Shown here: piece after piece, positions 1 to 64,000 of the stretch
How positions within the stretch are numbered: position 1 is the stretch's first letter
Layout: every line of letters begins with the position of its first letter
Assembly (NCBI RefSeq): GCF_008107635.1
Contig: NZ_SDGZ01000010.1
Location: 137,128-201,127 of the forward strand
Reading direction: 5' to 3'
Length of the DNA stretch: 64,000 nucleotides
From: Weissella muntiaci
GTDB taxonomy: Bacteria; Bacillota; Bacilli; Lactobacillales; Lactobacillaceae
Position numbers and translations under genes: made by a program
The notes under the pieces: model-generated
Told to the model about the DNA's origin: nothing
Database searches by the model: none
What the model saw: only the letters and a program-made list of their open reading frames with translations

Positions 1-683
1 GTCATAAAGGCCAACAAGGCCGTTTGTCCAATCTCGGTCACACTTAAATTATGCCTGAGAAGTTCCTCCAAGCGCTCACGTACTGTACCTGAAACTTCGT
101 CAAATTGAATTCCAATTGCCTGCAAGGAATGTTGCATCGGATTTGACTCGGTAATAACCATATTAAGGCTACCATCTCCCAGAATTTGAATTCCCGTCGT
201 AATCTTTCGTAAGGTTTGCCCCGTCGCCTGTTGTTCAAGCGCCTGGATTCCAGCCTGTACGCGCTTACGCAACGGCGACTCATCAACAATCAATTCCGCA
301 ATTGGTCGCAATACAAAGTAACGATTAAAAGCCTCTTTATGCGGAACATGTACATCATCTTGGTCAAATTCCTGCTCACCATAGAAGATGATATCAATAT
401 CAATGGTTCTTGGTCCCCAATGAATCTTACGTTGCCGATTCAATGCATGTTCAACTGTATGAATAACATCAAGTAATTGTGGAACCGTCAGGGTTGTCGC
501 AATTTCAACCGCCATATTAATAAAATCGTCCTGCACAATTCCACCAACCGGTGACGTTTCATAGTAACTCGATTTCTTTAATAGGAGGATTTCCGCGTGT
601 TCGGTTAATTTTTGAACTGCCTCATCCAAATAGCGCTGACGATCACCAATATTACTCCCTAAACTCAAATAAACTTTTTCCAT
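1..683 (-). CDS. folK: HPPK (FolK) with C-terminal extension, cut by window edge
   Basis: 6-hydroxymethyl-7,8-dihydropterin pyrophosphokinase, which transfers pyrophosphate from ATP to the pterin in folate synthesis. The first ~160 residues read as a complete HPPK: N-terminal SLGSNIGDR, then YYETSPVGG, the catalytic signature WGPRTIDIDI and VPHKEAFNRYFVL. The frame starts at ATG 683, 3 nt after the folB stop, and stays open to base 1. The remaining ~65 residues (ending SVTEIGQTALLAFM) lie beyond a normal HPPK and I do not recognise them; they do not look like the N-terminus of GTP cyclohydrolase I, the partner in the Lactococcus FolKE fusion. The true 3' end is outside the window. HPPK call is firm, the identity of the tail is open. 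Confidence 0.88.
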   Translation of the reverse strand, partial: MEKVYLSLGSNIGDRQRYLDEAVQKLTEHAEILLLKKSSYYETSPVGGIVQDDFINMAVEIATTLTVPQLLDVIHTVEHALNRQRKIHWGPRTIDIDIIFYGEQEFDQDDVHVPHKEAFNRYFVLRPIAELIVDESPLRKRVQAGIQALEQQATGQTLRKITTGIQILGDGSLNMVITESNPMQHSLQAIGIQFDEVSGTVRERLEELLRHNLSVTEIGQTALLAFM

Positions 684-686
684 CGC

Positions 687-1040
687 CTAACCTCTCATTT
701 CAATCTCCGTATGATCAAAGATACCATCAATTGGTACCGCAATCTTTCGCACATGGACTTCGACTGCCGCAATCCGTTCGCTGTCGAGTGCCCTAACCAC
801 TTGAATAATGTCATATGCAAGTTTCTCAATTAGATTAACTCGTGAACCACTGACAATCTTCTCGGTTACTTCGTAGAATGGCACATAGCTTAAACTATCA
901 TCGATGTTATCACCACCATTAAAATCAAAAGCCGTTTCTACAATTAGATCAACTTCAATCTTTTGACCAACAACTTTCTCCTCTGGCAAAACACCAATAT
1001 GCCCTGAAAACTGCATGTTATTCAATTTTATTTTATACAT
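687..1040 (-). CDS. folB: dihydroneopterin aldolase
   Basis: Cleaves 7,8-dihydroneopterin to 6-hydroxymethyl-dihydropterin and glycolaldehyde, the step before FolK. 117 residues, the usual length for the family. Family features: N-terminal GHIGVLPEEKVVGQKIEVD (the conserved G-x-x-x-x-E-x-x-x-x-Q region), SLSYVPFYEVT, and a basic VHVRK strand followed by the Pro-containing segment near the C-terminus. An AGGTG ribosome site precedes ATG 1040. Only 3 nt separate it from folK, so the two are one transcript. folC, the later folate gene, is ~39 kb away in this window. Confidence 0.93.
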   Translation of the reverse strand: MYKIKLNNMQFSGHIGVLPEEKVVGQKIEVDLIVETAFDFNGGDNIDDSLSYVPFYEVTEKIVSGSRVNLIEKLAYDIIQVVRALDSERIAAVEVHVRKIAVPIDGIFDHTEIEMRG

Positions 1041-1117
1041 CGTTTCACCTCATCCCAAATGAGCTTTTAACGATAAGTTTACCAAAAATGAGCACCTATC
1101 TGTTAATGTCTCTATTA

Positions 1118-1147
1118 ATTGTACTCTGTGAATCCAACTTGTAACAA
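1118..1147 (-). promoter_or_regulatory. sigma-A promoter candidate for folBK
   Basis: On the minus strand TTGTTA (1147-1142), an 18-nt spacer, then TACAAT (1123-1118), ~80 nt upstream of the folB start. The rest of the 1041-1262 gap holds only this promoter and the terminator of the upstream transporter. Confidence 0.5.
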
Positions 1148-1205
1148 AGTATCTTTCAAAAATAGTCAGACCAACTAATCATTCGTGCAACTTCCATTTA
1201 CAACG

Positions 1206-1241
1206 AAAAAGGTTAGCTGCCAACATTCTCGACAACTAACC
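1206..1241 (-). terminator. Rho-independent terminator of the ABC transporter operon
   Basis: Minus-strand hairpin with arms GGTTAGTTG and CAGCTAACC (one G-U pair) at 1211-1241, directly followed by five T. It lies just after the stop of the substrate-binding protein gene. Confidence 0.8.
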
Positions 1242-1262
1242 TACATAATTTAATTAAAATTT

Positions 1263-2102
1263 CTATTGCGCATTGGGTGTTCCAAAGTATTTCTCTGAAA
1301 TTTGATCAATTGTACCATCTTTTTTCATTTTCAATAGTTCTGAATTAACTTCTTTTCTTAATGTCGCATCACCCTTTCGGAAACCAACACCATATTGATC
1401 CTTTGGAAAATCTGTTTTAACAATTTTAAAATCAGCCGGATTTTTCTCGTGAGCCACAAAGTACCGCGCGTAATCGCTATCGATCAAAACAGCCTTAACT
1501 CGACCAACCTGCAGATCATTCAAAGCCTTATCAAAAGTATCATATTGCACGACGCTACCACTTTGTCCCATTTTATTCTTCAAAAGCTTTGGGTATTGCG
1601 TAAATTCTGTGAAGCCTGATGAACCACTTTGGACTCCCAAAGTTTGTCCCTTCATCTGATCCACCTGATCAATGCCATTACTGGTCATCGTTACCAATAC
1701 TTGCGTGTCAAAGTGATATGGCACTGAGAAGGCAACTTGCTTCGCACGTTGCGGTGTAATTGTAAAACCATTCCAGATCATATCAATGTGTCCCGTATCG
1801 AGCTCTGTTACGTTCATCGACCAGTCAATTGGCTGGAATTTGACTTTCAATCCTAAGCGTTTGAATGTTTCACGTGCTAGATCAACATCATAACCAACTA
1901 ACTTCCCAGACTTATCACGAAAGCCCATTGGCACGTATGTATCATCTAAACCAATCACGACTGTCTTATCAGCTGTCACCTGCTTCCATGTATCATTTTG
2001 ATGATTAACACGGTACCAAATTCCCCCAATTATTAATAAGACAATCGCTAAAGTAATTCCATTTCCCCACAGTTGACGCTTCCAATTTATCTTCTTCTTC
2101 AT
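1263..2102 (-). CDS. amino-acid ABC transporter substrate-binding protein
   Basis: Polar amino-acid binding protein of the SBP_bac_3 family, 279 residues. It begins with a basic stretch and one membrane segment (roughly residues 17-31, ITLAIVLLIIGGIWY) and lacks a lipobox Cys, so it is probably anchored by an uncleaved N-terminal helix. The ligand fold is recognisable from VVIGLDDTYVPMGF, GYDVDLARE, WNGFTITPQRA and DFPKDQYGVGFRK. The open frame extends upstream, but ATG 2102 has an AAGGTGA ribosome site and lies 10 nt after the ATPase stop. Last gene of a permease-ATPase-SBP operon under a T-box. Substrate is inferred from that leader (histidine is the best guess), not from the protein. Confidence 0.87.
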   Translation of the reverse strand: MKKKINWKRQLWGNGITLAIVLLIIGGIWYRVNHQNDTWKQVTADKTVVIGLDDTYVPMGFRDKSGKLVGYDVDLARETFKRLGLKVKFQPIDWSMNVTELDTGHIDMIWNGFTITPQRAKQVAFSVPYHFDTQVLVTMTSNGIDQVDQMKGQTLGVQSGSSGFTEFTQYPKLLKNKMGQSGSVVQYDTFDKALNDLQVGRVKAVLIDSDYARYFVAHEKNPADFKIVKTDFPKDQYGVGFRKGDATLRKEVNSELLKMKKDGTIDQISEKYFGTPNAQ

Positions 2103-2112
2103 CTTATTCACC

Positions 2113-2751
2113 TTAACGTTCAACGTCAGTTCCAAAATCAAATGTCTTATCAGCGATTGCCTGCGCAAACTGTAAATCATGCGTTACGATCAACTGTGTA
2201 ACACCTTGACTCTTAAGTTGCTGAATAACCCCGATCACCCGATCAGTTGACTCTTCGTCTAAGCCCGAGGTTGGCTCATCATAAGCCAAAATACCTGGCT
2301 TCATCGCCAAGGCCCGTGCGATTGCCACTCGTTGCTTCTGCCCACCAGACAGTTGAAACGGATATTGATTGCTTTGATCGGCTAAACCTAATTGATCGAT
2401 TAATTGATCAGCTAAATCATTTGCATCATTTTTAGCAGCCTTATTTACCATTATAGGTGCCAAAGTAATGTTTTCTTTCACTGTAAATTGTGGAAATAGA
2501 TTAAAATCCTGAAAGATTACCCCAACATCAGCACCAGTTCGTTCGCCTGACAGATCTAAATCCTGACCATTTAATTGCATCTCACCAGTATCAGCTGCCA
2601 ATAAGCCCGCCACTATTCGTAGAAATGTTGTTTTACCAATTCCAGAAGGACCAACAATCGTCAATACCTCACCATCGGCAATTGTTAAGTTCAAATTCTT
2701 AAAAATCGTCTGCTCTGCATATTTCTTAGATAAATTCTTGATTTCTAACAT
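2113..2751 (-). CDS. amino-acid ABC transporter ATPase
   Basis: ATP-binding subunit that drives import with the permease encoded upstream. 212 residues, slightly short for the family (~240). Walker A GPSGIGKTT near residue 34, Q-loop in GVIFQDFNLFPQFTV, signature LSGGQKQRVAIARAL, Walker B ILAYDEPTSGLD and H-loop VTHD are all present. 17 nt after the permease stop and 10 nt before the binding protein start, so translated from one message. The C-terminus ends shortly after the H-loop, lacking the tail of longer homologues. Confidence 0.92.
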   Translation of the reverse strand: MLEIKNLSKKYAEQTIFKNLNLTIADGEVLTIVGPSGIGKTTFLRIVAGLLAADTGEMQLNGQDLDLSGERTGADVGVIFQDFNLFPQFTVKENITLAPIMVNKAAKNDANDLADQLIDQLGLADQSNQYPFQLSGGQKQRVAIARALAMKPGILAYDEPTSGLDEESTDRVIGVIQQLKSQGVTQLIVTHDLQFAQAIADKTFDFGTDVER

Positions 2752-2768
2752 AACTGCCTCATTTCTCT

Positions 2769-3413
2769 TTAACGGTAAAAATTCAATTTACTTTCGATTC
2801 TGCGCATCACAATTGTAGCAACGGCAGTTAAGATCAAATACAATAATCCTACCAAAAGGTAAGGAAGCAAGGTAACGTCCCGCGCTGCTGCAATACTTCC
2901 AGCACGCATCAAGTCGCCCAATCCGATGACATATACCAATGAGGTATCTTTAACTAGATTAATAACTTCGTTTCCAACTGAAGGCATCACAATTTTCGTA
3001 ACCTGTGGTAAGACAATCTTACGCAAAGTTTGCCAACGAGTGAATCCTAAAACCTTCGCCCCATCGTACTGCCCTTCTGGGATTGATTGTAAACCTCCGC
3101 GGAAGATTTCGGCAAAATAGGCTGCGTAATTCAAAATAAATGTCACAACCGCGGCCTCAAAACGTGGCAAGGTCGCAATATGTGCCAAACTCAACCCATA
3201 GTAGACAAACACAATTTGCAACATCAAGGGGGTTCCACGCATAATCCATACATAGCCATTAATTAACCAACGAAGTAAGTAAATATCAGTTTTTAAAATT
3301 GTTGAAATAATAATTCCCAGAGGAATCGCACCAATCAGCGTTAAAATAAAGACTCCAAAGGTCATCTTTAAGCCATCCAATAGGCTGGGCAAAATTGTTA
3401 AAATATATTCCAT
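2769..3413 (-). CDS. amino-acid ABC transporter permease
   Basis: HisM/GlnP-type membrane subunit, 214 residues with about five transmembrane segments. The N-terminal region (FILTLIGAIPLGIII), the cytoplasmic EAA-type loop (ILNYAAYFAEIFRGGLQSIPEGQ followed by GAKVLGFTRWQ) and the LPQV segment are typical. First gene after the T-box leader, ~25 nt downstream of the leader terminator. Together with the two following genes it matches the gene content of the T-box regulated HisXYZ-type systems of lactic acid bacteria. I infer the specificity from regulation only. Confidence 0.9.
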   Translation of the reverse strand: MEYILTILPSLLDGLKMTFGVFILTLIGAIPLGIIISTILKTDIYLLRWLINGYVWIMRGTPLMLQIVFVYYGLSLAHIATLPRFEAAVVTFILNYAAYFAEIFRGGLQSIPEGQYDGAKVLGFTRWQTLRKIVLPQVTKIVMPSVGNEVINLVKDTSLVYVIGLGDLMRAGSIAAARDVTLLPYLLVGLLYLILTAVATIVMRRIESKLNFYR

Positions 3414-3439
3414 CTTCGCTACCTCATGCTCTCTTTATC

Positions 3440-3700
3440 AAAAAAAAAAAACGCCCTCAAGTAAGTTTCTAACTTACTTGAGGGCGAGTTCATTCGCGGT
3501 TCCACCTCAGTTTTCGCCAATCGTTACCAACTGGCTCTCACGATCTTATCTAAAAGACCAGCTGTTAACGGTTGCTAACCGGACTTACGTTACATAAGTC
3601 GAATATCATGGGTGTGGTTCATTTAGTGGCTTGATCGCTTCACAACTTCTGCGCGACTCTCTGGGCAAACCTACTAAACTACTCGTCCAATCTATCTTTA
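3440..3700 (-). ncRNA. T-box leader of the amino-acid ABC operon
   Basis: Minus-strand leader with the conserved T-box AGGTGGAACCGCG (3507-3495) and a terminator whose arms GCCCTCAAGTAAGTT pair perfectly over 15 bp (3453-3485), followed by twelve T. Upstream lie an AGTA motif and an AGAGAG distal element of stem I. The specifier is best read as CAC (3616-3614, followed by ACC), a histidine codon; this assignment is by eye. Uncharged tRNA would pair with it and with the T-box to prevent termination. Confidence 0.87.
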
Positions 3701-3738
3701 TTTATATTATGGTTAACTCTACGATCATCTATACCAAA

Positions 3739-3744
3739 TGTCAA
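3739..3744 (-). promoter_or_regulatory. possible -35 of the T-box transcript
   Basis: A perfect TTGACA on the minus strand (3744-3739) lies just upstream of the T-box leader and directly after the mreD stop. The -10 is unclear: TAGAGT fits a 17-nt spacer, and an ATAATATAA stretch lies further on at 3710-3702. Confidence 0.35.
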
Positions 3745-3748
3745 TAGC

Positions 3749-4345
3749 CTATTTGCGATTCAATGGCAACCGATCATCAAGGCTCTTCTCGTTCATTGTA
3801 TAATCGCCAACAGCTTTATGGATGGTTTTACCATAAAGCCAGACTAGGAACTGATATACAACTAACAACATTAATAGGTTTACAAGAAGCGTTGGAAATA
3901 AATGAAATAGAATAAAATCAGTGATATTTGCGTTCGCAAGATTAATAATTCCAAAAGCTAGGTAGTCAAATACCAAGTAAAAGCTCAAAGAAATGAACCA
4001 AGTCAACACTGCCGAACCAAAATTAGTCTCAAAATATTTTTTGACTACTAAGGCAATCCAAACGGCTAACGGGAAGCCAATCATGGCAATCCCGACGATT
4101 CCATTATAAAACAAGTCAAACAATAAGCCCGCGCCGGCAGCGGTGCCGTATAAAACACGCAAAGAAAATTGATTTTGCATCCCACCAATAATTGGAATTA
4201 GTAAAACAATCAAGGTCAAGAAGGGACTCGCAAACATTGGTTGATGGTATAATACAGGGGCTGCATTAAGTGCAATGCTCCCATCTAAAAGCATTGCAAC
4301 GAATACAACAAAGAAATGTAGCCACTTGGTTGGAATATACTTCAT
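3749..4345 (-). CDS. mreD: rod shape-determining protein MreD
   Basis: Membrane subunit of the elongasome linking MreC and MreB to peptidoglycan synthesis. 198 residues, with about five hydrophobic segments (for example FVVFVAMLLDGSIAL, FLTLIVLLIPIIGG, LLFDLFYNGIVGIAMIGF, TLLVNLLMLLVVYQFLVW). The MreD-typical short DG/PLF-like turns and the internal G-x-x-x-D-x-F/Y-x-G motif (GLLFDLFYNGIVG) are visible. ATG 4345 has GGAGTG 7 nt upstream; the longer frame starting at 4375 has no such site. It is not contiguous with mreC: three unrelated genes lie between (4463-6033), one on the other strand. Alternative: an unrelated membrane protein, but context and motif favour MreD. Confidence 0.75.
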   Translation of the reverse strand: MKYIPTKWLHFFVVFVAMLLDGSIALNAAPVLYHQPMFASPFLTLIVLLIPIIGGMQNQFSLRVLYGTAAGAGLLFDLFYNGIVGIAMIGFPLAVWIALVVKKYFETNFGSAVLTWFISLSFYLVFDYLAFGIINLANANITDFILFHLFPTLLVNLLMLLVVYQFLVWLYGKTIHKAVGDYTMNEKSLDDRLPLNRK

Positions 4346-4392
4346 TTGAATCACTCCGGTCAAAGAAATCATCATAAAATCTTTGTTTTTTT

Positions 4393-4418
4393 AACTAGTT
4401 TAGTTATAAAAACTAGTT
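4393..4418. promoter_or_regulatory. tandem AACTAGTT palindromes at the carbonic anhydrase promoter
   Basis: Two identical 8-bp palindromes AACTAGTT (4393-4400 and 4411-4418), centre to centre 18 bp, flank a possible -10 TATAAA (4405-4410). They sit in the divergent region between mreD and the carbonic anhydrase gene and look like an operator for a dimeric regulator. No regulator is identified. Confidence 0.35.
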
Positions 4419-4462
4419 TATCATTAAATCAACCCAAGAACAAAAAAATAGGAGTGTTTGCT

Positions 4463-5086
4463 ATGCAACTTGACTATTCACATCAACAGAATTGGCACTT
4501 TGAAAGTGGTCAGCATCAATCACCAATTAATATTGATGATCAATCCGTAATCGACTGGCAACGTGGTTCCGCCATCGAAATTGACTATCAAAATCAAGTT
4601 AGTGAAGCGCACAATTCAGGCAATGGTCTGGAAGTGCTAGTTAATGGAACTGCCATTCTCAATTACCGCAAATTTAATTTACTTCAATTCCACGTTCACA
4701 CACCGAGCGAACATCAGCTCAATCAGCATACCTTTGCCGCTGAAGTACATTTCGTACATCAAGCCTTGAATGGTACTAAAGCCGTCATTGGCGTTTTTTT
4801 CGAACTCGGCGCACCTGATCCTGTCATTGATTCAATCATGCAACATTGGTCCAAACCGGGCCAATTTGCAATTAAGCTGACCGATTTCATTCCAGCCGAT
4901 CCGGCCTATTATCATTATCTGGGATCATTGACAACACCACCATTAACCGAAAATGTTGAATGGTACATTATTAAAGAGCCCGTGACTTTGAGTTCAGAGC
5001 AATTGAGCTTTTTACAAACCTTAATGCCGAAAAATAATCGAGATTTACAGGCCGTCAATGATCGACCAATTTTATATCGCCCATAA
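4463..5086 (+). CDS. alpha-class carbonic anhydrase
   Basis: Zinc enzyme interconverting CO2 and bicarbonate. 207 residues. It shows the alpha-class signature: GQHQSPINID near residue 20, the zinc histidines in QFHVHTPSEH and the third in AAEVHFVH, and the C-terminal YLGSLTTPPLTENVEW with the gating Thr. There is no signal peptide from ATG 4463, which has AGGAG 8 nt upstream, so it is probably cytoplasmic, unlike many bacterial alpha enzymes. Bicarbonate supply for acetyl-CoA carboxylase (acc genes at 57260-61182) is a plausible role. It is a single-gene plus-strand unit inserted within the mre region, ended by a bidirectional terminator. Confidence 0.92.
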   Translation: MQLDYSHQQNWHFESGQHQSPINIDDQSVIDWQRGSAIEIDYQNQVSEAHNSGNGLEVLVNGTAILNYRKFNLLQFHVHTPSEHQLNQHTFAAEVHFVHQALNGTKAVIGVFFELGAPDPVIDSIMQHWSKPGQFAIKLTDFIPADPAYYHYLGSLTTPPLTENVEWYIIKEPVTLSSEQLSFLQTLMPKNNRDLQAVNDRPILYRP

Positions 5087-5090
5087 AAAA

Positions 5091-5116
5091 AACTGGAACA
5101 TAATCATGTTCCAGTT
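5091..5116. terminator. bidirectional terminator between carbonic anhydrase and SDR gene
   Basis: Perfect 11-bp stem AACTGGAACAT / ATGTTCCAGTT with a four-base loop, A-run before and T-run after, so it can serve both convergent genes. Confidence 0.88.
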
Positions 5117-5119
5117 TTT

Positions 5120-5767
5120 TTAGTCAACTAAAGTAGCCAAGGCTTCAACAATCGGTTGTCCGCCTGTATGCATCGTAATGACCTTTCGATAGGTCGCCTC
5201 ATTGGCCAATAAATCAGTCAAGGTCAGCGCAACGTCTTGAATTGTCGCTGGTGCCGAAATCTCATCGTTGACCCCAATTTCACCAGTTCCAGGATCTTCG
5301 GTCAAATAACCCGGTTGCAAAACAGTGTAGTTTAAATCAGTGTTATGCACCAGATAGTGATCTGCAAAATGCTTGACCACATAATAATCTGCCAAAGCCT
5401 TAAATCCAGGTGTCGTCCAACGCTCAGGTTTCAAAGCAAAGACCGTACTTAATTGAATGAAGCGGGTAATGCCGGCTTGTTCGGCAGCTTCTTGTAACTT
5501 TACAAAGCCAAACAAGTCAATCTGAATAAGGTTACCGCCACGAGCGCCACTCACGTTGTAAATCGCGTCAATCTTCAAAGAACGCAATTGTTCGACCATC
5601 ATTTCGCTGGTCAATGCTTCAAGATCAAAGGCCAAATGTTCAACTTGTGTTCCAAATTGATCATTGCCCTTTCTCGATGTCGCAATGACCGTATGACCTG
5701 CAGCCAGCAAATTTGGCACCAATTCTGTTCCAACACGTCCAGTTGCACCAATTACTAAAACTCGCAT
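5120..5767 (-). CDS. NAD(P)-binding SDR-like protein (NmrA/SDR_a5 type)
   Basis: Atypical short-chain dehydrogenase family member, 215 residues. The N-terminus is a Rossmann nucleotide-binding turn, VLVIGATGRVGTELVPNLL, with an Arg-containing ATSRKG after strand two, suggesting NADPH. Later segments LQPGYLTEDPGTGEI and QDVALTLTDLL resemble proteins of the YtfG/YwnB group. The Tyr-x-x-x-Lys motif appears as YYVVKHFAD. ATG 5767 is chosen over 5791 because the family starts at MRVLVIGATG and an AGAGGGG site precedes it. Substrate unknown. Confidence 0.75.
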   Translation of the reverse strand: MRVLVIGATGRVGTELVPNLLAAGHTVIATSRKGNDQFGTQVEHLAFDLEALTSEMMVEQLRSLKIDAIYNVSGARGGNLIQIDLFGFVKLQEAAEQAGITRFIQLSTVFALKPERWTTPGFKALADYYVVKHFADHYLVHNTDLNYTVLQPGYLTEDPGTGEIGVNDEISAPATIQDVALTLTDLLANEATYRKVITMHTGGQPIVEALATLVD

Positions 5768-5826
5768 ATATGCCCCTCTTTCACCCTTCAATCAAAGAGC
5801 AACCATCCAGTTGCACTTTTACTTAG

Positions 5827-6033
5827 CTAGCAATGACCATTTGTGTCTTCGTTAAACCATTCTGTATTCATCTCATCATAGATTCGTAAATAATCATTCT
5901 GTTTAACGAAATTAATAATTTGCTCACGACTCAATCCTGTTTTTTCAGCAGCATCACCGACTGTTACAATTTTACGACTCAAGATACCGGTGTGCACAAT
6001 CTCATATGGATCGTTGACTTTAACTGTTGTCAT
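5827..6033 (-). CDS. small uncharacterised protein
   Basis: 68 residues from ATG 6033 (71 from ATG 6042). The only upstream purine run, GGGGG, lies 10 nt before 6033 but only 2 nt before 6042, so the downstream start is preferred. The middle (VTVGDAAEKTGLSREQIINFVKQND) looks like a helix-turn-helix-like three-helix segment; no family is recognised. It lies 86 nt after the mreC terminator and 59 nt before the SDR start and may be cotranscribed with the latter. Confidence 0.5.
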   Translation of the reverse strand: MTTVKVNDPYEIVHTGILSRKIVTVGDAAEKTGLSREQIINFVKQNDYLRIYDEMNTEWFNEDTNGHC

Positions 6034-6112
6034 ATCATTCATACCCCCGTTTTGCCTCTTACTTTATATAAACATTATACATCAACTCCTGTTATCTACC
6101 TACCAACCCGAC

Positions 6113-6144
6113 AAAAAAACGACCACCTCGTCTGGAGGAGTCGT
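6113..6144 (-). terminator. terminator of mreC
   Basis: Minus-strand hairpin with outer arms ACGAC / GTCGT and inner CTC / GAG, followed by a run of seven T. It separates mreC from the downstream genes, so mreD cannot rely on the mreBC transcript. Confidence 0.75.
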
Positions 6145-6152
6145 CTATTTAC

Positions 6153-7004
6153 TTATGACTGTGGAATCGCTACAGATACAACCGGGATATTATTGAAATC
6201 AGTTGCTGGTTCAATCAAAATTTGCTTTGACGCACCACTATCATCCTTCGTAACTGACTCAACCTTACCAACGTAAAGACCAGACGGCGTTACACCACCC
6301 AGACCAGACGTCGTAACCAAATCACCCTTCTTAACATCAGTCTGTGAAGTGATGTTGCTCATAATAATTTGATTCTTTGTTTGGTTAAAGCCAGAAATAA
6401 TTCCGTCAACAACATCGCCGTTGCTTGCCGTAACTCGAATTGCAAAGCGGTCAGCTGTCTGGCTATTATCAGAAATCAATTCAACCTTGGCATTTGTCGT
6501 ATTAACTTGCACAATCCGACCAACTAAGCCACCTGAGCCCATGACAGACATGTTCTTCTTCAACCCAGCATCAGTTCCCTTATTAATAATAATCTGAGAC
6601 TGCCAATTAGAAGGTGAACGTGAGATAACGACTGCATTAACCACCTTGAAGTCAGTTAAGGTGCTATCTAGCTCTAACTGGCTCTTTAACGCCTTGTTTT
6701 CTGCTTGCAAAGTCTGTAACTGTACCTTTGCCTGTGCCAACTCATCAACACGGGTTGTTAATTTCTCGTTTTCTTGATACGTACTCAGCAGTTGCTGAAT
6801 CGACTGTGTACTATTAGCAATTGCTCGCACCGGCGTACCAACAACCTGAGCCGTCCACCCCGTGATATCTGATAACACACGGCTTGGTAATGATGGTTCA
6901 GATTGCGAGCTACGCGCATTGGAACTTACTGTAATAATTGCAATAGTCAGAATTGCGATTACCACTGCAATTACCAAACGCCGTGAAGAAAATGGGTTTT
7001 TCAT
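6153..7004 (-). CDS. mreC: rod shape-determining protein MreC
   Basis: Bitopic protein of the elongation complex that couples cytoplasmic MreB to penicillin-binding proteins. 283 residues. After a short basic cytoplasmic tail comes one transmembrane helix (LVIAVVIAILTIAIITV, about residues 10-26), then a coiled coil (QSIQQLLSTYQENEKLTTRVDEL through about residue 110) and the paired beta-barrel domain with VISRSPSNWQSQIIINKGTDAGL, MSVMGSGGLVGRIVQVN and KGDLVTTSGLGGVTPSGLYVGKV. Stop at 6153. 115 nt behind mreB, with a hairpin terminator in between, so it depends on readthrough or its own promoter. Confidence 0.94.
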   Translation of the reverse strand: MKNPFSSRRLVIAVVIAILTIAIITVSSNARSSQSEPSLPSRVLSDITGWTAQVVGTPVRAIANSTQSIQQLLSTYQENEKLTTRVDELAQAKVQLQTLQAENKALKSQLELDSTLTDFKVVNAVVISRSPSNWQSQIIINKGTDAGLKKNMSVMGSGGLVGRIVQVNTTNAKVELISDNSQTADRFAIRVTASNGDVVDGIISGFNQTKNQIIMSNITSQTDVKKGDLVTTSGLGGVTPSGLYVGKVESVTKDDSGASKQILIEPATDFNNIPVVSVAIPQS

Positions 7005-7079
7005 TATTACTCCCTTCGTCCGTCCGAACTAATCAATTAATTACTAACTAGAAATCATCAAACATTCTAGTCATTTATC

Positions 7080-7110
7080 TAAAAAAGCACCACACCGAAA
7101 ATGTGATGCT
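7080..7110 (-). terminator. terminator-like hairpin between mreB and mreC
   Basis: Minus-strand hairpin AGCATCACA / TGTGGTGCT (one G-U pair) immediately followed by six T. It would lower mreC expression relative to mreB. Confidence 0.75.
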
Positions 7111-7119
7111 CCATCAAAC

Positions 7120-8124
7120 TTAATTATTGTTCAGAACGTCGATTGACTTCAAAATTTCGCCTGTCCCCAAGACAACTGCATCTAATGGTTCTGGTGCAAT
7201 AAGCACAGGTACCTTAGTTGCATCTGCGATAACTTCGTCAATATGGTGCAGCATAGCGCCACCACCGGTCAAAATAATTCCATGATCGATGACATCCGCA
7301 GCTATTTCTGGTGACGTCTCTTCAAGCGTTTCCTTAATTGCTACAATAATTTCAGCAATTACATCCTTAATTGCCTCAGCAACATCAACCGCTGAGACCT
7401 CAATCGTCTTTGGTAGACCGGTTACTAGGTCGCGCCCACGGATTGTTGTACCATCCATATCAGCTGCCTTCTCAACATCAGCTGAGCCAATCTCCATCTT
7501 TAGACGCTCGGCTGATTGCTCACCGATCAATACTGAATAATTTTGACGAATGTACGTCATAATTGCGTCGTCTAAACGGTCACCCGCCATCCGAATTGAA
7601 CGTGATGACACGATTCCACCCAAAGAAATGGTTGCAACGTCAGTCGTTCCACCACCCATATCAACAACCATTGATCCGGTCGGCTCCATCACGGGCAGGC
7701 CAGCTCCAACAGCGGCGGCAAATGGTTCCTCGATCACAAAGGCATCGCGAGCACCAGCGACACGAGCTGCATCCGTAACTGCTCGGCGCTCAACTGCCGT
7801 AACACCAGAAGGTACACCGATTACTACCTTAGGGTTCGTCTTTCCGTTGCCAAGTGCCTTATTTAGATAATATTTCAACATTGCTACCGTTGTCTCATAG
7901 TCAGCAATTACACCGTCGCGCATTGGACGGATCGCCTTAATTGAGCCCGGAGTACGTCCAAGCATCTCCTTGGCAGCCGCTCCGACAGCAACAACTTCAT
8001 CAGTGCGTGTATTACGAGCCACAACAGATGGCTCTCGTAATACTATTCCTTTTCCTTCAATATAAACAAGCGTATTTGCGGTACCTAAGTCGATACCCAC
8101 ATTTCGAGTCCCAAATGAAAACAC
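7120..8124 (-). CDS. mreB: actin-like rod shape protein MreB
   Basis: Bacterial actin that organises lateral wall synthesis. 334 residues, family length. Nucleotide-binding motifs: N-terminal [12 protein letters not shown] (phosphate 1), [18 protein letters not shown] (phosphate 2) and [13 protein letters not shown] (adenosine). ATG 8124 begins [17 protein letters not shown]. The gene follows radC, the order usual in Firmicutes (radC-mreB-mreC-mreD). Confidence 0.97.
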
Positions 8125-8207
8125 GGTATATATCCCTTTTCCTTCTTTTTATCTCATGCCAAAATTGTAAACAGTTTTACACACTGTCTAAAATACATAT
8201 TCTACCT

Positions 8208-8237
8208 ATTCTAGCACAGCTTTAATACGTCCGTAAA
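8208..8237 (-). promoter_or_regulatory. promoter of mreB
   Basis: Minus strand: TTTACG (8237-8232), 18-nt spacer, TAGAAT (8213-8208) with an extended TG one base upstream. It lies ~85 nt before the mreB start. Confidence 0.6.
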
Positions 8238-8471
8238 TGGCTGAAAGACATCAAAATCAGGAAATCTTTTACCCCTAATCTGTTTTGCTCAGTCTTACGG
8301 ATCGTCAACCAATCATTTAGCAAATCATTGGTTCAATTATGATTTTTTTGCGGATCCATCAAGCTTTCTGGTGGAATTAATCAATTATAACTTTTTTTGG
8401 CCGTTGAAATATTAAAATATTATGAATCCTTGATTATTCACGGGCAAAATTCATCTAACCTTGCTTCTAGG
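8238..8471. other. AT-rich gap between radC and mreB
   Basis: No gene is seen. It contains one hairpin at 8307-8333 (AACCAAT / ATTGGTT with an inner ATTT / AAAT) followed on the plus strand by a T-run a few bases later. No clear radC terminator was found. Confidence 0.4.
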
Positions 8472-8924
8472 TCATATTCTGGTGTTAGGAGGCTTGAATT
8501 TATTCGAACTCAAGTACGGTTTGAAAACATCCGTTAAACTAACCTTCGGCATTTTCCCCAGGGCACGTTGACTCAAAAAGGACTGCTTTGTTACGACTAT
8601 GAAGTCAAGAAAATGATATTGCATCAACTTACTACAGATTTCGAGCTGAACTTTAAAGCGTTCGTCGCTCTCAGATAGCGTCAGAATTCCACTCGGATGA
8701 TTATGTGCTAGTACAAAACCATAAGCGTTTACCGCCACCAAATCTCTAAATATATCGCGTGGATGCACACTAACCCCATCAACCGTTCCCAGTGCAACTC
8801 GCTTCATCAATAATACTTGCATTTGTGTCGACAAGCCGATCACCCAACACTCCTCCTGAAGTGCACTACCCATCGCAACAATTAGCGTCTCACCAAGTTC
8901 CTTAACCGATTTAACTCGCTCCAT
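8472..8924 (-). CDS. radC: RadC-family JAB/MPN-domain protein, short form
   Basis: 150 residues, against ~220 for typical RadC. The MPN/JAB core is intact: EECWVIGLSTQMQVL, VHPRDIFRDLVAVNAYGFVLAHNHPSG with the H-x-H metal ligands, and LSESDERF with the Asp. The N-terminal helix-hairpin-helix part of family members is missing; an AGAGGAACG ribosome site supports ATG 8924, so the short form looks genuine. Its molecular function is not settled for the family. Position next to mreB is the usual context. Confidence 0.83.
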   Translation of the reverse strand: MERVKSVKELGETLIVAMGSALQEECWVIGLSTQMQVLLMKRVALGTVDGVSVHPRDIFRDLVAVNAYGFVLAHNHPSGILTLSESDERFKVQLEICSKLMQYHFLDFIVVTKQSFLSQRALGKMPKVSLTDVFKPYLSSNKFKPPNTRI

Positions 8925-9023
8925 ATTAAACGTTCCTCTAAATTAATAGGACGTGCTATTTAATCAAAAGTGTTAAACGCGTTATACTTGAAGAAGTATT
9001 TTTTTGAAAGAAGGTTCCAAACT

Positions 9024-9365
9024 ATGCGTGTCCGCAAATTTAGTCCTAATTATATTCCAAGCAAGAATGTTGCTCGAGCCGTTCGCTTCTACCGTGAAGT
9101 CTTTGATTTACCGACAGAATTTGGCGAGCATGAGGACCGTCATCTTTTCTTTGACCAAGAGGCCATTGTATTTGATGAAGTTGATGCCGAACCAATTACT
9201 GTAACTGTTGTTGTTCGTGATCATCAAGCGACTGTTGAAAATCATTTGATCAACTACTATGTCGAACAAGTTGCACCAATCAGTGAAACGCCTGATGGAC
9301 GCCATATTATTTTTCATTTGGATGATTTTGAGGGTAACCATATCGAAGTCATTGCTAACAAATAA
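9024..9365 (+). CDS. VOC (glyoxalase/bleomycin resistance) family protein
   Basis: 113 residues with the vicinal oxygen chelate pattern: a betaalphabeta start (NYIPSKNVARAVRFYREVFDLP), a central GEHEDRHLFFDQEAIVFDE and the C-terminal FHLDDFEGNHIEVIANK, whose EGNHIEV matches the metal-ligand Glu region. The start at 9024 (MRVRKFS) follows an AGAAGG site; the longer frame lacks one. Substrate unknown. Single plus-strand gene between radC and degV. Confidence 0.75.
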   Translation: MRVRKFSPNYIPSKNVARAVRFYREVFDLPTEFGEHEDRHLFFDQEAIVFDEVDAEPITVTVVVRDHQATVENHLINYYVEQVAPISETPDGRHIIFHLDDFEGNHIEVIANK

Positions 9366-9404
9366 AAGAGTTGTAACCGTTAAATAAATGGTCGCAACTC
9401 TTTT
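9364..9404. terminator. bidirectional terminator between VOC gene and degV
   Basis: Arms AAAAGAGTTG (9364-9373) and CAACTCTTTT (9395-9404) with an A-run on one side and T-run on the other; ends both convergent genes. Confidence 0.88.
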
Positions 9405-9408
9405 TTAT

Positions 9409-10278
9409 TTACAATAATGACTCATAATCACGCGCCCAAATAACGCCCATCGCCTTTTCACCCGTATGAACTCCAATGTACGGCCCAATGATTGAACGTT
9501 CAACAATCAAACTAGGCTGACTAGCCGCAAGTTCTTTGGCCCAAGCATCAGCTAAGGCAGGATTATTACCGTCAACGATTGTCACTCGAATTGGATATGT
9601 TACTCGCGCTAATTCTTCGGCCAAGACCTTTTGAATATTATTCCAAGCTCGCTTCATCTGACGTTCTTTGCCGATCGCCACAATTTTAGCTTCTTCATTA
9701 AATGTCAACATGGGCTTAATATTCAAAAGTGATCCCACCAGTGCCGCACCGTTTGATAAGCGACCCGTTCTTTGTAAATGGCGTACGTCGTCGACTACAA
9801 AGCGTACATCGGTGCTAGTTCGCAAAATTGTCAGTTGCTCCCAGATTTCAGACACACTTTTACCCGCCTGCACTAAGATTGCTGCTAATTTAGCTTGGTT
9901 TCCGGCTGCCTTTGCTGCAATTTTAGAGTCCCATACATGCAATTTAACAGGGGCCGCGTCCGCCATCGCCGTCAATGTTGAAACCAAGCCCGAGATTCCC
10001 GACGAAATTGCCACAAAAATTACATCTGTATACCCAGCCTCGGCTAGATCAGTCAATTTCTGCTCAATCACCCCTGGCGCGATCTGTGACGTTGTCAATG
10101 CAGGATCAGCCTCTTTCTGGAACTGATAAAATTCAGCTTGGCTTGCCCAACTCACGCCCTCAAAAAATTGTTTTGATCCCATCATGATTGGATCATTCAA
10201 AGTTGTTATATTTAGAGCTTTCAATTCCTCAGCTGTCAGATAGCTTGAACTATTCGTCAGAACCGCTATTTTCGTCAT
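9409..10278 (-). CDS. DegV family fatty-acid binding protein
   Basis: DegV proteins bind a fatty acid and, as FakB subunits, present it to the kinase FakA for phosphorylation. 289 residues. Typical positions: N-terminal IAVLTNSSSYL, the lipid-headgroup TSQIAPG, VAISSGISG, VRHLQRTGRL and GPYIGVHTGEKAMGV near the end. The start at 10278 is chosen for the family-like MTKIAVLTNSS and AGGAG 10 nt upstream. It is third in an apparent operon behind two crcB genes. Whether this copy is a FakB cannot be told from sequence alone. Confidence 0.88.
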   Translation of the reverse strand: MTKIAVLTNSSSYLTAEELKALNITTLNDPIMMGSKQFFEGVSWASQAEFYQFQKEADPALTTSQIAPGVIEQKLTDLAEAGYTDVIFVAISSGISGLVSTLTAMADAAPVKLHVWDSKIAAKAAGNQAKLAAILVQAGKSVSEIWEQLTILRTSTDVRFVVDDVRHLQRTGRLSNGAALVGSLLNIKPMLTFNEEAKIVAIGKERQMKRAWNNIQKVLAEELARVTYPIRVTIVDGNNPALADAWAKELAASQPSLIVERSIIGPYIGVHTGEKAMGVIWARDYESLL

Positions 10279-10302
10279 ATCCCCATATCTCCTAATTATC
10301 AA

Positions 10303-10671
10303 TTAAAATAACTTCGTTAATGCAACTCCTAAAAGAAGCATTCCAATCCCCCCAACAAAAGCAATGATTGTTTTAAGCTCAACTAAATTTCGTTGGCTTC
10401 GATCGTTCTTTTCAAGCGCATCCGCTAGTTCCACAATCGGAGCTGAGAAGGTTGAATATCCTCCTAAAATCCCGGTCGCCCAAAAGACGTTGACTCCTGC
10501 TTGTAAGTGCATCCCAAACGCAATTCCAATTAACAAGGACGCACTTAAATTGATGATCATAACCATCCAAATTGCAATATCAGCAAACCAACGATTGGCT
10601 AATTCAAGCATTAGAAAACGTAAAATCGATCCAAAGATCGCGCCAAAACCGGCTAATAAAATCAACATCAT
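10303..10671 (-). CDS. crcB: fluoride channel subunit CrcB/Fluc (second)
   Basis: Small membrane protein, 122 residues, four helices, that exports fluoride as an antiparallel dimer. Family motifs: LAGFGAIFGSILRFLMLEL in helix 1, INLSASLLIGIAFG in helix 2 and GILGGYSTFSAPIVEL in the broken helix 3. It starts directly after the stop of the neighbouring crcB (no gap). Paired crcB genes in Firmicutes usually form heterodimers, inferred here too. Confidence 0.93.
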   Translation of the reverse strand: MMLILLAGFGAIFGSILRFLMLELANRWFADIAIWMVMIINLSASLLIGIAFGMHLQAGVNVFWATGILGGYSTFSAPIVELADALEKNDRSQRNLVELKTIIAFVGGIGMLLLGVALTKLF

Positions 10672-11040
10672 CTATGCTACCGTCCTTTTGGCCAACCAAC
10701 GCGCCAAGAATACAACCATGACCCCGCCGATTAAGGTTATAGAAAAGTATAACAAAGCCGGCCAGATTTGACCTAATTTAACCATATCCAATACTGCCGT
10801 TGAGAAGGTTGTGAACGCACCCAATATTCCAACCATGATAAAATCAGCCGTCGTCTGCTTTAAATTAAGTTTACGCGCAAATAACACCACCAAGAATGCG
10901 GAAATAAAAGTTCCCAGCAAGTTAATTACAATTGTTCCCCACGGAAACGGTCCTGCTAGCCATAATTCAATTGCCTCGCGCAGTGCGCCCCCAAAAAAGC
11001 CTCCAAAACCGACTGCTATGATTCGCTGCCAATATCGCAT
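10672..11040 (-). CDS. crcB: fluoride channel subunit CrcB/Fluc (first)
   Basis: 122 residues, four helices. VGFGGFFGGALREAIELW, GTIVINLLGTFISAF (the conserved Asn) and GILGAFTTFSTAVLDMV (the TFST pore motif) identify the family. Start at ATG 11040 (MRYWQRI); its ribosome site is weak (AGGA far upstream). First gene after a promoter that carries a CsoR-like palindrome. No fluoride riboswitch motif was found in the ~60-nt leader. Confidence 0.93.
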   Translation of the reverse strand: MRYWQRIIAVGFGGFFGGALREAIELWLAGPFPWGTIVINLLGTFISAFLVVLFARKLNLKQTTADFIMVGILGAFTTFSTAVLDMVKLGQIWPALLYFSITLIGGVMVVFLARWLAKRTVA

Positions 11041-11101
11041 ATACTTGCTGCCATCCTAATCTGTTAATTTACATTTTCCCAAGAAATTTGATACATTTTC
11101 G

Positions 11102-11131
11102 ATAATATACCCCCCGGTATACTTATTGCAA
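11102..11131 (-). promoter_or_regulatory. crcB-degV promoter with CsoR/RcnR-like operator
   Basis: Minus strand TTGCAA (11131-11126), 18-nt spacer, TATTAT (11107-11102). The spacer is occupied by a 16-bp palindrome, TATACC-CCCC-GGTATA on the plus strand (11106-11121). A G/C tract flanked by A/T inverted arms is the pattern bound by CsoR-family repressors (copper, nickel, formaldehyde or persulfide sensors). The regulator is not in this window. Confidence 0.6.
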
Positions 11132-11285
11132 TAGCTATCTCAATGAATGTACTCCAATCTAATATTGTCATTTATTGCTGGGCGCCCTGACAGAATTACT
11201 AAGAACTACATAAAAGCACTTCAAGGAAAACCTTTTTGGTCAAATTATCAACATCGCCTATTTGTGATGATCATTCTCATTGATC

Positions 11286-11322
11286 AAAATAAAAGAGATT
11301 GGTACCAACAGCACCAATCTCT
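11286..11322 (-). terminator. terminator of the trpXYZ operon
   Basis: Minus-strand perfect 10-bp stem AGAGATTGGT / ACCAATCTCT (11294-11322) followed by TTTATTTTG. Confidence 0.85.
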
Positions 11323-11330
11323 ACTATGTT

Positions 11331-12101
11331 TTAATATCGGTTAAAATACGTTAGCAACTCAGTGATTGTCAACGCCTGCTTTGTAGCGCCTTGTACATCG
11401 AGTGCAATCTTACCTGCATCAATTATGATCAATCGATCACCAAACTCAAGCGCATCTTCCAAATTGTGCGTAATCATTAATGCAGTTAGCTTTTCCGCCT
11501 TGATACTTTGGTCAGTCACTGCCATCAACTGGGCAGATGTCTTCGGATCAAGTGCAGCCGTATGTTCATCTAATAACAACAACTCTGGCTGGCTTTGTGT
11601 AGCCATTAAAAATGATAATGCCTGTCGTTGCCCACCAGATAAATCCCCGGTTGCCATCTCCAAACGACTATCTAAACCATTCCCCATCTTGGCGGCCAAA
11701 GTTGCAAACTCAGCCATTTTGGTTTTGGTTAAATTTCGATTACGGAGTCGTCGTGACTTTCCACGTCGCTCAGCTAACAGTAAATTTTCTGCAACCGTCA
11801 TTCTGGGAGCAGTACCGAGTTTCGGATCTTGGAACACTCGTGATAGATACTTCGTTCGGTCTATTTCAGACATATGGGTAACATCAAGCTCACCTAAGTA
11901 GATTTGCCCCGAAGTCAAAGCCAACGATCCTGCAATCACGTTAAAGAGCGTTGACTTACCAGCACCATTTGAACCTAATACAGTTACAAAATCACCCGGT
12001 TGGAGTTCAAGTGAAACGTGATCTAAAATATTCTTTTCATTTGAACTGCCAGCATTGACTGTCACTGTAGCATCAACTAGCCGTACCGCCGTTTTAGTCA
12101 T
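11331..12101 (-). CDS. trpZ: ABC transporter ATPase, predicted tryptophan importer
   Basis: 256 residues. Walker A LGSNGAGKSTLFNVIAGSL near residue 45, Q-loop VFQDPKLGTAP, signature LSGGQRQALSFLMA, Walker B LLLLDEHTAALDP and H-loop MITHNLEDAL are complete. The true start is ATG 12101 with GGGGG 9 nt upstream; the longer frame begins at TTG. Its start overlaps the permease stop by 8 nt, indicating coupling. ATPase partner of the TrpX/TrpY-type proteins encoded upstream. Function inferred from the leader and family. Confidence 0.9.
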   Translation of the reverse strand: MTKTAVRLVDATVTVNAGSSNEKNILDHVSLELQPGDFVTVLGSNGAGKSTLFNVIAGSLALTSGQIYLGELDVTHMSEIDRTKYLSRVFQDPKLGTAPRMTVAENLLLAERRGKSRRLRNRNLTKTKMAEFATLAAKMGNGLDSRLEMATGDLSGGQRQALSFLMATQSQPELLLLDEHTAALDPKTSAQLMAVTDQSIKAEKLTALMITHNLEDALEFGDRLIIIDAGKIALDVQGATKQALTITELLTYFNRY

Positions 12102-12996
12102 GACTTGCAACCCCCTTCTTGATCACTTTTTCCAAATGTAACGAACGTCGTAATTGTGGCGAAATTAATGCAAGTCCTAGGATCACAGCACTAAATAGAT
12201 TTAAATCGTTTGCCGAGAATCCGATTGCCAAAACAATAACTAGGACAAAGCGGTATAAGATCGATCCAATAATAATGGTCACCAGCCGATTGGTTAGCGA
12301 AAGTTCACCACCATAACTTACCTCACCAATAATAATTGATGCCAATGCAACCACGATAATCCCAATTCCCATATTGACGTCCGCAAAACCATTATTTTGT
12401 GCCACTAGTGAGCCACCAAAAGCAATCAGCGCGTTTGACAACATCAATCCTAAGATTGTCATGCGATCTGTATTAATCCCTAACGATCGTGCCATAGTTT
12501 CATTATCGCCAGTAACGATAAATGCCTGGCCTAATTCAGTCTGTAGGAAGATAGCAATCATTCCTGTAATGATCGCTATCACAATCATCCCCACCAACAC
12601 TGCCGACATATTGGCTGATAACTTATTCAGACCCATTCCAGAAAAAATCGTTGTTACACCAAGCAATGAACGATTCGCCTGCCCCATAATCCGGAGATTA
12701 ACTGAGTAAATCGCCGTCATCGTTAAAATACCAGCTAATAAGATTGGCACACGTCCTTTTGTATAAAGCAATCCAGTTACCAAACCGGCTAAGGCACCCG
12801 CTAAAGCCGCAATCAAACTCGCTAATAATGGATTCATACCTTGGGCGATCAAGGTTACTCCCGTGGCGGCTCCTAATGGAAAGGTACCTTCAACAGTCAT
12901 ATCTGGAAAGTCCAAAATTCTAAAGGTAAGAAATAAGCCAATTCCTAAAGTTGCCCATAGTAATCCCTGACCAATTGCCGAAATAATTAATTGCAT
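12094..12996 (-). CDS. trpY: ABC transporter permease, predicted tryptophan importer
   Basis: Membrane subunit of the BPD_transp_2 (LivH-like) family, 300 residues with about eight or nine hydrophobic segments. Recognisable parts: LFLTFRILDFPDMTVEGTFPL near the N-terminus, GLVTGLLYTKGRVPILLAGILT, and TELGQAFIVTGDNETMARSLGI, the cytoplasmic loop contacting the ATPase. It directly follows trpX (1-nt gap). Known members of this TrpX-TrpY-TrpZ group were predicted as tryptophan transporters from Trp-specific regulation in Firmicutes, and the leader here supports that. Confidence 0.9.
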   Translation of the reverse strand: MQLIISAIGQGLLWATLGIGLFLTFRILDFPDMTVEGTFPLGAATGVTLIAQGMNPLLASLIAALAGALAGLVTGLLYTKGRVPILLAGILTMTAIYSVNLRIMGQANRSLLGVTTIFSGMGLNKLSANMSAVLVGMIVIAIITGMIAIFLQTELGQAFIVTGDNETMARSLGINTDRMTILGLMLSNALIAFGGSLVAQNNGFADVNMGIGIIVVALASIIIGEVSYGGELSLTNRLVTIIIGSILYRFVLVIVLAIGFSANDLNLFSAVILGLALISPQLRRSLHLEKVIKKGVASHD

Positions 12997-12997
12997 C

Positions 12998-13984
12998 CTA
13001 TTCTCCTACGATCTTAGCTTTGCTATAAGCACTTGGAATTGTCAAACCAAACTTATCCGCCTTAGCCTTATTAATAATTAAATTACCGCTCTTCATAAAT
13101 TGTACTGGCAAATCAGCTGGCTTCTTGCCCTTCAAAACTTGGGCAATCATCTTTCCTGTTTTGATTCCAATTTCCTTTTGATTAATTGACTCTGCGGCTA
13201 CCCCACCTTGCTCAACCATCGTATCAACGGTTGGGAAGACTGGCACATTTGCATTATCCGTATTCTTAATCAACGTCGTAAAGGCACCAGCAATTGTGTT
13301 ATCGGTCGGTACAAATACCGCCTGTACATTATTATTGTTTACCATTTGCAGAGATGTTTGATTCAAGTCGTTTGACGAGGCAATTGTATATTCCTTAACT
13401 TCAATCCCAGCCGCTTTGGCCAAAGTTGCCATCTTCTTAGCCTCAGTGGTTGCTGAATCATCTGACGAAGTATAGATAATACCCAACGTCTTAAGATTTG
13501 GCATAAAGGCTTGCATCATCTTTAATTGCGAAGCCAACGGAGCTTGATCTGAAACCCCTGTCACATTACCGCCAGGATGGCTATATGACTTAACTAACTT
13601 CGCGCCAATTGGATTAGTTGATGCAGAGAAAACAACTGGTTTGCTTGTAACTGTGTTTGCAACTGCAATTGCCGCAGGCGTTGCAATACCAACCGATACA
13701 TCAGCCTTTTCATTTGCAAACTTGGTTGACATTGTTTTCAAATTACTCTGATCTGCTTGGGCATTTTGGAAATCAATCTTAACATTCTTGCCAACCTTGT
13801 ACCCAGAATCATTTAGACCTTCTTTGATTCCGCTATAGATTTGATCCAATGCGGGATGTGACATAAATTGCAAAACCCCTACCGTCGGCACTTTCGCCTT
13901 CTGGGTTTGCACACCGGAATAAATTCCGGCCCCAATTAATACTGCTGCAATTACTGATAAAGTTCCTACAATACGCTTGTCCAT
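12998..13984 (-). CDS. trpX: ABC transporter substrate-binding protein, predicted tryptophan binder
   Basis: ABC_sub_bind family (TrpX-like) protein, 328 residues. An N-terminal basic start and hydrophobic helix (IVGTLSVIAAVLIGAGIYS, about residues 4-22) without lipobox Cys suggest membrane anchoring. Family features: VGVLQFMSHPALDQIYSGIKEGL, IATPAAIAVANTV, VFSASTNPIGAKLV, PGGNVTGVSD, VPTDNTIAGAF and EIGIKTGKMIAQVL. AGGAG precedes ATG 13984. First structural gene after the leader-peptide attenuator; the terminator ends only ~40 nt before its start. Confidence 0.92.
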   Translation of the reverse strand: MDKRIVGTLSVIAAVLIGAGIYSGVQTQKAKVPTVGVLQFMSHPALDQIYSGIKEGLNDSGYKVGKNVKIDFQNAQADQSNLKTMSTKFANEKADVSVGIATPAAIAVANTVTSKPVVFSASTNPIGAKLVKSYSHPGGNVTGVSDQAPLASQLKMMQAFMPNLKTLGIIYTSSDDSATTEAKKMATLAKAAGIEVKEYTIASSNDLNQTSLQMVNNNNVQAVFVPTDNTIAGAFTTLIKNTDNANVPVFPTVDTMVEQGGVAAESINQKEIGIKTGKMIAQVLKGKKPADLPVQFMKSGNLIINKAKADKFGLTIPSAYSKAKIVGE

Positions 13985-14021
13985 GTCTCTCTTCTCCTAA
14001 GTTATAAACTAGCATGCAGAC

Positions 14022-14056
14022 AAAATAAAAAGGTCTGCACGCATTCCGTGCAGACC
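14022..14056 (-). terminator. attenuator terminator upstream of trpX
   Basis: Perfect 10-bp stem GGTCTGCACG / CGTGCAGACC with a five-base loop (14056-14032), then TTTTTATTTT. It lies between the leader peptide and trpX, so transcripts reaching trpX must read through it. Confidence 0.9.
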
Positions 14057-14080
14057 CCTCAAGGAAATCCTAATGTCAGC

Positions 14081-14126
14081 ACAGATTCGATATGCGAGCT
14101 CTAAAAAGAGCACGTACCGAATCTGT
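14081..14126 (-). ncRNA. attenuator hairpin (central stem) of the trp leader
   Basis: Perfect 9-bp stem ACAGATTCG / CGAATCTGT enclosing a smaller GCTC / GAGC hairpin. It contains CGTGC, which could instead pair with GCACG of the terminator 5' arm, giving a possible antiterminator. An earlier stem pairs TTTTCACA within the leader peptide (14179-14172) with TGTGAAAA (14135-14128). Confidence 0.7.
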
Positions 14127-14146
14127 TTTTTCACAGTCCGGCCGTG

Positions 14147-14191
14147 TTAACGGCGCCACCAACTATTTGATTGTGAAAATTGCTTAATCAT
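14147..14191 (-). CDS. Trp leader peptide MIKQFSQSNSWWRR
   Basis: A 14-codon open frame with a strong GAGGAG ribosome site (14203-14198) six bases before its ATG. It holds two adjacent Trp codons (TGG TGG, 14161-14156), then two Arg codons and TAA. It is ~45 nt downstream of a near-consensus promoter and is followed by alternative hairpins and an intrinsic terminator. This is the layout of a ribosome-dependent amino-acid attenuator: a ribosome stalled at the Trp codons would disrupt the first stem and allow transcription of trpXYZ. The mechanism is inference; the sequence elements are directly seen. Too short for most gene callers. Confidence 0.85.
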   Translation of the reverse strand: MIKQFSQSNSWWRR

Positions 14192-14236
14192 AAGTTTCTC
14201 CTCGATTAATCTTTAGTAATAATATCTATGGTCTAA

Positions 14237-14265
14237 ATCATATATCCTCGTTTAGCCCTTGTCAA
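14237..14265 (-). promoter_or_regulatory. promoter of the trp leader-trpXYZ operon
   Basis: Consensus TTGACA (14265-14260), 17-nt spacer, TATGAT (14242-14237) on the minus strand, immediately after the nrdF stop. Confidence 0.88.
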
Positions 14266-14279
14266 CTATTTTAAAAAAA

Positions 14280-15245
14280 TTACTTATTCAATCCATAATT
14301 ATAGTCATCATCTTCCATGGTTTCTAATTCTCCCAGACGGTATCCATTACCAACCTGTGAAAAGAAATCATGATTAGAAGTGGTTGTCGAAATTCCATTC
14401 ATCACAACTGGATTAACGTCATCAGCTGTATCAGGGAAAAGTGGGTCTTGCCCCAAATTCATTAAAGCCTTGTTTGCATTGTAGCGTAAGAAGGTCAAAA
14501 CGGAATCCGCCCAGCCAACTTCATCGTAAATTGCATGTGTATAACGCTCTTCATTACTGTACAAATCCATTAGCAAATCATACATCCACATCTTTAACTC
14601 ATCTTGCTCGTGCTCTGGTAATTCAACCAGACCACGTTGGAATTTATAACCAATGTACGTTCCATGGACAGATTCATCGCGTAAGATCAATTTAATGATT
14701 TCGGCAACATTATTCAACTTATTGTGTCCAAGATAATATAATGGCGTATAAAAACCAGAATAAAATAAGAATGTTTCGAGAAAGACCGATGCAATCTTCT
14801 TCTGCAAGGCAGATCCTTCTGCATAAATTTGTTGAATTCTTTGCGCCTTATACTGCAAGAACTCATTTGTATTCGTCCAAGCAAAGATCTCTTCAATTTC
14901 TGCTGGTTGATTCAAAGTTTCAAAAATCGAAGAGTATGACTTGGCATGAACCGATTCCATAAACTCAATGTTGTTAAGAACAGCTTCCTCGTGTTGCGTT
15001 CTGACTGAAGCCTTTAATGACGCCATTCCATCCTGTGATTGGAGTGTATCAAGTAGGGTCAATCCACCAAACACGCGCCCAACCAAATCCTTTTCTGGCT
15101 TACTCAACGTCCGCCAATCGTCCAAATCATTCGATAGCGGTATTCTGGTATCAAGCCAGAATTGCTCAGTTAATTTCTCCCACGTTGCCTTATCAATGGC
15201 ATCTTCAATTGCATTCCAGTTAATTGCAATGTAATTATCACTCAT
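14280..15245 (-). CDS. nrdF: class Ib ribonucleotide reductase beta subunit
   Basis: 321 residues. Holds the di-metal (usually dimanganese) tyrosyl radical that starts ribonucleotide reduction in NrdE. Metal ligands lie in FGGLTLLDTLQSQDG, NNIEFMESVHAKSYSSIF (E and H), LETFLFYSGFYTPLYYLG and LILRDESVHGTYIG (E and H). The N-terminus MSDNYIAINWNAIEDAID is typical. No clear terminator separates it from the trp promoter just downstream. Last gene of nrdH-nrdE-nrdF; the radical needs NrdI, encoded divergently. Confidence 0.96.
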   Translation of the reverse strand: MSDNYIAINWNAIEDAIDKATWEKLTEQFWLDTRIPLSNDLDDWRTLSKPEKDLVGRVFGGLTLLDTLQSQDGMASLKASVRTQHEEAVLNNIEFMESVHAKSYSSIFETLNQPAEIEEIFAWTNTNEFLQYKAQRIQQIYAEGSALQKKIASVFLETFLFYSGFYTPLYYLGHNKLNNVAEIIKLILRDESVHGTYIGYKFQRGLVELPEHEQDELKMWMYDLLMDLYSNEERYTHAIYDEVGWADSVLTFLRYNANKALMNLGQDPLFPDTADDVNPVVMNGISTTTSNHDFFSQVGNGYRLGELETMEDDDYNYGLNK

Positions 15246-15290
15246 TTGTGCTCCCTCTGCTTACTTAAACGACCAACTCTATCCTATCCC

Positions 15291-15346
15291 GAATAACTCG
15301 CTTTAATTAACAATCGACAACGACCATTACTAAAAGCGAGTTATTC
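15291..15346 (-). repeat. long stem-loop between nrdE and nrdF
   Basis: Perfect 14-bp inverted repeat GAATAACTCGCTTT / AAAGCGAGTTATTC separated by 28 nt in the 136-nt nrdE-nrdF gap. No T-run follows on the minus strand, so it looks like a processing or stability element rather than a terminator. Confidence 0.7.
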
Positions 15347-15381
15347 AAATGCTCATCTTAATTTATTGCACGGCAAAACGA

Positions 15382-17553
15382 TTAAATTGAGCATGATTCA
15401 CATTCGTTAACACCAAACTCTTCCATATCATCCGTATACGTCCGTACATAATAAACCGATTTCACACCCTTGTTATAAGCATACAACCGCAAGATGTTTA
15501 AGTCACGCGTTGTCATCTTATTGGTTCGACCATTTTTCCACTCATACAATCCTTCTGGCAAGGTTGACCGCATAAAGAACGTCATCGCCATCCCTTGATC
15601 AATGTGCTCCTGAGCCGTCGCATAGACATCGACAACGCGACGCATATCAATATCATAAGCAGACTCGTAGTATGGTAACGTTTCATTACTTAAGTATGGT
15701 GCCGGATAATAAATCTTACCGATCTTCTTTTCTTGACGTTCCTCAATCCGATTAACAATTGGTTGCAACGATGCTGTTGCATCATTGATGTATGAAATCG
15801 AACCAGTCGGAGCCACCGCTAAACGATACGCATTATAAATTCCATGCTCCATCACTGAAGCCTTTAAGGCTGCCCAATCTTCTTGACTTGGGAAGTTATG
15901 CCGAGCAAATAAGGCTTGTACCTTCGCTGTCTTGGGTTGCCAATCTTGGCTAAGGTACTTATCAAAATATTGACCTGAGGCGTAACTTGAGTCCTTAAAC
16001 CCAACAAAGCTCTCACCACGTTCGATCGCCAATTGATTAGACGCCTTGAGTGTATAGTAGTTTAACATTAAGAAATAAGCATTCGTAAAGTCTAGCGCCT
16101 CTTCATCACCGTACATCATTTTATTCTTGGCAAAAAAGGCGTGCAGTCCCATTGCGCCTAACCCAATCGCATGTAATTCGTTATTCCCTTTTTGAACACT
16201 TGGCACAATATCCAACTGCGAATTATTGGACACAAATGTTAAAGCCTTTACCATCGCATTGATTGATTGTTCAAAATCAGGAGTCTCCATCAAATTAACG
16301 ATATTCGTCGAACCTAGATTACAAGAAACATCGGTTCCCATTACATCATACTCTTGACGATTATTTACAAGTGATGGGCGTTGTACCTGTAGAATTTCTG
16401 AACACAAATTCGACGAAATCACTTTACCGGCAATTGGATTAGCTGCATTAACAGTGTCAATATTGATGACGTAAGGATAGCCAGATTCTTGCTGCAACTT
16501 TGAAATTTCATTTTCAACATCTCTGGCGCGTACTTTCTTCTTACGAATATTTTGATTTGCAACCATGTTGTCATATTCCGCAGTTATATCAACGTAATTA
16601 AATGGCGTACCATATTCTCGCTCAACATCATATGGCGAGAAAAGGAACATATCAGCATTTAACTTTGATAGTTCATAAAACTTATCAGGAACCGTTATTC
16701 CCAAAGACAAAGTTTTAACACGAATCTTTTCATCCGCATTTTCCTTTTTTGTTGCAAAAAATTCCATGATGTCTGGATGAAAAATCGACAAATAAGCAAC
16801 TCCAGCTCCATTTCGTTGTCCCATTTGGTTTGAATATGAAAAAGAATCTTCCAATAACTTCATCACTGGAACCACACCAGATGCTGCATTGGCAATCCCC
16901 TTAATCGTTGAACCTGCTTCCCGCAAGTTTGATAGATTAATTCCTACACCGCCACCAATTTTTGAAAGTTGCAAAGCTGAATTAATCGTCCGACCAATCG
17001 AATTCATATCATCAGTTGCCTGCAAGATAAAACAAGAAACTAATTCTCCGCGTCGCGTCCGACCAGCATTCAAAAATGAAGGGGTTGCTGGTTGATACCG
17101 TTGATGAAGCATTTCATCCGCGAGCTGTAGTGCTAACTCTTCATCGCCACCAGCATAAAAAAGTGCATTAATCGCTACCCGATCGGCGTAACCCTCTAAG
17201 TACCATTCACCATCATTAGTTTTGAGAGCATATTGAGCATAGAATTTATACGCCGCCATAAACGATTTGAAAGTAAAGTTCGTCTCAGCTAAAAAATCAT
17301 AAAGACGCTCAATGAAGCCAAAGTCATACTGGTTGATCACATTAGCATCCCAAAAATCGTTTTCGACCATATAATCAAACCGTTCACGCAAAGTCGCAAA
17401 ACGCTTAGTATTTGGACCGACGTTTTCTGCCATGAATGCTGTCAGGGCTTCAGCGTCTTTTTGCAATTGGATGCTATTGTTAAGTGGGATGTTCACTTGA
17501 TTGTTCAAATCAAAATAAGTCACTTTATTTGTATCGAGTGTTGATAAAGCCAT
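15382..17553 (-). CDS. nrdE: class Ib ribonucleotide reductase alpha subunit
   Basis: 723 residues. Catalytic subunit reducing ribonucleoside diphosphates. Family landmarks: TPSFLNAGRTRRGELVSCFIL (first active-site Cys), GVGINLSNLREAG, NLCSEILQ with the thiyl-radical Cys region, and PTGSISYINDATASL. The C-terminal tail ends ECESCSI, the swinging CxxC that is recharged by NrdH. Start moved to ATG 17553 (MALSTLDTNKVTYFDLN) with GAGG 6 nt upstream. Short N-terminus without ATP cone, as in class Ib. Confidence 0.96.
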   Translation of the reverse strand: MALSTLDTNKVTYFDLNNQVNIPLNNSIQLQKDAEALTAFMAENVGPNTKRFATLRERFDYMVENDFWDANVINQYDFGFIERLYDFLAETNFTFKSFMAAYKFYAQYALKTNDGEWYLEGYADRVAINALFYAGGDEELALQLADEMLHQRYQPATPSFLNAGRTRRGELVSCFILQATDDMNSIGRTINSALQLSKIGGGVGINLSNLREAGSTIKGIANAASGVVPVMKLLEDSFSYSNQMGQRNGAGVAYLSIFHPDIMEFFATKKENADEKIRVKTLSLGITVPDKFYELSKLNADMFLFSPYDVEREYGTPFNYVDITAEYDNMVANQNIRKKKVRARDVENEISKLQQESGYPYVINIDTVNAANPIAGKVISSNLCSEILQVQRPSLVNNRQEYDVMGTDVSCNLGSTNIVNLMETPDFEQSINAMVKALTFVSNNSQLDIVPSVQKGNNELHAIGLGAMGLHAFFAKNKMMYGDEEALDFTNAYFLMLNYYTLKASNQLAIERGESFVGFKDSSYASGQYFDKYLSQDWQPKTAKVQALFARHNFPSQEDWAALKASVMEHGIYNAYRLAVAPTGSISYINDATASLQPIVNRIEERQEKKIGKIYYPAPYLSNETLPYYESAYDIDMRRVVDVYATAQEHIDQGMAMTFFMRSTLPEGLYEWKNGRTNKMTTRDLNILRLYAYNKGVKSVYYVRTYTDDMEEFGVNECESCSI

Positions 17554-17635
17554 AATTTCCTCAATTTCTATTCCTAAGGTTGAGCGGAATTCCACGAAAA
17601 TTGCACCGACTTTCTAGGAATAAGATTTAAATTAC

Positions 17636-17872
17636 CTACATCGCCTGGGCAAGATTTGCTAGTAAATCTGGTCGAAAACCATTGATTGGTTCGAAAAGCT
17701 TCGACATAACCACTGGAACTGATTGATAACCTTGCTCTTTCAAATAAGCCAAGGCACTTTCATCAGCCGATACATTCCGTTCCTTGAAAGTTACCCCATA
17801 TTGTTCCAAGGTCTTTTTCGTCATTTTGCATTGAATGCAGTTATCCTTTGTAAATACTGTTATTTCTGGCAT
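17636..17872 (-). CDS. nrdH: glutaredoxin-like NrdH redoxin
   Basis: 78-residue thioredoxin-fold protein that reduces NrdE. Active site TKDNCIQCKMTKK (CxxC), then the Pro of QSVPVV and the NGFRPDLLANL helix typical of NrdH. Start at ATG 17872 with GGAG 9 nt upstream; the longer frame adds an unrelated leader. 82 nt before nrdE. No NrdR-box pair was recognised upstream. Confidence 0.94.
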   Translation of the reverse strand: MPEITVFTKDNCIQCKMTKKTLEQYGVTFKERNVSADESALAYLKEQGYQSVPVVMSKLFEPINGFRPDLLANLAQAM

Positions 17873-17983
17873 AATCCCATACTCCTTTAACGTCTTTTTT
17901 ATTTTCAATTCCATTTCCTTGCTTTAGAGTTTACCAGCCAACATAACAGAATGCAAATTATTAATCTTCAAAGCAAAACCTTG

Positions 17984-18011
17984 ATAGACCGGCAATTAAG
18001 CCGGTTTATCG
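17984..18011. repeat. hairpin in the nrdH-nrdI divergent region
   Basis: GATAGACCGGC / GCCGGTTTATC, 11 bp with one G-U pair and a six-base loop, without T-run. The 17873-18220 gap also has a GTTGAA / TTCAAC repeat (18167-18186) near nrdI. A 12-codon frame (minus strand, ending inside the hairpin) is possible but unproven. Confidence 0.5.
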
Positions 18012-18220
18012 GAGGAATATTTTTCATCCAACATAACTTTCCGTTAGCAAAGATCAGATCAACCCGCACCACGATTGCTTTCACGCCCGCTTGATAAAAA
18101 AAGTGGATATTTTGTTCTGTATTTATTGTTTCAAGGGTATTGAAAAGCCAAATTAAATAGCGTAACGTTGAAACTACTTATTCAACTTAGTGACATACTT
18201 AATATTTAATGGGGTTTCAG

Positions 18221-18676
18221 ATGATCGTTCGGATTTTATATATTTCATTGGGAGGGAATACCCACCACTTTATTAAAAAAATGCAGGCCTATGCTCAAAC
18301 TCATTCAACCGTCGAAATCGATGCTGAAGAGATTACCGATGCGAGTTTTGACAAACTGGAGCAAGCACCGTTTTTCGCGCTCGTGCCAACTTACTTAGAT
18401 GGTGGCAACGGAATCGATAATGGGGTCAAAGAAATTATGACCAACCCACTTTTTGAACAAATTGAGTATCAAAATAACCGGGATCAATTGATTGGCATTG
18501 TCGGTTCAGGCAATAAGAACTTCAATATTCAATATATTCTAACGGCCCGGCGTTATGGTGACTATTTCGATGCCCCCGTGATTGGTGACTATGAACTACG
18601 GGGTACCGATCAGGACGTGGAGCGTATCTTCAATGCACTTGTTCAACGCCTTGAAGAATACACCCAGGCTAACTAA
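18221..18676 (+). CDS. nrdI: flavodoxin-like NrdI
   Basis: Flavoprotein that supplies oxidant to assemble the dimanganese cofactor of NrdF. 151 residues. N-terminal YISLGGNTHHFIKKM is the FMN phosphate loop; GIVGSGNKNFNIQYILTARRY and the final DYELRGTDQDVERIF are NrdI signatures. ATG 18221 preferred over 18209 because GGGG lies 7-8 nt before it. Here it is divergent from nrdHEF rather than inside the operon. Alternative: a general flavodoxin, but the GSGNKNFN segment argues for NrdI. Confidence 0.88.
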   Translation: MIVRILYISLGGNTHHFIKKMQAYAQTHSTVEIDAEEITDASFDKLEQAPFFALVPTYLDGGNGIDNGVKEIMTNPLFEQIEYQNNRDQLIGIVGSGNKNFNIQYILTARRYGDYFDAPVIGDYELRGTDQDVERIFNALVQRLEEYTQAN

Positions 18677-18679
18677 AAA

Positions 18680-18706
18680 ACGGACGCTCAGGCGTCCGTT
18701 TTTTTT
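18680..18706. terminator. bidirectional terminator between nrdI and DUF1831 gene
   Basis: ACGGACGC / GCGTCCGT stem with a four-base loop, flanked by A-run and T-run. Confidence 0.9.
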
Positions 18707-18712
18707 GCTCAA

Positions 18713-19057
18713 TTAATCAACCGTCATAATTTCACGCTCAACCAATTCGTTTAAATAGAATCGATATAACTCAATCAACTCAGGTTCCTTTGAGGCTAGC
18801 TTAAAGATATCAACTAAAGTAGTCCCATTTGCGTTAACAGTTTTAATTTTCATTCCTGTCAACTCTTTGTTAATCACTATTTTCAGTTTGATTGACTTTG
18901 CTAAGCCTTTTTCAGGTTGCAACGCCCGCTGCATGATATATGCACCAGCATTGTTCTGTACAAAGCCAGTATCACCTAGGGCATATTTCTTAAGCTGGGG
19001 ATTAAAAGTATAGGTACTCGAATCACCAGCTACCTTAACAGAATGTTCAAATGCCAT
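18713..19057 (-). CDS. DUF1831 family protein
   Basis: 114 residues, soluble. It matches the lactobacillar DUF1831 family (MAFEHSVKVAGDSSTYTF, KKYALGDTGFV, LQPEKGLAKSIKLKIVIN). The family has no assigned reaction and is often next to a cysteine desulfurase in lactobacilli, but no such gene is adjacent here. 66 nt downstream of the HU gene, with a terminator between. Confidence 0.8.
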   Translation of the reverse strand: MAFEHSVKVAGDSSTYTFNPQLKKYALGDTGFVQNNAGAYIMQRALQPEKGLAKSIKLKIVINKELTGMKIKTVNANGTTLVDIFKLASKEPELIELYRFYLNELVEREIMTVD

Positions 19058-19075
19058 CTAAATCGCTCCTCAAAT

Positions 19076-19106
19076 AAAAAGGGCCCAACCTAATACGGCT
19101 CGGCCC
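19076..19106 (-). terminator. terminator of the HU gene
   Basis: GC-rich hairpin GGGCCGAGCC / GGTTGGGCCC (one mismatch) followed by five T on the minus strand. Confidence 0.8.
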
Positions 19107-19123
19107 AAAATGTAAACAAAAGT

Positions 19124-19405
19124 TTACTTGTTAACTGCGTCCTTCAATGACTTACCAGGCTTGAAAGCTGGAACCTTTGATGCAGCAATTTCGATTTCTT
19201 CACCAGTTTGTGGGTTGCGTCCCTTACGGGCAGCACGCTCACGTACTTCAAATGAACCGAAACCTACGAATGAAACTGTATCACCAGCAACCATAGTCTC
19301 TTGGATAGTCTCCAAGAAAGCATTAACTGCCTTTTCAGAATCTTTCTTAGTCAATTCTGTCTTGTCTGAAACTTTTGCAACGAATTCTGCCTTTGACAAA
19401 CTCAT
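19124..19405 (-). CDS. hup: DNA-binding protein HU
   Basis: Histone-like nucleoid protein, 93 residues, homodimer bending [24 protein letters not shown] helices, [24 protein letters not shown] (the DNA-clasping beta arms with the Pro) and [14 protein letters not shown]. Start at ATG 19405 (MSLSKAEFV) with AGAGG upstream. Monocistronic: own promoter and terminator. Confidence 0.97.
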
Positions 19406-19435
19406 GTTAAATACCTCTTTCATGTTTGTAGCCCT

Positions 19436-19465
19436 ATTATACTAATACTATCAAGAAAAATACAA
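19436..19465 (-). promoter_or_regulatory. promoter of the HU gene
   Basis: TTGTAT (19465-19460), 18-nt spacer, consensus TATAAT (19441-19436) on the minus strand, 30 nt before the start. Confidence 0.75.
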
Positions 19466-19571
19466 CCTTTTAGGGCAACTTAATTAAAATTTCCCAAAAA
19501 TCTTATATTATTCAGTATTCATACTGCTAAATTTTTGATTTTTTTGAAGCCGTTTTTATGTGTTTTTTATA

Positions 19572-20024
19572 TTATTTAACTGCTGATGCAATTAACGCCT
19601 CAGTAAATTGTGCCAATTGTAACTTTGTACTCTTATTTGGACTCAAATTAACATGAACCCCTGTGGCGCCTTTGATTGCTCCCGTTTTCAGTAACTGTGT
19701 TTCAAATTTATCGACGGCAACAGCAAAATCCTTACCATAAAAAGTATCCCCAGAACCAGCAACTCCAAAAATAATTCCAGATAAATCGACATCACTGAGA
19801 TCTTCAAAGAAATCGAGGGCCTCATCTGGTAAAGATCCTTTATCAAAGGTATAAGGTACGACCACTAAAATATCAGTCTCTTCCGGCTTAATATCAAAGG
19901 GATCAACGTTAGAAATATCTTCCTTGGTCACTTCAACATCTTTGGCCTGAAAGGTCTTGATGATTTCGTCAGCAACATCTTCGTTATTCCCAGTTATTGT
20001 TGCAAATAATACGCGCGCTTTCAT
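19572..20024 (-). CDS. flavodoxin
   Basis: 150-residue FMN electron carrier. The phosphate loop ATITGNNEDVADEI, PYTFDKGSLPDEALDFFEDL and GVAGSGDTFYGKDFAVAVD, which stacks the isoalloxazine, are clear. It follows mutL by 24 nt and may share its transcript. Lactobacillaceae often keep one small flavodoxin; its partner here is unknown. Confidence 0.92.
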   Translation of the reverse strand: MKARVLFATITGNNEDVADEIIKTFQAKDVEVTKEDISNVDPFDIKPEETDILVVVPYTFDKGSLPDEALDFFEDLSDVDLSGIIFGVAGSGDTFYGKDFAVAVDKFETQLLKTGAIKGATGVHVNLSPNKSTKLQLAQFTEALIASAVK

Positions 20025-20048
20025 TAACGTTCCTCACTCTATCACCAT

Positions 20049-22028
20049 CTAAAAAGGATGGTTATCATATTCAATCCATGACTCATGTGAATCTTGGATT
20101 CGCTTAAACATCTTTTCCATATCCGTTAAGGAGAAGGTTACGACCACTGGTCGACCATGTGGACAATTAAAGGGATTTTCACTCTTAGCTAATTGCGTAA
20201 TTAATCCCCGTGCTTCGAAATCATTTAGGGCGTGGTTAGCCTTGATTGAACGTTTACATGCCATCATGATCGCCGTACGCTCTCGGAAATCCGCGACCGT
20301 TAAACTTCCCTCCCGCAAAATCCAATCAACCATTTCACGGATCGTACTCTCCTCTTGGCCGGGAATAAACCAGCCTGGATGTTCTCGTACAATCATTGAA
20401 TTAGTATCAAAAGGCTCCAAAAATAACCCAACCTCTGCTAATTGATCTGCGTGCCCTTGAATTTTCAATAAGTCGACCTGTGAATATTCTAAAATGATCG
20501 GCACAACCAACTGTTGCAACTCTCGCCCACGTGTACCGATTTCTTCACGATAGTACTCGTATTTAACTCGCTCTTGCGCAGCATGTTGATCAATCAAATA
20601 CAGACCATCTTCAGCTTGGGCAAACAGGAAAGTCCCATGCATTTGTCCAATATAGCTCAGCTCTGGAAAACGTTGCCCTTGCAATTGGGTATCTTCAACA
20701 GCTGCATTAGCTGTCAGCTCTAATTCAGCCTGTTTTCCAGCCACTGGCGTACCAACGTTATCAAAGGGTGTAATTGTCTCAGGATGGGCGTAACGAGCCG
20801 CAAAGGCCTGCATTGGCTCCTTAGTGAGATCATCACTCACCCTTACTTCAAGCGTTTTGGGCTCGTCCGTGTCAAATTGAACCGCCTGATTAATTATTCC
20901 TGTCATCTCAGGTTCTGGAGATACCGCCTCATGAACGCGCGAATTTTCATTCAACTGCATGATCAAAGCATCTTTATCCTGTGGTCCAGCTTCTTCGTTC
21001 CGACCACCCATATAATTATCATAGGCATTTGGAATCAAATTTTCAGATCCTAATCGTTGGGCAACCGCCTCCTCAATTAAACTCATCAATTGTTCTTCCT
21101 TGGACAGGCGTACCTCATGCTTCTGTGGATGCACATTTACGTCAACCAACAACGGATCCATGTCGATTTCCAGAACTGCCAATGGAAAACGCCCCACCAT
21201 CAGTTTTGAGCCATAACCTTTGACCAGTGCCTTAGTTAGCTGATAATTCTTAATATAACGCCCGTTAATTAAAATTGAGATATAATTACGGCTTGCTCGA
21301 GTCAACTCAGGTAGCGAAATGTAACCCTTTAATTTAAAATCAGCATTTTCAGCCTCCAAGGCGACCATCTTTCGCGCTTGCTGGACCCCATAAATAGTCG
21401 CTAAAACCTGTTGAACATTTCCATTCCCAACTGAAGTAAGAATTGCATGATCATTATGCGTCAACCTAAAAGCAATATCGGGATGGCTCAATGATAAACG
21501 ATTAATGATATCCACAATCTGTGCCAGTTCAGTATGTTGCGATTTTAAATACTTTAGGCGTGCTGGTGTGTTAAAAAAGAGATCAGTCACTTTAACCGAG
21601 GTTCCTTGACGCGCACTCGTACCAATCTCTTCAATCAGTTCGCCACCACGATAATGAACCTTTTTACCCTGCTTTGCACTAGCAACTGCGGTCTCTAAAA
21701 CAACATCAGCGACCGATGCAATTGATGGCAATGCTTCTCCACGAAAGCCTAATGAATGCACTCGAAAAAGATCATTTCGATCGACAATCTTAGAAGTCGC
21801 GTGGCGCAAAAAGGCTCGCGTCACTTGTTCCGGCGCAATTCCATCACCATTATCAATGATTGTAATCGACTTTGTGCCAGCTTCTTCAACCAGGATATCA
21901 ATTTTACTTGCCTGAGCATCAATTGCATTCTCAACAAGTTCTTTAATCACTGACGCTGGTCGCTCAATCACTTCACCGGCTGCAATTTGATTTGCTAAGA
22001 CCGTTGATAACTCATGAATTTCTGCCAT
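20049..22028 (-). CDS. mutL: DNA mismatch repair protein MutL
   Basis: 659 residues. GHKL ATPase at the N-terminus: LANQIAAGEVIERPASVIKEL, DNGDGI, LGFRGEALPSIASV and the GTSVKVTDLFFNTPARLKYL segment. C-terminal endonuclease motif DQHAAQERVKYEYYR and CPHGRPVVV, so it should nick DNA as other Gram-positive MutL do. Between them a low-conservation linker (about residues 340-470). ATG 22028 with AAGGAG. 21 nt behind mutS. Confidence 0.97.
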   Translation of the reverse strand: MAEIHELSTVLANQIAAGEVIERPASVIKELVENAIDAQASKIDILVEEAGTKSITIIDNGDGIAPEQVTRAFLRHATSKIVDRNDLFRVHSLGFRGEALPSIASVADVVLETAVASAKQGKKVHYRGGELIEEIGTSARQGTSVKVTDLFFNTPARLKYLKSQHTELAQIVDIINRLSLSHPDIAFRLTHNDHAILTSVGNGNVQQVLATIYGVQQARKMVALEAENADFKLKGYISLPELTRASRNYISILINGRYIKNYQLTKALVKGYGSKLMVGRFPLAVLEIDMDPLLVDVNVHPQKHEVRLSKEEQLMSLIEEAVAQRLGSENLIPNAYDNYMGGRNEEAGPQDKDALIMQLNENSRVHEAVSPEPEMTGIINQAVQFDTDEPKTLEVRVSDDLTKEPMQAFAARYAHPETITPFDNVGTPVAGKQAELELTANAAVEDTQLQGQRFPELSYIGQMHGTFLFAQAEDGLYLIDQHAAQERVKYEYYREEIGTRGRELQQLVVPIILEYSQVDLLKIQGHADQLAEVGLFLEPFDTNSMIVREHPGWFIPGQEESTIREMVDWILREGSLTVADFRERTAIMMACKRSIKANHALNDFEARGLITQLAKSENPFNCPHGRPVVVTFSLTDMEKMFKRIQDSHESWIEYDNHPF

Positions 22029-22049
22029 ATTACTCCTTCCCTCCACACT

Positions 22050-24650
22050 TTACTTTTGTAAATCACTTTGCCACGTTTGGACTTTCAACATAGTATCCAA
22101 CGGCGTCGTTGTTGCCAAATTTAAATTCTTAATTGCGTCTAAGATTGCTTGCGTCTTTGGATCAAGTTCTGGAATTGCGAACAAATCTAATTGCCCGCCC
22201 GCTTCCGTCGTCTGATTTGGCACTACTGCAGCTGGCTCTGCCAATGACGATCCTTGCTCGCTCAATGTGACATCCTGCGCTTCCAATTTTGCCAAAATTG
22301 TTGCAGCCCGTTTAATTAGTGGATTAGGCAATCCAGCTAACTTCGCTACATTAATTCCATAACTTTGATCGGCTGGGCCAGGTAATACACGATGGGAAAA
22401 GACCAAGTTTCCATTTTCCTCGGTCGCACCAACATGGACATTCTTTAGCTGTTCCAATTCGCTCTCTAACGCTGTCAATTCATGATAATGCGTTGAAAAA
22501 AGCGTCTTTGCATGAACATTGTCATGTACATACTCAATGATTGCCTGCGCTAAAGCCATTCCATCATAGGTCGCCGTTCCGCGCCCCAACTCATCAAATA
22601 AAATCAACGAATTTGCCGTTGCTTGCTGCAAAGCCGTGTTGGCTTCTGCCATTTCAACCATAAAGGTCGAATTCCCTGAAATCAAATCATCAGCGGCTCC
22701 AATTCTAGTAAAGATTTGGTCGAATATTGGCAAGCTCGCTGCTGTTGCTGGCACATAAGAACCAATTTGAGCCATTACGACTGTCAAAGCCAATTGGCGC
22801 ATATATGTTGACTTACCCGACATGTTCGGTCCCGTAATTAACATAACTGTATCATCGGCCGCCATATCAACATCATTTGCAACATAACTTTGATGCCCTA
22901 AAACCTTTTCAACAACCGGGTGTCGTCCGTCAGTGATGGCGAGTTGATGATCTTCAACCAATGTTGGCCGCACGAATTGTTGCTCTTCTGCAACCGTTGC
23001 CAATGATTGTAAGACATCAAGTTCTGCCAAAGTTGCCGCCAGTTTTTGTAGGCGCGCAATATTTTGCTTAATTCGATCACGTACTTGTGTGAAAAGTTGA
23101 TATTCCAACTCACTCGATTTAGCCTCAGCTTCCAGAATTTGCTCTTCACGTCTTTTCAATTCTGGCGTAATAAACCGTTCTGCATTGGTCAAGGTTTGCT
23201 TGCGCGTATATCGCGTTGGGTCAAGCCGGTCAATATTTGCCTTTGTAACCTCAATATAATAACCGAAGACTTTATTAAATCCAATCTTCAATGATGAAAT
23301 CCCAGTTGCAGTCCGCTCCTTGGCCTCCATCTCGGCTAACCATTGCTTACCGTTCTTCATTACATCACGATAGGTGTCCAGTTGTGAATTATAACTGTCA
23401 CGGATAACGCTACCATCAGTTACTGAGATTGGTGGTTCTTCAGCAATTGCTTGCGAAATTAACTTTTCAATATCAGTAACCGGATCAAGCTTTGACAATA
23501 AATCACCGAAGATTGCTGGATCGAAATTACCAAGCGTAACCATGATATCTGGAATCTGGCGCAACGAATTTCTCAATTGAAGCAAATCACGTCCGTTCGC
23601 AGTTCCATAAGCCACTCGACCTACCAGTCGCTCCAAATCATACACTTGTTTCAAAGCTTCCTGCAAAGCATCTCGCCCAAAGAATTCCGTGTTTAATTCA
23701 CCAATTTTATCGTATCTTTGCTCTAAGGTTGCCCGATCAAGCAATGGTAGCTCAAGCCACTGTTTAAGTGCTCGGCCACCCATTGCCGTCATTGTTCGAT
23801 CAAGTAACCACAATAATGTTCCTGAACGCTTCTGGGTTCTCAAATTTACGGTCAATTCCAAGTTAGCCCGTGAATTACGATCTAATTTTAAATATTGTGA
23901 AACTGCATAAGCCTTTGCAATCTGCAAATGGTCTAACGATCGCTTTTGGGTTGCAAATAAATAGCTCAACAGTGTGTCCAAGGCAGTCAGTTGTTCAACC
24001 GCTGTAATTTCTTGACGCAAATAAGATATCTCAGCATTGACTGTTGTTGTCGTCTGATGCGAAACCATAATTCCCAATGTGGTCAAATTTGCTTGTAAGT
24101 CGGCTGGTAAAGGCGCTGGTATCACAATTTCTTTTGTCTCCAGTCGACTAAGCTCATTCAAAACCGTATTTACATTTGCAACCGTTGATGTTTTCAATTC
24201 ACCAGTTGAAAGATCTGAATAAGCTAAACCAAACGATCCAGCCGGTGCATGATACAAAGCAACTAAATAATTGTTTTCCTTGGCTTCATCCGCCGATGTG
24301 TTCATCCGTGTCCCAGGTGTAATCAATTGAACAACATCACGTCGAACCATCCCCTCAGCCTCAGCGGGATTTTCCATCTGTTCAACAACCGCGACTTTAT
24401 ATCCTTTATCAACCAGAATATCAATATAGTTCTGAGCTGCATGATGGGGAACACCAGCCATTGGAATCGGGTTGTCAGCGTTCTTATTTCGTTGTGTCAA
24501 AGTCAATTCTAATAGCTGTGATCCTAGAATTGCGTCATCATTGAACAGCTCATAGAAGTCACCCAGCCGATAAAATAAAAAGGCATCCGGGTAGTTCTGC
24601 TTAATTTGATTATATTGTTGCATCATTGGCGTTTCTTTTGTCTTTGCCAT
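22050..24650 (-). CDS. mutS: DNA mismatch repair protein MutS
   Basis: 866 residues. Mismatch-binding motif [11 protein letters not shown] (Phe-x-Glu) near residue 36, ATPase Walker [40 protein letters not shown] and FSTHYHEL. Start at ATG 24650 ([13 protein letters not shown]) with GAGGAAG upstream; the longer 53-residue extension does not match the family. Recognises mismatches, then recruits MutL encoded next. Confidence 0.97.
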
Positions 24651-24825
24651 TTGCTTCCTCACATAGTTTTTATTAGCTAGTTCCCAGCATTTGTTACTAA
24701 CAAGTTTGTTTTCAATTCTGTTTAAATCGTCAGTCATCTTACTTCTTGTATGTATTATATCGCGGATTATCAAGCTATGACCATACCGGAACATTTCGTC
24801 TACATACACCGCAATTCATATTTAC

Positions 24826-24865
24826 AAATAAAGACGCTCACTGAAAAAGAATTCAGTAAGCGTCT
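24826..24865 (-). terminator. terminator of the yqeG-yceD operon
   Basis: AGACGCTTACTGAA / TTCAGTGAGCGTCT stem (24832-24865, with one G-U pair) followed by TTATTT. rpmF, which often follows yceD, is not here. Confidence 0.8.
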
Positions 24866-24872
24866 ATTAAGG

Positions 24873-25421
24873 CTAGTTTTTCTCTGAATCAAATAAATCC
24901 TTCAGACCGGCCAATGGAGTATTCGCTGCCACTGGTTCTTCAACTTGCTGATCCGCATATTCATCTTCTGTTAGGACGGCCCAACCACTACCTGTTGGCA
25001 TTGGGGCTGATGCCTCTTCCTCAGTCAAAACTTGCAATGGAACTTGCAGGACTGTGAATTCAACGATTGCCTGCAAAAAGTCCACCATTCCATCCTCAAC
25101 AAGCATCACTGAGTCTTCCAATTCATAACGTTCCTCATGTGCAACGTTCTGTAGATATACTTCATCAATTGCAAAATCAAGTGGCAAACTAACAGGCGCT
25201 AGTGAACGTGAAGAAGGTACCGTTAATTCACCTGTTACATTTGCATGAATGATGATGTCCTCTTGATCAGCTTGCGCAAATCCCTTAACTTCTAGTGGTG
25301 TCACATCCAAAACTAAGTCACCAAAGTCGCGTAACAAAGCCTCTTTAATATCAACCGTCTCTGAGAAAGGAAGTGCTTCTTGTTTATATTTCGCTAATTC
25401 ATTAAATTGCCACTTTAACAT
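24873..25421 (-). CDS. yceD: YceD/DUF177 family protein
   Basis: 182 residues. DUF177 proteins are linked to 23S rRNA/ribosome maturation. Seen here: MLKWQFNELAKYK start, DLVLDVTPLEVKGFAQAD, ITEV-like strand IIIHANVTGELTVPSSRSL, and PLDFAIDEVY; the acidic C-terminal tail ends LAGLKDLFDSEKN. The Cys pair of many members is replaced by non-Cys residues. Start at ATG 25421 with AAGGAG, 4 nt after the tmcAL stop. Last gene of the operon. Confidence 0.82.
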   Translation of the reverse strand: MLKWQFNELAKYKQEALPFSETVDIKEALLRDFGDLVLDVTPLEVKGFAQADQEDIIIHANVTGELTVPSSRSLAPVSLPLDFAIDEVYLQNVAHEERYELEDSVMLVEDGMVDFLQAIVEFTVLQVPLQVLTEEEASAPMPTGSGWAVLTEDEYADQQVEEPVAANTPLAGLKDLFDSEKN

Positions 25422-25425
25422 CGAT

Positions 25426-26604
25426 TTAGTCTCCTTCTGAAAATAGGGGTTGCCGTTTAAAATCTTGCATAATTTCCTGGCCAGCTGGCTCACTTAACTG
25501 CTGGTAAAGGCGTCCGGCACGCACATCAAGTTGCATCCGGCCCGTCACATCAGCTTTGGCGACTCGATGAATAATTGGTAATTCAACCGTATCACGAATT
25601 GCCTTTAGATACATACGCCCATTAGCGCTAGTACCCAATAGCCTCAAATAAGGTTCATCCCATGCCTCACGCATCTCTATATCGGACACATTCATTAGCA
25701 CGTATAGTAATGTCCGTTGCAGCCGCGACCAAGTATAGCGCTTGCTTTTAAAGGCATCCTTAAACGTTGCCCAATCAATCGTCACCGTCATTATTTTCTT
25801 AATCCGATAGGCTAGCCCATCGTTTAACTGATAAATTTTAGCCAACTCTTCAACCGGCGTCGTTAAAACCTTATAGCGTAAAAACTCAAACCATCCTAGC
25901 CCCCATGGCTGCACTTGCATCCCGTTCACTAAGCCTGCCCCCATCGAGGCCGGTAGATAGTCCGTGAGTTCCACGATTGCCTTGGATTGTAAAGCCTCGC
26001 GAATCGCTGACGCTGATGCAATCGTCTGATCAGTAATCGTTAAACTATGATAATCTGCCCGAATTCTTTGAATTGGTTGTACATTTATCCGCCCAACCAA
26101 ATCCAACTCCACAATTGCCATTGCGTATGCAAATCCTAACATATCATTAGGCCCCTCTATACGAACACCAGTTGCTGCCAGAATTGTTTGGTTAAATGAG
26201 GTAGCATAAGTTTCATTGAAATCTGAGAAATGACTTGCCTGTTGCAGTGCTTTGCTAGCTTGTTCTGCTAGCCCAAGAAAATCTAAATCTGCATGTTCCG
26301 CACCAAAAACAATTGTTTCTACCCCAGCGGCCGCCAATAGTCGAATAGCTCCACGAGCAAAGATATGTGCTGGTTGAACTGCATAGTAAAAGGGTAATTC
26401 AAATAAAACGTCGACGCCGTTATTAAGGGCTGCCTGTGCCCGGCGCCATTTATCAACCAGCGCAGGTTCACCTCGTTGGACGAAATTACCGCTCATGACA
26501 GTTACAACCACATCTGCACCAGTTAGTGCTTTCGCCTGTTGCAGGTGATACAGGTGCCCATTATGTAAGGGATTATATTCAGTTATTAAACCAACTGCCT
26601 TCAT
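25426..26604 (-). CDS. tmcAL: tRNA(Met) cytidine acetate ligase (TmcAL)
   Basis: 392 residues. Forms N4-acetylcytidine at the wobble base of elongator tRNA-Met using acetate and ATP. The nucleotidylyl-transferase site GLITEYNPLHNGHLYHLQQAK (H-x-G-H) is at the N-terminus, followed by VVTVMSGNFVQRGEPALVDKW and ELPFYYAVQPAHIFARGA. Start at ATG 26604 with GAGGTG; upstream GTG is less likely. Formerly YlbM. Confidence 0.92.
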   Translation of the reverse strand: MKAVGLITEYNPLHNGHLYHLQQAKALTGADVVVTVMSGNFVQRGEPALVDKWRRAQAALNNGVDVLFELPFYYAVQPAHIFARGAIRLLAAAGVETIVFGAEHADLDFLGLAEQASKALQQASHFSDFNETYATSFNQTILAATGVRIEGPNDMLGFAYAMAIVELDLVGRINVQPIQRIRADYHSLTITDQTIASASAIREALQSKAIVELTDYLPASMGAGLVNGMQVQPWGLGWFEFLRYKVLTTPVEELAKIYQLNDGLAYRIKKIMTVTIDWATFKDAFKSKRYTWSRLQRTLLYVLMNVSDIEMREAWDEPYLRLLGTSANGRMYLKAIRDTVELPIIHRVAKADVTGRMQLDVRAGRLYQQLSEPAGQEIMQDFKRQPLFSEGD

Positions 26605-26618
26605 CCCAGCCACCTCAT

Positions 26619-27365
26619 TTATGCTTTAGTTGCATTAAAGAACCAACGCGTCGTCTGTTCATCAACCGCCGACCGACCAAAATCCGCAGAAATTTCAATA
26701 TCCTTAAAGCCAGCTTCGATCAATAGCTGCTGATAAGTCGCTAGATCATAAGTTCGCTCTGTGTGAATCTCTTGTAATTGTCGGAAACCATCAATCGCTT
26801 CTTCATAGACAAAAAAAGTTAATTCATGTTCAACCGTATGAGCCTGTTCTTGAATACCATATGAAGACCACATAAAGGCGGTCTCTTCATCATGCCAGTT
26901 ATACATATAACCCGGATAAACCACATCAGTCTGATAGGGTGAGATTACATCAAAAACAAACTGACCTTGATCAACTAGGTGATCTGCAACTTGCTTAAAA
27001 GCCGCTAAGACCTCTTCTTGATCAGCCAAATAATTAAATGAATCTGCAAAGGATGTAATTGTTCCAAACTTAGCGTCAAAATCCGACCATTCACGCATAT
27101 CGCCAGCTATTAACGGTAAATCAGTCTTAGCAGTCTGCGCATGCTGAGCCGCCAAAGCCAACATTTCTTCAGAAAGATCAAAAACCGTTACATCAGCAAA
27201 GCCATTTTGCTTTAACATAATCGCCAAGCGACCTGCGCCACCTGCCAATTCTAACAATGGTGCTTGAGGTATCCGCACTGTTTTCTTAGTATAGTCCAGC
27301 CAATCCTCATAAGCACTTTCATCGAACAAGTCGTCATACAACTTGGCAAAAGTGGTATAGTTCAT
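26619..27365 (-). CDS. class I SAM-dependent methyltransferase
   Basis: 248 residues. SAM-binding motif I APLLELAGGAGRLAIML, motif II VFDLSEEMLALA and FGTITSFADSFNYLAD. Start ATG 27365 overlaps the rsfS stop by one base (TAATG). Proteins of this position and type occur between rsfS and tmcAL in many lactobacilli; the substrate is not known. Confidence 0.85.
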   Translation of the reverse strand: MNYTTFAKLYDDLFDESAYEDWLDYTKKTVRIPQAPLLELAGGAGRLAIMLKQNGFADVTVFDLSEEMLALAAQHAQTAKTDLPLIAGDMREWSDFDAKFGTITSFADSFNYLADQEEVLAAFKQVADHLVDQGQFVFDVISPYQTDVVYPGYMYNWHDEETAFMWSSYGIQEQAHTVEHELTFFVYEEAIDGFRQLQEIHTERTYDLATYQQLLIEAGFKDIEISADFGRSAVDEQTTRWFFNATKA

Positions 27366-27730
27366 TACATTTCTTCCTTTATTAGCCACTGATCAATGCT
27401 TGTTTCAGGGGCATCGCTCCAAAGTTTCTCAAGGTTATAGAATTGACGGGCATCGCTCTTAAAGGCGTGAACCATCAAATCACCAAAGTCCAAGAGAACC
27501 CATTCAGCTTCGTCACGACCCTCACGGTGCCGCAAAGTAACGCCGGCTTCGGCCAACTTGTCCTCAATCTCGTCAACGATTGCAATTACTTGACGATTTG
27601 TTGGGGCTTCCATAATCAAAAATGTATCTGCTACTAAACTTTGCTCGTGGATATCCAAAGCAATCAAGTTTTCAGCACGTTTTGCATCAGCCGCCTTAAC
27701 GGCAATTTCTATGGTTTCTTCTAAAGTCAT
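27365..27730 (-). CDS. rsfS: ribosomal silencing factor RsfS
   Basis: 121 residues. Binds protein L14 of the large subunit and blocks subunit joining under starvation. DUF143 features: ENLIALDIHEQSLVADTFLIMEA, TNRQVIAIVDEIEDKL and EGRDEAEWVLLDFGDLMVHAF. Starts immediately after the yqeK stop. Confidence 0.95.
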   Translation of the reverse strand: MTLEETIEIAVKAADAKRAENLIALDIHEQSLVADTFLIMEAPTNRQVIAIVDEIEDKLAEAGVTLRHREGRDEAEWVLLDFGDLMVHAFKSDARQFYNLEKLWSDAPETSIDQWLIKEEM

Positions 27731-28321
27731 CTATACGCTCCAAGCATTATATGTTGTCAGTGTTCCCGGATATACCGGAACACTCTTTTCAATTAAATAT
27801 TTTAAGGTGTGTTGTGTTTGCCAACCAACACTGGCAGCCAAATCATCAAAAGCCAATGCACGAACTTCCTCAACACCTGGAAATGTTCGTCCTAACTCGA
27901 TGTAGTCCGCCATATAAAGAATCTGGCTCAGTTTCGTCATGTGAGCCGCGCCAACCGTGTGTTGGCGCATTGCATCAAGAATTTCTTCATGCATGATTCC
28001 CAATTCACTTTTGACCAGTTCGGCACCGACGACCCCATGCCAAACATTATTCCCCCAATCGCGCAGTGTCGGATCAAGTCCTTCCTGCTCAATTACCAAT
28101 AAAAAGTCGGCGTCAGGACGTTCCTTAGCATAGTCATGAACCAACGCAGCAAGTGATGCCAATTCTGCAGGCACCCCCCAGCATTCAGCCAATCTTAAAG
28201 CCATTTCTTCGACCCGCAATACGTGTTCGAAACGTTTCGCTGACATCGCGGCTGCAATTTTCTCTAATAAACCAGCCCTACTTGCAGCATAGATATGCAT
28301 TTGATAATCAATTTCAGTCAT
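27731..28321 (-). CDS. yqeK: HD-domain Ap4A hydrolase YqeK
   Basis: 196 residues. Symmetric diadenosine tetraphosphate hydrolase of the HD fold. Metal ligands: RFEHVLRVEEMA, ALVHDYAKE and WHGVVGAELVKSEL; then DAMRQHTVG and ADYIELGRTFPGVEEVR. Its start overlaps the nadD stop by 8 nt. In operon with nadD, rsfS. Confidence 0.94.
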   Translation of the reverse strand: MTEIDYQMHIYAASRAGLLEKIAAAMSAKRFEHVLRVEEMALRLAECWGVPAELASLAALVHDYAKERPDADFLLVIEQEGLDPTLRDWGNNVWHGVVGAELVKSELGIMHEEILDAMRQHTVGAAHMTKLSQILYMADYIELGRTFPGVEEVRALAFDDLAASVGWQTQHTLKYLIEKSVPVYPGTLTTYNAWSV

Positions 28322-28946
28322 TTAAATAGAGCCCCTCTTCAAAGATATAAGCGGCAACCGGATCAGGGACCAAATAGCGAATGCTCTTCCCTTGTGCCAA
28401 ACGCCGACGAATATCCGTTGAAGAAATATCAACATCAACGACATCAACAAAGGTCACAGGGTAGTTGGTCCGAATCTTTTGTCCTGGTCGATTAACACCA
28501 ACAAAATTAACTAATTTTACCAACTCGTCAATCCGATACCATTTTGGTAGATAGTTTACTTCATCTGCACCAATAATAAAATAGTATTCATAATTTGGAT
28601 GTTCTAACCGCAATTGAAGCATCGTGTTAAAAGTATAACTCTTTCCACCACGTTGAACTTCTAGCAATTCAATATCGAAATGACTATTACCAGCGATCGC
28701 CGCTTGCACCATTCTTGCACGATGTTTTGCAGCAATGGCTCCCTTAGGATCAATATGTGGCGGTGTTGCATTTGGCATGAACATAACTAAATCCAAGCCC
28801 AATACATTCGCAACCTGTTCAGCAATCACTAAATGTCCGATATGTGGTGGATTAAATGTCCCACCCAAAATCCCAACTTTCTTTTTAGCACCAGTAAAAT
28901 CAAATTCAACTTTTGTCTGTGCTTGTGTTATTACCGAACCCGCCAT
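28314..28946 (-). CDS. nadD: nicotinate-nucleotide adenylyltransferase
   Basis: 210 residues. Makes deamido-NAD from NaMN and ATP. Signature VGILGGTFNPPHIGHLVIAEQV (H-x-G-H), FIIGADEVNYLPKWYR, and C-terminal VDISSTDIRRRLAQGKSIRYLVPDPVAAYI (ISSTxIR). A 20-residue N-terminal addition before VGILGG is a little long but starts at ATG 28946. 14 nt after yhbY. Confidence 0.96.
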   Translation of the reverse strand: MAGSVITQAQTKVEFDFTGAKKKVGILGGTFNPPHIGHLVIAEQVANVLGLDLVMFMPNATPPHIDPKGAIAAKHRARMVQAAIAGNSHFDIELLEVQRGGKSYTFNTMLQLRLEHPNYEYYFIIGADEVNYLPKWYRIDELVKLVNFVGVNRPGQKIRTNYPVTFVDVVDVDISSTDIRRRLAQGKSIRYLVPDPVAAYIFEEGLYLND

Positions 28947-28960
28947 ATTATCCCTCCAGC

Positions 28961-29275
28961 TTAGATATTCTGTACTTGGGCTGAAATTTTCCGATTTTCG
29001 AACTCACTAGACTCACCGAACAATACCAATGTGTGTCCAATTGTTTGAACAACTTGAATATCACTATTAGTCTCAATGAATTCCTTGGCTTCACTGACTT
29101 CAACGTCAGAATTCTGCAAGATTGCAACCTTGAATAACTCGCGTTTATCAATTGCACTTGCCAGTTGATCCAACCAGTTTTCAGTCAATCCTTGCTTACC
29201 AATGTTAAAAAGTGGCCGCATCGTATGCGCTTCAGCGCGCAAGAAACGCTTTTGTTTTCCTCGTAAAGTAATCAT
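28961..29275 (-). CDS. yhbY: CRS1-YhbY domain RNA-binding protein
   Basis: 104 residues. Binds the pre-50S ribosome. LRGKQKRFLRAEAHTMRPLFNIGKQGLT, then KRELFKVAILQNS and TIGHTLVLFGES are the domain. Start ATG 29275 shares one base with the yqeH stop (TAATG). Confidence 0.94.
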   Translation of the reverse strand: MITLRGKQKRFLRAEAHTMRPLFNIGKQGLTENWLDQLASAIDKRELFKVAILQNSDVEVSEAKEFIETNSDIQVVQTIGHTLVLFGESSEFENRKISAQVQNI

Positions 29276-30417
29276 TAAATCATCGCCTTTCTGATAAGTA
29301 CCGATACACCTGCTGGGGCCCAACCTGCAATCACAGAGTTAGCCGGTACTGTAATCCAACCTAGTCCATCGATCACTAAGTCGGTCTTTTCTGTCGTCTT
29401 GTATTCATGTCGAACCAATTCTGGCAAATCTGCTAAGTTTTCAGTCGTTGGTGGTGCCAACAATTCACCCGCGTGCTTTGCATAGAATTCATCAGCTTTC
29501 GCCAATTTGGTCCGATGAATCATCAAATTGTTTTCGAAATAGTTTGTGATTCCAGCATGATCGCCTTGAATGTAATCAAAGCGAGCTAAGGCACCAAAGA
29601 ATAGTGTCTGACCTGCGTCCAGTTGATATGTCCGCGGCTTCAATTCTTTCTGCGGTGCCGCGTACTTTAGATCCTTAGCCGTTAAGTAATGGGAAATTTG
29701 ATCTTGGTGAATAATTCCCGGTGTATCAATAATCGACGTATCTTCATCGAACGGAATTTCAATCCGATCAAGTGTTGTACCGGGGAAACGTGATGTTGTG
29801 ATAACATCCTTTTTCTCACCTGTAACGTATTTGATAATTTGGTTAATCAAAGTTGACTTACCAACGTTTGTTACACCGACAACATAAACTGAACGATCCT
29901 CACGATACTTTTCGATCAAATCTAACAAAGCTGGTACATCGTCGCCGTTCTTCCCTGAAGTCAGGGCAATATCGACTGGTCGTAAACCGGCCATGTTTGC
30001 CTGTTGTCGGATCCATTCACGAATCTTGCTACGCTTTAGCGACTTTGGTAAAATATCAATTTTATTTCCAACCAAAAGAACCGGGTTATCACCGACAAAG
30101 CGGTGTAGTCCAGGAATCAATGACCCTGAAAAGTCAAAAACATCCATGACATAAACAACCAACGAATTTGTACCAGAGATTTGATCAAGCATCCGACGGA
30201 AATCATCATCTGTCAATGAAACTGGTTGAATTTCATTATAATTCCGTAGCCGGAAGCAACGTTGATCGATTACTTCCCCATTTTCAAGGCCCTTAATTAA
30301 GGCTGACATGGGCGTATAACCAGCTTCATTTTTATCAGTCGTTTGAATCAAAGAACCGCAGCCCACACAACGTAGTCCTTCATCAAGATATTTTTGTACA
30401 TCATTTTCACTAATCAA
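29275..30417 (-). CDS. yqeH: ribosome biogenesis GTPase YqeH
   Basis: 380 residues. Circularly permuted GTPase for 30S assembly. N-terminal zinc finger (CVGCGSLIQTTDKNEAGYTP, with CFRLRNYNEI), then G4 NKIDILP before G1 GVTNVGKSTLINQII and G3 DTPGI; C-terminal domain with KAMI end. Overlaps yqeG by 8 nt. Confidence 0.96.
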   Translation of the reverse strand: MISENDVQKYLDEGLRCVGCGSLIQTTDKNEAGYTPMSALIKGLENGEVIDQRCFRLRNYNEIQPVSLTDDDFRRMLDQISGTNSLVVYVMDVFDFSGSLIPGLHRFVGDNPVLLVGNKIDILPKSLKRSKIREWIRQQANMAGLRPVDIALTSGKNGDDVPALLDLIEKYREDRSVYVVGVTNVGKSTLINQIIKYVTGEKKDVITTSRFPGTTLDRIEIPFDEDTSIIDTPGIIHQDQISHYLTAKDLKYAAPQKELKPRTYQLDAGQTLFFGALARFDYIQGDHAGITNYFENNLMIHRTKLAKADEFYAKHAGELLAPPTTENLADLPELVRHEYKTTEKTDLVIDGLGWITVPANSVIAGWAPAGVSVLIRKAMI

Positions 30418-30937
30418 GGTGACTCCTCCATGTTAAATCAGGGTTTGCAGCCAACATTGACTTTTTTACGCCCTTCTCAAAAAAACGGTTAATTTGGGTA
30501 TTCCACTGATCTGTTTCAATCAAAGGCTTTACCAGAATTGAGCGCACGCCATAGTTGTTGGCCGCCCATACATCTGTTAATAATTGATCGCCAACCATGA
30601 CTACGTCTGCCTTTGTCAAATTAAGTTCTTTAACTGCACTTGCCAAGCCAAAGGTCATTGGCTTTAAAGCCCGTGCAACAAAGGCTAGTTTCAAAGGACT
30701 GGCCACGCGCGCAATCCGCTTTGAAGAATTATTCGATACGATCAAGACTGGGATGTCAGCCTCACGCATCGCTTGTAGCCATTCATGTAATTCAGTCGTT
30801 CCGTCCGGATTGTTCCAAGCAATCAACGTATTATCCAAATCCGTTAAAACCGCTTTGATTCCGTGTTTTCTTAGTTGTTCTGGTGTTAACTTATAGATGG
30901 CATCGACCATCCAAGTTGGTGTAAACTTTTCAGTCAT
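30410..30937 (-). CDS. yqeG: HAD phosphatase YqeG
   Basis: 175 residues. HAD IIIA phosphatase, reported to act on phosphatidylglycerophosphate-like or unknown substrates in relatives. Motif I VLTDLDNTLIAWN with both Asp, motif II VSNNSS, KPMTFGLASAVKEL and motif III MVGDQLLTDVWAANNYG. Start ATG 30937 with GGAAGAG. First gene of the yqeG-yqeH-yhbY-nadD-yqeK-rsfS-methyltransferase-tmcAL-yceD operon. Confidence 0.93.
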   Translation of the reverse strand: MTEKFTPTWMVDAIYKLTPEQLRKHGIKAVLTDLDNTLIAWNNPDGTTELHEWLQAMREADIPVLIVSNNSSKRIARVASPLKLAFVARALKPMTFGLASAVKELNLTKADVVMVGDQLLTDVWAANNYGVRSILVKPLIETDQWNTQINRFFEKGVKKSMLAANPDLTWRSHLD

Positions 30938-30969
30938 GCACACTCTTCCTTTTATAATTTGTCTCTTAC

Positions 30970-30998
30970 ATTATACGCAACTTATATGCTGAACACAA
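30970..30998 (-). promoter_or_regulatory. promoter of the yqeG operon
   Basis: TTGTGT (30998-30993), 17-nt spacer, perfect TATAAT (30975-30970) on the minus strand. The rest of the gap to ddl shows no gene; an IR GATTGATC / GATCAATC (31114-31146) has no T-run. Confidence 0.75.
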
Positions 30999-31184
30999 AG
31001 TCATAGCATCCAAAACAAAAACTACCCTTAGAATATTTTCATATCAGACCAGCATGTTGGACGTTTATAAGTCACGAGTCTTGCGACAAAGCGTCAGATG
31101 TGGTCGATTTTCGGATTGATCCTCTTGAATCACTTTCAGATCAATCTCAAAAAAACAATATCTTAAGTGGTAGTTCTATATTAT

Positions 31185-32333
31185 TTATTTTGCTTGTTCA
31201 GCGTTGTACTCTTTATGTCCAACTTTTTCCTCACCCAATGCAACGAACTCGTATGAAAGTTCTGCATTACGTTCGAATTCGGCAATTCCAAAATTGATAA
31301 TTTCATCAATTAACTTGGTATAACTCAAACCAGATACTTCCCACATTTGTGGATACAATGAAATATTTGTAAAACCTGGTAGTGTGTTTGGCTCACCCAA
31401 GTAAGGCACCCCAGACGCATCGACCATGAAGTCCATCCGTGTTAAGCCAACCAAGCCCAATGCACGATAAGCATCTAAGGCCATCGTTGTAATCTCAGTT
31501 GCCAGCTCGTCACTGATCACTGCTGGTAACTCAAAAGTCATTCCAGAGGCATCAACGAATTTATTCTCGTAATCATACCAGCCGTCCTTGTCGGGCAGCA
31601 CAATTCCACCAATTCGTGAAGCAACTGGTTGCTCATTTCCCAGAATTGACACGAAGACTTCGCGTGGCTGATTCAAACCAGCCTCGACCAAGACCTTGTA
31701 ATCGTATAAGAACGCATCATCTAGACCTGCTTGGAACTCAGATGCATTAGTTACTCGGTGAATTCCGACAGAAGATCCCTGCTTAGCGGCTTTGACAAAT
31801 AACACATCCGTGCCTAGTTGTTCAACCAGCATCTCGTAAGTATATTCATTTCGGTTCTGGTCAGTCAACAATACATACTTGGTGTTACGAATTCCAGCTT
31901 GATTCAGAATTCGCTTTGTCAAGTCCTTGTCAAATGCAATCGCTGATGCGGCAGTCCCAGCACCGATGTATGGTTTCTGCAAGATTCTAAACAAAGCCTG
32001 CAATGTGCCATCTTCTCCTAAGTTACCGTGTACAACTGGGTAAAATAAGTCAATATCTTGCATCTCCGCCAAAGCGGCAATTGGCGCTAGTGGATTGCTA
32101 GTATCGATTGTTTCCATGGCTGCTGCAACCAATGGATCCTCATCCGCACCGTCAAAGACTTGTTGCGAGATGGTTTGATTCATAATATAACCGGCCTTAG
32201 AAATCAGAAAAACTGTTACATTGTAACGTTCTTTATTCATTGCCTCATAGATATTACGTGCTGAGCGCTTTGAAACATCATGTTCTGATGAATTCCCTCC
32301 GAAGAACAGAGCAATATTTAATTTTTTTGACAT
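31185..32333 (-). CDS. ddl: D-alanine--D-alanine/D-lactate ligase
   Basis: 382 residues, ATP-grasp. Makes the peptidoglycan terminal dipeptide or depsipeptide. NIALFFGGNSSEHDVS at the N-terminus, VVHGNLGEDGTLQ, VKAAKQGSSVGIHRV, GLTRMDFMVDASG and GEPNTLPGFTN are the family motifs. The omega-loop reads DYENKFVDA: Phe at residue 259 occupies the position of E. coli DdlB Tyr216. In Leuconostoc that Phe confers D-Ala-D-Lac synthesis. Start taken at ATG 32333 (MSKKLNIALF); an adjoining ATG at 32336 would also use the AGGAG site. Confidence 0.95.
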   Translation of the reverse strand: MSKKLNIALFFGGNSSEHDVSKRSARNIYEAMNKERYNVTVFLISKAGYIMNQTISQQVFDGADEDPLVAAAMETIDTSNPLAPIAALAEMQDIDLFYPVVHGNLGEDGTLQALFRILQKPYIGAGTAASAIAFDKDLTKRILNQAGIRNTKYVLLTDQNRNEYTYEMLVEQLGTDVLFVKAAKQGSSVGIHRVTNASEFQAGLDDAFLYDYKVLVEAGLNQPREVFVSILGNEQPVASRIGGIVLPDKDGWYDYENKFVDASGMTFELPAVISDELATEITTMALDAYRALGLVGLTRMDFMVDASGVPYLGEPNTLPGFTNISLYPQMWEVSGLSYTKLIDEIINFGIAEFERNAELSYEFVALGEEKVGHKEYNAEQAK

Positions 32334-32442
32334 CATTTCATCTCCTGTCAAGCTGTACCTATTGAAGCCCCTATTATACCATACTTGCCTACCAGGAACA
32401 GGCATCATGCTTTAAAAATAATTCGTCTTCTGTAGCCTACTT

Positions 32443-33426
32443 TTAAACCAAGAAATTACGAGCCTCATTCAGATACTCACGAATTTCCTCTGGCAGATCA
32501 TTTCGCAAAAGTAGATTTTGTAAAAAACGATTTTGATTGTAGAAGCGATGCCACTCGCGCTCATTAGTTGGCTGTGGCCGGCGGGTAAATTCCTGACGCC
32601 ATTGCTTTAACTGCTTTAAGAAGTAATCTGCATACAATGGATTCATATTCACGATATGAGCAATGTACCCAATCAAACGGCGATTCTCGCCCATTACAAC
32701 CGGCCCATCGAGGCGCTTAATACGTTCGATAACTAAAGTCAGGATGAATAATTTATCGGCCCGCAGAATATTATTGTCAGCCGTCAATTCGTCAGCCAAA
32801 TTTCCAATATGCATAAAGGCATGCGCCCAACCATTATCACCCACAAAACCGCGATAATCGTGTTCAAGCGCAATATAGAGCGCAAATTGTTCCACCAACG
32901 TTTCGCGCAATTGATCACCTAAAATATCGTTAGCCTGATTGCGATTTGCGTAATTAAGCATTGAAAGCAGAAAGACTGAGAATGATCGTAGAAAAATCCC
33001 ATCATTTAATTTCTCATCAATATGCGAGAACAAAACATCATCTTGTAACAGATAGCGCGTCATTAATAACAACTGTCGCTGCGAGAAAATTGAATGTTGC
33101 AAGGCATCCGTGATGAAGAAGAAGACCCCTTGATCACGGATTGCTGGATCTGTTTGTCGTAAACCATTCAAGATTTCGATTACGTCCGCATCTTCAACCT
33201 GAGTTTCTTCATCGTTCATCAATTGGCTTTGCTTTTCTGTTAACAGATTTTGCAAACTTTCGACTTCAGTGCCACTTAATTGTGCTACAGGCGTTGGCTC
33301 ATCATACTCAATCTCATCAAGCAATCGACCAATCTCACTGCCTAAACTGTCAAATAATTCACCATCATGAACCCGCTGCCGAAGATCATGTAAGGCTTGG
33401 CGAAAGTCCTCTAATGTATAATCCAT
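32443..33426 (-). CDS. DUF2785 family protein
   Basis: 327 residues, all-helical. The family signature is DYRGFVGDNGWAHAFMHIGNLADEL in the centre; the rest (RDQGVFFFITDALQHSIFSQRQLLLMTRYLLQDD) is also typical. No reaction is known for the family. RBS AAGGAG before ATG 33426. Own promoter; ddl lies 109 nt downstream and may be cotranscribed. Confidence 0.85.
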   Translation of the reverse strand: MDYTLEDFRQALHDLRQRVHDGELFDSLGSEIGRLLDEIEYDEPTPVAQLSGTEVESLQNLLTEKQSQLMNDEETQVEDADVIEILNGLRQTDPAIRDQGVFFFITDALQHSIFSQRQLLLMTRYLLQDDVLFSHIDEKLNDGIFLRSFSVFLLSMLNYANRNQANDILGDQLRETLVEQFALYIALEHDYRGFVGDNGWAHAFMHIGNLADELTADNNILRADKLFILTLVIERIKRLDGPVVMGENRRLIGYIAHIVNMNPLYADYFLKQLKQWRQEFTRRPQPTNEREWHRFYNQNRFLQNLLLRNDLPEEIREYLNEARNFLV

Positions 33427-33474
33427 AATGCTCCTTCCACTCTATCTCAATGTTTATATCTATGCTAACCAAAA

Positions 33475-33504
33475 ATAATGTAAATAACAACGTCCTACCG
33501 TCAA
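33475..33504 (-). promoter_or_regulatory. promoter candidate of the DUF2785 gene
   Basis: TTGACG (33504-33499), 18-nt spacer, CATTAT (33480-33475) on the minus strand. Confidence 0.5.
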
Positions 33505-33553
33505 TTCATTGTGGCTTAACTTGATCTGATATACAAGCTGAATGCCTGTTCCC

Positions 33554-33587
33554 AAAAGAAAAAGAGTAGGCCATAACGGCTCACTCT
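33554..33587 (-). terminator. terminator of kimA
   Basis: AGAGTGAGCC / GGCCTACTCT stem with one mismatch and one G-U pair, followed by TTTTTCTTTT on the minus strand. Confidence 0.65.
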
Positions 33588-33680
33588 CGAAATTCTTGAA
33601 AATAGTTAATGATACTTACCCGAGAAAGTTCATATAGCCAAGCGAGTTCGCTAACTCTCACGCGCTTACTTATGAAACAA

Positions 33681-35516
33681 TTACTCGGTTAAGTGGAAGT
33701 AATAAGTAGAAACTGTCACATCACGGCTACTCAAGGCCGTCCGCAACCTTAGCGAGTTTTGATTATGCAAGGCATGTTGCCAACCTTGCTTAGGCACAAA
33801 TTGTGGAATCAAGATCGTCAAAGAATGATTACGTTCTTTGGCACCCTTAGCAATTTCATCCACGAATCGAATCGCTGGTTCTGTGATGGAACGATATGAT
33901 GAATGAATATCTACATAACGCACATCTGGGAATTCACTTTTGAATTCAACACCTAAACGATGTTCCTTCTCTGGATTTGAATCAAATGACACGTGCATTG
34001 CCAAAACGCGATCGCCAATTGATTGCGCGTAATCAATCGCTTGCGCTGTAACTTTAGTTAGATTAGAAACTAGCACAACGACAGTCGCACCATCATAACG
34101 ATGACGCTTAATTGGCTCTTGCGAAATCACACGTAGCTGCTTAGCGACTAACTTATAATGATGGTTAATCTTGGTAAAGATCAAGACCATAATCGGCATC
34201 AAAATCAAATATGGCCATGCCGAACCGAAGTGCAACCAGAACAAGGTGATCACTAGAATTGCTGAAATCGCAGCGCCGATAAAGTTGATCATCGACTTGA
34301 AAATCCAGCGTGGTCCACGTAGACGGTACCAATGAATAATCATACCTGACTGACTCAATGTAAACGGTGTAAACACACCCACCGCATATAGTGGAATCAA
34401 TTGCTCAACTGAACCCTTAAAGATCAGAATCAGCACAATTGCACCCAAAGCAAGTGAGATAATACCATTTGAGTAACCTAAACGATCCCCTTTATCCATG
34501 TAACTGTGTGGCATGAACTTGTCTTTAGCCATGTTAAAGGCCAACTGTGGAAAGGCAGAGAAACCAGTATTCGCTGCCACGGCCAGAATTAGCGCCGTCG
34601 AAAGTTGAATAATGTAGAACGCAACGCCCCGACCGCCAAAAGTCACTTCTGTAATCTGAGCCAAGACGGTCGTATCATTTTTAGGAATGATGCCATAGTA
34701 ATATGACAAGAATGTAATTCCAGCAAAGAAGAAGCCAAGAATTGCCGACATCATCAACAAGGTTCCCGCTGCATTGCGCGACTTAGGTTCCTTAAAGTTT
34801 GGCACGGCATTTGAGATAGCTTCAACACCGGTCAAAGATGAAGAACCACTTGAGAATGCACGAAGGAATAATACCAACGAAATTCCACCAGCCGACTGAC
34901 CAATGTGGGCAGTCGCCATATATGGAACCGCACCCGTAGCAACGTTATAAAGACCGACAACCAACATAATCGCAATCGTTGTAATGAAAAGATAGACCGG
35001 AATCATCAAGAAGGTTGCGGATTCCCGCACCCCTCGCAGATTGATTGCCATCAACCCTAGTACAATCAAAATTGAAATTAAAATTGAATATGGTCGTAAG
35101 CTAGGAATTGCCGCAGCGATCGCATCCATCCCTGAAGAAACCGAAACAGCAACTGTCAGCATGTAGTCAACCAGCAAAGACCCACCGGCTACAAGTCCAG
35201 CTCGCTTACCCCAGTTTTCCGAGGAAACCATGTAGGCTCCTCCGCCACCCGGATATGCATGAATGATCTGCTGATAGGAAAAAGTAATTGCCGCCAACAA
35301 AACCAAAACCAATAACGCAATTGGTATCTGCATCCATAGCGTCAATGCACTAACTGCAACCAGGGCAATCGTAATTTGCTCCGGTCCATATGCAACTGAT
35401 GACAAAGCATCTGGGGATAGAAGTGCCAACGCCTTGAATCGATTCAAGTGTTGTCCCCCTTCGTCCAAGGTTTTAAGTGGTTTTCCAATTAAAACTCGCT
35501 TTAAAAAGCGCCACAT
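33681..35516 (-). CDS. kimA: KimA-type potassium importer (APC family)
   Basis: 611 residues, 12 transmembrane helices plus a C-terminal cytoplasmic USP-like domain. It aligns along its length with Bacillus KimA (YdaO): RFLKRVLIGKPLKTL start, LSPDALSSVAYGPEQI, YPGGGGAYMVSSENWG, GGSLLVDYMLTVAVS, AFSSGSSSLTGVEAISNAVPNF, AANTGFSAFPQLAFNMAKD and PLYAVGVFTPFTLSQSGM. The tail (VVVLVSNLTKVTAQAIDYAQS, LHSSYRS) matches the c-di-AMP binding domain. High-affinity K+ uptake inhibited by c-di-AMP is known for KimA; here inferred. RBS AGGAG. Confidence 0.9.
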   Translation of the reverse strand: MWRFLKRVLIGKPLKTLDEGGQHLNRFKALALLSPDALSSVAYGPEQITIALVAVSALTLWMQIPIALLVLVLLAAITFSYQQIIHAYPGGGGAYMVSSENWGKRAGLVAGGSLLVDYMLTVAVSVSSGMDAIAAAIPSLRPYSILISILIVLGLMAINLRGVRESATFLMIPVYLFITTIAIMLVVGLYNVATGAVPYMATAHIGQSAGGISLVLFLRAFSSGSSSLTGVEAISNAVPNFKEPKSRNAAGTLLMMSAILGFFFAGITFLSYYYGIIPKNDTTVLAQITEVTFGGRGVAFYIIQLSTALILAVAANTGFSAFPQLAFNMAKDKFMPHSYMDKGDRLGYSNGIISLALGAIVLILIFKGSVEQLIPLYAVGVFTPFTLSQSGMIIHWYRLRGPRWIFKSMINFIGAAISAILVITLFWLHFGSAWPYLILMPIMVLIFTKINHHYKLVAKQLRVISQEPIKRHRYDGATVVVLVSNLTKVTAQAIDYAQSIGDRVLAMHVSFDSNPEKEHRLGVEFKSEFPDVRYVDIHSSYRSITEPAIRFVDEIAKGAKERNHSLTILIPQFVPKQGWQHALHNQNSLRLRTALSSRDVTVSTYYFHLTE

Positions 35517-35532
35517 TTTTTCTCTCCTAATG

Positions 35533-35560
35533 TAAAAACACCTAGGTCACTGACCCAGGT
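35533..35560 (-). terminator. attenuator-like hairpin in the kimA leader
   Basis: ACCTGGGTCA / TGACCTAGGT stem (35560-35540, one G-U) followed by GTTTTTA, between promoter and start. It could regulate kimA by premature termination. No ydaO c-di-AMP riboswitch consensus was seen. Confidence 0.45.
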
Positions 35561-35602
35561 AGATTTATTTTCTAAAGTATTTTACTAAGTAATCACAGGT
35601 TA

Positions 35603-35631
35603 ATTGTATGACCGCAACTCACAATTGTCCA
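35603..35631 (-). promoter_or_regulatory. promoter of kimA
   Basis: TGGACA (35631-35626), 17-nt spacer, TACAAT (35608-35603) on the minus strand. Confidence 0.6.
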
Positions 35632-35669
35632 TACATTTAACTTAAAATATTTTCTCGTCGAAAATGACT

Positions 35670-37031
35670 TTATTCACCCGTAAAACGTTTTGGCTTACCC
35701 TTGTTCTTAGAATGCTTTCGTTTAGCCTGCTTTTCCTTTGCAAATCGGTCTTGCCGACTAACTGTTTCAACATTCTTACGGACCTTTTTAGCCGGCTTCT
35801 TCACTGGCTTTGGGCTCGACTTCCTTTGTTCAACAACCTGCGTCTCAACTTTATCCACCACAACTTGTTGAACGTCATTTGCCGCTGTTTGCGATGCAGA
35901 GGGTTTCGCCTCAGTCTCCTTTAGCTGACGTTCCTCAAGCGCTACCTTTGGTTTTGCAGCCATACCTGGTTTTCCAGTTAGATTAATCTCAACTGCGACC
36001 TTCCGGCGCAGATCACGTAAATCGTGGTCATTTCCAAAGGAAATCACTTGACCTGCCTTACCCATCCGACCAGTCCGACCAGCTCGATGAGTATAAGTCT
36101 CACCATCCCTTGGTAAATCAAAGTTAATTACGGCCGTCAAATCAGCAATATCCAATCCTCGTGCGGCAACATCGGTTGTTAGCAAGAATTTTGCCTTCCC
36201 TTTACGGAAATCTTCCAATGCTTTTTGACGTGTCGAGGACGAATCCCCTCGAGCAAGCGTCGCCATAGCAACGTGCTCATGCGCCAAATATGAAGCGGTG
36301 ATTTTCAACTGCTTAGTTGTATTAAAAAAGACCATCGCCTGGAACTTCTTTTGCGCTGCTAATTGTCGCAAACGTTTTGCGCGTTGATCAGTAGCCGTCA
36401 ACCAAAATTCGTGAGCAATACTGGTTGGCATTGGTACATCTCTTTGATCGATCCGTTCAAAATCACGATCAAAAAGGCCTGCAGCAATCGCTGGATTCAG
36501 CTCGGTAGCACCAAACATCGCCACTTGTACTTCCGGGTTATCAATCGCATCCCAGATGTGATCAATCTGATCAGCAGTCTCTTCCTGCAACAGAATATCT
36601 GCTTCGTCTAAAATTAAAGTCTTTAGACGCCCCAGTTTTAACTTGCCACTGTCCACTAATTCAGCAACACGGCCTGGGGTTCCGACTAAGACCTCAGGAT
36701 GTTTCTTTAATCGATCCAATTGATTCTTAACATTCGCCCCACCCGTTAATGCTAGCACACGCAAATCTAACAAAGCGGCCCATTCACGCATCACTCGAGT
36801 CGTTTGCATTGCCAGCTCTTGTGAAGGCGCCAAAATCAATACTTGTTCGGCATCGTTCGCAACCAAACGTGGCAAAATCGGCCAAGTAAAAGCCAAAGTC
36901 TTTCCTGTTCCAGTTGGCGCAAGTGCATCAATCGACTTTCCTGCTGCCATTGCTTCTGCAGTAGCCACCTGAATTGGTGTCGCCTGAGTAATGCCCACCT
37001 CAATCATATGTGTCTCAAACCGAGCATCCAT
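35670..37031 (-). CDS. DEAD-box RNA helicase
   Basis: 453 residues. Motifs: Q TPIQVATAEAMAAGKSIDA, I APTGTGKTLAF, Ia APSQELA, Ib TPGRVAEL, II LDEADILL, IV MVFFNTTKQL, V TTDVAARGLDI and VI HRAGRTGRMG. Motif III reads GAT (MFGATELN) instead of the usual SAT. The C-terminal ~75 residues are basic and rich in Lys/Arg (KPVKKPAKKVRK), for RNA binding. Resembles CshB/CshC-type helicases; which one is not decided. Confidence 0.93.
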   Translation of the reverse strand: MDARFETHMIEVGITQATPIQVATAEAMAAGKSIDALAPTGTGKTLAFTWPILPRLVANDAEQVLILAPSQELAMQTTRVMREWAALLDLRVLALTGGANVKNQLDRLKKHPEVLVGTPGRVAELVDSGKLKLGRLKTLILDEADILLQEETADQIDHIWDAIDNPEVQVAMFGATELNPAIAAGLFDRDFERIDQRDVPMPTSIAHEFWLTATDQRAKRLRQLAAQKKFQAMVFFNTTKQLKITASYLAHEHVAMATLARGDSSSTRQKALEDFRKGKAKFLLTTDVAARGLDIADLTAVINFDLPRDGETYTHRAGRTGRMGKAGQVISFGNDHDLRDLRRKVAVEINLTGKPGMAAKPKVALEERQLKETEAKPSASQTAANDVQQVVVDKVETQVVEQRKSSPKPVKKPAKKVRKNVETVSRQDRFAKEKQAKRKHSKNKGKPKRFTGE

Positions 37032-37130
37032 ATATCTATATCCTCATTTTCATTATCACTATCCACCACTATAACAAAAAAGGACCACTAACAACACTGT
37101 TAATCCCTGAATCCCGAACTTGCTAAACAC

Positions 37131-37175
37131 AAAATAAGGGTCAAACAACCCCATCGCTGGTTTTGTTTGACCCTT
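37131..37175 (-). terminator. terminator of the rlmCD-Gfo/Idh operon
   Basis: Perfect 13-bp stem AAGGGTCAAACAA / TTGTTTGACCCTT (37136-37175) followed by ATTTTG on the minus strand. Confidence 0.8.
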
Positions 37176-37190
37176 ACTATTACAAATTAA

Positions 37191-38189
37191 CTACTTCTTA
37201 TCGTTTGGAAAAACAATTCCCGCATCCATCCGCAACGCAGTCAACACATGATTGACCCGCTGACTCAATAACAACAAATCCTGATACTCCGCTTCAGTTT
37301 CACTTGGCTGATTAATCAACCTTGCAAAAGTAGCTGCTTCATCAACCATTGGATTTGCCGGACCGGGCTTGGAAATCACCTTTTCTTGCCCCTGCCCATC
37401 GTTATACTTAACTTCTTCAAGCTCGGCAATGTTAGAAATCAAGATTGTATCCCGTAATCCAAGGACCTCAGAATGCAAATATGAATTAGCACCTTTACCG
37501 AAAATTAGCGTCACATCAAAGTCTTGATAGCGTAAAATCGCAACACCCCGGCCATCACCACCATTACGCAATTTAGTTGCAAAATAATGTTGAGAATTTG
37601 GCAAACCAAACAATTTGATTGCCGCATACAGTGGATAAACCCCGAGATCAGCTAGCGCCCCAGCAGCAAACTTAGGACTAAGAACATTCGGTTCCTCGCC
37701 AGCTAGGTAAGCATCAAAACGTGAAGAATATTTTTCATAAACAAAAGTCGCTCCAGAAATATGCTCCATTGAATTAACGCATGTCTCCAAGGCCTTAAAG
37801 TTATCTTGTTGAATATGGCGGGCGGCTTCAAAGAAACGCACCTGTGGATGTTCACGCAACAAGCTATAAAGTTGTTCGAATTCGTTTGTATTGGCTACTG
37901 CCGACTTTTCAACAATCACATGCACACCATTGCGAATAGCAATGGCTGCTTGAATGAAATGTAAACTGTTAGGTGATGCAATGTACACTACATCAATCCC
38001 GCTGGTTAGCATGTCATTAACATCGGTATATACTTCGATATCTCCAGAGAAATTATCAGCAAATGTTTGCCCGCTCTCCATTCGGCGTGAGTAGACAGCC
38101 TTTAGCTGATAATCACCAGTAATGTGTGCCGCTTCGACAAACATTTTTGTAATCCAATTTGTACCAATTATTCCAAGTTGCAAAGTCAT
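37191..38189 (-). CDS. Gfo/Idh/MocA family oxidoreductase
   Basis: 332 residues. NAD(P)-binding LGIIGTNWITKMFVEAA (Rossmann), VVYIASPNSLHFIQAAIAI and the family HVIVEKSAVANTNEF (E-K-P replaced by E-K-S). The C-terminal domain has FAAGALADLGVYPLYAAIKLFG. Substrate unknown; related proteins act on sugars or inositol. 12 nt after rlmCD. Confidence 0.88.
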   Translation of the reverse strand: MTLQLGIIGTNWITKMFVEAAHITGDYQLKAVYSRRMESGQTFADNFSGDIEVYTDVNDMLTSGIDVVYIASPNSLHFIQAAIAIRNGVHVIVEKSAVANTNEFEQLYSLLREHPQVRFFEAARHIQQDNFKALETCVNSMEHISGATFVYEKYSSRFDAYLAGEEPNVLSPKFAAGALADLGVYPLYAAIKLFGLPNSQHYFATKLRNGGDGRGVAILRYQDFDVTLIFGKGANSYLHSEVLGLRDTILISNIAELEEVKYNDGQGQEKVISKPGPANPMVDEAATFARLINQPSETEAEYQDLLLLSQRVNHVLTALRMDAGIVFPNDKK

Positions 38190-38201
38190 ATAAAGCCTCC
38201 T

Positions 38202-39572
38202 CTAAACGTCTTTTTCAAACACCGTAACTGATTCAATATGTGTTGTTTGTGGGAATTGATCCACTGGCTGAATATCACCACTAATGTGATAACCATTCGC
38301 CAAGATTTGAACAGCATCACGCGCTAGCGTAGCTGGGTTACAACTAATATAGATTAACTTAGCTGGTGCCATTGCAGTCGCGGCGTCAATCAGCTCAGGC
38401 GTAAGTCCCTTACGTGGTGGATCAACGAAGATTACGTCTGGTTGTACCTCGGCTTCTTGCCAGGCAACCATTTGTTCTTCCGCTTTTCCCAATGTAAAGT
38501 GCACATTCTTAATACCATTAATTTTGGCATTCCGTTTGGCATCTTCAACCGCGCCTTCAACAATCTCGACACCCATTACTTCACGAACTCGATCAGCAAT
38601 CGTCAACGAAATTGTTCCAATTCCTGAATAAGCATCAATCACTAATTCATCGCCTTGCAAATTGGCCTTATCAGCTGCCAAACTGTAAAGACGTTCCGTT
38701 GTTTGTGGATTAACTTGATAGAAAGATAGTGGACCAATTTCAAACTGCTTATCAAACAGCGTGTCCTTAATAATCTTTGCTCCCCACAAAACATTATTTT
38801 CCCGTCCCATAATTACATTAGTCTTATCAGGATTAATATTTTGGATAATTGACTTAACTTCAGGCAAAGCCTCGCTAATTTCACGAACAATTTCATCAAC
38901 CAATTGAAGCTTCTTAGTTCGAGTCACTAGCACAACCATCATTTCATGGCTGTAATAACCACGGCGCACCATAATCGTCCGAATAACACCTTGGTTGGTA
39001 AACTCATCATAGGCCGGTACGTGATACTTACGCAAAATATCACGGACAACGACAATTGCCTTATCAATCTCAGGATCTTGAATATAATAATCCTCGATTG
39101 CAACCAAATTATGTGAATTACGACGATAGAAACCAGTTGTTAACTCGCCTTTAATCTCACGAACTGGAATTTGAGCTTTATTACGATATCCGACTGGATT
39201 CTCCATCCCAATCGTCTCAGCTACATTCGCATCAACATGAACTTTTTTAAACAATTCCACGATTTGTGACTGCTTATAAGCCAACTGTGCATCATATTTC
39301 AAATTAGCCAGTGGTGCAATTCCAGTTGTAATTGCATCTTGATCAACATCTTGATTACGGTTTGGTGAGTCCTTTAGACGCTTAATCACACGACCAAAAG
39401 CAAAATTCTTTTGGGCTTTTGTGATACCAACCTTTACAATTTCACCTGGAATCGCATTGACAACAAACACTGGAAAATCATCAATCTTCACTACACCAAG
39501 ACCTTGGTATGTTAAATCGATAACTTCGCCTTCAAACTCTTGATTCTTTACCACTGGGGATTTCGTCTTCAT
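38202..39572 (-). CDS. rlmCD: 23S rRNA (uracil-C5)-methyltransferase, RlmCD type
   Basis: 456 residues. TRAM domain at the N-terminus (EFEGEVIDLTYQGLGVVKID), then the SAM domain: VIDAYSGIGTISLTIADRVREVMGVEIVE, FVDPPRKGL and the catalytic CNPATLARD. It lacks the four-Cys Fe-S motif of E. coli RlmD; Gram-positive RlmCD enzymes methylate two sites of 23S rRNA. Start ATG 39572 with AAGGAG. Confidence 0.9.
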   Translation of the reverse strand: MKTKSPVVKNQEFEGEVIDLTYQGLGVVKIDDFPVFVVNAIPGEIVKVGITKAQKNFAFGRVIKRLKDSPNRNQDVDQDAITTGIAPLANLKYDAQLAYKQSQIVELFKKVHVDANVAETIGMENPVGYRNKAQIPVREIKGELTTGFYRRNSHNLVAIEDYYIQDPEIDKAIVVVRDILRKYHVPAYDEFTNQGVIRTIMVRRGYYSHEMMVVLVTRTKKLQLVDEIVREISEALPEVKSIIQNINPDKTNVIMGRENNVLWGAKIIKDTLFDKQFEIGPLSFYQVNPQTTERLYSLAADKANLQGDELVIDAYSGIGTISLTIADRVREVMGVEIVEGAVEDAKRNAKINGIKNVHFTLGKAEEQMVAWQEAEVQPDVIFVDPPRKGLTPELIDAATAMAPAKLIYISCNPATLARDAVQILANGYHISGDIQPVDQFPQTTHIESVTVFEKDV

Positions 39573-39630
39573 AAATTTCTCCTTTGTGAGCTTTGCGACG
39601 CCCATGCTTCTAACAGTATATCATGAATGA

Positions 39631-40941
39631 TTAATTCATTTGCGTTAGCAATCTCGCCCGTACCTCCGCGACAAAATAAAGCGACCCAGTAATGATGATT
39701 GGCTGTTCACTTGATAACTTCGCAAAGGCCACTTGCCAATTTGGGGCGGCACTAACATTTGTCCGGGAGATTGATGCCACCACAGCACTGGGATCAATCG
39801 CCTGACGTGCTGTTGGTGCTTGGAATCCAGCCACCGTTAGTTTCACGTTAGGTATGCTTGCCAAGATCTCCAACATTTCGATGTAATTTTTGTCCGTCAA
39901 AGCGCCAAAAATCACATTTACCTGTTGTTGTGGAAAATACTGGCGAATTGTTTGTCCCAAAAGTGTCACACCAGCCACATTATGTGCCCCATCAATGATT
40001 ACTTCAGGAGTGCTTGAAATCATTTCAAATCTAGCCGGCCAAGTAACCGTCGCCAACGCCTCCACTACATCTTGCCGGATTAGTGACCGCCCCAACTTAT
40101 CCAAAACAATTTCCGCCAAGCGGAGTGCCACACCTGCATTCCCTAGTTGATATTGTCCTCGCAAATTTAATGGAACCTGCTCGAACGTATGCACCGAGTC
40201 AAAATCAAAGTACGTTTGCGAGTCCAAGCTGCTACTTCCATGTACCGAGAAATCTTGGCCTAACCAACTCGCTTGCAGTCCTAAACGTTCAACATTCAAC
40301 GCCATAACACTTGTCGCTTCAGCTGGTAATTTACCAAACACAACTGGTACACCTGCTCGTAAAATCCCAGCCTTTTGCTCTGCAATCTTAGCTAAAGTAT
40401 CACCTAGAACGGCCATGTGATCGTAACTAACCGATGTTACAGCCGTGGCGAGCTTCTGTTGAGCAGGAACGATATTAGTCGTATCCCAACTCCCACCAAT
40501 TCCAACTTCTAACACAACGATATCAACTGGAAAACGTGCAAAGTAAAGAAACATCAATGCGGTCAATGTTTCAAATTCCGTGGGTCCGCCACCATCTAGG
40601 GTAATGTCAAGCTGTTCGACAACTGGTGCAATCTCTTGCATCAGCTGTAATAACCGTTCATCACTGATTTCACCAGCATCATCTTGAATTCTTTCATTGA
40701 ATCGCATGATAAATGGCGATGTAAAAAGGCCCACCGATAAGCCGGTTGCCCGTAAGATTTGGGCAAGCATTTTACTCGTTGAACCTTTTCCATTTGTACC
40801 AGTTATATGAACATATTTACTTTGCAAATGTGGATTTCCAAGGCGCGCCAATAACAATTCAATTCGTTCAAAGCTAGCGGTCTTTTTCCACTTATGGCGT
40901 CCATGAATGAATGCCAGCGCATCTGCATATGTTTCGATCAT
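39631..40941 (-). CDS. folC: bifunctional folylpolyglutamate/dihydrofolate synthase
   Basis: 436 residues. Mur-ligase family. P-loop HITGTNGKGSTSKML, SPFIMRFNERIQ, EVGIGGSWDTTNIV, SYDHMAVLGDTLAKIAEQKAGI, DGAHNVAGV. Start ATG 40941 shares one base with the upstream stop (TAATG); the longer TTG start is less likely. Far from folBK in this window. Confidence 0.94.
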   Translation of the reverse strand: MIETYADALAFIHGRHKWKKTASFERIELLLARLGNPHLQSKYVHITGTNGKGSTSKMLAQILRATGLSVGLFTSPFIMRFNERIQDDAGEISDERLLQLMQEIAPVVEQLDITLDGGGPTEFETLTALMFLYFARFPVDIVVLEVGIGGSWDTTNIVPAQQKLATAVTSVSYDHMAVLGDTLAKIAEQKAGILRAGVPVVFGKLPAEATSVMALNVERLGLQASWLGQDFSVHGSSSLDSQTYFDFDSVHTFEQVPLNLRGQYQLGNAGVALRLAEIVLDKLGRSLIRQDVVEALATVTWPARFEMISSTPEVIIDGAHNVAGVTLLGQTIRQYFPQQQVNVIFGALTDKNYIEMLEILASIPNVKLTVAGFQAPTARQAIDPSAVVASISRTNVSAAPNWQVAFAKLSSEQPIIITGSLYFVAEVRARLLTQMN

Positions 40942-41165
40942 TATTTCATTGTCCAATCAATCTTGTCTGGCTTTACAAAGGCCAATTCGAACAAAAAGCG
41001 TTCAACGCGTTGTTGTGACCACTTGCGTCCTTGATCTGGCAAAAGTCGATACGTCTTAATCAAACTATCTTTAACCCATTTAGCATTGGCATCTTTAATA
41101 TGTGTATTTTGAGCGATTAACTTTCCAAATTGCTCATTTGTAAATGTTTCTCCACGTGCAACCAT
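40941..41165 (-). CDS. small uncharacterised protein upstream of folC
   Basis: 74 residues from ATG 41165, with a strong AAGGAGG site. Mainly helical and basic (WSQQRVERFLFEL, HIKDANAKWVKDSLIKTYRLL). No family recognised; its coupling (TAATG) to folC suggests it is a real translated gene. No membrane segments. Confidence 0.6.
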   Translation of the reverse strand: MVARGETFTNEQFGKLIAQNTHIKDANAKWVKDSLIKTYRLLPDQGRKWSQQRVERFLFELAFVKPDKIDWTMK

Positions 41166-41198
41166 GATTACCTCCTTAGATTAATACTATTAAAAATA

Positions 41199-41227
41199 AT
41201 TATACGAGTTTTACTAGTTAAGTAAAA
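41199..41227 (-). promoter_or_regulatory. promoter of the small gene-folC operon
   Basis: TTTTAC (41227-41222), 17-nt spacer, perfect TATAAT (41204-41199) on the minus strand. The 41228-41448 stretch shows no gene. Confidence 0.65.
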
Positions 41228-41448
41228 GGACTTACTTCAATTCGTCTGCTTCAAGCGCTGCGTGATATTAAAAATCTGTAATTCGCCATCATCTAGCCAT
41301 AAAACGGTTCGGCGTATTACAAAAACAATATTTTCATCAAGGATACCAAAATAAGACATAAATTAACTGAAATTAATCCAACAAATTGCGAGATAATTCA
41401 AATGTAATTTAATTGATCTAATATATAAATAATCTCAAGGAGTATCAA

Positions 41449-42450
41449 ATGAAAATAATTTTACGCTTTATCATCCCCATATTAAGCTGCCTCACCCTAA
41501 TGACAACACCCCTATCTGCAAATACGAGCCGGACCGAGCCTGCTTTCTCGGTAAAAACCCTACCAAACCCGTATCAAAACGCTGGCAGTGGTTATTCCGA
41601 CTTAACCCTTGAGCCTGGTGCAGAAACGACGATTGCTCTAATGATCAGTAATGATGCTGATCAAATAGCCACTTTCAAATATCAGGCAACAAACGCATTT
41701 ACTAACGAAAACATTATTATTGACTATGCTGGCCACCCGACTAGCCAACAGCGTGTTGAAGGACCGCACTTTACTGATCTGGTCAGTGAAAAGACTGGTA
41801 GCATTGAGCTTGCCGCTAAAAGCAATCAAACCATCTATTTCAAGGTCAAAATGCCCGACGTACCCTTTGAAGGTCAGGTTATGGGTGGCATTCACATCAA
41901 TAAGATTAGTGACAAGAAAGCACCTGTATCGGGGTCAATTAAGAACGAATTTTCTTTTAGTAGCGCCGTCATCCTGCGCCAAGGCGATCAAATGGCTACC
42001 AAGCCGAAGCTTAAACTGACCAAAGCTAAATATCAGGTTACTAAAAGCGGTAGTCAAGTCCATGGTACACTCGTTAATTCGGCCCAAGCATACCGTAGCG
42101 GTTTGAAAATTAAAACTGAGATTCTTCGACGAGCGGACCAAAAAGTCCTTTTTACCGAAGAAAACGTTCATCGAGCAATTGCGCCTCGAACAACTACCAA
42201 CACGTTAGTCAATTTGAAAGATGCTCTACCAGCCGGCAAATATTATCTAAAATACACGACCACCATTGATCAGCATGAAACCAGCACTCAAGCACCCTTT
42301 ACGGTTTCAAAGACCGACACGGTTCGAAGTGGTTTGCAAATCAAAAATCCGCTCATGTTCTGCCTGATTGTATTAGGAGTTTTGATTCTTGGATTAGTCT
42401 TGCTAATTATTTGGCTAATCTACCGGCAGCGTAAGGCGAAACGAAATTAA
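41449..42450 (+). CDS. DUF916/DUF3324 WxL-binding cell-surface protein
   Basis: 333 residues. Signal peptide (about 1-24, cleaved near LSANTS), then the DUF916 domain (YSDLTLEPGAETTIALMISNDAD, FTDLVS, KVKMPDVPFEGQVMGGIHI) and the DUF3324-like second part (ATKPKLKLTKAKYQ, LVNLKDALPAGKYYLKYT). One C-terminal transmembrane helix (PLMFCLIVLGVLILGLVLLIIW) and basic tail keep it membrane-bound. Such proteins interact with WxL proteins and peptidoglycan. AAGGAG upstream. 14 nt before the next gene. Confidence 0.92.
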   Translation: MKIILRFIIPILSCLTLMTTPLSANTSRTEPAFSVKTLPNPYQNAGSGYSDLTLEPGAETTIALMISNDADQIATFKYQATNAFTNENIIIDYAGHPTSQQRVEGPHFTDLVSEKTGSIELAAKSNQTIYFKVKMPDVPFEGQVMGGIHINKISDKKAPVSGSIKNEFSFSSAVILRQGDQMATKPKLKLTKAKYQVTKSGSQVHGTLVNSAQAYRSGLKIKTEILRRADQKVLFTEENVHRAIAPRTTTNTLVNLKDALPAGKYYLKYTTTIDQHETSTQAPFTVSKTDTVRSGLQIKNPLMFCLIVLGVLILGLVLLIIWLIYRQRKAKRN

Positions 42451-42464
42451 CATGGAGACAAACT

Positions 42465-44312
42465 ATGCGTAAATTTTTCCTCATACTACTTTCTTGGGCT
42501 CTAACCAGCCTTTTCTTCATTCAATCCAGTCAAGCCTCAATCACCCAGGAAACTGATGGTAACGGAGTGACCTGGTACGTAATCACCGCTGGAAATGATT
42601 TCAATACCCTCCTAACAAGTAGTGCAACGAGTCCAATGAATATTCGAGCCAGTCGTGATTTAACCTTACCGACTAGTCCGGTGACCATTCCAAATGGTTT
42701 AACCCTAACGATTGATATGAATAATTTTGCTCTATATTCATGCTACGGTTACGATAGCATCTTTCACGTTGGTACTAATCAAACCATTCGATTAGCCAAT
42801 ATGCAGATGACTGCAACCGGAAATAACAACGAACTGGTTAATAATCCGAATGTCCCCAAGCCCGATGGAACTATGAATGGCTCCGTCCGATATAACTATT
42901 ATTACGGTCTTTTCTATTCTGCGGATCAAAATTATTCTGCTGGCTCTAAATTGACCTATCAAAACGTCCAAATGAATCTGGGTTCAATCACTACCTGGGG
43001 TGGCAGCGGTGGGCAGCCATTCTATACCCGTGGACTTCCGGTCAATTTCTCAGGTAATAACTATTTCAACTTCCCGGCTGGACGTCAAGAATTTATGGAG
43101 GGTCAGGGTTTTTCCGTTTTGGATGGGACAACGCAAATTACCGGTAGTGGCAATTCAAGCTACGTGCCTATTACAAACGGTACAGCCGGTTCTGTAGGGG
43201 GAATTTCCGTAAATGCCGGTGCTCAATTGACCGTTAACCTCCCTAACCAAACTGGTACGTTTTTTTATTCTAACGGACATAATTTCAGTTTAATCAATCA
43301 GGGAAATTTACAAATGAACTTGGCAAGTATCACTAACTTTATGAGTGGCACAACTGATACTCCGATTGCTTATACATTTGGTCCGACTAGCTCAACCAAT
43401 ATAAACACTAATAATCTCTTTAACTATGCCACAACAAGCCCTGTAAATACGCTCTTCGATAACCATGCTCAATTCACCTATACTTCACTAACAAATGCCT
43501 TCTGGTATAACAACCCTGATAGTAACGACTCATTTACGATTAAAAACGCGGACCGTGTCCGCTTCAACACACAAAATGCGGGCACACCGGTTGGACAATC
43601 AGCCGTCTTCCGCAACAGTTCAACCGGTGGCAATACTAGCATGCCAATTACGATTTCAACAACCAGTCCCTTGGGCTATGACATTACGGGTTACGCCCTC
43701 AACGGTAATCCACTAATCGGGCGCACAACCAACAGCACCAACGCTGCTTTTGGCGTCGTTGGCAGTTTCTACCCATCTCTTGGCAACCTTGCAAGTGGCC
43801 TGACGACTGGTCCGGATGGTCAATATCCGACCAGTACCGGCGTCCAAGTATATCAAAGTGCCCCTGCACTCGAATTCACGCGCAATGTCGGGATGCTAAC
43901 ATTTGCCAGTACGCCACTTGATACCGCCTTAACCTTTAACTATCAAACTAATATGATTAGCCCCGGTGGTAGTTTACTTCCACGTAATGGCACAAACAAT
44001 GCAATGGATTTCGTGATTACTGACTCGCGGGCCGAGATGCCTAACTTCTCAGTTCAAGCTAGTATTGTTAGCGACAATTTACCAACTGGAATGGCTCTCC
44101 ACTGGCTTGATAGTGGTAATAATAACACCCTATCCGCGACTCCATTTAATATTTTCACGCAAGACAGCCCCCTCGAACTACTTGCACCCTTTACCTACCG
44201 AAAATCATACCAAGCTGATCAAGGAGTTCAATTGCAGCTTGATTCGCCTGCCGTACAAAAGGGAACCTACAATGCAACAATTCAATGGAATTTAGTCGAC
44301 GGACCAAATTAA
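42465..44312 (+). CDS. large secreted WxL-domain protein
   Basis: 615 residues, Asn/Thr/Ser-rich, with a signal peptide (about 1-25, SSQASITQ). Long central part made of repeated short beta strands (IPNGLTLTIDMNNFALYS, TYQNVQMNLGSITTWGG), consistent with a beta-helix. The C-terminal ~145 residues resemble a WxL domain: VITDSR, then NFSVQASI in place of the proximal W-x-L, and the distal YNATIQWNLVDGP with its Trp. Non-covalent attachment to peptidoglycan is inferred from the family. Cotranscribed with the DUF916 gene. Confidence 0.82.
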   Translation: MRKFFLILLSWALTSLFFIQSSQASITQETDGNGVTWYVITAGNDFNTLLTSSATSPMNIRASRDLTLPTSPVTIPNGLTLTIDMNNFALYSCYGYDSIFHVGTNQTIRLANMQMTATGNNNELVNNPNVPKPDGTMNGSVRYNYYYGLFYSADQNYSAGSKLTYQNVQMNLGSITTWGGSGGQPFYTRGLPVNFSGNNYFNFPAGRQEFMEGQGFSVLDGTTQITGSGNSSYVPITNGTAGSVGGISVNAGAQLTVNLPNQTGTFFYSNGHNFSLINQGNLQMNLASITNFMSGTTDTPIAYTFGPTSSTNINTNNLFNYATTSPVNTLFDNHAQFTYTSLTNAFWYNNPDSNDSFTIKNADRVRFNTQNAGTPVGQSAVFRNSSTGGNTSMPITISTTSPLGYDITGYALNGNPLIGRTTNSTNAAFGVVGSFYPSLGNLASGLTTGPDGQYPTSTGVQVYQSAPALEFTRNVGMLTFASTPLDTALTFNYQTNMISPGGSLLPRNGTNNAMDFVITDSRAEMPNFSVQASIVSDNLPTGMALHWLDSGNNNTLSATPFNIFTQDSPLELLAPFTYRKSYQADQGVQLQLDSPAVQKGTYNATIQWNLVDGPN

Positions 44313-44340
44313 AAACCTTGTGACCAAGTCACAAGGTTTT
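44312..44340. terminator. bidirectional terminator between the WxL genes
   Basis: Perfect 13-bp stem AAAACCTTGTGAC / GTCACAAGGTTTT with a three-base loop, between two convergent genes. Confidence 0.9.
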
Positions 44341-44343
44341 TTG

Positions 44344-44955
44344 CTATCCGGTTGGACCACTCACTAGGTTATACGTGACTTCTCCAACGTATTCCTGCGT
44401 AAGAATACTCCAGAAATTATTTAGTGCACCAGTTGTTCCAAGAACACTCATTGCCAAATTCGTTGAGCCAGTCGTCAAAGTTGAATTCAGAGCACTCGCT
44501 TCAGAATTACCAACTGCAATTGTATTTGTAGTGGTAATATTTTGACTGCCTGTACCGGCAAAAACAGCATTGCTATCAGAACCTAAATCAGCACCGTTGC
44601 CTACATTCAAATTAATTCCACCCAACTGAAGGGTTGAATTATTATCGGATGTAACAAATGGACCACTCAAAAGGGCTGTCACGTAATAGCCAGCAGTCGC
44701 ATCGTCCGCCTCTAATCCTCGGACATCCCGAACACTAATCCCACTACTATTTGCAGTTGGGTTTGCTCCTAGAGCAGGATCGCGGACAAATGAACCAAAT
44801 TCAAACTCTGGAACTGCCGTCAACGCTAGTGCACCATCCGGTTGTGTGTAAGTAATCGTTGCCGTGCTGTCTGCCGTTGTTGACGCCAAAACACCCATAG
44901 GCATCAACAATAGCCCACCAGCTAGTACACCTGTTAAAAGTAATTGCTTTTTCAT
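44344..44955 (-). CDS. small WxL-family surface protein with Tyr in place of Trp
   Basis: 203 residues, signal peptide (about 1-24, GVLASTTADS). The WxL fold is recognisable (VPEFEFGSFV, ISVRDVRG, FWSILTQEYVGEVTYNLVSGPTG) and both defining positions are Tyr: GYYVTALLSG instead of GW-x-L/V and VTYNL instead of VTWxL. The distal motif otherwise matches the consensus YxxxVTWxLxxxP. Convergent with the DUF916/WxL pair, presumably part of the same surface system. RBS GAGAGGAG. Confidence 0.85.
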   Translation of the reverse strand: MKKQLLLTGVLAGGLLLMPMGVLASTTADSTATITYTQPDGALALTAVPEFEFGSFVRDPALGANPTANSSGISVRDVRGLEADDATAGYYVTALLSGPFVTSDNNSTLQLGGINLNVGNGADLGSDSNAVFAGTGSQNITTTNTIAVGNSEASALNSTLTTGSTNLAMSVLGTTGALNNFWSILTQEYVGEVTYNLVSGPTG

Positions 44956-45053
44956 CAGCCAAACTCCTCTCGTTTAAATCAAACTACTTGGTTACTTTTA
45001 TAGAATATCAAACAGAATGATTTAAATGATATGTATTTGATGATGAAATGATG

Positions 45054-45087
45054 AAAAAATCGCTAGAAATATTTCTTTCCAGCGATT
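45054..45087 (-). terminator. terminator of valS
   Basis: AATCGCT / AGCGATT stem extended by GAAA / TTTC, followed by six T on the minus strand. Confidence 0.8.
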
Positions 45088-45100
45088 AAATCAATATTTT

Positions 45101-47758
45101 TTATTTAACAGCTCGTAACTCAGCTAAACGGGCCTGTGTAGCTTGTAATTTAGCCTCCCAATCAGCTAGTTTAGCCTGCTCTTCAGCAACCACCGCTTCT
45201 GGGGCGTTATTAACAAATTTTTCGTTACCCAATTTACCTTGACCACGCTTAACTTCACCTTGGAACTTCTTCAACTCACCTTCTAGTCGGTCAATCTCTT
45301 CATCCAAGTCAATTAGCTCAGCCAATGGTACGATCACTTCGGCGCCCGAAATAACCTGTGTCATCGCTAGCTTAGGAGCTTCAATTTCTGCCGCAATCAC
45401 TAAGTTCTTTGGCTTAACAAAACGATTAATATAATCAGCATTATCGTTAAAGATTTGTTGTAGCTTAGCATCATCAGTCTTGATCATGACGTCAATCAGC
45501 GTCGACATGGGCGCATTCGCCTCAGTTCGAATTGACCGGACTGCCTTAATCAGGTCAATCAAGCTTTGGAAATCAGCCTCAACTGCCGGATTGATAAAGT
45601 CCATCACTGGTTCAGGATAAGCTGCCGTTACCAATGAATCTCCCTGATGTGGCATCGTCAACCATATTTCTTCAGTAACAAACGGCATAATTGGATGGAG
45701 CAACCGAAGGGTCTGATCCAATACGTATGCTAATACGTTTTGAACAGCCTGTTTTGCTTGTTCATCAGAACCATTCAAAGTTTCCTTGGTCATTTCAATG
45801 TACCAATCAGCAAAATCGTTCCAAATAAAGTTATACAATGCACGGCCAGCTTCACCAAACTCAAACTTTTCGAAATTCTTATTAACCGCCTCAATTGTCG
45901 CTGTCAAACGCGACAAAATCCACTTATCAGCTAAGGATGCCTGCATCAAATCTGGTAGCGTAACTTCAGTTTGGTCGTCCAAATTCATAATTACATAACG
46001 AGACGCATTCCAAATCTTATTAATAAAGTTCCAGGCAGCATCCATCTTTGTATATGAGAAACGCACATCAAGTCCTGGCGTTGAACCGGTTGCTAAGAAC
46101 CACCGCAAGGCATCAGCCCCATACTTCTCAATTACGTCCATCGGATCGATTCCATTTCCCAAAGACTTTGACATCTTGCGTCCTTCTTCGTCACGAATCA
46201 AACCGTGAATCAACACATTGTTAAATGGTCGACGACCAGTAAATTCCTTTGACTGGAACATCATCCGGGCAACCCAGAAGAAAATAATGTCGTAGCCAGT
46301 TACCAATGTGTTTGTTGGGAAATAACGCTTAAAGTCGGCAGAATCTTCATCTGGCCAACCCATTGTTGAGAAAGGCCAAAGGGCCGATGAGAACCATGTA
46401 TCAAGCACATCACTATCCTGAGTCCAATTTTCAGGGTCGCTTGGTGCTTCCATACCAACATACATTTCACCAGTTGTCTTGTGATACCAAGCTGGAATCT
46501 GATGACCCCACCATAATTGTCGCGAGATAACCCAATCGTGAATGTTATCCATCCAGCGCGTAAAGGTATCCTCAAAACGAGCTGGATAGAAATCAACCCG
46601 ATCATCAGTCTTTTGCATTGCCAAGGCTTGCTCGGCCAATGGCTTCATCTTAACAAACCACTGGGTTGATAAACGAGCCTCAACCACAACACCCGTTCGT
46701 TCTGAATGACCAACTGAGTGTGTGTATGGCTCAACTTCTAGCATCCAACCAGCTGCGGTCAAATCCGCCACAATTTCCTTACGCGCTTCGTCACGATCCA
46801 TGCCGACATACTTGCCAGCACGTTCGTTCATTGAACCATCTTCATTCATTGTGTTGATGCGCTCTAAGTCATGGCGATTACCAACCTCAAAATCATTTGG
46901 GTCGTGGGCAGGCGTGATCTTTACCATTCCTGTTCCAAAATCCATCTCGACATATTCGTCAGCAATCACTGGAATTTCCCGTTCAACTAACGGAACCTTA
47001 ATTGTTTTCCCAATAATTCCTTGATAACGAGGATCGTTTGGGTTAACGGCCACTGCCACATCCCCGAACATAGTCTCAGGTCGCGTTGTCGCAATTTCAA
47101 TATAATCTTTGCCATCAAGGGTTGTTCCGTCAGTAAATGGATATTTAACGTGGTAGAAAGCACCTTCAACATCTTTATAAATAACTTCAATATCTGATAA
47201 GGCTGTTCGAGCCTTGGGGTCCCAATTGATAATATACTCACCCCGATAAATCAGCCCTTTATTATACAAATTAACGAAGACCTTACGGACTGCTTCTGAC
47301 AAGCCTTCATCTAAAGTAAACCGCTCACGGTCATAATCCAAAGACAAGCCCATCTTACCCCATTGTGATTTAATCGTGCTGGCGTATTCGTTCTTCCAGT
47401 CCCATACCTGATCAACAAATTTTTCACGACCAAGATCATATCGTGAAACTCCATCTTCAGCCAATCGTTGTTCAACCTTAGCTTGCGTCGCAATCCCAGC
47501 ATGATCCATCCCTGGAACCCAAACTGTATCAAATCCTTGCATACGCTTTTGTCGAATTAACATATCTTGCAAAGTGGTATCCCAAGCATGCCCCAGGTGC
47601 AGCTTTCCAGTTACATTTGGCGGTGGAATGACGATTGAATACGGGCGAGCCTTAGCATTGCCTGACGGCTTAAAGCGTCCTTCTTGAACCCACTTATCAT
47701 AACGCCCAGCTTCAACTGCCGCTGGGTTATACTTTCCCGGCATTTCAATTTCACGCAT
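45101..47758 (-). CDS. valS: valyl-tRNA synthetase
   Basis: 885 residues, class I. HIGH-type signature [15 protein letters not shown], the editing insert (around [16 protein letters not shown]), [16 protein letters not shown] and [12 protein letters not shown] (KMSKS). C-terminal coiled coil ([22 protein letters not shown]) typical of ValRS. ATG 47758 follows AGAGGAAATAAA. Preceded by a T-box leader and promoter, so induced by valine-tRNA shortage. Confidence 0.97.
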
Positions 47759-47788
47759 TTTATTTCCTCTTTACTTTCTAAAAACAAT

Positions 47789-48027
47789 AAAAAAGCCCCA
47801 ATTATCCACTTGGATAATCAGGGCGACTAAAGTCACGGTACCACCTGAATTGAATAATTAAATATTCATCTCATTGTGAACTTAACGCGTCCAACACGGT
47901 GTAGCTACTCAATTCACCAACACAGCCCATTAGCTACCTTCCACCTCAATCATCCGTACATTCCCACCAACCATGTACTCGCTGAAGAATCAAATTAAGG
48001 GTACTCTCTAATGCAATGCTACGCATT
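47789..48027 (-). ncRNA. T-box leader of valS
   Basis: Conserved AGGTGGTACCG (47846-47836) and terminator GCCCTGATTATCC / GGATAATTGGGGC (47824-47795) followed by six T. A GTA triplet at 47937-47935 in stem I is a possible Val specifier; this is by eye. The AGAGAGTACC distal element is also present. Confidence 0.92.
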
Positions 48028-48056
48028 ATTTTACGGTTAAATTTAGTTAAATGCAA
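48028..48056 (-). promoter_or_regulatory. promoter of the valS transcript
   Basis: TTGCAT (48056-48051), 17-nt spacer, TAAAAT (48033-48028) on the minus strand, directly upstream of stem I. Confidence 0.75.
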
Positions 48057-48116
48057 TAGGCTGAGTCTCAAACATTAAATTAATCGCGTTTCAAACCACA
48101 ACTCTCAATCATCTAG

Positions 48117-48145
48117 TTTACAAAACCAGTTGTTAGAGTTATGAT
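48117..48145 (+). promoter_or_regulatory. promoter of the hemolysin III gene
   Basis: TTTACA (48117-48122), 17-nt spacer, TATGAT (48140-48145), 26 nt before the start. Confidence 0.65.
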
Positions 48146-48170
48146 TATTAAAAATGCAAGGGAGGTCATC

Positions 48171-48842
48171 ATGAAAGCCATTATGCCCAAGAGAGATTTT
48201 CGTTCAAGTCGTACTTATCAAATAGTCTATGAAATTTTAAATAGCCTCACACATGGAATCGGAACCCTAGTAGCTGTTTCTGCGGCAACCTTAATGCTTG
48301 TCCTTGCAGTGATCATGCATAAATCACCATTAACAATCACCGCCCTCAGTTTATACTCCGCCTCAATCATTACTTTCTTACTCGCCTCAACCCTTTTTCA
48401 TGCCCTCGTATTTACACGTGCATCGAAAATATTTCAATTTTTAGATCATTCCGGCATCTATCTGGTTATTTTAGGATCATACACGCCCTACACCTGGCTC
48501 TTTATGCCAACGCGGATTGGTTGGATTATCTGGGGAATCATCGCTTTTCTCAGTTTCGCCGGAATTATCTACGACATCTTTTTCGTTGGACGATGGCCTT
48601 GGTTATCTACCGCCATCTATCTACTGATGGGTTGGCTAATTGTGCTAGCATTTCCACAACTACATCAAACGCTCACCCCGTTCGCTTTTAATACACTGCT
48701 AGCCGGAGGAATCACTTATTCACTTGGTGCATTAGTATATCTATTCCCTAAGATTCCAATGGGCCATGTCTTCTGGCATATCTTCGTCCTAGGTGGTGTT
48801 ACATTAATGTACATTTCGCTATTCTCAATGCTCTTTCTATAA
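48171..48842 (+). CDS. hemolysin III family (PAQR/TrhA) membrane protein
   Basis: 223 residues with seven transmembrane helices. EILNSLTHGIGTLVAVSAA, STLFHALVF, FQFLDHSGIYLVILGSYTPY and the final PMGHVFWHIFVLGG carry the family S-x-x-x-H, D-H-x and H-x-x-x-H metal ligands. Start at ATG 48171 with GGGAGG. Related proteins adjust membrane homeostasis; pore formation is not implied. Monocistronic. Confidence 0.9.
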   Translation: MKAIMPKRDFRSSRTYQIVYEILNSLTHGIGTLVAVSAATLMLVLAVIMHKSPLTITALSLYSASIITFLLASTLFHALVFTRASKIFQFLDHSGIYLVILGSYTPYTWLFMPTRIGWIIWGIIAFLSFAGIIYDIFFVGRWPWLSTAIYLLMGWLIVLAFPQLHQTLTPFAFNTLLAGGITYSLGALVYLFPKIPMGHVFWHIFVLGGVTLMYISLFSMLFL

Positions 48843-48846
48843 AAAA

Positions 48847-48870
48847 ACTTGGATCGAAATTGATCCAAGT
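48847..48870. terminator. bidirectional terminator between hemolysin III gene and ogt
   Basis: ACTTGGATC / GATCCAAGT stem, six-base loop, A-run before and T-run after. Confidence 0.9.
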
Positions 48871-48879
48871 TTTTTATTT

Positions 48880-49356
48880 TTAATCAACCTTTTGTTCAAA
48901 GTCAATTAACTTAGTTTTCCAATCCTTGCCAGCACGATATTCACCGACGCTGCCATCTTTCCGCACGATCCGATGGCATCCAACCAAGACCAACAAAGGA
49001 TTCTTCCCAACGGCTGATGCAACCGCCCGGACTGCTTGCGCTGCCCCGACCGCGTTCGCCAACTCTGAGTAGTTGATCGTTTCGCCTTGTGGAATCGTTT
49101 GAAGGTACTGCCAAACTTGCTTTTGCAAAGTTGTTCCTTCCCAATCAACTAAAATTGCTGGTAAATCACGATGTTGCAAATAAGCCGAGACCACCCCTGC
49201 ATACCGCTTTTGATCCGTGAATTTAAAATCACTAGCCCCAAACCAAGCCGTGTATTCAGTAATTGGATCATCCGCTAAACTAATAAACTTCAAACCTTTT
49301 TCAGAATAAAAGAGTGTAATTTTGTCCGACAGGAAATCATATTGTTCTACAAGCAT
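48880..49356 (-). CDS. ogt: methylated-DNA--protein-cysteine methyltransferase
   Basis: 158 residues. Removes O6-alkyl groups from guanine by suicide transfer. TLQKQVWQYLQTIPQGETINYSELANAVG is the DNA-binding helix-turn-helix, followed by NPLLVLVGCHRIVRKDGSVGEY. The catalytic Cys is present, but the universal Pro of PCHR is Gly (GCHR). Start ATG 49356 with GGGGAG. Follows the AI-2E permease by 28 nt. Confidence 0.9.
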   Translation of the reverse strand: MLVEQYDFLSDKITLFYSEKGLKFISLADDPITEYTAWFGASDFKFTDQKRYAGVVSAYLQHRDLPAILVDWEGTTLQKQVWQYLQTIPQGETINYSELANAVGAAQAVRAVASAVGKNPLLVLVGCHRIVRKDGSVGEYRAGKDWKTKLIDFEQKVD

Positions 49357-49384
49357 GGCTACTCCCCGTTTCTTTTTGGCAGGT

Positions 49385-50407
49385 CTACATTGTTTTTCTA
49401 ACGCGCATGGTCTGGACACCAAACACGTCTAGGAAGAACGAGACAATTGGCACACCGACGATCAAGCCCCACGCCCCTAATAAACGTTCCATCACAATCA
49501 AGGTCACAAAGGTTACAAAGATTGGCAAATGGGTTCTTCCAGCCATCAAACGAGGATGCAAGAAGTAAGACTCAAAGGAATGAATGATTACAATTAGAAT
49601 AATCACTTCAATAAACATCCAAATTCCACCAGTAACAAACGCCATCATTGAGAGTGGAATAATTGAGATCAATACCCCTGCAACTGGAACTAATCCCAAA
49701 ATCAGAACAATCATTCCCATTACAAATGGACTGGGCATCCCAATAAATAGGAGACCAATCACCGTTAGAATCGTATTAATAATACTAATCTTCAATTGAA
49801 CTTCAATAATCGCCCCAAGATGTGCAACAAATTTAGAACTTAAGTAGTAAATATTGCCAAAGAACTTTGGATGGTTAGAATTTAAAAACTGGCGACCAAA
49901 TGCATCAATTCTAAATCGTGTCAGTGCAAAAATGAACGACATAAAAATTGATAACAAGACCATCAAGACCGTGTCACCCACATAACCAACCGTGTGTAAC
50001 GTCTGGGTTGCCCAACTTTGCCAATTTGTACTGATTTGCTTCACAATATCTAATTTGCTAATCAGCTCATTAGCATAGTTCGCCAAGACTGGATATTCCT
50101 TTAGGCCTTGAATAATCGCGTCCGGAATTAATATAGCTTGACTATACAAAACCGGTACGATGTAATCAATTGCTAGTACCAGCAAACCAATCGCCAACAA
50201 AAACGTTGCAATCACCGCCAAAGGGTACGGAATGCCAGTTCGCCTCGTAATTTGATCGCTGACCTGAATTGCCAAATATGAAAAAATGATCAACAGCAAC
50301 ACCATTGAAATCATTTCATGAAAGATGAAGATCAGCGCTACCAAAAAAAATAATGTGGCATACATCTGAACGTCATCGCGTTTCATGAATTTTACAATAT
50401 ACTCCAT
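49385..50407 (-). CDS. AI-2E family transporter
   Basis: 340 residues, about seven to eight membrane helices. The family signature is in the C-terminal half: GMIVLILGLVPVAGVLISIIPLSM, FESYFLHPRLMAGRTHLPIFVTFV and WGLIVGVPIVSFFLDVF. N-terminal ALIFIFHEMISMVLLLIIFSYL and the amphipathic central region are typical. Exported substrate unknown; AI-2 export is shown only for some members. GGGGAAGAG upstream. Confidence 0.88.
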   Translation of the reverse strand: MEYIVKFMKRDDVQMYATLFFLVALIFIFHEMISMVLLLIIFSYLAIQVSDQITRRTGIPYPLAVIATFLLAIGLLVLAIDYIVPVLYSQAILIPDAIIQGLKEYPVLANYANELISKLDIVKQISTNWQSWATQTLHTVGYVGDTVLMVLLSIFMSFIFALTRFRIDAFGRQFLNSNHPKFFGNIYYLSSKFVAHLGAIIEVQLKISIINTILTVIGLLFIGMPSPFVMGMIVLILGLVPVAGVLISIIPLSMMAFVTGGIWMFIEVIILIVIIHSFESYFLHPRLMAGRTHLPIFVTFVTLIVMERLLGAWGLIVGVPIVSFFLDVFGVQTMRVRKTM

Positions 50408-50438
50408 CTTCTCTTCCCCTTGTTAACTTTCTGACACA

Positions 50439-50444
50439 ATTATA
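50439..50444 (-). promoter_or_regulatory. extended -10 of the AI-2E/ogt operon
   Basis: TGTTATAAT on the minus strand (TATAAT 50444-50439); the -35 is weak. Confidence 0.45.
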
Positions 50445-50469
50445 ACATCTTGTTAATTTTTTGAAGCAG

Positions 50470-50517
50470 TAAAAAAGTTTGTTCAAGAGCCCGATCATAA
50501 TGCCCCTAAACAAACTT
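50470..50517 (-). terminator. terminator of lemA-htpX
   Basis: AAGTTTGTT / AACAAACTT arms (50475-50517) with an inner GGGGC-rich loop, followed by TTTTT on the minus strand. Confidence 0.75.
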
Positions 50518-50524
50518 CTTAAAT

Positions 50525-51418
50525 TTATAACTTGCGTAATGCTTCAATCCGTTTCTCGATTGGTGGGTGACTATCAAATAGAGAACTCATCCCTTCACCC
50601 TTCAATGGATTGGAGATATAAAGCGCAGCACTGCCGGATGAAACGTTACTTGCCTTCATCGGATCGCTAGTCGATATCTTCTCCAAAGCAGCAATCATTG
50701 CTTCTGGATTTCGCGTCAATTCAACGGCTCCTGCATCAGCTAGATATTCACGATTTCGTGAAATCGCCATCTGAACCATCGTCGCTGCTAAAGGTGCTAA
50801 AACTAGTACCAATAACGAAAAGATCAGTCCAATGATATTGCTATCGTTATTGTTGCGACTGTTACGATTTGAACCACCAAAGAACCAGAAATTAGTCCCT
50901 AGATTTGCTAACAACGCAATCGCCGAAGATAGGGCAACCGCCAACGTTTGTAACCGAATATCATAATTTCGAACGTGGGTCATTTCATGGGCCATTACCG
51001 CTTCGAGCTCTGAACGATTCAACCGCTCAATAATACCTGCCGTTGCGGCAACCGCTGCATGTTCTGGATTGTTACCAGTCGCAAATGCGTTTGGACTTGG
51101 ATCATCAATGATGAACACTCTAGGCATTGGCACCTGTGCCACTAAAGCCATATCCTCAACGATATGCCATAGCTCAGGCGCCTGATCAGCCGAAGTAATT
51201 TCCTGCGCATGATTCATTGCCATTACTACTTCAGTCGACTGACTAAACATATATACTGCATAGACCAAGCCCACAACCAAAGCAATCACAATCCCAGTCT
51301 GCATTGACCGCCATAAAAAGTAACCTAAGGCAGCCCCAACCAAGGCAACAAAGAGAAAGAAGCCAAAAAATAATCCAACAGTTTTACGTTTATTACGCGC
51401 AATCTGTTCAAATAGCAT
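50525..51418 (-). CDS. htpX: membrane zinc protease HtpX
   Basis: 297 residues. M48 peptidase for quality control of membrane proteins. Four membrane segments, with [19 protein letters not shown] and [18 protein letters not shown] first; catalytic [15 protein letters not shown] (HExxH) and the third ligand in [22 protein letters not shown]. Start ATG 51418 with AAGGAG, 16 nt behind lemA. Confidence 0.96.
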
Positions 51419-51434
51419 CGCTTACTCCTTATTT

Positions 51435-52007
51435 CTACATACCTTCGTCAGTAAATGAAACGTTTGGAACACTCTTTTCAGTCTCAGGAGTTGCCAAGAA
51501 CTCACTAGGCTTAAAGCCGTGAATTCCAGCAATTATATTACTTGGGAAACTTTGTAGTTTCATATTATAGTTTGCTGTTGCTGTATTAAATAGTTGTCTT
51601 GAATAAGCAATTTTATTCTCGGTGTTTGAAAGTTCTTCCATCAACTTATTGTATTGTTGTGAAGCCTTCAAGTCGGGATATGCTTCACCAACCGCAAAGA
51701 TTGACTTCAATCCAGCTGTCAACTGATCTGAAACTTCCATCGTTTTTTGTGGATCAGCGCCAGTTGGCGTGTTTACCAACTGATTACGTAATGCAATCAC
51801 CTTTTCCAAAGTTCCTTGCTCAAAACGAGCATAGCCCTTAACGGTTTCTAACAGATTTGGAATCAAATCATTTCGACGCTTCAATTGCACGTCAATTTGG
51901 CTCCAAGCCTCAGTTGTATACATTCGTGACTTAACCAAACCATTGTAGATTGAAATCCACATTACGGCTAATAAGATCACTACTACTAAAATTATCAAAA
52001 ACATCAT
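51435..52007 (-). CDS. lemA: LemA family protein
   Basis: 190 residues. One N-terminal membrane helix (FLIILVVVILLAVMWISIYNGL) and then a helical bundle: AWSQIDVQLKRRNDLIPNLLETVKGYARFEQGTL, ASQQYNKLMEELSNTENKIAYSRQLFN and FPSNIIAGIHGF. lemA-htpX is a common pair in Firmicutes; function not established. ATG 52007 with GGAG. Confidence 0.93.
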   Translation of the reverse strand: MMFLIILVVVILLAVMWISIYNGLVKSRMYTTEAWSQIDVQLKRRNDLIPNLLETVKGYARFEQGTLEKVIALRNQLVNTPTGADPQKTMEVSDQLTAGLKSIFAVGEAYPDLKASQQYNKLMEELSNTENKIAYSRQLFNTATANYNMKLQSFPSNIIAGIHGFKPSEFLATPETEKSVPNVSFTDEGM

Positions 52008-52094
52008 GTTAAGTGCTCCTTTCAAAACCCTTTTATAAGATGATACCAGAGTTTTCTAGCTTTTCGCGAATATTTTGTTGTTTTTCTAATGTAA

Positions 52095-53255
52095 TTACCG
52101 ATAATATTGCCAAGGCACGGTCAAATCAAATGCCTCATCAGTTGAAACAACTAAGCCCTTTTTAAAGCGGGTCATTAACCATGGTACCAAAGGATCCGGT
52201 ATTCCAAGGAGCATCATATCACTTGGTGATAGTGCATATCGAATCCCCTTTTCATCACTATTTTGCACCTTTTGTACCCAGTTTGGATCAACGATTAGTT
52301 CACGGCCAATTGCAGCGCCGGCTACACCATGCTGAACCAACTCCTCAACTTGAGTCGGTGTTCGTAACAATCCTGCCACAAATAAAGGTATCCCACCCAA
52401 AACACGTTGGTATTTTACATACAATGGCTCAAGATCCGTTTTATCCATGAACGGCGTCTGAAAAGCATCCTTTAATGATAAATGAAAATATGCAATTGGT
52501 CGCTTAACAATTTCTTTTGCCATCCGCAGAGCGTCGGAATGGCGGATTCCAATTTCAGTCGGCTCCTCTGATGATTGACGGTAACCGATAATAAACCGTT
52601 CGTCCGTAATTTCGTCCCGTATCCGAATCACTTCATCCAAAACTGCCAAGCCGTAATTCATTCGTTCCGATTCACTTCCACCCCAGGCGTCAGTCCGCTG
52701 ATTGGCATGGGCCGAAAAGAATTGTTGCATCAAATACATGTTGGCGCCATGCAACTCAACTCCGTCGAATCCGGCCTCATACGCGCGCCTAGTTGCCTGA
52801 CCAAAATCAAGAATACTTTGCCGGATTTCTGCATCCGTCATCGCTCTTGGTGTATGCATTCCTGGTTGATGCCCTGGAAGCGCCGATGGACCAACAATTT
52901 CCTCATGTGGCATAACAGCTGGTTGCGCAATTCGGCCGCCAAACGATAATTGCAAAACTGCCAGCGCCCCTTCAGCCTTAATCGTCTGCGCCAGTTTATG
53001 CAAACTGGTAATCTGACGATCGCTATCTGCGCCTATTTGGCCAACATATGTTTTGCCAAGTCCTGACACATACGCCATCTCAGTAATCACCATTCCGGGA
53101 CCACCGGACCTTAGTTGATAATATCGTAATTCCGCATCGGTAACCGCACCAGTAGCATATGAGGAACGTAAAGTCGTTGGCGGCATGATCACACGATTTC
53201 TAACTGTTACGCCATTCGCTAATTTAAATGACTCTAAAAATTTATACTGTGTCAT
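52095..53255 (-). CDS. Old Yellow Enzyme family NADH:flavin oxidoreductase
   Basis: 386 residues. FMN-dependent TIM barrel. NRVIMPPTTLRSSYATG, AVLQLSFGGRIA, GFDGVELHGANMYLMQQFFSAHANQRTDAWGGSESERMNYGL (the H-x-x-N/R-x-D-x-W/YGG family signature) and FVAGLLRTPTQVEELVQHG with GAAIGRELIVDPNW. No Fe-S domain. Start moved to ATG 53255 (MTQYKFLESFKLANG) with AAAGGATT. Confidence 0.92.
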   Translation of the reverse strand: MTQYKFLESFKLANGVTVRNRVIMPPTTLRSSYATGAVTDAELRYYQLRSGGPGMVITEMAYVSGLGKTYVGQIGADSDRQITSLHKLAQTIKAEGALAVLQLSFGGRIAQPAVMPHEEIVGPSALPGHQPGMHTPRAMTDAEIRQSILDFGQATRRAYEAGFDGVELHGANMYLMQQFFSAHANQRTDAWGGSESERMNYGLAVLDEVIRIRDEITDERFIIGYRQSSEEPTEIGIRHSDALRMAKEIVKRPIAYFHLSLKDAFQTPFMDKTDLEPLYVKYQRVLGGIPLFVAGLLRTPTQVEELVQHGVAGAAIGRELIVDPNWVQKVQNSDEKGIRYALSPSDMMLLGIPDPLVPWLMTRFKKGLVVSTDEAFDLTVPWQYYR

Positions 53256-53324
53256 AATCCTTTTTTCCTTACTTAATAACAGTATTTTATAACTTTTCTT
53301 GACCTTACACCAGTCTGACAAGCA

Positions 53325-53361
53325 TAAAAAAGATCCTTGTATGCCTAACATACCTGGATCT
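53325..53361 (-). terminator. terminator of pgm
   Basis: AGATCC...GTATG / CATAC...GGATCT hairpin (53331-53361) followed by six T on the minus strand. Confidence 0.8.
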
Positions 53362-53383
53362 TCCTTTATTAGATATTCATGTC

Positions 53384-55099
53384 TTATAGATAACGCTCGA
53401 TTGACTGTTCAATTGCAGCCAATTCGGCATCAGCTAATTCGGCCGTTGCACCCTTTGTACCAATATAGAATTTAATCTTAGGCTCCGTTCCTGATGGGCG
53501 AACTGCAACCCAAGAACCATCACTCAACCAATACTTAATAACATTTGCAGTTGGTAAAGTTAATGGTGTAATTTGCTTAGTCTGCAAATCCGTCTCAGTC
53601 TGAGCAACAAAATCCTCGACCTTCACAACTGCAACGCCGCCAAATTCGTTTGGCGTCTCAGCTCTGAACTTAGCGATCAAAGCTGCAATCTTATCAGCAC
53701 CATCAATTCCAGCAAAGGTTAGCGAATTCGTCTTCTCAACATAATAACCAAATGTTTCAAAGAGTTCCTGTAACCCATCATATAAAGTCTTACCAAGTGA
53801 CTTATAATATGCCGCAACCTCGGCCAACAAGACTGTTACCTGAACTGAATCCTTATCACGGACAAAGCCCTTTACCAAGTAACCATATGACTCTTCGAAG
53901 CCAAAGAGGAAGGTGTGCTCGTTAGTTTGCTCATAATGCTCAATTTGTTCGGCGATGTACTTGAAGCCAGTTAATACATTAACTGTTGTCACTCCAAAAT
54001 GCTTTGCAATATCAGCCGCAAATTCTGACGAAACAATCGACTTAACCATTGCCCCATTAGCAGGCAAAGTCCCGGCATTTTGCTTAGCAGTCAGAATGTA
54101 GTTAAGTAAAATCGCACCAATTTGGTTTCCAGTCAACAACTGATATTCACCAGATGGCATCCGCACAGCTGTTCCCATTCGGTCAGCATCTGGATCCACA
54201 GCAATTACAACATCAGCATCTTCTTTTTTCGCAAGCTCAATCCCCATCGCAAGTGCTGCATGATCCTCAGGGTTTGGTAACTTAACAGTTGGAAAATCAC
54301 CATCCGGTTCAGCTTGCTCTGGCACAATTAAGACATTTTCAAAGCCAGCATTCTTCAATGCAGCTCCGGCAATCTTAGCTCCTGTACCATGTAGGGGCGA
54401 ATAAACTAGCTTCATACCCTTACCAACTGTATCAATCAACTCTTGATTGATTGTCACAGTCTTCACCTCAGCTAGATAAGCTTGATCAACTGCATCGCCA
54501 ATAATCTCTAATAGTCCTTGCGCTTGCATTTCTTCGATCGAAAGCATTGCAATATTAAACATATCAGCTTCACGAATCGAAGCAGTTACGATATCAGACT
54601 CCTTTGGTGGCATTTGACCACCGTCTTCACCATAAATCTTATAGCCGTTATATTCTTTTGGATTATGTGATGCTGTAATCATAATTCCAGCATAAGCGTT
54701 CAAATACCGGACCGCAAAAGAAAGCTCTGGTGTTGGCCGCAAACTCTCAAAAACATAGGCTTTGATCCCATGAGCTGCCAATACACCAGCTGCTACAAAA
54801 GCAAATTCACGCGAAAAATGACGTGAGTCGTATGAAATCGCAACACCGCGATCTTTAACCGTTTCTACTTGTAAGTCCATCAAGCGCGCCAACCCCTCTG
54901 TTGCTTGCCGAACTGTAAAAACATTCATCCGATTAATCCCAGCACCCAAAAGGCCACGCATACCAGCGGTACCAAATGATAGTGGCTGATAAAAGGCATC
55001 TTCTTGCCTTGCCTCATCCATATTGACCAACTCATTTTTTAGGTCCGTTGGCATCTTCGCTTCATTCAACCATGTCTGATAAATATCTTTCCAAGCCAT
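53384..55099 (-). CDS. pgcA: phosphoglucomutase/phosphomannomutase (PgcA type)
   Basis: 571 residues. Alpha-D-phosphohexomutase of the four-domain family. Active-site phosphoserine GIMITASHNPKEYNGYKIYG, metal loop DPDADRMGTAVR, sugar loop GFEESYGYLV and phosphate loop VRPSGTEPKIKFY. Converts glucose 6-phosphate to glucose 1-phosphate for wall glycans. ATG 55099, GGAG 8 nt upstream. Confidence 0.95.
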   Translation of the reverse strand: MAWKDIYQTWLNEAKMPTDLKNELVNMDEARQEDAFYQPLSFGTAGMRGLLGAGINRMNVFTVRQATEGLARLMDLQVETVKDRGVAISYDSRHFSREFAFVAAGVLAAHGIKAYVFESLRPTPELSFAVRYLNAYAGIMITASHNPKEYNGYKIYGEDGGQMPPKESDIVTASIREADMFNIAMLSIEEMQAQGLLEIIGDAVDQAYLAEVKTVTINQELIDTVGKGMKLVYSPLHGTGAKIAGAALKNAGFENVLIVPEQAEPDGDFPTVKLPNPEDHAALAMGIELAKKEDADVVIAVDPDADRMGTAVRMPSGEYQLLTGNQIGAILLNYILTAKQNAGTLPANGAMVKSIVSSEFAADIAKHFGVTTVNVLTGFKYIAEQIEHYEQTNEHTFLFGFEESYGYLVKGFVRDKDSVQVTVLLAEVAAYYKSLGKTLYDGLQELFETFGYYVEKTNSLTFAGIDGADKIAALIAKFRAETPNEFGGVAVVKVEDFVAQTETDLQTKQITPLTLPTANVIKYWLSDGSWVAVRPSGTEPKIKFYIGTKGATAELADAELAAIEQSIERYL

Positions 55100-55170
55100 T
55101 AACTTGTCTCCATTGTTTTTTATGAATTTTGACTTAATTGTATCATATTAAGCCATTTTGACTCCGATCA

Positions 55171-55222
55171 GGGATAATTTATCCACTTTATCTCAACATC
55201 TTATCCACTAATTGATTATCCC
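55171..55222. repeat. GGGATAAT...ATTATCCC inverted repeat holding two TTATCCACT boxes
   Basis: Flanking 8-bp arms (55171-55178 and 55215-55222) with two identical TTATCCACT 9-mers (55179-55187, 55201-55209) 22 bp apart. Each differs by one base from the DnaA-box consensus TTATCCACA. Part of the pgm-guaC divergent gap, which has no gene. Confidence 0.5.
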
Positions 55223-55243
55223 TAAGCGCCTTAAGCCGATAAA

Positions 55244-55329
55244 CGAATCGCACATAGTTCGTCATTTGATTGAAAAATAAGATATTGCAACTAATTAAAT
55301 AACAAACATACGAACGATTATGCTAGAAT
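55244..55329 (+). promoter_or_regulatory. guaC promoter region with PurBox-like CGAA elements
   Basis: Extended -10 TGCTAGAAT (TAGAAT 55324-55329) without a clear -35. CGAA motifs at 55244-55247 and 55311-55314 and the inverted TTCG at 55258-55261, in A/T-rich contexts, resemble LAB PurBox sequences. Confidence 0.35.
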
Positions 55330-55380
55330 AAGTTACATAAGCGACTAATAGACGAATTTATTTCAGATAAGGATTTTATT

Positions 55381-56370
55381 ATGACGAACATTCCCGTTTT
55401 TGACTACGAAGATATCCAATTGATCCCTAATAAATGTATCATTGAGAGCCGACGCGAAGCCGACACCTCGGTTACTCTGGGTCAGCACACCTTTAAACTA
55501 CCCGTAATTCCAGCTAATATGCAAACAATTATCAACGAAGAACTTGCCGAATATCTTGCAAGGCAAGGCTACTTTTACATTATGCATCGCTTTACACCTG
55601 AGCAACGTCGTCCATTTATTGAAAAAATGCATCAACAATCCTTAATTGCTTCGATCTCCGTCGGCGTCAAGCCAGCCGAATACGACTTTATTCGCGAATT
55701 AGCCCGGCGTCCGATCAGTCAACCTGATTACATTACCATTGATATTGCACACGGCCATTCTGATGCCGTTATTAACATGATCAAACATATTAAACAATTG
55801 ATGCCCCAAACATTTGTGATCGCCGGCAATGTTGGCACACCTGAAGGCGTTCGCGAATTGGAAAATGCTGGAGCTGACGCAACTAAAGTTGGTATTGGGC
55901 CTGGTAAAGTCTGCATCACTAAGGTTAAGACCGGCTTTGGCACAGGTGGTTGGCAATTAGCCGCTGTCCGTCTGTGTGCAAAAGCCGCCTCAAAGCCAAT
56001 CATTGCAGACGGTGGGATCCGCACCAATGGTGATATCGCTAAGTCGATTCGCTTTGGCGCTAGCATGGTAATGATTGGCTCACTTTTTGCGGCACATGAA
56101 GAATCACCCGGTGCTACAGTTGAACGTGATGGTGTCCTGTACAAAGAATATTTTGGCTCGGCTAGTGCTGACCAAAAAGGGCACCGTGGCAATATCGAAG
56201 GAAAGAAAATTTTTCTTCCACACAAAGGCCTTCTGCAGGACACTTTAAATGAAATGGAAGAGGATCTACAAAGCGCAATTTCCTATGCTGGTGGCCGTGA
56301 CCTGAATGGCTTAACCAAGGTTGATTATGTGATCGTTAAAAATTCAATTTGGAATGGTGATACGCTCTAA
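55381..56370 (+). CDS. guaC: GMP reductase
   Basis: 329 residues. Converts GMP to IMP with NADPH, purine salvage. TIM barrel with [54 protein letters not shown] (catalytic Cys), [21 protein letters not shown] and [12 protein letters not shown]. No CBS domain, which separates it from IMP dehydrogenase. AAGGA before ATG 55381. Confidence 0.95.
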
Positions 56371-56378
56371 TTTGGCCG

Positions 56379-56387
56379 TGTTATAAT
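56379..56387 (+). promoter_or_regulatory. extended -10 promoter of yaaA
   Basis: TG-T-TATAAT (56379-56387) just after the guaC stop, with a weak -35. Confidence 0.5.
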
Positions 56388-56423
56388 AACGTACAAACTT
56401 CTATGTTTAAGGAGCTCAAAACT

Positions 56424-57191
56424 GTGCGTATAATTATTTCGCCTGCTCAAAAAATGAATCTTGCTAATGACGACTTCACGGCAATTGATCAACCAGCACT
56501 CCTGGCACATACTCAGATTTTACAAACTTACATTCAGCAACTTAGTTTCAAACAAGCCCAGGTACTTTGGCAAAGCAATGACCAAATTACATCCTTAAAC
56601 TATCAGCGTTTTCAAACCATGAATTTATATGAGAATGTCGCCCCTGCCTTGATGGCTTTCGACGGCATCCAATATCAATATATGGCCCCAAGTTTATTGG
56701 ACCAACCAGCTTTAAGCTACTTGCAGGAACACTTACGCATTCTTTCTGGCTTCTATGGTAGCCTCCGGCCATTCGATGGCGTAACTCCATACCGCTTAGA
56801 GTTACAAAGCAAGGTCGATTTCATCCATAATGGGACGAGATTTACCAAGCTTTACCCCTTCTGGCAAAAACTGATCTATCAACACGTCACTGACCAAAAT
56901 GATGACGGATTAATTGTCAATTTAGCCTCAAAGGAGTATAGCAAAGCGATTATCCCTTATCTTGAGGAATCCGATCGGCTATTAACTTGTACTTTTGCTT
57001 CAATTGACCCAGTCACTAAGCAGCTGAAAATTAAAGCTACTGAGGCAAAAATCGCTCGTGGCGAAATGGTCCGCTTTATGGCGGAAAACCAAATTACCGA
57101 TGGCGAAGCCCTCAAGCAGTTTGATTCTCGCGGGTTCCACTTTCATCCCGCCCGCTCCAGTTCGAACGAATTTATCTTTATTAAGGAATAA
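56424..57191 (+). CDS. yaaA: peroxide stress protein YaaA (DUF328)
   Basis: 255 residues. Family linked to lower free iron and oxidative-stress resistance. VRIIISPAQKMN start, FDGIQYQYMAPSLL, ILSGFYGSLRPFDGVTPYRLEL, LIVNLASKEYSKAI and ARGEMVRFMAENQI. The start is GTG 56424 (AAGGAG 9 nt upstream) because the family begins at the IIISPA strand; the upstream ATG has no site. Confidence 0.92.
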   Translation: MRIIISPAQKMNLANDDFTAIDQPALLAHTQILQTYIQQLSFKQAQVLWQSNDQITSLNYQRFQTMNLYENVAPALMAFDGIQYQYMAPSLLDQPALSYLQEHLRILSGFYGSLRPFDGVTPYRLELQSKVDFIHNGTRFTKLYPFWQKLIYQHVTDQNDDGLIVNLASKEYSKAIIPYLEESDRLLTCTFASIDPVTKQLKIKATEAKIARGEMVRFMAENQITDGEALKQFDSRGFHFHPARSSSNEFIFIKE

Positions 57192-57250
57192 AAAGACCCC
57201 GCTTTCTAAAATACCTTGAACATCAGGCAGTTAGAAATCAGGGGTCTTTT
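57191..57250. terminator. bidirectional terminator between yaaA and accA
   Basis: Arms AAAAGACCCC / GGGGTCTTTT with an inner TTTCTAA / TTAGAAA stem; serves both convergent units. Confidence 0.85.
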
Positions 57251-57259
57251 CTGTATCAA

Positions 57260-58042
57260 TTAAAAAGCACGAAAACGGGCTCGTCGTTGAGCCAACAACT
57301 CATGTGGTGTCAATTGTTCTAATGCGGTAACTTCTTTGACCAGCAAACTTTGAATGGTCGCAAAGACCCGCACATGGTTACGCCCTTCTGGAATCACTTG
57401 ATCAATCACTTGTTTTTCTAGCAAATCCTTTGGCGTCAGACCCATCACACCAGCAGCTTCATCGGCACGTTTGGCGTCTTTCCATAAGATTGATGCAAAG
57501 CCCTCTGGTGACAAAATTGAATAGGTCGCGTGTTTGAACATCCACACTTGATCAGAAGTTGCCAATGCCAATGCGCCACCGGATCCACCTTCACCATAAA
57601 TAATTGCAATCATTGGTACAGGAAGTTTAAAACTCGCCAAAATACTCTCTGCAATCGCAGCTCCCTGCCCTTGATCTTCCGCAGTTTTCCCTGGAAAGGC
57701 TCCCGGGGTGTTAATTAACGTGATAATTGGCCGATGAAACTTAGCAGCTTGCTCCATCAGACGCAAAGCCTTTCGATAACCATACGGTTCTGGCGATCCG
57801 TTCCGCTTAGCCAGCTTATCCGTTAAGTCGATCCCTTTATCAATTGCAATCACTGTCACAGGTCGACCAGCCAGTTCTGCTACACCGCCAATTACACTGG
57901 CGTCATCACCATAGAAACGGTCACCATGTAGTTCAAAAAAACCATCAAAAATACCATCAATCAATTCTCGAGCGGCAAAACGGTCCTCACGAGCCTTCTT
58001 AACAACCTGCGCTGGTGTTAATTCACGTTTAAATAAAGCCAT
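57260..58042 (-). CDS. accA: acetyl-CoA carboxylase carboxyltransferase alpha
   Basis: 260 residues. With AccD transfers the carboxyl group from biotin to acetyl-CoA. LTPAQVVKKAREDRFAARELIDGIF, GDDASVIGGVAEL, INTPGAFPGKTAEDQGQGAAIAESI and IYGEGGSGGALALATSDQVWM (oxyanion loops). Last gene of the fab operon; starts 3 nt after accD. Confidence 0.95.
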   Translation of the reverse strand: MALFKRELTPAQVVKKAREDRFAARELIDGIFDGFFELHGDRFYGDDASVIGGVAELAGRPVTVIAIDKGIDLTDKLAKRNGSPEPYGYRKALRLMEQAAKFHRPIITLINTPGAFPGKTAEDQGQGAAIAESILASFKLPVPMIAIIYGEGGSGGALALATSDQVWMFKHATYSILSPEGFASILWKDAKRADEAAGVMGLTPKDLLEKQVIDQVIPEGRNHVRVFATIQSLLVKEVTALEQLTPHELLAQRRARFRAF

Positions 58043-58045
58043 TCT

Positions 58046-58888
58046 TTAATCCTCCGCAGGTACACGATGCAATCGTAATAGGTGTGCGATTGTTGCTGTT
58101 AAATCCGCCCGTTGCACAATTGCATCAACAAAACCATGCTCCAGCAATTGCTCTGCTCGTTGAAATTCTTTTGGCAACTGTTCATGAATTGTTTGTTCAA
58201 TCACTCGCCGTCCAGCAAATCCAATTAATGCATGCGGTTCCGCCAAGATGATGTCACCTTGCATAGCAAAAGAGGCCGTAACACCACCCATGGTTGGATC
58301 AGTTAACACCACCAAGTACGTTAATCCAGCTTCTTGATGTTCTGCAACGGCAGCTGACACCTTCGCCATTTGCATCAACGACATAATACCTTCTTGCATT
58401 CGTGCACCACCCGAAGCGGCAAATAAAACAACCGATAATTGATGAGTTGTTGCATGTTCAAAAAGGCGGGTAATTTTCTCACCAGTTATTGTTCCAAGTG
58501 ATCCCATAATAAAATATGAGTCCATAACTGCCAATGCCGTTGGTACATCTTCTATCCGTGCCAATCCAGTTAAAACCGAGTCATTCAGATCGGTTTGCTG
58601 CTGAGCGCGTTCTAGCTTTTGTTCATAGCCTGGAAAGGCCGTTGGATCCACCTTGATATCAGCATCAAACTCTGTAAATTCATCCGTCATTAAGGCAACA
58701 CGCTCACGTGCTTGCAATCGAAAACCATAGCCACAATTACCACAAACTCTGAACGTTCCCAAAGCCTTCGAATAGCTTTGCGCACCGCAGTAAGGACAGG
58801 CTAAAAATAAATCATCCGGAATTCGATCATTAAGCTCCTTGTCTCGAAACAACTTCGGCTGTTCAGCTTTTTTTGCAAATAAATCCAT
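58046..58888 (-). CDS. accD: acetyl-CoA carboxylase carboxyltransferase beta
   Basis: 280 residues. N-terminal zinc ribbon LACPYCGAQSY...FRVCGNCGYGF (four Cys), then the crotonase-like domain: FAASGGARMQEGIMSLMQMAK, VVLTDPTMGGVTASFAMQGD and EPHALIGFAGRRVIEQT. 9 nt after accC. Confidence 0.95.
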   Translation of the reverse strand: MDLFAKKAEQPKLFRDKELNDRIPDDLFLACPYCGAQSYSKALGTFRVCGNCGYGFRLQARERVALMTDEFTEFDADIKVDPTAFPGYEQKLERAQQQTDLNDSVLTGLARIEDVPTALAVMDSYFIMGSLGTITGEKITRLFEHATTHQLSVVLFAASGGARMQEGIMSLMQMAKVSAAVAEHQEAGLTYLVVLTDPTMGGVTASFAMQGDIILAEPHALIGFAGRRVIEQTIHEQLPKEFQRAEQLLEHGFVDAIVQRADLTATIAHLLRLHRVPAED

Positions 58889-58897
58889 TACAAGCTC

Positions 58898-60274
58898 CTA
58901 TTCCTCAGTTGGTTGACTAGCAACCCAGCGTGGCATAAATTCCTTTTCCAAATAGCGCGTATCAAAATATCCACGCAAAACCGTTGGATCTTCCAATAAT
59001 GCTGCTTGAAATGGTGCATTAGTTTTCACACCGTGAATCACTAACTCATTTAAGACACGCTTCATCTTAACAATCGCCTGTGAACGATCAGCACCGTGCG
59101 TCAAAAATTTTCCGATCATTGAATCATAAAACGGCTGAATTTTGTCACCGTTATAAATGGCCGAATCAATCCGTACACCAGGACCGCCGGTTGGTAAGAA
59201 TGCAAAGTCAATCGTTCCAGCACTTGGTGCAAAATTTCGTTCAGGTTGTTCTGCATTCAATCGAATCTCCAACGCATGCCCGATAATTTGCACATCGCTT
59301 TGTCGAATCGCCAAGTGTTCACCTGCCGCAACCTCAATCTGCATTTTGATCAAATCTAATCCTGTAACTAACTCGGTCACTGGATGCTCAACCTGAATTC
59401 TCGTATTCATTTCCATAAAGTAGAAATTACCTTCATGATCCTGCAAGAATTCCAATGTGCCAGTATTTTCATATTCCAATGCCGTGGCTGCCTTAACCGC
59501 AATCTCACCTAACATACTGCGCATTATCGGCGTCACACTTAGTGCTGGACTTTCTTCCATAACTTTTTGATTGTTCCGTTGTAAAGAACAATTTCTTTCA
59601 GGGAAGTAAACCGTTGCCCCATATTGATCACGCATAATTTGCATCTCAATATGCCGAACATTTTGCATAACCTTTTCAACATACATATGGCCATCGCCAA
59701 AGGCAGCCTCAGCCTCGCGTTGGGCATCGTCAAATTTATCAGCTAACTCATCATCCGAATAGACAAAGCGCATCCCTTTACCGCCACCACCAGCAGCGGC
59801 CTTCAGTAGTAGTGGATAGCCAACCCGACTTGCCACAACTTTCGCTTCACCAGCATCCTTAATAAACCCATCTGAGCCCGGAATCACCGGAACGCCAGCC
59901 TTACGCATTGACTCACGCGCATTAGCCTTATTTCCCATCAATTCAATAACTCTTGGACTGGGTCCAATCCACTTGATACCAACTGTTTCAACCATTTCAA
60001 CAAACAATTCATTCTCAGCTAGGAAACCGTAGCCGGGATGAATTGCTTCTGCACCCGTTAGCAGAGCTGCTGAAACAATATTCTTCATATTAAGGTAAGA
60101 ATCCTTTGAACGTGGCCCACCAACTTTAATTGCCTCATCCGCTAATTTAACATGGAGGCTTTCCGCATCCGCTGAAGAATAAATTGCAACTGATTGAATG
60201 CCCATTTCCTTCAACGTGCGAATAATTCGAACCGCAATTTCACCGCGATTCGCAACCAGCACTTTTTTGAACAT
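58898..60274 (-). CDS. accC: biotin carboxylase
   Basis: 458 residues. Carboxylates biotin on AccB with bicarbonate and ATP. KVLVANRGEIAVRIIRTLKEM, GYGFLAENELF, LKAAAGGGGKGMRFV (ATP-grasp Gly loop), FPERNCSLQRNNQKVMEESPA and EMNTRIQVEHPVTE. Start ATG 60274 with GGAG, one base after the fabZ stop. Confidence 0.97.
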   Translation of the reverse strand: MFKKVLVANRGEIAVRIIRTLKEMGIQSVAIYSSADAESLHVKLADEAIKVGGPRSKDSYLNMKNIVSAALLTGAEAIHPGYGFLAENELFVEMVETVGIKWIGPSPRVIELMGNKANARESMRKAGVPVIPGSDGFIKDAGEAKVVASRVGYPLLLKAAAGGGGKGMRFVYSDDELADKFDDAQREAEAAFGDGHMYVEKVMQNVRHIEMQIMRDQYGATVYFPERNCSLQRNNQKVMEESPALSVTPIMRSMLGEIAVKAATALEYENTGTLEFLQDHEGNFYFMEMNTRIQVEHPVTELVTGLDLIKMQIEVAAGEHLAIRQSDVQIIGHALEIRLNAEQPERNFAPSAGTIDFAFLPTGGPGVRIDSAIYNGDKIQPFYDSMIGKFLTHGADRSQAIVKMKRVLNELVIHGVKTNAPFQAALLEDPTVLRGYFDTRYLEKEFMPRWVASQPTEE

Positions 60275-60275
60275 A

Positions 60276-60707
60276 TTAATCTCCAACAATGAATGTCAAC
60301 TCTGCAGTAACAACTTTTTTACCATTAACACTAGCGACGCCCTTACCAGTTCCGATTGGTCCGCGCATCCGATCTAAGGTCACTTCCAGTTTAATTTGAT
60401 CACCCGGACGTACCATTTGACGATATCGAGCCTTTTTGATCCCACCAAAATAAGCCGTCTTCCCCTTGAATTCAGGCATTGAAAGTAGTGCAATTGCACC
60501 AGTTTGTGCCAATGCTTCAACTGAAAGAGCCCCTGGAAATGTTGGATCACCCGGAAAATGCCCTTGAAAAATCTCTTCATTAACTGACACATTCTTCAGC
60601 GCAACCGCCCGCACACCTGGTTCGAGCTCTTCAACTGAGTCGAGCATCAACATTGGATAACGGTGGGGCAAGATTGCTTGAATTTCCTGAATATTTAAAA
60701 CTGACAT
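60276..60707 (-). CDS. fabZ: 3-hydroxyacyl-ACP dehydratase FabZ
   Basis: 143 residues, hot-dog fold. Dehydrates 3-hydroxyacyl-ACP in elongation. LPHRYPMLMLDSVEE holds the catalytic His; GHFPGDPTFPGALSVEALAQTGAI holds the Glu helix. Between accB and accC, 10 nt after accB. Confidence 0.94.
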   Translation of the reverse strand: MSVLNIQEIQAILPHRYPMLMLDSVEELEPGVRAVALKNVSVNEEIFQGHFPGDPTFPGALSVEALAQTGAIALLSMPEFKGKTAYFGGIKKARYRQMVRPGDQIKLEVTLDRMRGPIGTGKGVASVNGKKVVTAELTFIVGD

Positions 60708-60717
60708 TTATTTCTCC

Positions 60718-61182
60718 TTAACCCTTGGGGTCGACACGGAACATCGGTTTATCAAAATCAACCACCTGTTCCTCTTCAACCAAGATTTCGGTGATAACCC
60801 CAGCAACCTCAGATTTAACCGGCGTCATTAACTTCATTGCTTCAACAATTGCAACCTGTTCACCAACAACAACCCGCTCACCGACTTGTTTAAACGGCTT
60901 CGCATCAGGATTTGCCCGTAGATAGACCGTGCCGACTAGTGGCGAGTTAATCGTTACCGTAGTCGTCTCAGTTTTCTCAAAAGGATCGGCAATCGCGACT
61001 GAATCGCTTGTGGCGCTAACCGGATTAGCTGCTGCCATAGCAATTGGTGCGGCCGTAATTGGCGCTAATTCATTCTTGCTCAAGTGAAGTGAGAAATCAC
61101 CATCTTCAAGTGCGAACTCGCGCAGCGATGACTGCTCCAAATCTTGTATCAAAGCTCGAATTTCTTCCAAACTCATCGTCAT
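60718..61182 (-). CDS. accB: biotin carboxyl carrier protein
   Basis: 154 residues. N-terminal helical part (LEEIRALIQDLEQSSLREFALED), Ala/Pro-rich linker, then the biotinyl domain with VAIVEAMKLMTPVKSEVAG; the biotinylated Lys is about residue 117 (EAMKL rather than EAMKM). Start ATG 61182, one base after the fabF stop; another ATG lies at 61176. Confidence 0.94.
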   Translation of the reverse strand: MTMSLEEIRALIQDLEQSSLREFALEDGDFSLHLSKNELAPITAAPIAMAAANPVSATSDSVAIADPFEKTETTTVTINSPLVGTVYLRANPDAKPFKQVGERVVVGEQVAIVEAMKLMTPVKSEVAGVITEILVEEEQVVDFDKPMFRVDPKG

Positions 61183-61183
61183 T

Positions 61184-62419
61184 CTAAGCTTTCCCCCACT
61201 TCTTGAAAATAATGGCTGCGTTATGCCCACCAAAACCATAATTGGCTGATAGAACATATTCTGGGGCAACATGGCGATTTGTTTCACTGACCAAAGTAAC
61301 TCCAGCTGTTGCTGGATCTTGTTCCGTCAAACCGACATTAACTGGCAACTCCTCACGCGTCAAAGCACCAATTGCTGCAATCGCCTCAATTGCTCCGGCT
61401 GCACCCAAAAGATGCCCAGTCATTCCCTTAGTCGACGATACGTATACATTATTATCGCCAAAAACCAGTTCCATGGCTTTAGCTTCTGCAGCGTCATTGG
61501 CTCCCGTTGCTGTCCCGTGCGCATTGACATAGTCAATTGCATCGGCAGTAACACCTGCGTCCGCTAAAGCCAATTTCACAGAGCCAGCTGGTCCGCTTCC
61601 ATCAGGAGTTGGGCTGGTCAAATGATATGCATCCGAATTAGCTCCATACCCAACAATCTCCGCCAGAATATTTGCCCCGCGAGTTTGTGCGTGTTCAAGC
61701 GCCTCTAGAATTAGCACGCCTGATCCCTCACCCATAACAAATCCGTGACGATTAGTATCAAAAGGCTTTGAAGCCTCGTTTGGATCCGTCTCAGTCGATA
61801 GCGCTGTTAATGCCGCGAAGCCTGAGATTCCCATTGCATTAACGGTTGCTTCTGCACCGCCTGTAATCATCACATCATATTTGCCTGATTGAATCCGCCA
61901 AAAGGCTTCACCGATTGCATTGGTTGCCGAAGCACAGGCTGTCGAAAGCGTATAATTAATCCCTTTTGCTCCATAGCGCATTGATACGTTTCCAGAAACC
62001 ATGTTGGGGATAGCATTCGGCACAAACATTGGGCTCACACGCTGTGGTCCCTTATCATGCATCTTGATAACTTGCTCTTCAATCGTTGTTAAACCACCGA
62101 TTCCGTTTCCCATGATTACGCCAACCCGATCAGGATCATCAAAACCAGCCGTTAAGCCAGCATTTTCAATTGCCTCACCAGCTGCATGAACTGCATACTG
62201 TGAGAACAAATCCATTTTCCTTGATTCACGTTTACCAACCCGTAAGGCAGGATCAAAATCCTTCACTTCACCAGCAACGGTAATCCCGGTTTCGCTGGCA
62301 TCAAATTTTGTGATTGGTGCAATCCCCACCTTACCTGAAAAAATACCATCCAAAAATTCATCGACCGTATTTCCAACGGGGGTTAGTGCTCCTAGACCAG
62401 TTACAACTACTCTTGTCAT
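61184..62419 (-). CDS. fabF: 3-oxoacyl-ACP synthase II
   Basis: 411 residues. Condensing enzyme of chain elongation. VVVTGLGALTPVGN, catalytic Cys in YTLSTACASATNAIG, His in VNAHGTATGAND and KGMTGHLLGAAG, end YGFGGHNAAIIFKK. Follows fabG by 68 nt. Confidence 0.97.
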   Translation of the reverse strand: MTRVVVTGLGALTPVGNTVDEFLDGIFSGKVGIAPITKFDASETGITVAGEVKDFDPALRVGKRESRKMDLFSQYAVHAAGEAIENAGLTAGFDDPDRVGVIMGNGIGGLTTIEEQVIKMHDKGPQRVSPMFVPNAIPNMVSGNVSMRYGAKGINYTLSTACASATNAIGEAFWRIQSGKYDVMITGGAEATVNAMGISGFAALTALSTETDPNEASKPFDTNRHGFVMGEGSGVLILEALEHAQTRGANILAEIVGYGANSDAYHLTSPTPDGSGPAGSVKLALADAGVTADAIDYVNAHGTATGANDAAEAKAMELVFGDNNVYVSSTKGMTGHLLGAAGAIEAIAAIGALTREELPVNVGLTEQDPATAGVTLVSETNRHVAPEYVLSANYGFGGHNAAIIFKKWGKA

Positions 62420-62487
62420 GTTGTTTGTTCCTCCAATTTACTAGTAAAAAAATAAAAATCGAATAAGTGCAGAAAATACTAGTTCGC

Positions 62488-63210
62488 TTAGATATACAAA
62501 CCACCATCAACAGTGATGACTTGTCCAGTAATATATTCGTTTTGAGCCAAAAAGACTGCCGTTTGGGCAATTTCGGTTGCTGCACCCATGCGATGCAAAG
62601 GAATCGCATCAATCATCGCTGCTTGGATTTTCTCGGAAAGACCTGCAGTCATATCTGATTGAATCATTCCTGGCGCAATCGCGTTTACGCGGATTCCGCG
62701 TTTGGCACCTTCTTTGGCAAGACTCTTAGTCATTCCAATGACACCAGCCTTAGATGCTGCGTAATTAACTTGCCCAACATTTCCCATCTCGCCAACGACT
62801 GAAGCCATGTTGATAATCACACCCGTCCGAGCCCGCAACATCTTTTTGAAGATCGGTTGGCTAACATTAAAAGTTCCATTGAGATTAACATTAATAACAT
62901 TTGCAAATTCAGCAGGTGTCATGCCCATTGCAAGTTTGTCATCGACAATACCGGCATTATTTACGAGAATGTCAATTCCATCAACCTCGGTGTACAGCTC
63001 CTCAATTGCCGAGCTCACACTTTGCGGATCTGCTAAATCGGCGGTCATCGTCAATGTCGCCTCGTCAAAATCGGCTAACAAATCTTGACTAACACTCGTT
63101 CGACCATGCAGAACCACCCGTGCACCTAATTGGTTAAACAACTTTGCAATTGCCAAACCAATTCCACGCGTTGATCCGGTTACTAAAACTACCTTATCCT
63201 TTAAATTCAT
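62488..63210 (-). CDS. fabG: 3-oxoacyl-ACP reductase
   Basis: 240 residues, SDR. NADPH-dependent reduction. VVLVTGSTRGIGLAIAKLF (nucleotide loop), ILVNNAGIV, catalytic S-Y-K in INMASVVGEMGNVGQVNYAASKAGV and VNAIAPGMIQSDMT. Start ATG 63210 with AAGGAG; the longer GTG frame is not preferred. 9 nt after fabD. Confidence 0.96.
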   Translation of the reverse strand: MNLKDKVVLVTGSTRGIGLAIAKLFNQLGARVVLHGRTSVSQDLLADFDEATLTMTADLADPQSVSSAIEELYTEVDGIDILVNNAGIVDDKLAMGMTPAEFANVINVNLNGTFNVSQPIFKKMLRARTGVIINMASVVGEMGNVGQVNYAASKAGVIGMTKSLAKEGAKRGIRVNAIAPGMIQSDMTAGLSEKIQAAMIDAIPLHRMGAATEIAQTAVFLAQNEYITGQVITVDGGLYI

Positions 63211-63219
63211 AAACACTCC

Positions 63220-64000
63220 TTAAACTTGCGTCTCTAGCATGTTCCGCAGTTTCTCGTATGATGCCATATCTGAAACGCTATAACGATTCACTGTCTTATC
63301 AACAACCTTGCGTGCAAATTTACTTAGAGTATCTGATGGTCCAAACTCGATTAGCGTATCGACTTTGACATCCTTAACCATATTCTGCAATGCTTGCGCA
63401 AAATAAGTTGGTGCAGTGATCTGCTCTAATAAAGTTGCATGTACATCAATAAAGGCTCGTCCAGTTGTATTTGAATAGACCGGGTAATGTGCCTCACCAA
63501 ATGATTCACTTGCCAAGCGGTTTGCTAAATTCTCAGCGGCTGAAGTTAAAAGCGGTGTGTGGAAGGCTCCGGTAACTGGCAGTTCAATTAAACGCTTGAC
63601 TCCGTTTGTCGCTAAGACCTCCATTGCCACATCAACATCTGCCGCCACACCACCAAAAACAAGTTGATTAAAGGTGTTATAGTTCGCCGGATAAACACGT
63701 TTACCGGCTGCCGCTAGTTCACTTAAGACATCAACTACCATTGTTTGATCCTCGGTCATCGCCGCAACCATTTTACCGGGATTAACTTCCCCGGCCTTTT
63801 GCATGTAGGCACCTCGATCGCGTACGATCGCAATTGCTTGTTCAAAATCAAAGACTCCTGCAATCGTTAGTGCCGAATACTCACCCAAGCTCAACCCCAA
63901 GGTTGCTTTAGGTTCTGGCAATATGTCCGCCAGAGTGTTGTAGATTCCAACACTCATTGCCAAAATCGCCGCCTGCGCATATGCAGTTTGATTCAAGCGT
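63220..64000 (-). CDS. fabD: malonyl-CoA:ACP transacylase, cut by window edge
   Basis: About 260 residues of the C-terminal part; the start lies beyond base 64000. Seen: LNQTAYAQAAILAMSVGIY, the nucleophile motif TLGLSLGEYSAL (Ser, with Leu where E. coli has His), PGKMVAAM, GAFHTPLL (His) and the end QNMVKDVKVDTLIEFGPSDTLS. Loads malonyl groups onto ACP; first visible gene of the operon. Confidence 0.94.
   Translation of the reverse strand, partial: RLNQTAYAQAAILAMSVGIYNTLADILPEPKATLGLSLGEYSALTIAGVFDFEQAIAIVRDRGAYMQKAGEVNPGKMVAAMTEDQTMVVDVLSELAAAGKRVYPANYNTFNQLVFGGVAADVDVAMEVLATNGVKRLIELPVTGAFHTPLLTSAAENLANRLASESFGEAHYPVYSNTTGRAFIDVHATLLEQITAPTYFAQALQNMVKDVKVDTLIEFGPSDTLSKFARKVVDKTVNRYSVSDMASYEKLRNMLETQV

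Follow-up and report, generated by a model that had tools for sequence, protein, structure and literature searches.

Attenuation of transcription by a stalled ribosome follows a classical logic, and in the trp and his attenuators of E. coli the stalled ribosome chooses the antiterminator over the terminator, as we also propose here. His-run attenuators have been described in Firmicutes, Terrisporobacter among them (Naville and Gautheret, 2010, PMC2965389; Ashniev et al., 2022, PMC9413887), and a T-box is placed before trpX in S. suis (PMC9382623). Another described RNA of direct concern is the trpB motif (Rfam RF04312, SRC-39-1), for which the passages of Narunsky et al. (2024, PMC11109978) drawn on here give more than 900 members, name Fusobacteria and offer a classification as a strong riboswitch candidate with unknown ligand; the same passages leave room for a protein factor or a classic attenuator. 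In the open-access literature, the term 'trpB motif' was found in no paper other than this one.

The window examined here, a stretch of 64,000 nucleotides from Weissella muntiaci, carries on its minus strand a leader element that we regard, at a probability of about 0.88 and on the strength of sequence comparison and modelled folding, as a ribosome-mediated transcription attenuator sensing charged tRNA-Trp, one whose relatives have exchangeable codons, and not as a riboswitch. Reading along the minus strand, it opens with a promoter-like TTGACA-17-TATGAT (14265-14237; 11 of 12 consensus bases), one of three promoter-like sites on both strands against a mean of 1.0 in shuffled sequence. This is followed by a GAGGAG Shine-Dalgarno site (14203-14198) and a frame of 14 codons running from ATG to TAA (MIKQFSQSNSWWRR with the stop; 14191-14147), which ends in NSWWRR and holds two adjacent TGG codons (14161-14156) as the putative Trp sensor. 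Within the frame, TTTTCACA (14179-14172) is complementary to TGTGAAAA (14135-14128) past the stop, with most of this stem lying beyond the region covered by our alignment. Further along are the two arms of a central hairpin (14126-14117 and 14090-14081) and, as identified by folding and a terminator scan, an intrinsic terminator with a 5' arm at 14056-14046, a 3' arm at 14041-14032 (segment 6 of the scheme below) and a T tract at 14031-14022. There is one such terminator-like site, against a shuffled mean of 0.1, and 37 bases separate its end from the trpX ATG at 13984. Folding of 14236-14024 gave -76.3 kcal/mol with a z-score of -7.97, and none of 200 shuffles was as good. All of these parts, from the promoter to the T tract some 40 nucleotides ahead of trpX, had been named in an earlier sequence-only reading of this DNA, and each is present as described.

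Comparison across relatives resolves, at the level of sequence, a switch in which an antiterminating set of helices (2:3 and 4:5) is predicted to exclude a terminating one (1:4', 3:4 and 5:6). Segment 2 (CCGGACTGT; 14141-14133) is assigned by covariation of 2:3 as the partner of segment 3 in the antiterminating state, segment 3 itself (ACAGATTCGG; 14126-14117) is the 5' arm of the central hairpin and can pair in the alignment with either 2 or 4, segment 4 with 4' (TCGAATCTGTGCTGAC; 14090-14075) takes part in both pairing sets as the partner of 3 or 5, and segment 5, the 5' arm of the terminator (14055-14045), is placed by covariation of 4:5. In alignment A1, which comprises 52 sequences, the terminator set is paired in 92.8% of 1297 cells, with double changes in 20 of 25 pairs, as compared with 30-42% pairing in slid controls, and the antiterminator set is paired in 92.2% of 756 cells, with double changes in 10 of 15 pairs, as compared with 29-36%. 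The last codons of the leader frame themselves participate in helix 1:4', and a CAA or CAG in place of CGG is accompanied by a change in its partner (A1 columns 23:109 and 24:108). In a second alignment with Trp and non-Trp leaders (A2), the antiterminator pairs mostly stay the same and show little covariation, the double changes of this set being reached by 46 of 500 shuffles. Outside the main set, the complementarity of frame end and segment 4 was tried on 27 leaders, three of which were dropped for having no recognisable segment 4; of 11 pairs, the remaining 24 leaders formed 10.5 and the shuffled controls 9.1. Single leaders are weak as evidence, since only for 13 of the 24 did no more than 10 of 200 shuffles do as well. 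In the window, as read on A1, all ten aligned 3:4 pairs form and helix 1:4' is weak (four of six aligned pairs), and the antiterminator joins segment 5 to 14085-14075 with one U-U mismatch, a pairing judged by eye. The sequence-only reading had guessed at CGTGC in the central hairpin pairing with GCACG of the terminator; covariation instead gives 4:5 as the conserved antiterminator. Its reading as a ribosome-dependent Trp attenuator is supported by the comparison and the folding models, but the enteric trp architecture that it had invoked gives way to six competing segments. A six-segment chain is closer to the his than to the trp attenuator of E. coli.

Among relatives, we considered a family that we take to be Lactobacillaceae, in which 185 of 201 genomes have a TrpX match at E <= 0.001, the weaker ones possibly being paralogues. 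Upstream regions of trpX were examined at 110 loci (30 from the first TrpX search and 80 from a longer list); as the genomes are related, such counts are not independent of one another. In 104 of the 110, trpX is preceded by a short frame that has Trp close to its end, a figure made up of 100 found by a regular expression demanding Trp-bearing tails and four recovered later (L084, L089, L098 and L101), with no shuffle control. The structure, searched with a covariance model built from 52 regions, is matched at E <= 0.01 in 102 of the 110 loci, including 50 of the 58 outside the training set. The alignment for conserved Trp codons that the sequence-only reading had called for thus came out in its favour. 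Two loci (L012 and L032) have the Trp frame and no structure match, and six (L002, L034, L035, L100, L102 and L106) have neither. In six of the seven other genus members, the frame ends in NxWWR plus one residue, and WW is common to all six; the seventh, L002, has no frame. Outside the genus, the tails are mostly WQSR, and most relatives have a single Trp codon as compared with two in the window. Among 92 distinct leaders, the tail is fixed at the level of codons, with CAA for 77 of 78 Gln, AGC for 68 of 70 Ser and AAT for all 49 Asn at position -3. Loss of the frame with retention of the terminator, which the sequence-only reading held to speak against itself, is seen at L002, whereas frame and structure are kept in most relatives. 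L002 belongs to the nearest TrpX relative (73% identity); it keeps a terminator-like stem before trpX, has no Trp frame and is matched by the model at only 13.5 bits, and its attenuator was probably lost. As a separate observation, two members of the genus have a THF riboswitch upstream of trpX (L003 481-636 and L007 477-585).

The identity of trpX (12998-13984, minus strand), proposed earlier from sequence, is upheld by NCBIfam NF041285 (440.1 bits against a cut-off of 390) as a Trp ABC transporter substrate-binding protein. It is followed on the same strand by a trpY-like ABC permease (12094-12996; position and weak ABC-permease family matches) and a trpZ-like ABC ATPase (11331-12110; position and ABC-ATPase family matches), the names trpY and trpZ being our inference, and nrdF lies upstream. 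The genome of the window has two TrpX matches but just one strong attenuator match. Two other leaders in the window had been called T-boxes, and both are seen by Rfam, one at 47816-48025 (minus strand) with 113 bits and the other at 3477-3704 (minus strand) with 85.6 bits, which is under the cut-off of 93. The Rfam scan gave no match to T-box RF00230 at 14265-14022 and none to the amino-acid leader families in the window leader.

The RF04312 model gives the window a score of 32.0 bits (E 0.01 over 401 bases), below the gathering cut-off of 59, which none of the 30 trpX loci scanned reaches either. The window RNA is therefore called related to RF04312 by sequence and not a member by Rfam's rule, since relatives elsewhere do pass. 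Model R1, trained on Trp leaders only, matches at E <= 0.01 in 177 of 295 genomes of the order, and we took 20 of its loci, of which one is a second copy (L164) and the other 19 lie in different families or elsewhere in the order. Nine of these 20 exceed the RF04312 cut-off and all 20 have a Trp frame, with the caveat that R1 itself contains the Trp tail. Because the window branch matches RF04312 over cut-off at none of its 30 scanned loci, its link to the motif rests on the alignment, on sub-cut-off scores (32 bits for the window, 47 for L197 and L199) and on L164, where a second attenuator copy with a WQSR leader (about 443-950) scores 86.6 bits. Shortly past the terminator of this second copy lie a group II intron and a reverse-transcriptase-like frame. 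Moreover, R1 matches a Tyr/Phe copy at L153 (38.5 bits, E 3.3e-6), and Rfam RF02863, 'Enterococcus sRNA 2410', falls on this Tyr/Phe form at L153 (3460-3637) and at L211, L213 and L217, the last three being among ten non-Trp loci scanned. The related RNAs include RF04312, the trpB motif, and, with Tyr/Phe codons, RF02863.

Are frames also found before RNAs that were gathered by the Rfam model itself? Searches of 398 and 299 genomes, in overlapping samples, gave 19 distinct RF04312 matches, nine of them over cut-off and 15 at 46 bits or more, and a sensor frame precedes every one of these 15 (12 Trp, one Phe, one His and one Tyr). Here, the frames were not selected for, because the Rfam model begins downstream of them. 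Below 46 bits, one of four matches has a sensor frame (L200, 38.2 bits), retained because of its FYFSYFR. Three matches of the RF04312 searches (L187, L188 and L201) and seven model matches (L206, L207, L208, L209, L210, L244 and L245) were dropped for having no convincing frame upstream; L205 was retained, its FYFSYFR tail being readable in the sequence though a scan based on Shine-Dalgarno sites gave no frame, and the leaders of L222 (a short contig, position guessed) and L240 (a match beginning inside the model) are unreadable. A further model, R2, built from 28 sequences of which four are non-Trp, matched 21 of 79 genomes in the family of genome G810, with up to four matches each. In a phylum-wide search of 329 genomes, seven had matches and two had convincing leaders (G208 and G203), and in the order of G873 convincing leaders were found in one of five. 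Genome contigs were also searched with a pattern made up of just segments 3 and 4, which yielded 24 loci in Clostridium, Terrisporobacter, Romboutsia, Tepidibacter, Vulcanibacillus, Eubacterium multiforme and Clostridiaceae, and 23 of these have a sensor frame led by a Shine-Dalgarno site, as compared with a mean of 0.80 and at most three in shuffled upstream DNA; the 24th (L262) has a His run and no such start. Since some leaders are identical between them (L223/L258, L219/L254, L220/L253 and L196/L268), the pattern-locus and model-search sets overlap.

More conspicuously, the sensor codons change with the gene downstream. Trp leaders stand before trpX and before trpB (L158 and L162, over the curated cut-off). 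In the G810 family, HHH leaders precede a hisZ-type gene (L223) and hisS (L230 and L233, both over the curated cut-off), FFFSFFR- or YYLSYYR-like leaders precede SNF-type transporters, and LLLLANLR-like leaders precede another set of these transporters; a YYFSYFS leader before a BrnQ carrier (L214, over the curated cut-off) is a doubtful fit of codon and gene. In G208, YYFSYFR is found before an aroE-type gene (L211; domain model, over the curated cut-off). The FNSQFR-like leaders of L224, L231, L232 and L235 lie directly before ABC permeases and not before a binding protein; the permeases of this group are BPD_transp_2 in both cases scanned, and the leaders perhaps sense Phe. Among the 19 pattern loci with a gene in view, ten His-run leaders precede seven hisZ-type genes and three binding proteins, and SNF transporters follow the other nine. 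Gene families were checked on a subset (five for SNF) and the remainder named by eye, and for three hisZ-type proteins and the binding protein of L248 the best match lay below the cut-off. On a tree of 29 SNF transporters, the Leu and Tyr leaders each fall on one starred branch, and the three codon labels, assigned by hand from the repeated residue, require two changes, which is the minimum, as compared with 12.8 in shuffles, although the 29 cases are not independent because near relatives cluster. Different codons also coexist: in L153, trpXYZ follows an LNSWQNWRR leader and an aroE-like gene further on follows LNNYYFSYFR, and eight genomes of the G810 family combine two codon types, each at a gene of its own, examples being G1184 (Phe and Tyr), G1153 (Phe and Leu) and G1155 (His and Leu). 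That Trp, His, Tyr, Phe and Leu codons change with the downstream gene argues for one attenuator family with exchangeable codons and not for a riboswitch. We consider it likely, if less firmly so than our reading of the window element, that the trpB motif and sRNA 2410 both belong to a single attenuator scaffold spread across the Bacillota, the specificity of which was re-set several times by exchange of a few codons (Trp, His, Tyr, Phe and Leu). As these codons or their neighbours also pair with 4', such swaps would have gone together with compensating changes in the RNA, and copies with different codons would serve different genes within a genome.

In the proposed mechanism, scarcity of charged tRNA-Trp would make the ribosome wait at a Trp codon, where it would cover segment 1 and leave segment 2 free; 2 would then pair with 3, and 4 with 5, and RNA polymerase would continue into trpXYZ. 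With plentiful Trp, the ribosome would reach the stop codon and cover segment 2, and 3:4 and the terminator would form. Folding of alternative structures, the check proposed at the outset, was done with leaders cut after segment 5, from which everything through the 12th base after the first A-site base had been removed. For the 52 A1 leaders, it favours 4:5 with a ribosome at the Trp codon (P(4:5) 0.68, over 0.5 in 37, and P(3:4) 0.27) and 3:4 with one placed four codons past Trp, the commonest stop position (P(4:5) 0.29, over 0.5 in 13, and P(3:4) 0.83, over 0.5 in 47). Without a ribosome, the values are 0.40 and 0.39. In the window, P(4:5) is 0.76 and P(3:4) 0.16 when the first Trp codon occupies the A site; when the stop occupies it, P(4:5) is still 0.74 though P(3:4) rises to 0.68, and one codon past the stop they are 0.45 and 0.93. 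Among 25 A2 leaders (21 Trp and four other), P(4:5) is 0.70 five codons before the stop (over 0.5 in 19) and 0.18 at the stop (over 0.5 in four), and without a ribosome P(4:5) is 0.36 and P(3:4) only 0.07. Of the 24 pattern-selected loci, 22 were folded (L261 and L262 were unusable), with segment 5 assigned under a TAG constraint. At the best sensor codon, P(4:5) exceeds 0.5 in ten of 11 Tyr/Phe leaders, in the one Leu leader and in two of ten His leaders, and at the stop codon it does so in none of the 22. In these models, the ribosome geometry fits the Trp, Tyr, Phe and Leu leaders; for the His leaders, either equilibrium folding is insufficient or the scheme differs. The untranslated state is a mix in folding, not clearly terminating, and together with the His branch and the stop-codon state of the window it is poorly explained by equilibrium folding.

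The published favoured reading of the trpB motif, a metabolite riboswitch whose aptamer, formed around P1, would bind a ligand related to amino acids and so act on the terminator, draws on strong conservation and covariation, a terminator and metabolic genes downstream; the motif was classed as a strong candidate in the passages cited (PMC11109978). We find it unlikely for the present element, given the sensor-codon frame before all 15 of the better RF04312 matches, the variation of the codons with the gene, and the fact that codons and competing helices account for the conserved parts; moreover, a classic attenuator is left possible in those same passages. Less probable still is a leader of the TnaC type, in which nascent-peptide arrest would sense free tryptophan through a conserved peptide tail. 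The frequent WQSR tail and the single Trp of most leaders would suit such arrest, but the tail is fixed at the codon level and forms part of 1:4', and related leaders carry unrelated tails with runs of His, Tyr, Phe or Leu. Against arrest of this kind also speaks that an uptake operon needs a response of the opposite sign to that of tna. Finally, control of trpXYZ by a T-box or another tRNA-binding leader, with the short frame incidental, is scarcely credible here, for although a T-box precedes trpX in five of eight loci of another family of the order, which we take to be Streptococcaceae, none over the Rfam cut-off was found in the window leader or in any of the 30 trpX loci scanned out of the 110, so that the T-box consensus once weighed as an alternative did not emerge, and the frames recur with fitting codons.

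Ribosome-mediated attenuation would give an orphan riboswitch candidate from the literature, with its more than 900 reported members, a mechanism that can be tested, and it would newly interpret an RNA that Rfam lists as an sRNA. A few leader codons would predict the amino acid sensed, and hence the likely substrate, of many transporters, and the codon-swapped attenuators would form a natural series on one RNA scaffold. In lactic acid bacteria, translation-coupled Trp control is indicated where T-box control might be expected. Our search of the open-access literature brought up no previous account of a Trp leader ahead of trpXYZ in the order, no other codon forms on this scaffold or frame before the trpB motif, no link between the Trp, His, Tyr/Phe and Leu forms, and no published account of 'sRNA 2410'.

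Set beside known systems, the attenuator proposed here differs from the trp and his attenuators of E. coli in usually having one Trp codon and in using the closing codons of its frame as a switch segment (1:4'), and the window has no match to the Rfam amino-acid leader families. T-box RF00230 serves the same gene and signal in other families, but reads the tRNA directly and without translation. The His attenuators of Firmicutes are alike in their His-run leader peptide and in the terminator and antiterminator before his genes, and the parts of those studies cited here do not connect them with forms that carry Trp, Tyr, Phe or Leu codons, or with the trpB motif (PMC2965389; PMC9413887). Enterococcus sRNA 2410 (RF02863) is filed by Rfam as an sRNA gene, whereas in our loci it has a YYFSYFR-like frame on one side and aroE-like or transporter genes on the other. 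The trpB motif shares with the present element its P1, which corresponds to 3:4, an antiterminator in the 3' shoulder of that helix, a terminator, and trpB or an ABC transporter downstream. It differs in having been presented, in the passages cited, as a riboswitch candidate without a leader frame (PMC11109978), and the Rfam model starts past that frame.
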